Part shown: one piece after another, positions 1 through 9,349 of the stretch | Layout: every line of letters starts with the position of its first letter | Position numbering within the stretch: position 1 is the stretch's first letter | The notes under the pieces: generated by a model | Told to the model about the DNA's origin: nothing | The model's input: only the letters and a program-made list of their open reading frames with translations | Databases searched by the model: none | Assembly: GCA_016934645.1 (NCBI GenBank) | Contig: JAFGSL010000296.1 | Location: forward strand, 1-9,349 | Direction: 5' to 3' | From: Anaerolineae bacterium | GTDB taxonomy: Bacteria > Chloroflexota > Anaerolineae > B4-G1 > SLSP01 | Length of the DNA stretch: 9,349 bases | Program-made: the position numbers and the translations under genes

Positions 1-7
1 AAAAGAG

Positions 8-79
8 TAGCGGGGGGTGGATTCGAACCACCGACCTTTGGGTTATGAGCCCAACGAGCTGCCACTGCTCCACCCCGCA
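8..79 (-). tRNA. Initiator tRNA-Met (anticodon CAU)
   Basis: On the minus strand this folds as a complete cloverleaf. The acceptor strands are TGCGGGG and CCCCGCT, the D arm is GAGC/GCTC, the anticodon arm is TTGGG-CTCATAA-CCCAA, and the T arm is GGTGG-TTCGAAT-CCACC, with discriminator A at position 8. Two features mark it as the initiator and not elongator Met or Ile2. The first acceptor pair is a mismatch (U1 opposite U72), and the anticodon stem ends in three G-C pairs (GGG/CCC) next to the loop. No 3' CCA is encoded. A short T-run is visible at the window edge and may be the start of a terminator. Confidence 0.96.
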
Positions 80-91
80 TCGACAATAGGG

Positions 92-119
92 ATTATACAT
101 GCTTTCAAAATTTCGTCAA
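92..119 (-). promoter_or_regulatory. Promoter of the initiator tRNA
   Basis: The minus strand reads TTGACG (119-114), a 16-base spacer, then TATAAT (97-92). The -35 box matches the sigma-70 consensus in 5 of 6 positions and the -10 box in 6 of 6. Transcription would begin about 6 bases before the tRNA 5' end at 79. The promoter sits in the 52-base gap after the WD40 stop codon, so the tRNA has its own promoter and need not depend on the upstream gene. Confidence 0.85.
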
Positions 120-131
120 GCTGCGCGCTCG

Positions 132-2699
132 TCATTCGTTGCCGGCAGGCGCCTCCGGCAAATTGGGGCATGTGGCACGATAGGGTTCGTCACCGAGATA
201 TTGCCGCCACTCCTCACGGGTGAGGTTGCGGGTGAGACGTCCACAAGCCAAATCAATCATGTCCTCTGACTGCCACCGCCAAATCCGCACTGAACCTATC
301 CCCTCCCAACCAAACACCGAGACAACCCGTTGATCATCAGAGCTGAAGGCTACAAAACTAACTGGGGCCGATTTGTGGGTCATCTCCGCCACAATACATC
401 CGGTCGCAGCTTCCCACACACGCGCGACCCCATTCCAGCTTCCGGAGACCACCCATTGTCCATCTGGGCTGAAAGCTACAGCATTTACAGCTTGATAAGC
501 CCCTTCTACTTTGGGTATCATTCGTGACACCTCGCGGCCGCTTTCCACATCCCATACCCAAGCCATGCCATCCGTACTACCGGAGGCTATCCACCGTCCG
601 TCCGGGCTAAAAGCGACAGATAATACCTGAGTGTCAAGCTTCATCATCTGCACTTTGCGCGGAGGAAATGTCTCTAAATCCCACACCTGCACAAAACCAC
701 TGATACATCCCTCTCGGTAACTCACTTGACCACATCCTGCGGCAGCAAACTTACGCCCATCGGGACTGAAAGTTAATATCTTCGGCCACCCCTCTATACT
801 CATCTGCTCATGCATCACCTTGTTTCCGGTAGCAATTTCCCACATCTCGATTAAACTATTGACTCCATCGCCATTACCATAGGCAACTCGTTGTCCATCC
901 GGACTGACCGCTGTAACGATTATCAGCGGCTGACCCTGTAGCCGCGCCACCTCATATCCGGCAGCAGCAGCTATCGATGCTTCCACATCGTACACGTATA
1001 TCGTATCCGTGTAAGCCGAGGTCAACCAGCGTCCATCTGCACTCAAGCTTATAATTCCTGGTGCCCTATCATACATTATCCGCAGTGCTTCCCTCCCACC
1101 AGTTGCCGATGCAAAGGTTTCCCAATCCCACACACGCACCGAAGAACGGACACAATGCTTTTCATAGAGATCATCATACTCATCACAATGAGATACAGCA
1201 ACCCACTGCCCCCCCATGCTAATATACGCAGGCCACTTCAAGGCTATCTCCCGTATTGTCACCCCATCTGGATTGCGCAGAGATGACATATCCCACGCCC
1301 GCGCTATATCGTCGGCGCAGCCGGACACCACCCAACGCCCGTCTGCACTAAAAGCTACCGCGTTTACCGGCTCATCGTGTACCATTCGCGCTACCTCGTG
1401 CCCGGTGGTCACTTCCCACATCCGCATCATGCCACCCCAATCCCCAGAAATCACCCACTGACCATCTGGACTGAAGGCTACAGCAGTTACCGTGCCATTG
1501 TGTGTCAGCCGCGCCACTTCACGACCGGTTGCCACTTCCCACACCCGCGCCGTACCATCCGTACTACCTGAGGCTATCCATCGCCTGTCCAAGCTGAAGG
1601 TCACAACGCCGATTCCATTATCGTGCGGCATTTGTACAAGCTCATGCCCAGTGGAAGCTTCCCACACCCGCGCCGTGGTATCATCATAGCTCGTTGTAAC
1701 CACCCACAGCTCGTCTGCGCTATAAGTCACAGCTCTGACTATACCTGCATACCTCGTCCGTGCCACCTCTTGCCCGGTAGCCGTTTCTAGTACAACTACT
1801 GTGCCATCTTCACTCCCGAAAATTACTCGCTGCCCGTCTGGACTGAAGGCCACTGCGGTTATACTTCGTTTATGGGATATTCTTGTCACCTCACGCCCGG
1901 TTTCTGCTTCCCACACCCGCACCGTATCGTCATCACTACCAGAGACAACCACACGCCCATCTGGACTGAAGGTCACTGCCGTCACCCACATCTGATGCGG
2001 CATTCGCGCGATCTCGCGCCCGGTTTCCACCTCCCATACCCGCGCTGTACCATCGTAACTGCCGGAGACTGCCCATCGCCCATCTGGGCTCAACGCCACA
2101 GCAATCACAGACATCTCGTGCGTCAAGCGCGCCACCTCGCGGGGCAACAACGCCAGACCATCTGCCACAAGTTGATCCGCTGCCCTCTCCGGATAGCGAC
2201 GCAACGATTCTACCGCCAACAACAGCGCGAGCGGGGATTGCGCTGGACTGTTATCAAATATGTAGCGCCCCTCTAGAGTCAGATAACGAGCCAGGGCTAT
2301 CTGGGCTTGCTGTTCAGGTTCCGCCATCGCCTGAGGGATCTCGACTTCAGTGTGCAGAGCCTCAACGGTAGCCCCAGCGGCTTCAGCCTCGGCTTGCCAT
2401 ATTCTGGCTTCGGCTTGCGTGGTAGTTCTCACGTTGGCCTCGGACATTGCCGTGCTCTGGATGACTTGCACAGAGTCCTGCGTCTGTTGCATGCTTCGAA
2501 TTTGGCTTAGAACGATAGCGACCAACACCACGCTTATCAGCGCAAGTGCCGCCGCCAGCCAGCGAAGGCGGCGGTTCTGTACACACATGCGTTGATCTTG
2601 AGCAGAGAGAGGGTGAGAAAGCGACTGTAGGTCATCTGCATCTTCGGTTACATCGGGGACATGGTCTGTTGAAGAGTTAGAAGAAGTATCGATCTTCAT
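132..2699 (-). CDS. Membrane-anchored 14-blade WD40 repeat protein
   Basis: An 855-aa protein. Residues 1-46 are polar and end in an Arg-rich patch (R43, R44, R46). Residues 47-67 form one transmembrane segment. Residues 70-135 are Ala/Glu/Gln-rich and look like a coiled-coil stalk, and 136-186 resemble the helical linker that precedes propellers in STAND-WD40 proteins. Residues 189-812 hold 14 WD40 blades (FSPDGRW, SGS.DGTARVWE motifs), enough for two seven-bladed propellers. The tail at 815-855 (NLTREEWRQYLGDEPYR) is typical of the C-terminus of large NACHT/kinase-WD40 proteins, but no NTPase or kinase domain is present here. The charge pattern predicts the N-terminus inside and the propellers outside. 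Cys pairs C505/C516 and C656/C665 sit in loop insertions. The start is supported by AAGGAGA at 2710-2704. The likely role is a protein-binding scaffold or sensor; the ligand is unknown. Confidence 0.93.
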   Translation of the reverse strand: MKIDTSSNSSTDHVPDVTEDADDLQSLSHPLSAQDQRMCVQNRRLRWLAAALALISVVLVAIVLSQIRSMQQTQDSVQVIQSTAMSEANVRTTTQAEARIWQAEAEAAGATVEALHTEVEIPQAMAEPEQQAQIALARYLTLEGRYIFDNSPAQSPLALLLAVESLRRYPERAADQLVADGLALLPREVARLTHEMSVIAVALSPDGRWAVSGSYDGTARVWEVETGREIARMPHQMWVTAVTFSPDGRVVVSGSDDDTVRVWEAETGREVTRISHKRSITAVAFSPDGQRVIFGSEDGTVVVLETATGQEVARTRYAGIVRAVTYSADELWVVTTSYDDTTARVWEASTGHELVQMPHDNGIGVVTFSLDRRWIASGSTDGTARVWEVATGREVARLTHNGTVTAVAFSPDGQWVISGDWGGMMRMWEVTTGHEVARMVHDEPVNAVAFSADGRWVVSGCADDIARAWDMSSLRNPDGVTIREIALKWPAYISMGGQWVAVSHCDEYDDLYEKHCVRSSVRVWDWETFASATGGREALRIMYDRAPGIISLSADGRWLTSAYTDTIYVYDVEASIAAAAGYEVARLQGQPLIIVTAVSPDGQRVAYGNGDGVNSLIEMWEIATGNKVMHEQMSIEGWPKILTFSPDGRKFAAAGCGQVSYREGCISGFVQVWDLETFPPRKVQMMKLDTQVLSVAFSPDGRWIASGSTDGMAWVWDVESGREVSRMIPKVEGAYQAVNAVAFSPDGQWVVSGSWNGVARVWEAATGCIVAEMTHKSAPVSFVAFSSDDQRVVSVFGWEGIGSVRIWRWQSEDMIDLACGRLTRNLTREEWRQYLGDEPYRATCPNLPEAPAGNE
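139..161 (-). terminator. Hairpin at the 3' end of the WD40 gene
   Basis: TTGCCGG (139-145) and CCGGCAA (155-161) form a perfect 7-bp stem around a loop that itself contains AGGCGCCT. It lies over the last codons of the WD40 gene. No U-tract follows it on the minus strand, so it is not a standard intrinsic terminator. It may pause transcription or protect the 3' end. It could also be chance within a GC-rich stretch. Confidence 0.25.
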
Positions 2700-2711
2700 A
2701 ACGTCTCCTTT

Positions 2712-2729
2712 CGGCCCAACACCGGGCCG
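2712..2729 (-). promoter_or_regulatory. GC hairpin next to the WD40 ribosome binding site
   Basis: CGGCCC (2712-2717) and GGGCCG (2724-2729) form a 6-bp all-GC stem with a 6-base loop. It ends one base upstream of the Shine-Dalgarno AAGGAGA at 2710-2704, which stays unpaired. Such a stem could tune translation or limit 5' decay. The role is inferred only from position. Confidence 0.3.
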
Positions 2730-2886
2730 GTCCCACTATTTACAGAAATTGGTTCTCCCCGTTGTAGCGTGTCTATCCAACAGCCAATCAGTGAGCACGA
2801 TCGGCAAGCGCCACACCTGCATGGTAGGTGCTCTGTGGATGGAGGAGTCGTAGTTACGCGGGAAGAGAAATTGTCATGCACAACTG

Positions 2887-2915
2887 AGTATAACATACAA
2901 ACAGGATCGATGCAA
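2887..2915 (-). promoter_or_regulatory. Candidate promoter of the WD40 gene (extended -10)
   Basis: The minus strand reads TTGCAT (2915-2910), a 17-base spacer, then TATACT (2892-2887). A TG one base upstream of the -10 box (2895-2894) makes an extended -10. The -35 box is weak (3 of 6). Initiation near 2880 would give a leader of about 180 bases before the start codon at 2699. Confidence 0.45.
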
Positions 2916-3002
2916 CAAAAAATAAGGGCACGGTAGGGGCAAGGCATCCCTGCCGTGATTCTCGGTCAAAGAGGTACATCGTGAGGATACCTCGCTCTTA
3001 CG

Positions 3003-3030
3003 TTGACATACACCATATATCCGCTATACT
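3003..3030 (+). promoter_or_regulatory. Promoter of the regulator-transporter operon
   Basis: TTGACA (3003-3008) matches the -35 consensus exactly. It is followed by a 16-base spacer and TATACT (3025-3030), 5 of 6 for the -10 box. The start site should fall near 3037, leaving a leader of about 25 bases before the ATG at 3062, with GGAG at 3051-3054. That leader is too short for a riboswitch, so control is more likely by a protein at the repeats that overlap this promoter. Confidence 0.8.
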
Positions 3031-3050
3031 GGACATATATCCACTTTAAT
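3014..3050 (+). repeat. Direct repeat overlapping the operon promoter, candidate operator
   Basis: CATATATCCGCTATACT (3014-3030) and CATATATCCACTTTAAT (3034-3050) match in 14 of 17 positions, with the first nine bases identical. They start 20 bases apart, about two helical turns, so a bound protein would see both on one face. The first copy covers the spacer and -10 box and the second covers the likely start site, which suits repression. The IclR-family protein encoded just downstream is the natural candidate ligand. IclR sites are often palindromic and this is a tandem repeat, so the match is not textbook. TCCA/TGGA (3040-3043, 3050-3053) is a small inverted pair in the same area. Duplicated -10-like sequence is an alternative explanation. 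Confidence 0.45.
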
Positions 3051-3061
3051 GGAGTATCTAT

Positions 3062-4249
3062 ATGGATTACCACCGCCATGTTCCGGCTTCGATACGCACG
3101 CTGCACATCCTGGAATCACTGGCCGCAGAGCCAGGCGGATTGACCGCCGGACAATTGGCCAAAACCCTGGATATCCCGCACAGTGCGCTCCACGCGCTAC
3201 TCAATACGCTCAAATCCCAGGATTACATCGTGCAAACAGGCGTGCGACAGCCCTATCAAATCGGACCACGCGCGCAGGCACTCGGCCAGGCGCGCCCCTC
3301 GGGGATCAACGCGCTCGTCAACGCCTTTTATGAGGAAACAGCGCGCCATCCCCCCACAGAGACGCTGGCCCTGGCAACGCTTGCCGATACTAACAGCATC
3401 GCGCTCATCCTTGCCGAAGCGCCGTCTGCGCAGATCGTCCGCTGTGCCGTTCCCGTTGGACAGAGAACACCTGCCGCAGAACACCCGGCAGGGTTGGTGC
3501 TCCTGGCAGACCTCACGCCTGCTGGTCCGGAACGTGCTGTGGCGCATCCTAACGCAGAGTTGCACAACGCGCTCCAACAAACGCGCCGTCAGACGATGGC
3601 CCGCTCCGCCGATAACGACACTGTGACCCTGGCCGTGCCGGTCTGTCCCGACGGCCAGCGCCCGGAGGCCGCCCTGTTAGCAAGCATCCCGGCGTTCCGT
3701 TGGGATGCCGTCCACGAAGCACTATTGCTGTCCAGTTTGCGCGAAATGGCCGCGCGTCTCTCCTATCGTCTCGGTGCACTCAACTACACACCCTACAGCA
3801 CAGCGCAACCACACCCGCACGGACCAAGCATCCCCATGCCCGAAGCGGAACTGCACGCATTCCTCGACGGACCGTGGGCTGCGCGCCTGGCTTGTATCCG
3901 GCCTGACGGCTCACCGCACGTGGTGCCCATCTGGTACGAGTGGCGCGCGACGTTCCTCATCACTGCCTGGCCCGGCTCGGTATGGGCCGACTTCGTCACA
4001 CAGAATCCAACAGTAGCACTCACCATTGACGAACCATGGCCGCCGATGCGACGCGTCCTGGTGCGCGGGCAGGCGCAGGCCCTCGCGCCCGACAGCATTC
4101 CTGGTGGCATCGAAGGGCTGTGTACACGGCTCACCGTCCGTTACCTCGGCGCTCCCGTACAATCCATCAAGGGAGATCAGTCCCGAACGGCCTGGAAAGC
4201 CTTCCGCATCCTACCGATGAAGATGATCGCACACCGGGAACAACAATGA
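3062..4249 (+). CDS. IclR-family regulator fused to a PPOX/FMN-binding split-barrel domain
   Basis: A 395-aa protein. Residues 8-72 form an IclR-type winged helix (SIRTLHILESLAAEPGGLTAGQLAK, then a recognition helix near 39-50). Residues 80-238 match the IclR effector-binding domain in layout (ETLALATLAD near 100; TLAVPVCPDG near 189). A Pro/His-rich linker (239-258) leads to a pyridoxamine-phosphate-oxidase-like split barrel at 259-395, with the hallmarks ARLACIRPDGSPHVVPIWY (274-292), the TAWPGSVWADF segment (301-311) and VLVRGQAQAL (332-341). Ordinary IclR proteins are about 250 aa, so the last 140 residues are a real fusion in one open frame. PPOX domains bind FMN, F420 or haem in known members. 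Which one applies here cannot be read from sequence. The gene is first in the operon with GGAG 7 bases before the ATG, and its stop overlaps the ATPase start. The likely role is a cofactor-sensing transcription factor that controls its own operon. Confidence 0.92.
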   Translation: MDYHRHVPASIRTLHILESLAAEPGGLTAGQLAKTLDIPHSALHALLNTLKSQDYIVQTGVRQPYQIGPRAQALGQARPSGINALVNAFYEETARHPPTETLALATLADTNSIALILAEAPSAQIVRCAVPVGQRTPAAEHPAGLVLLADLTPAGPERAVAHPNAELHNALQQTRRQTMARSADNDTVTLAVPVCPDGQRPEAALLASIPAFRWDAVHEALLLSSLREMAARLSYRLGALNYTPYSTAQPHPHGPSIPMPEAELHAFLDGPWAARLACIRPDGSPHVVPIWYEWRATFLITAWPGSVWADFVTQNPTVALTIDEPWPPMRRVLVRGQAQALAPDSIPGGIEGLCTRLTVRYLGAPVQSIKGDQSRTAWKAFRILPMKMIAHREQQ

Positions 4250-5016
4250 ATATTGTTGTGCGCGGCATCACCAAGTCCTTCAACAGTGGACCAGTGCCCC
4301 TCGTCGTACTCGATCCCATCACCCTGGATGTGACGACGGGCGAATTCGTCTGCCTTATCGGGCCGAGCGGTTGTGGAAAGTCCACGCTGCTGCGGCTCAT
4401 CGCTGATCAGATACCGGCGACAACAGGTGACATCTGCCTGGACGGCGCTCCGCCCGGCGTGGCGCGCAAGGCCAAGCAGATCGCGTGGATGGCACAAAAT
4501 CCGGCCTTGCTCCCCTGGCAAACGGTATACGACAATGTACGGCTTCCGCAACGCCTCAACGGGACATCAAACCGCAAACACAGCGAACGACTCGCTCCCG
4601 AAGGCTTGCTGCGTACCGTCGGGCTGGCGGACTTCGCCCAGGCCTATCCTGGCACTCTCTCCGGTGGAATGCAGCAGCGCGCAGCCCTGGCCCGCGCATT
4701 GGCAACGGGGGCACAGCTCTGGTTGATGGACGAACCCTTCGCCGCGCTGGACGAACTCACCCGCGAGACGCTGGCCGACGAAGTACTACATCTCTGGCAG
4801 ACCTTCCGCCCGACAGTGCTTTGGGTGACGCACAACATCGCCGAAGCTGTGCGCATGGCCGATCGCGTCGTCGTGATGAGTGCGCGACCCGGACACATCC
4901 TGGCGGCCATTGCCATTATGCAGTCCCGTCCACGCGACGAAACTGCGCCAGAGATCGCCGCCATCATCCGCCGCCTGCGGGCTGTCCTGCGTGAGGAAAA
5001 AGTCTCAACGGATTGA
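4246..5016 (+). CDS. ABC transporter ATP-binding protein, NitT/TauT type
   Basis: A 256-aa nucleotide-binding subunit that powers import through the permease encoded next. All motifs are intact: Walker A GPSGCGKST (39-47), Q-loop Q84 in WMAQNPALLPW, signature LSGGMQQR (138-145), Walker B LWLMDEP (158-164), D-loop ALD (167-169), and the switch histidine H195 in WVTHN. The Q-loop form and size match the SsuB/TauB/ThiZ group. The start at 4246 overlaps the regulator's stop codon as ATGA, indicating translational coupling. The open frame extends upstream to 4036, but that part lies wholly inside the regulator gene and precedes the family's usual N-terminus, so it is not used. Confidence 0.97.
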   Translation: MNIVVRGITKSFNSGPVPLVVLDPITLDVTTGEFVCLIGPSGCGKSTLLRLIADQIPATTGDICLDGAPPGVARKAKQIAWMAQNPALLPWQTVYDNVRLPQRLNGTSNRKHSERLAPEGLLRTVGLADFAQAYPGTLSGGMQQRAALARALATGAQLWLMDEPFAALDELTRETLADEVLHLWQTFRPTVLWVTHNIAEAVRMADRVVVMSARPGHILAAIAIMQSRPRDETAPEIAAIIRRLRAVLREEKVSTD

Positions 5017-5029
5017 GAGGAACGCAAAA

Positions 5030-5878
5030 ATGAACGAGGCTGTGCCCACCATAAAACGGGACGTGATTTCCGCCACCGGCATCGTCGGGGCAGCGCTGCT
5101 GGCATGGGAGATCGCCGTACGGCTCAACAACACCCCACCCTACATCCTGCCATCACCATCGGCGATTGCGGGCAGGCTCTGGCAAAATGCGGGGTATCTG
5201 TGCACCGCAGCAGGCGTCACATTGGGCGAAGCACTCGGTGGACTGCTGCTTGGGTTGATCGTCGGCACTACAATGGCGGCGCTCATCACCTTTCTGGTGC
5301 CTCTGGAACGTGGTGTGCTGGCGCTGGCGATCCTCGTCAAGGCCACGCCATTGGTCGCCATCGCCCCACTGCTCACCATCTGGCTCGGTTTCGGCCCACT
5401 GCCCAAAGTGATCATCACCGCTCTGCTCACCTTCTTCCCGGTGCTCATCAATGTCCACAGCGGTCTGCATGCCGTGGATGAGGCAGTACTCGCGCTGTTT
5501 CACTCGCTGGATGCCGGGCGGTGGGCGCTCTTCCGGCACGCGCGCTGGCCTACGGCGCTACCGTATTTGTTCGCCGCGTTGAAAGTCATCGCACCGCTCG
5601 CTGTGACCGGCGCCGTCGTCGCCGAGTGGGCCGGCGCGTCGGCGGGACTAGGCCGCGCGATGTGGCTGGCCTACGCCAATTTGAATTTACCCGTGCTCTT
5701 CGCCGCTGTCTTCTACTCGGCCGTGATGAGCATTGTTCTATACGTACTGGTCATTGTGTTAGAAAAGCGGATGATTTTCTGGCAACAGAATGGCGTTGAA
5801 ATCCCGGGCGGGCCTCCGGCCCGCCCGGCCGGGCGAGACGCCCGACCCCCATCACGATTTTTGGAGGAGGAAGTATGA
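5030..5878 (+). CDS. ABC transporter permease, NitT/TauT (ThiX/RibX-like) type
   Basis: A 282-aa inner-membrane subunit with about six hydrophobic segments (near 13-31, 62-90, 95-120, 124-145, 180-200 and 222-245). YILPSPSAI (38-46) is the typical entry motif of SsuC/TauC/ThiX permeases. The cytoplasmic coupling loop lies around 152-182 (ALFHSLDAGRWALFRHARWP), a diverged EAA loop that docks the ATPase. The ATG at 5030 has AGAGGAA 8 to 9 bases upstream and starts 13 bases after the ATPase stop. The frame continues upstream to 4880, but that part is inside the ATPase gene. Residues 259-282 are a polar, Pro/Arg-rich tail encoded by a GC-rich hairpin element and are not expected in the family. 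The stop overlaps the next start as ATGA. Substrate is inferred only from the binding protein. Confidence 0.95.
   Translation: MNEAVPTIKRDVISATGIVGAALLAWEIAVRLNNTPPYILPSPSAIAGRLWQNAGYLCTAAGVTLGEALGGLLLGLIVGTTMAALITFLVPLERGVLALAILVKATPLVAIAPLLTIWLGFGPLPKVIITALLTFFPVLINVHSGLHAVDEAVLALFHSLDAGRWALFRHARWPTALPYLFAALKVIAPLAVTGAVVAEWAGASAGLGRAMWLAYANLNLPVLFAAVFYSAVMSIVLYVLVIVLEKRMIFWQQNGVEIPGGPPARPAGRDARPPSRFLEEEV
5804..5844. repeat. GC-rich double-hairpin (REP-like) element inside the permease 3' end
   Basis: CCGGGCGGGCC (5804-5814) pairs perfectly with GGCCCGCCCGG (5818-5828) across a 3-base loop. One base further on, CGGGCG (5830-5835) pairs with CGCCCG (5839-5844) across AGA. This is far more structure than coding constraint would give. 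It encodes the atypical permease tail, and a T5 run follows at 5858-5862 before the binding-protein ribosome site. Two readings are possible: an inserted REP-like palindromic repeat that stayed in frame, or a hairpin that sets the ratio of binding protein to permease by protecting or pausing the mRNA. The spacing to the T-run is too long for a standard terminator. Confidence 0.7.
5863..5870 (+). promoter_or_regulatory. Strong ribosome binding site of the binding-protein gene
   Basis: GGAGGAGG ends 4 bases before the ATG at 5875 and offers two overlapping Shine-Dalgarno registers. It is the strongest such site in the operon. This fits the usual need for more solute-binding protein than membrane subunits. 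Confidence 0.8.
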
Positions 5879-6864
5879 AAAGGGTCCTCGTTGTGTGGGC
5901 GTTGGCTGTGTTACTGGCGACAGGGTGTGCAAAAGCAACACCGGAAGCGAAAAGCCTCGTCTTTATGGCGGGCTACCAGCCCCAGGCAGACCTGCCGTTT
6001 GTGGGCGTCTACGTGGCGCAGGAGAAGGGATTTTTCGCCGAAGAGGCACTGACGGTGGACATCCGACACACTGCCGGAAAGGGCGAGCACCTGCAACTAC
6101 TCGTCGCTGGGATGGTGGACGTCACCACGCAGGATGCTGCCGTGTTGCTCAAGCGCCGCGCAGATCCCGGTCTGCCACTTGTCTCCATCGCCCTCGTTGG
6201 GCAACGCGGGCAGCAGGCGTTCGTCGCGCTGGCGGATTCCGGAATACAGACGCCGCAGGACTGGACCGGACACACAATCGGCTACAAGGGGACGCCGCCG
6301 CCCGATCTGCTGGCTATGCTGGATGTAGCGGGATTGATCGAGGCGGACGTCGAACTGATCAACGTCGGCTTCGACCCGCGCGTGTTGACCGAGGGCATGG
6401 TCGACGTGTATCCGGTCTACAACTCCAACGAGCCGTATCTGCTTCAAAGCTGGGGCTATGAGCTGGTCCAATGGGAAGCTGCTGACTATGGCATCCCCAC
6501 CCTGGGACTGACCTACGTCACGACGCCGGATATCATCGCGAAGGATCCGGAGCGCATCGAGCGTTTCCTGCGGGCGGCACTACACGGCATTGCCTACGCC
6601 GAGGATCACGTGGATGAAGCCGTCGAGATTGTGCTCAAGTACACCGGGCCGGAGACCGACCCCAATCACATGCGCTTTATGCTGGAAACTGAGATAGCCG
6701 ACGCACATAGCACTCTCACCGAAGAACACGGTATCGGTTGGCAGACCGAAGAGCAATGGCAGGCGCTTATCGACTCGCTGCTCCAATACGGCGCGCTCGC
6801 CGGGCCAGTTGAGGCAGATGAGGCGTTCACGAATCAGTTTCTCGAAGCACTACAAAAGAAGTAG
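5875..6864 (+). CDS. Lipoprotein solute-binding protein, NMT1/THI5 (ThiY/RibY-like) family
   Basis: A 329-aa extracytoplasmic binding protein that delivers substrate to the permease. Residues 1-17 are a lipoprotein signal (KR, then hydrophobic, ending LLATG) with the lipidated Cys at 18. The -3 residue is Ala, so the lipobox is slightly loose. The mature part begins with the family opening VFMAGYQPQADLPFVGVYVA (29-48), then EKGFFAEEALTVDI (50-63), and GKGEHLQLLVAGMVDV (68-83) at the ligand cleft. NSNEPYLLQSWGYELV (183-198) and DYGIP (204-208) recall the second lobe of ThiY-type proteins. Characterised relatives bind thiamine pyrimidine precursors (ThiY) or riboflavin (RibY of Chloroflexus). 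The window cannot decide between these, and other aromatic substrates are possible. The protein is translationally coupled to the permease by an ATGA overlap. Confidence 0.93.
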   Translation: MKRVLVVWALAVLLATGCAKATPEAKSLVFMAGYQPQADLPFVGVYVAQEKGFFAEEALTVDIRHTAGKGEHLQLLVAGMVDVTTQDAAVLLKRRADPGLPLVSIALVGQRGQQAFVALADSGIQTPQDWTGHTIGYKGTPPPDLLAMLDVAGLIEADVELINVGFDPRVLTEGMVDVYPVYNSNEPYLLQSWGYELVQWEAADYGIPTLGLTYVTTPDIIAKDPERIERFLRAALHGIAYAEDHVDEAVEIVLKYTGPETDPNHMRFMLETEIADAHSTLTEEHGIGWQTEEQWQALIDSLLQYGALAGPVEADEAFTNQFLEALQKK

Positions 6865-6907
6865 CCCGCCTAACTCACACTACACACTCTGAGCACGTTT
6901 CAATTTG

Positions 6908-6989
6908 AGGTGGGACGCACTTTGTTGACCTATAACGGGATGTTTTGGCGTTTCCACACCCTTTTGCCAAGCATAAGTGCGTCCCACCT
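6908..6989. mobile_element. 82-bp MITE-like element with perfect 15-bp terminal inverted repeats
   Basis: AGGTGGGACGCACTT (6908-6922) and AAGTGCGTCCCACCT (6975-6989) are perfect reverse complements. Inside, ATGTTTTGGC (6941-6949 region) and GCCAAGCAT (6966-6974) form a second, slightly bulged inverted pair, so the whole unit can fold into a long hairpin. There is no coding capacity. The size and ends suit a miniature inverted-repeat transposable element. I see no clear target-site duplication in the flanks and cannot name a parent insertion sequence. A structured RNA or a bidirectional termination/insulation hairpin between operon and serpin is the alternative, though no T-run follows it directly. 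Confidence 0.55.
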
Positions 6990-7037
6990 GGCAAGTCGCC
7001 TTAATTTTAAAACGCACTGCATACACACTCGCCAGAC

Positions 7038-7065
7038 TGGACATCATCGATCCTGAATGTACAAT
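7038..7065 (+). promoter_or_regulatory. Candidate promoter for the serpin transcript
   Basis: TGGACA (7038-7043), a 16-base spacer, and TACAAT (7060-7065), each box 5 of 6 against sigma-70 consensus. Initiation near 7072 would place the 59-bp hairpin and the 13-codon fragment in the serpin leader of about 155 bases. The 16-base spacing equals that of the tRNA and operon promoters in this window. Confidence 0.4.
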
Positions 7066-7111
7066 AAATGCAAGGGAAACGATGAGTGCCGGTAAGAGCA
7101 GTCCTATGAAC

Positions 7112-7170
7112 CTATCCGAGAATTCGGCGTTGACGCACCGAAAACGCTCGCAAGCACAATTTTCGGATAG
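7112..7170. repeat. 59-bp two-tier hairpin upstream of the serpin gene
   Basis: CTATCCGAGAATT (7112-7124) pairs with AATTTTCGGATAG (7158-7170) over 13 positions with one G-U. Inside it GCGTT (7127-7131) pairs with AACGC (7143-7147). On RNA this gives a long stem with a short inner stem, ending 57 bases before the serpin ATG. It could be a leader structure, another small palindromic element, or a scar of rearrangement. No T-run follows, so it is not a standard terminator. Confidence 0.5.
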
Positions 7171-7175
7171 AGTCT

Positions 7176-7217
7176 ATGTCTGAAGCGCTCACGATTCATC
7201 TGCCGGAGAGTCTATAG
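7176..7217 (+). pseudogene. Truncated start of a ribbon-helix-helix antitoxin-like gene, or a 13-residue leader peptide
   Basis: The frame reads MSEALTIHLPESL and then TAG. This closely resembles the first beta strand of small ribbon-helix-helix antitoxin-type proteins, which typically run TIHLPESLYERLKRRAE in this kind of genome. The family normally continues for 60 to 80 residues, and no continuation is found in any frame before the serpin starts. The stop TAG is also the beginning of the serpin ribosome site (TAGGAG, 7215-7220), so the sequence has joined exactly at the serpin translation start. Either the rest was replaced when the serpin arrived, or the short frame survives as a coupled leader peptide. 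The call rests on 13 residues only. Confidence 0.4.
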
Positions 7218-7227
7218 GAGAACAAAG

Positions 7228-8403
7228 ATGCCAGGACAGAGAATTCAAGCAAAAGAGCGACTCGCTTTGGAAACTGTCGTGCGTGGGAACACTGCTTTTG
7301 CGCTCGATCTCTACCAGAAACTACGAACCATCGAGGGCAACCTCTTCTTCTCTCCCTACAGCATATCCACAGCCTTGGCAATGACCTATGCTGGCGCGCG
7401 CGGGAGCACCGAGACACAAATGGCGCAAGCCCTTCACTTCACATTGAGCCAAAGCACACTTCATCCCGCTTTTACCGCTCTGGAAGCGCGCTTGAGAAGT
7501 GTGCAAGAGAAGGGCGACATCCTGCTGCAGATTGCCAATGCATTATGGCCTCATATAGGTTATCCATTTCTCGAGACGTTTCTTACCCTGACAGAAGAAT
7601 TCTACAGGGTATCCATTACTCCTGTGGATTATCGCGCCGCCGAAGTAGCGCGTCAACAGATCAATACCTGGGTCGAAGAGAAAACACAAACCAAGATCAA
7701 GAATTTGATCCCGCCGGGAGTCCTTGACGATTTGACACGTCTTGTATTGGTCAATGCGATCTACTTCAAGGGGAATTGGGCCAGCCAGTTTGCGAAGGAA
7801 CGCACACAAACCGTGCCATTCCTGGTAACACCTTCCCAGAAAGTGGAAGCGCCGATGATGGCGCAGGAGCACCCGTTCGGGTATGGGGAAACTGATCGCC
7901 TGCAAATTCTCGAACTCCCCTACGTTGGAAGTGACCTATCGATGATCGTCTTGTTGCCCAAGGAGGTTGACGGCCTGGCAGAACTCGAGACGGCCCTGAG
8001 CGCTCCGAATTTGGAACTATGGACCAACCGCCTCTGGGAGAAAGAAGTTCATGTCTTCCTACCGAGGTTCAAAATAAGTCAGGGCGTTAAGTTAAATCAT
8101 ACTTTGGCTTTAATGGGAATGGTGGATGCATTTGATGAATTGAAAGCCAATTTCTCCGGTATGGACGGGAATGAGAACTGGTTGTATATCGCCGCCGTCT
8201 TGCACAAAGCCTTCGTCGATGTGAACGAGGAAGGCACTGAGGCAGCCGCTGCAACAGCAGTCATTATGGGTGCCAGAGGACTACCTTCCTCTCCTCCCAT
8301 CTTTCGCGCCGACCATCCGTTTGTCTTTCTGATTCGTGAAAACAGCACGAGAAGCATCTTGTTTCTTGGCAGAGTGGTGAATCCTACACTCAAGGATAGC
8401 TGA
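7228..8403 (+). CDS. Serpin (serine protease inhibitor)
   Basis: A 391-aa full-length serpin, a suicide inhibitor that traps a target protease by inserting its cleaved loop into a beta sheet. Typical stretches are present: NLFFSPYSISTALAMTYAGA (38-57), LVLVNAIYFKGNW (172-184), LPYVGSDLSMIVLLP (230-244), FLPRFKIS (277-284), VLHKAFVDVNEEGTEAAAAT (324-343), and the end motif HPFVFLIRENSTRSILFLGR (363-382). The hinge EEGTEAAAATA (334-344) has the small residues needed for inhibition. Counting from P15 Gly336 places P1 at Arg350 and P1' at Gly351, which predicts a trypsin-like target. The stretch after P1 is about three residues longer than in alpha-1-antitrypsin. No signal peptide is visible, so a cytoplasmic role is likely. 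The start has TAGGAG 7 bases before the ATG. The gene is less GC-rich than its neighbours. Confidence 0.97.
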   Translation: MPGQRIQAKERLALETVVRGNTAFALDLYQKLRTIEGNLFFSPYSISTALAMTYAGARGSTETQMAQALHFTLSQSTLHPAFTALEARLRSVQEKGDILLQIANALWPHIGYPFLETFLTLTEEFYRVSITPVDYRAAEVARQQINTWVEEKTQTKIKNLIPPGVLDDLTRLVLVNAIYFKGNWASQFAKERTQTVPFLVTPSQKVEAPMMAQEHPFGYGETDRLQILELPYVGSDLSMIVLLPKEVDGLAELETALSAPNLELWTNRLWEKEVHVFLPRFKISQGVKLNHTLALMGMVDAFDELKANFSGMDGNENWLYIAAVLHKAFVDVNEEGTEAAAATAVIMGARGLPSSPPIFRADHPFVFLIRENSTRSILFLGRVVNPTLKDS

Positions 8404-8416
8404 AAGTTGCATCGGT

Positions 8417-9349
8417 ATGGAAAATCCTGTAAACAACGAAGATAGCATTCCCCTCCGCCCCATCGTTATGCACGGCACATGGGACGGACAAACATTCTTC
8501 GTTTGGGGTGAGATTGCACCCGCGCCGGATGCCGCAAAACCACGGGGCCGGCGCGCGGCGGTGCGGGCGCATCCTTGCGCCGCCGCGCCGGACATCCTTC
8601 GCACAATGCTCGCGACGTGGGTGTCCGACGCTCCCGATACGACCCGCGCGCTGTTGCTGCCTTCCAACGCCGATTCTCCCCTCCTTCCGCCCTGGTTGCT
8701 TCCCACAACAGACGCTGAAGACGCACCGGATGACGGCGCACCGAATGGCAGCAATGCGCCGAATGACAGCGTGCCGTCATTGACCCCGTGGAAAGTCCCC
8801 GGTCTGGCGCTGGACATACTCGACGCGCTTGGCGTGCTCGTTGCGTTGCCCGCGCGTGACCGCGACCGCCGCTGGGGCGACGATCTGCGCTACTGGAGCC
8901 GCGTCGCCAAACTGGGATTGGAAATGCTGGCCCGCCAGCGCTATCTCCCCGGCCTGGAAGAAAACGAGGGCCGCTACCGCGCCGTCTGGCTGACGGTGCT
9001 CGACGATCCCAACGACCGCGCGCGGCTGAAAACGCTGGCCGAAACCATGCCACCGGTCTGCCGCGCCGTCTTCGATCCCAAGGGAACGCCCGATCCAGAA
9101 CAGGCGCGCGCCCCGCACGTGCTGCTCGATGACTTCATCAGGACGCTGATCGACCGCGCCGCGCGCGAGTGGGGCGTAGCACATCTTGACAAGCGCCGCA
9201 AAGCGCCGGAAGGCGTCGCCGGGCTGTGGTGGGACGCGCTATGGAGCGCGGACGGTTACATCCTCGCGCCGGTCAAGCAGCGCCGCGACCTGGCGCAGCT
9301 TTTCGAGGCGTGGCGCAGTTGGCTCGGCCAGTTGCAGGCCGCCGGCGAA
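8417..9349 (+). CDS. SNF2-family helicase, N-terminal part (runs off the window)
   Basis: An open frame of 311 codons with no stop before the window end, starting 13 bases after the serpin stop. The N-terminus has PIVMHGTWDGQTFFVWGE (15-32) followed by PRGRRAAVRAHPCAA (42-56). This resembles the opening of SNF2/DEAD-type helicases of Chloroflexota and actinobacteria that carry a helicase-associated (DUF3670-like) region. Residues 155-178 (WGDDLRYWSRVAKLGLEMLA in part) and WLTVLDDP (193-200) fit the same region. The ATPase motifs would lie beyond the window, so activity cannot be confirmed. No good Shine-Dalgarno precedes the ATG, which suggests coupling to the serpin. Alternative Met18 would cut the conserved HGTW opening. 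High GC and third-position GC support coding. In known relatives these proteins are ATP-driven nucleic-acid remodellers; the exact task is unknown. Confidence 0.7.
   Translation, partial: MENPVNNEDSIPLRPIVMHGTWDGQTFFVWGEIAPAPDAAKPRGRRAAVRAHPCAAAPDILRTMLATWVSDAPDTTRALLLPSNADSPLLPPWLLPTTDAEDAPDDGAPNGSNAPNDSVPSLTPWKVPGLALDILDALGVLVALPARDRDRRWGDDLRYWSRVAKLGLEMLARQRYLPGLEENEGRYRAVWLTVLDDPNDRARLKTLAETMPPVCRAVFDPKGTPDPEQARAPHVLLDDFIRTLIDRAAREWGVAHLDKRRKAPEGVAGLWWDALWSADGYILAPVKQRRDLAQLFEAWRSWLGQLQAAGE
8723..8770 (+). repeat. Short tandem repeat in the helicase coding region
   Basis: Three imperfect units of 15, 18 and 15 bases, each starting GC(A/G)CCG(A/G)AT, encode APDDG, APNGSN and APNDS. Together they make an acidic, flexible linker at residues 103-118. 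The units look like slippage expansion and are likely variable in length between strains. They interrupt an otherwise folded-looking domain. Confidence 0.6.

Follow-up and report, generated by a model that had tools for sequence, protein, structure and literature searches.

The stretch of DNA analysed here (9,349 nucleotides in full, hereafter the window) carries an operon (Table 1) that is probably an importer of a ready-made precursor of the cofactor F420 from the surroundings, controlled by a switch protein that carries a cofactor-type sensor domain. F420 is a rare redox cofactor and a flavin look-alike, and FO (7,8-didemethyl-8-hydroxy-5-deazariboflavin) is both its precursor and its headgroup. 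With moderate confidence, the operon is read as a dedicated, autoregulated deazaflavin uptake system, whose cargo would most likely be FO, in bacteria that carry F420 genes and lack FO synthase.

Table 1. Features of the operon and of its promoter, in window coordinates
Feature	Positions	Strand	Basis
Sigma-70-type promoter TTGACA-16-TATACT	3003..3030	+	11/12 matches
Operator palindrome 1 (candidate), TCCGCTATACTGGA, spanning the -10 element	3020..3033	+	Conserved in relatives' promoters
Operator palindrome 2 (candidate), TCCACTTTAATGGA, 20 bp start-to-start from palindrome 1	3040..3053	+	Conserved in relatives' promoters
IclR-PPOX fusion regulator, 395 aa	3062..4249	+	ORF list, Pfam matches, homologues
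HTH_IclR domain, residues 12-59	3095..3238	+	42.3 bits (cut-off 22)
IclR effector-binding domain (IclR_C), residues 99-234	3356..3763	+	23.0 bits (cut-off 24); fold match
PPOX/FDOR-B-like split barrel (PNPOx_N), residues 262-344	3845..4093	+	37.4 bits (cut-off 28.1)
ABC transporter ATPase	4246..5016	+	Domain matches; ATGA overlap with regulator
ABC transporter permease	5030..5878	+	Domain matches
Substrate-binding lipoprotein, NMT1/THI5 fold, RibY paralogue, candidate deazaflavin-binding protein	5875..6864	+	Domain matches, tree, fold

A fusion regulator and its operon

As an earlier note on this DNA had claimed, a single frame encodes an IclR helix-turn-helix (HTH) and effector domain together with a PPOX split barrel, which was confirmed by Pfam and, for the IclR part, by Foldseek. 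Although the effector domain falls one bit short of its Pfam cut-off, its place in the IclR family was established by Foldseek, which matched it at a probability of 1.00 to structures of IclR type, 3mq0 and 2g7u among them (TM-score by target of 0.55-0.59), and PF01614 is present in most of the fusion homologues among those listed. In the AlphaFold model of the fusion (mean pLDDT 86.7, pTM 0.50), the first two domains are those matched by IclR-type regulators; the best 50 matches of the structure search with this model were IclR-type regulators only and carried no information on the PPOX pocket. The IclR-family repressors TtgV and BlcR (2xro, 3mq0) share the HTH and effector fold, whereas the fusion adds a third, C-terminal PPOX domain. 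This domain is the most densely conserved of its three, as 37 of 83 residues are conserved there at ≥85%, and the HTH has 18 of 48 such residues and the effector domain 27 of 136.

The domain pair was sought across genomes and its neighbours tabulated, as the note had proposed. Among 7998 candidates scored, 311 fusion homologues were found at E ≤ 1e-3, and HTH_IclR and PNPOx_N occur together in 113 of the 120 homologues among those listed, as read from the table of matches. Additionally, 55 fusion loci were collected from titled GTDB genome records, after two partial, IclR-only matches (L056 and L057) had been dropped from 57. Some of the strains are not marked as MAGs, including Levilinea saccharolytica, Thermanaerothrix daxensis and Ornatilinea apprima. 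An assembly artefact as the source of the fusion is ruled out by these homologues and by the loci in other genomes.

The earlier description of an ATGA-coupled ATPase, permease and binding protein holds for the gene order and for the overlaps at two of the three junctions (4246-4249 and 5875-5878), but the ATPase and permease genes are separated by a 13-nt gap. The permease gene lies 3' of the fusion in 53 of the 55 loci and the binding-protein gene in 49, and in loci without one or the other the contig ends 0-1.85 kb past the regulator; the ATPase gene is missing between regulator and permease in 10. Regulator and transporter therefore travel together. Immediately 3' of the binding-protein gene, cofC was found in four loci (L010, L012, L014 and L020), three of which are related to one another, and in a further locus (L149) cofD lies about 5 kb off on the opposite strand. 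Apart from cofC, the 16 genes scanned, out of 46 that follow the binding-protein gene on its strand, are unrelated or without a match.

Regarding the PPOX domain, the top NCBIfam match of the fusion is TIGR03618 (F420 PPOX), at 49.6 bits and under the cut-off of 79.05, while membership in the broader PNPOx_N split-barrel family is clear. The fusion differs from the FDOR-B/TIGR03618 proteins (MSMEG_3380, PDB 3f7e) in this score and in its phosphate/tail-binding segment, since KRQKYRN of 3f7e, the closest solved PPOX protein, aligns with GSVWADF in the window protein, where W308 and D310 occupy the places of a Lys and an Arg. W308 is invariant in all 115 aligned homologues, and R280, which aligns with the candidate for Arg23, is likewise retained in 115 of 115. 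In the available text of PMC5623714, the cofactor contacts of the solved relative are given as Lys53, Arg54 and Arg23, in a numbering that matches the present alignment inexactly, being off by one or so. The basic residues contacting the cofactor phosphate and tail are thus not found in the fusion, and a PPOX domain without them fits the phosphate-free FO. Loss of the pocket residues, named beforehand as evidence against a cofactor-binding role, has consequently occurred as regards phosphate binding but not as regards a phosphate-free ligand. As a separate observation, stand-alone PPOX relatives were seen inside three cof clusters of related genomes, and the one tested (L098) scored above the TIGR03618 cut-off.

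Promoter and candidate operator

Known members of the IclR family bind paired operator sites, and the promoter of the fusion likewise has paired sites, consisting of two conserved 14-bp palindromes, TCCNNTATANTGGA, 20 bp apart, which form the candidate operator. In L001-L003, TTGACA and the element that follows it are kept while the DNA upstream is divergent. The operator pair scored ≥16 of 22 in 49 of 56 promoters, with a mean of 17.9 versus 12.4 in shuffles; the pattern had been drawn up after inspecting 24 of these 56, and 26 of the 32 previously unseen promoters also scored ≥16. The best palindrome spacing was 20 bp in 54 of 56 promoters, and in 54 of 56 no more than 5% of 60 dinucleotide shuffles made from the promoter's own DNA attained the score, while RibX promoters (n=16) scored only 11-13. 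Within the 55 loci, 59 of 60 sites scoring ≥18 are at the regulator start, and the sixtieth lies 338 bp upstream of the L008 regulator, where the near promoter is low-scoring. The region put forward in the note for a DNA-binding test (3003-3050) does therefore hold a conserved element at which the regulator is predicted to bind.

No operator pair scoring ≥18 was detected in the F420-cluster loci of operon genomes (13 loci, 171 kb), so the cof genes seem to lie outside the regulon, and the idea of a wider F420 regulon under this operator was rejected. The leader after the promoter is estimated at about 25 nt and, in agreement with the earlier view that it is too short for a riboswitch, no Rfam riboswitch reached the gathering score in the window. 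The window, nine operon loci in full length and the leaders of 20 operons yielded neither an FMN nor a TPP riboswitch (0 of 20 leaders with any Rfam match), and riboswitch control of the operon was rejected.

F420 gene content and the possible cargo of the importer

F420 genes were surveyed in 50 operon genomes (L024, L028, L033, L043 and L048 were left out), which are relatives' genomes rather than the window's own and mostly MAGs of unstated completeness. Over curated cut-offs, CofE was found in 45, CofC in 38, CofD in 27 and CofH in none; at least one of CofC, CofD and CofE was present in 47 and all three in 25. CofH-like matches of about 260-340 bits were considered as a hidden FO synthase and discarded, since the five proteins scanned (from G210, G172 and G016) score best as MqnC/MqnE, three passing those cut-offs and two falling just under; the gene between two of them is presumably MqnA-like. 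Separately, one operon genome (G014) has CofG beside a divergent cofD on an 8.8-kb contig, which is perhaps a stray one.

CofD was not over its cut-off in 23 of the 50 genomes, the window's nearest relatives among them (CofE is the only one of the three in G001, G002, G004 and G005, and G003 lacks them all). FO would be of no use to these genomes unless they employ it unconverted, and F420-0 or F420 may therefore be the cargo. The same system could accordingly carry F420-0 or short-chain F420, with recipients needing only CofE for tail lengthening, a reading that we regard as unlikely while granting it real weight. It agrees with CofE being without CofC or CofD in those four relatives and in G017, G021 and G050, and with npdG kept beside cofE in G001 and G002. 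Moreover, the consulted portion of a 2021 review (PMC8498797) has FO crossing membranes readily by diffusion and F420-0 not doing so, which would make a pump more needed for the latter. On the other hand, the 25 genomes with CofC, CofD and CofE would hold redundant genes under such import, RibY and the closest solved relatives of the binding protein take small heterocycles, and the phosphate-binding residues are gone from the PPOX domain.

Two classes, assigned from record titles (L020, L026), were sampled. In the first (298 genomes, partly overlapping the 50), the binding protein is accompanied by CofE or CofD in 39 of the 40 genomes that have it, and CofE or CofD occurs in 149 of the 258 that lack it (p = 8e-8). 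CofH was found in 0 of 40 versus 19 of 258, a weak exclusion (p = 0.09 when tested with the binding protein, and 0.046 when tested with the fusion in CofE genomes), all p values being uncorrected for kinship. The 40 binding-protein orthologues were taken by hand, with the contig-edge fragments G282, G291 and G272 included and G218 (268 bits) excluded; the 30 full-length fusions were counted by hand, leaving out G300 (partial, 250 bits). CofE and CofD were counted in this class at E ≤ 1e-20, which gave 183 and 149 (173 and 144 over cut-off), and CofD at the former threshold in 149 of 298 genomes compares with only 19 with CofH over cut-off. For most genomes of these class searches 6-7 first-look candidates were scored, so some copies were possibly missed.

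In the second class (labelled Acidimicrobiia, n=100), CofH was over cut-off in 91 genomes and CofE in 98. The sole genome of this sample with a binding-protein orthologue (G025, 541.7 bits) has CofE and CofC over cut-off and no CofH, and a genome of the same label outside the sample (G027) has CofC, CofD and CofE and no CofH. Five others (G352, G377, G390, G421 and G436) have CofE over cut-off with neither a CofH match nor a binding-protein orthologue, and one with CofH (G369) has a weaker relative of the binding protein (173.9 bits).

These counts bear on the possibility that the F420 link is a lineage coincidence, with a transporter for a different small molecule and a PPOX domain that is a structural or dimerisation element without ligand. 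The lack of correction for kinship, the commonness of F420 genes in the first class anyway (CofE or CofD in 188 of 298), the relatedness among the few cofC-adjacent loci and the cof genes being without the operator all speak for it. It is nevertheless rather improbable, considering that the pattern recurs, on two genomes only, in a second class where CofH is nearly universal, that the PPOX domain is the most densely conserved, and that the binding protein is a RibY paralogue.

This paralogy was established by a tree, built without RibY of Chloroflexus itself, in which 28 operon copies and 16 RibY-like paralogues are split by one long branch (SH-aLRT 100); the lipobox Cys18 is invariant in 28 of 28 operon copies. 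PPOX domains commonly hold FMN, and the note saw a possible flavin sensor in the fusion. Import of riboflavin, or control by FMN status with FMN in the PPOX domain, would also suit what is reported in the accessible part of PMC4418817, namely that Chloroflexus RibXY transports riboflavin, that RibY binds flavins, and that RibXY(Z) of Chloroflexota, the phylum of the operon, comprises a permease, a RibY-type binding protein and at times an ATPase. However, RibXY(Z) is controlled by an FMN riboswitch whereas the operon is headed by the fusion repressor, 13 of 17 operon genomes examined have their own separate RibXY-like locus with an FMN riboswitch, the phosphate-binding residues are replaced in the fusion, and the co-occurrence is with F420 genes. 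FMN sensing by the PPOX domain is thus disfavoured and this reading very improbable. The proposal of a cofactor-sensing repressor heading a vitamin-type importer stands as to its kind (a PPOX domain, a RibXY/ThiXYZ-like transporter, no riboswitch), but not as to flavin, since the ties to F420 genes and the missing FO synthase make FO or another deazaflavin the better candidate.

The closest solved relative of the binding protein is the formylaminopyrimidine-binding ThiY of ThiXYZ (3ix1, 27% identity, TM-score 0.73/0.79), followed by thiamin-bound 4nmy and PLP-bound Thi5, yet a thiamine-pyrimidine or B6 importer, in which PPOX would be a pyridoxine-phosphate oxidase relic sensing PLP, is equally hard to credit, given the lack of a TPP riboswitch in all the DNA searched and of any recognisable gene for thiamine or B6 in the downstream neighbours scanned (16 of 46), and given an F420-gene tie and CofH absence left unexplained. 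PqqT, whose role is import, shares the fold and binds a polycyclic redox cofactor (PQQ-bound 9b1v, 9b1u and 9ooz), but it is a weaker match (15-17% identity) with another cofactor.

Proposed deazaflavin salvage and its meaning

Under the favoured deazaflavin uptake reading, the binding protein would capture the deazaflavin outside the cell, the permease and ATPase would bring it in, and CofD, CofC and CofE, where present, would convert imported FO to F420. The IclR-PPOX protein, bound to the tandem palindrome pair that covers the -10 box of its own promoter, would repress the operon, and its PPOX barrel, kin of the F420-binding FDOR-B proteins without their phosphate residues, may sense the deazaflavin pool and relieve this repression.

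In the first class, 98 of the 144 genomes with CofD and CofE have neither CofH nor the importer, so another FO source must exist there. Free diffusion of FO could explain these genomes, but would make an importer less necessary. Inspection by eye of 12 such genomes gave no consistent other FO importer beside cof genes. In a locus of a genome of this kind (L096) and in one of an operon genome (L071), another NMT1-type ABC transporter lies close to a gene that we take to be MenA-like.

To our knowledge, F420 has been regarded as a cofactor made by its own users. According to the 2021 review, most organisms have FO genes together with those that convert FO to F420, and uptake, salvage and scavenging go unmentioned in its available text (PMC8498797). 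FO was found in the supernatant of a producer and described as a possible secreted 'vitamin', as far as the excerpt of PMC11104420 goes. Whether FO is an exchanged vitamin, which many Chloroflexota and at least two Acidimicrobiia-labelled genomes, having given up FO synthase, would take from neighbours through an importer derived from RibXY, with a deazaflavin-sensing IclR-PPOX repressor in control, is in our judgement evenly balanced. If so, as far as the literature searched shows, neither a deazaflavin importer nor a transcription factor responding to deazaflavin would have been described before. F420 metabolism would gain a candidate sensor, and the importer would offer a means of loading FO into hosts engineered for F420. 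The question is testable in cultured strains of Levilinea, Thermanaerothrix and Ornatilinea. FO would then be a public good with producers and takers, and the operon suggests that microbes share an F420-type cofactor among themselves in the manner of a vitamin.

Operon organization and predicted operator

Domain matches confirmed the arrangement described in the earlier note, in which both IclR domains and a PPOX domain share one frame that is followed by transporter genes. The ATGA couplings it proposed were found at the first and third junctions, but not at the second (ATPase/permease), where a 13-nt gap occurs, and the absence of a riboswitch ahead of the operon held, since none was found in the window.

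Features of the window (nucleotide positions, or residues of the fusion regulator where indicated)
Feature	Position	Strand	Basis or remark
tRNA-Met(CAT)	7-79	-	
Large WD40 beta-propeller protein	132-2699	-	one flank of the operon
Promoter, 11/12 consensus bases	3003-3030	+	upstream of fusion gene
IclR-PPOX fusion regulator, 395 aa	3062-4249	+	open frame and domain matches
IclR helix-turn-helix of fusion	residues 12-59		domain match
IclR effector domain of fusion	residues 99-234		domain match
PPOX/PNPOx domain of fusion	residues 262-344		domain match
ABC transporter ATPase	4246-5016	+	open frame and domain match
ABC transporter permease	5030-5878	+	open frame and domain match
Lipoprotein, NMT1/THI5 fold (binding protein)	5875-6864	+	open frame and domain match
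Serpin	7228-8403	+	414.8 bits; other flank of the operon
311-aa open frame leaving the window	8417-9349		no Pfam match at E <= 0.1

Scanning a single genome for each GTDB species recovered 57 loci, two of them partial and IclR-only and 55 encoding the fusion, which is thus real rather than the assembly artefact that the earlier note had allowed for, occurs widely, and goes with a single operon and a single operator element. According to record titles, the hosts are Chloroflexota (mostly Anaerolineae or unplaced), as well as two bearing the label Acidimicrobiia and one the label Phycisphaeraceae. The permease follows the fusion in 53/55 loci and the binding protein in 49/55, the loci without them ending 0-1.85 kb past the regulator, and the ATPase is absent from 10 of the 55. 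Because the DNA past the binding protein varies among lineages, the conserved unit is regulator-(ATPase)-permease-binding protein. Across 27 other loci, identity to the window copies is 57-84% for the binding protein and 37-82% for the fusion (best segments), which argues for a single cargo served by these operons. In loci L001 and L002, two tRNA genes occur in the 1 kb ahead of the fusion gene, and in L032 a 482-aa probable secreted protein (11950-13398) separates permease and binding protein. In L086, L088 and L093 (also L081 and L082), a binding-protein orthologue was found with no fusion regulator in the 3.4-4 kb examined; in L088 and L093 it adjoins an apparently different, longer permease.

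When the window was aligned with L001-L003, the promoter and the stretch immediately downstream proved conserved while upstream DNA diverges. Across lineages, the recurring element consists of two palindromes TCCNNTATANTGGA, 20 bp start to start, which overlap the -10 box in the window and usually end 2-30 nt ahead of the start codon. The pair scored at least 16/22 in 49/56 fusion promoters, 24 of which had been inspected when the pattern was composed, and in 26 of the 32 then unseen. The mean score was 17.9 versus 12.4 in shuffles, and 16 RibX promoters scored 11-13. In 54/56 cases, no more than 5% of 60 dinucleotide shuffles made from a promoter's own DNA equalled its score. On both strands of 55 loci, 59 of the 60 pairs scoring at least 18 were located at the regulator promoter, the other lying 338 bp ahead of the regulator in L008, where the near promoter scored 12. 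Searching 13 F420-cluster loci from operon genomes, 12 cof loci from other genomes, 17 RibXY loci and 5 CofH loci gave no such pair. The natural reading would be autoregulation of the fusion operon alone, the regulator presumably binding the element and repressing.

Cargo and putative sensor domain

The closest solved structures of the binding protein are ThiY (3ix1), a thiamin-binding protein (4nmy) and Thi5, with PqqT also among the matches. The riboflavin uptake suggested earlier fared poorly. Seventeen sister transporter loci, each from a different operon genome, are RibXY-like (ATPase in 17, permease and binding protein in 16 each), and an FMN riboswitch occurs in 13 of them (none in L117, L118, L119 and L122), whereas no Rfam match was obtained in 20 fusion-gene leaders (1.3 kb long except for one of 240 bases). 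The tree separates 28 operon binding proteins from 16 paralogues at a single branch (SH-aLRT 100). Therefore, the cargo is probably related to riboflavin yet not riboflavin itself. A profile of the operon binding proteins, run over 298 genomes of one class (that of genome G020), gave 311-594 bits for orthologues (171 for one contig-edge fragment) and at most 152 for paralogues, with G218 as the single intermediate (268 bits). One RibXY-like locus has, besides its FMN riboswitch, a cobalamin riboswitch ~1.4 kb away (L109:5504-5648).

The best NCBIfam match of the fusion is TIGR03618, an F420 PPOX subfamily, under its cut-off. The fusion was aligned with MSMEG_3380 (3f7e, the closest solved PPOX relative) and three stand-alone relatives from cof clusters, of which the one tested, L098, exceeds that cut-off. 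Where MSMEG_3380 has the basic segment KRQKYRN and the stand-alone proteins GRVK(D/A)RN, the fusion has GSVWADF; all 115 homologues share W308 and R280, and 65 of the 115 have D or E at position 310. In a molecular dynamics study, MSMEG_3380 makes Lys53-phosphate and Arg23/Arg54/Arg205-tail contacts (PMC5623714), its numbering being off from the alignment count by one or so, so that single-residue matches are approximate. Of the cofactor pocket whose loss would weigh against the proposed sensor, the phosphate-gripping segment is replaced, while the barrel appears to keep much of a flavin-type fold. Since FO (7,8-didemethyl-8-hydroxy-5-deazariboflavin, the precursor and headgroup of F420) carries no phosphate, such a barrel would suit FO; the same features would also suit a ligand-free barrel.

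Association with F420 genes

In L010, L012, L014 and L020, cofC (TIGR03552, over the equivalog cut-off) directly follows the binding-protein gene. In L010 the two open frames overlap by 4 nt, and the true cofC start may be later, because the family match begins at residue 25. Among 50 operon genomes, CofE was found over curated cut-offs in 45, CofC in 38, CofD in 27 and the FO synthase CofH in 0; at least one of CofC/CofD/CofE occurs in 47 and all three in 25, with none over cut-off in G003, G016 and G031. In the clusters read, cofE neighbours npdG (NADPH:F420 reductase; over cut-off in all three scanned), and several clusters carry an LLM-family protein near cofE, whose similarity to F420-dependent enzymes falls short of their cut-offs.

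Most of the genomes surveyed are MAGs. In the class sample, with only the best 6-7 first-look candidates scored in most genomes, CofE or CofD was present in 39/40 genomes with the binding protein versus 149/258 without (p = 8e-8, kinship ignored), and CofH in 0/40 versus 19/258 (p = 0.09, kinship ignored); among CofE genomes, fusion versus CofH gave p = 0.046. With CofD (E <= 1e-20) in 149/298 genomes and CofH over cut-off in 19/298, the usual state in this sample is to have F420-tail genes and no FO synthase, also where the importer is absent.

The most independent check of the F420 link, of two genomes only, came from the class of G025 (labelled Acidimicrobiia), where, over cut-off, CofE occurs in 98 of the 100 genomes and CofH in 91. 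G025, the sole holder of a binding-protein orthologue among them and chosen as sample centre for that reason, gave no CofH match, and in G027, also labelled Acidimicrobiia, CofC, CofD and CofE were present and CofH was not found. Five further genomes of the class (G352, G377, G390, G421, G436) have CofE and neither CofH nor the orthologue. A weaker relative in a CofH-bearing genome (L148; G369:C22:2176-3174) sits, at 173.9 bits, between orthologues and paralogues.

Probable deazaflavin salvage and its alternatives

Some evidence fits poorly. Neither CofH nor the fusion-operon importer occurs in 98/144 class genomes with CofD and CofE, which may live on diffusing FO or another importer; no consistent alternative importer was found beside cof genes in 12 of the 98. 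Another NMT1-type ABC transporter, with what we take to be a MenA-like gene nearby, lies near F420 genes at L071:12611-15230 and L096:2824-5465, a possible second cofactor-related importer. The CofH search of the 50 operon genomes gave matches >25 bits in G014 and G016 only, and the strongest G016 match scores best as MqnE, just under the MqnE cut-off. CofG, visible as cross-hits of the CofH search (~46-98 bits in CofH genomes), was found in G014 (L066, G014:C104), where it scores 433 bits and adjoins a divergent cofD; the contig, of 8.8 kb, also carries an SMC-like gene and is possibly stray.

Uptake of F420-0 or F420 is suggested by the closest relatives of the window, where G001, G002, G004 and G005 have CofE only and G003 none of CofC/CofD/CofE, a pattern that missing data would also give; overall, we regard F420-0/F420 as an unlikely cargo. 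CofC and CofE exceeded their cut-offs and CofD did not in G015, G023, G026 (Levilinea), G032, G033, G036, G041, G043 and G049, either because something else stands in for CofD, because a later intermediate is taken up, or because data are missing. Flavin, thiamine/B6 or some other cargo together share the limited probability that remains.

Deazaflavin salvage fits most of the evidence and is, on balance, the probable explanation. Literature listings covering open-licence papers, but not subscription ones, contained no account of either a deazaflavin importer or the IclR-PPOX fusion. FO is described as readily crossing membranes by diffusion (PMC8498797) and as present in a producer's supernatant, where it may be a secreted 'vitamin' or 'signal' (PMC11104420). 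In the proposed mechanism, FO released by other microbes would be captured and imported by the operon's transporter, and CofD, CofC and CofE would add the tail, while the regulator would report the deazaflavin pool to the operon, FO either releasing or tightening the repressor.
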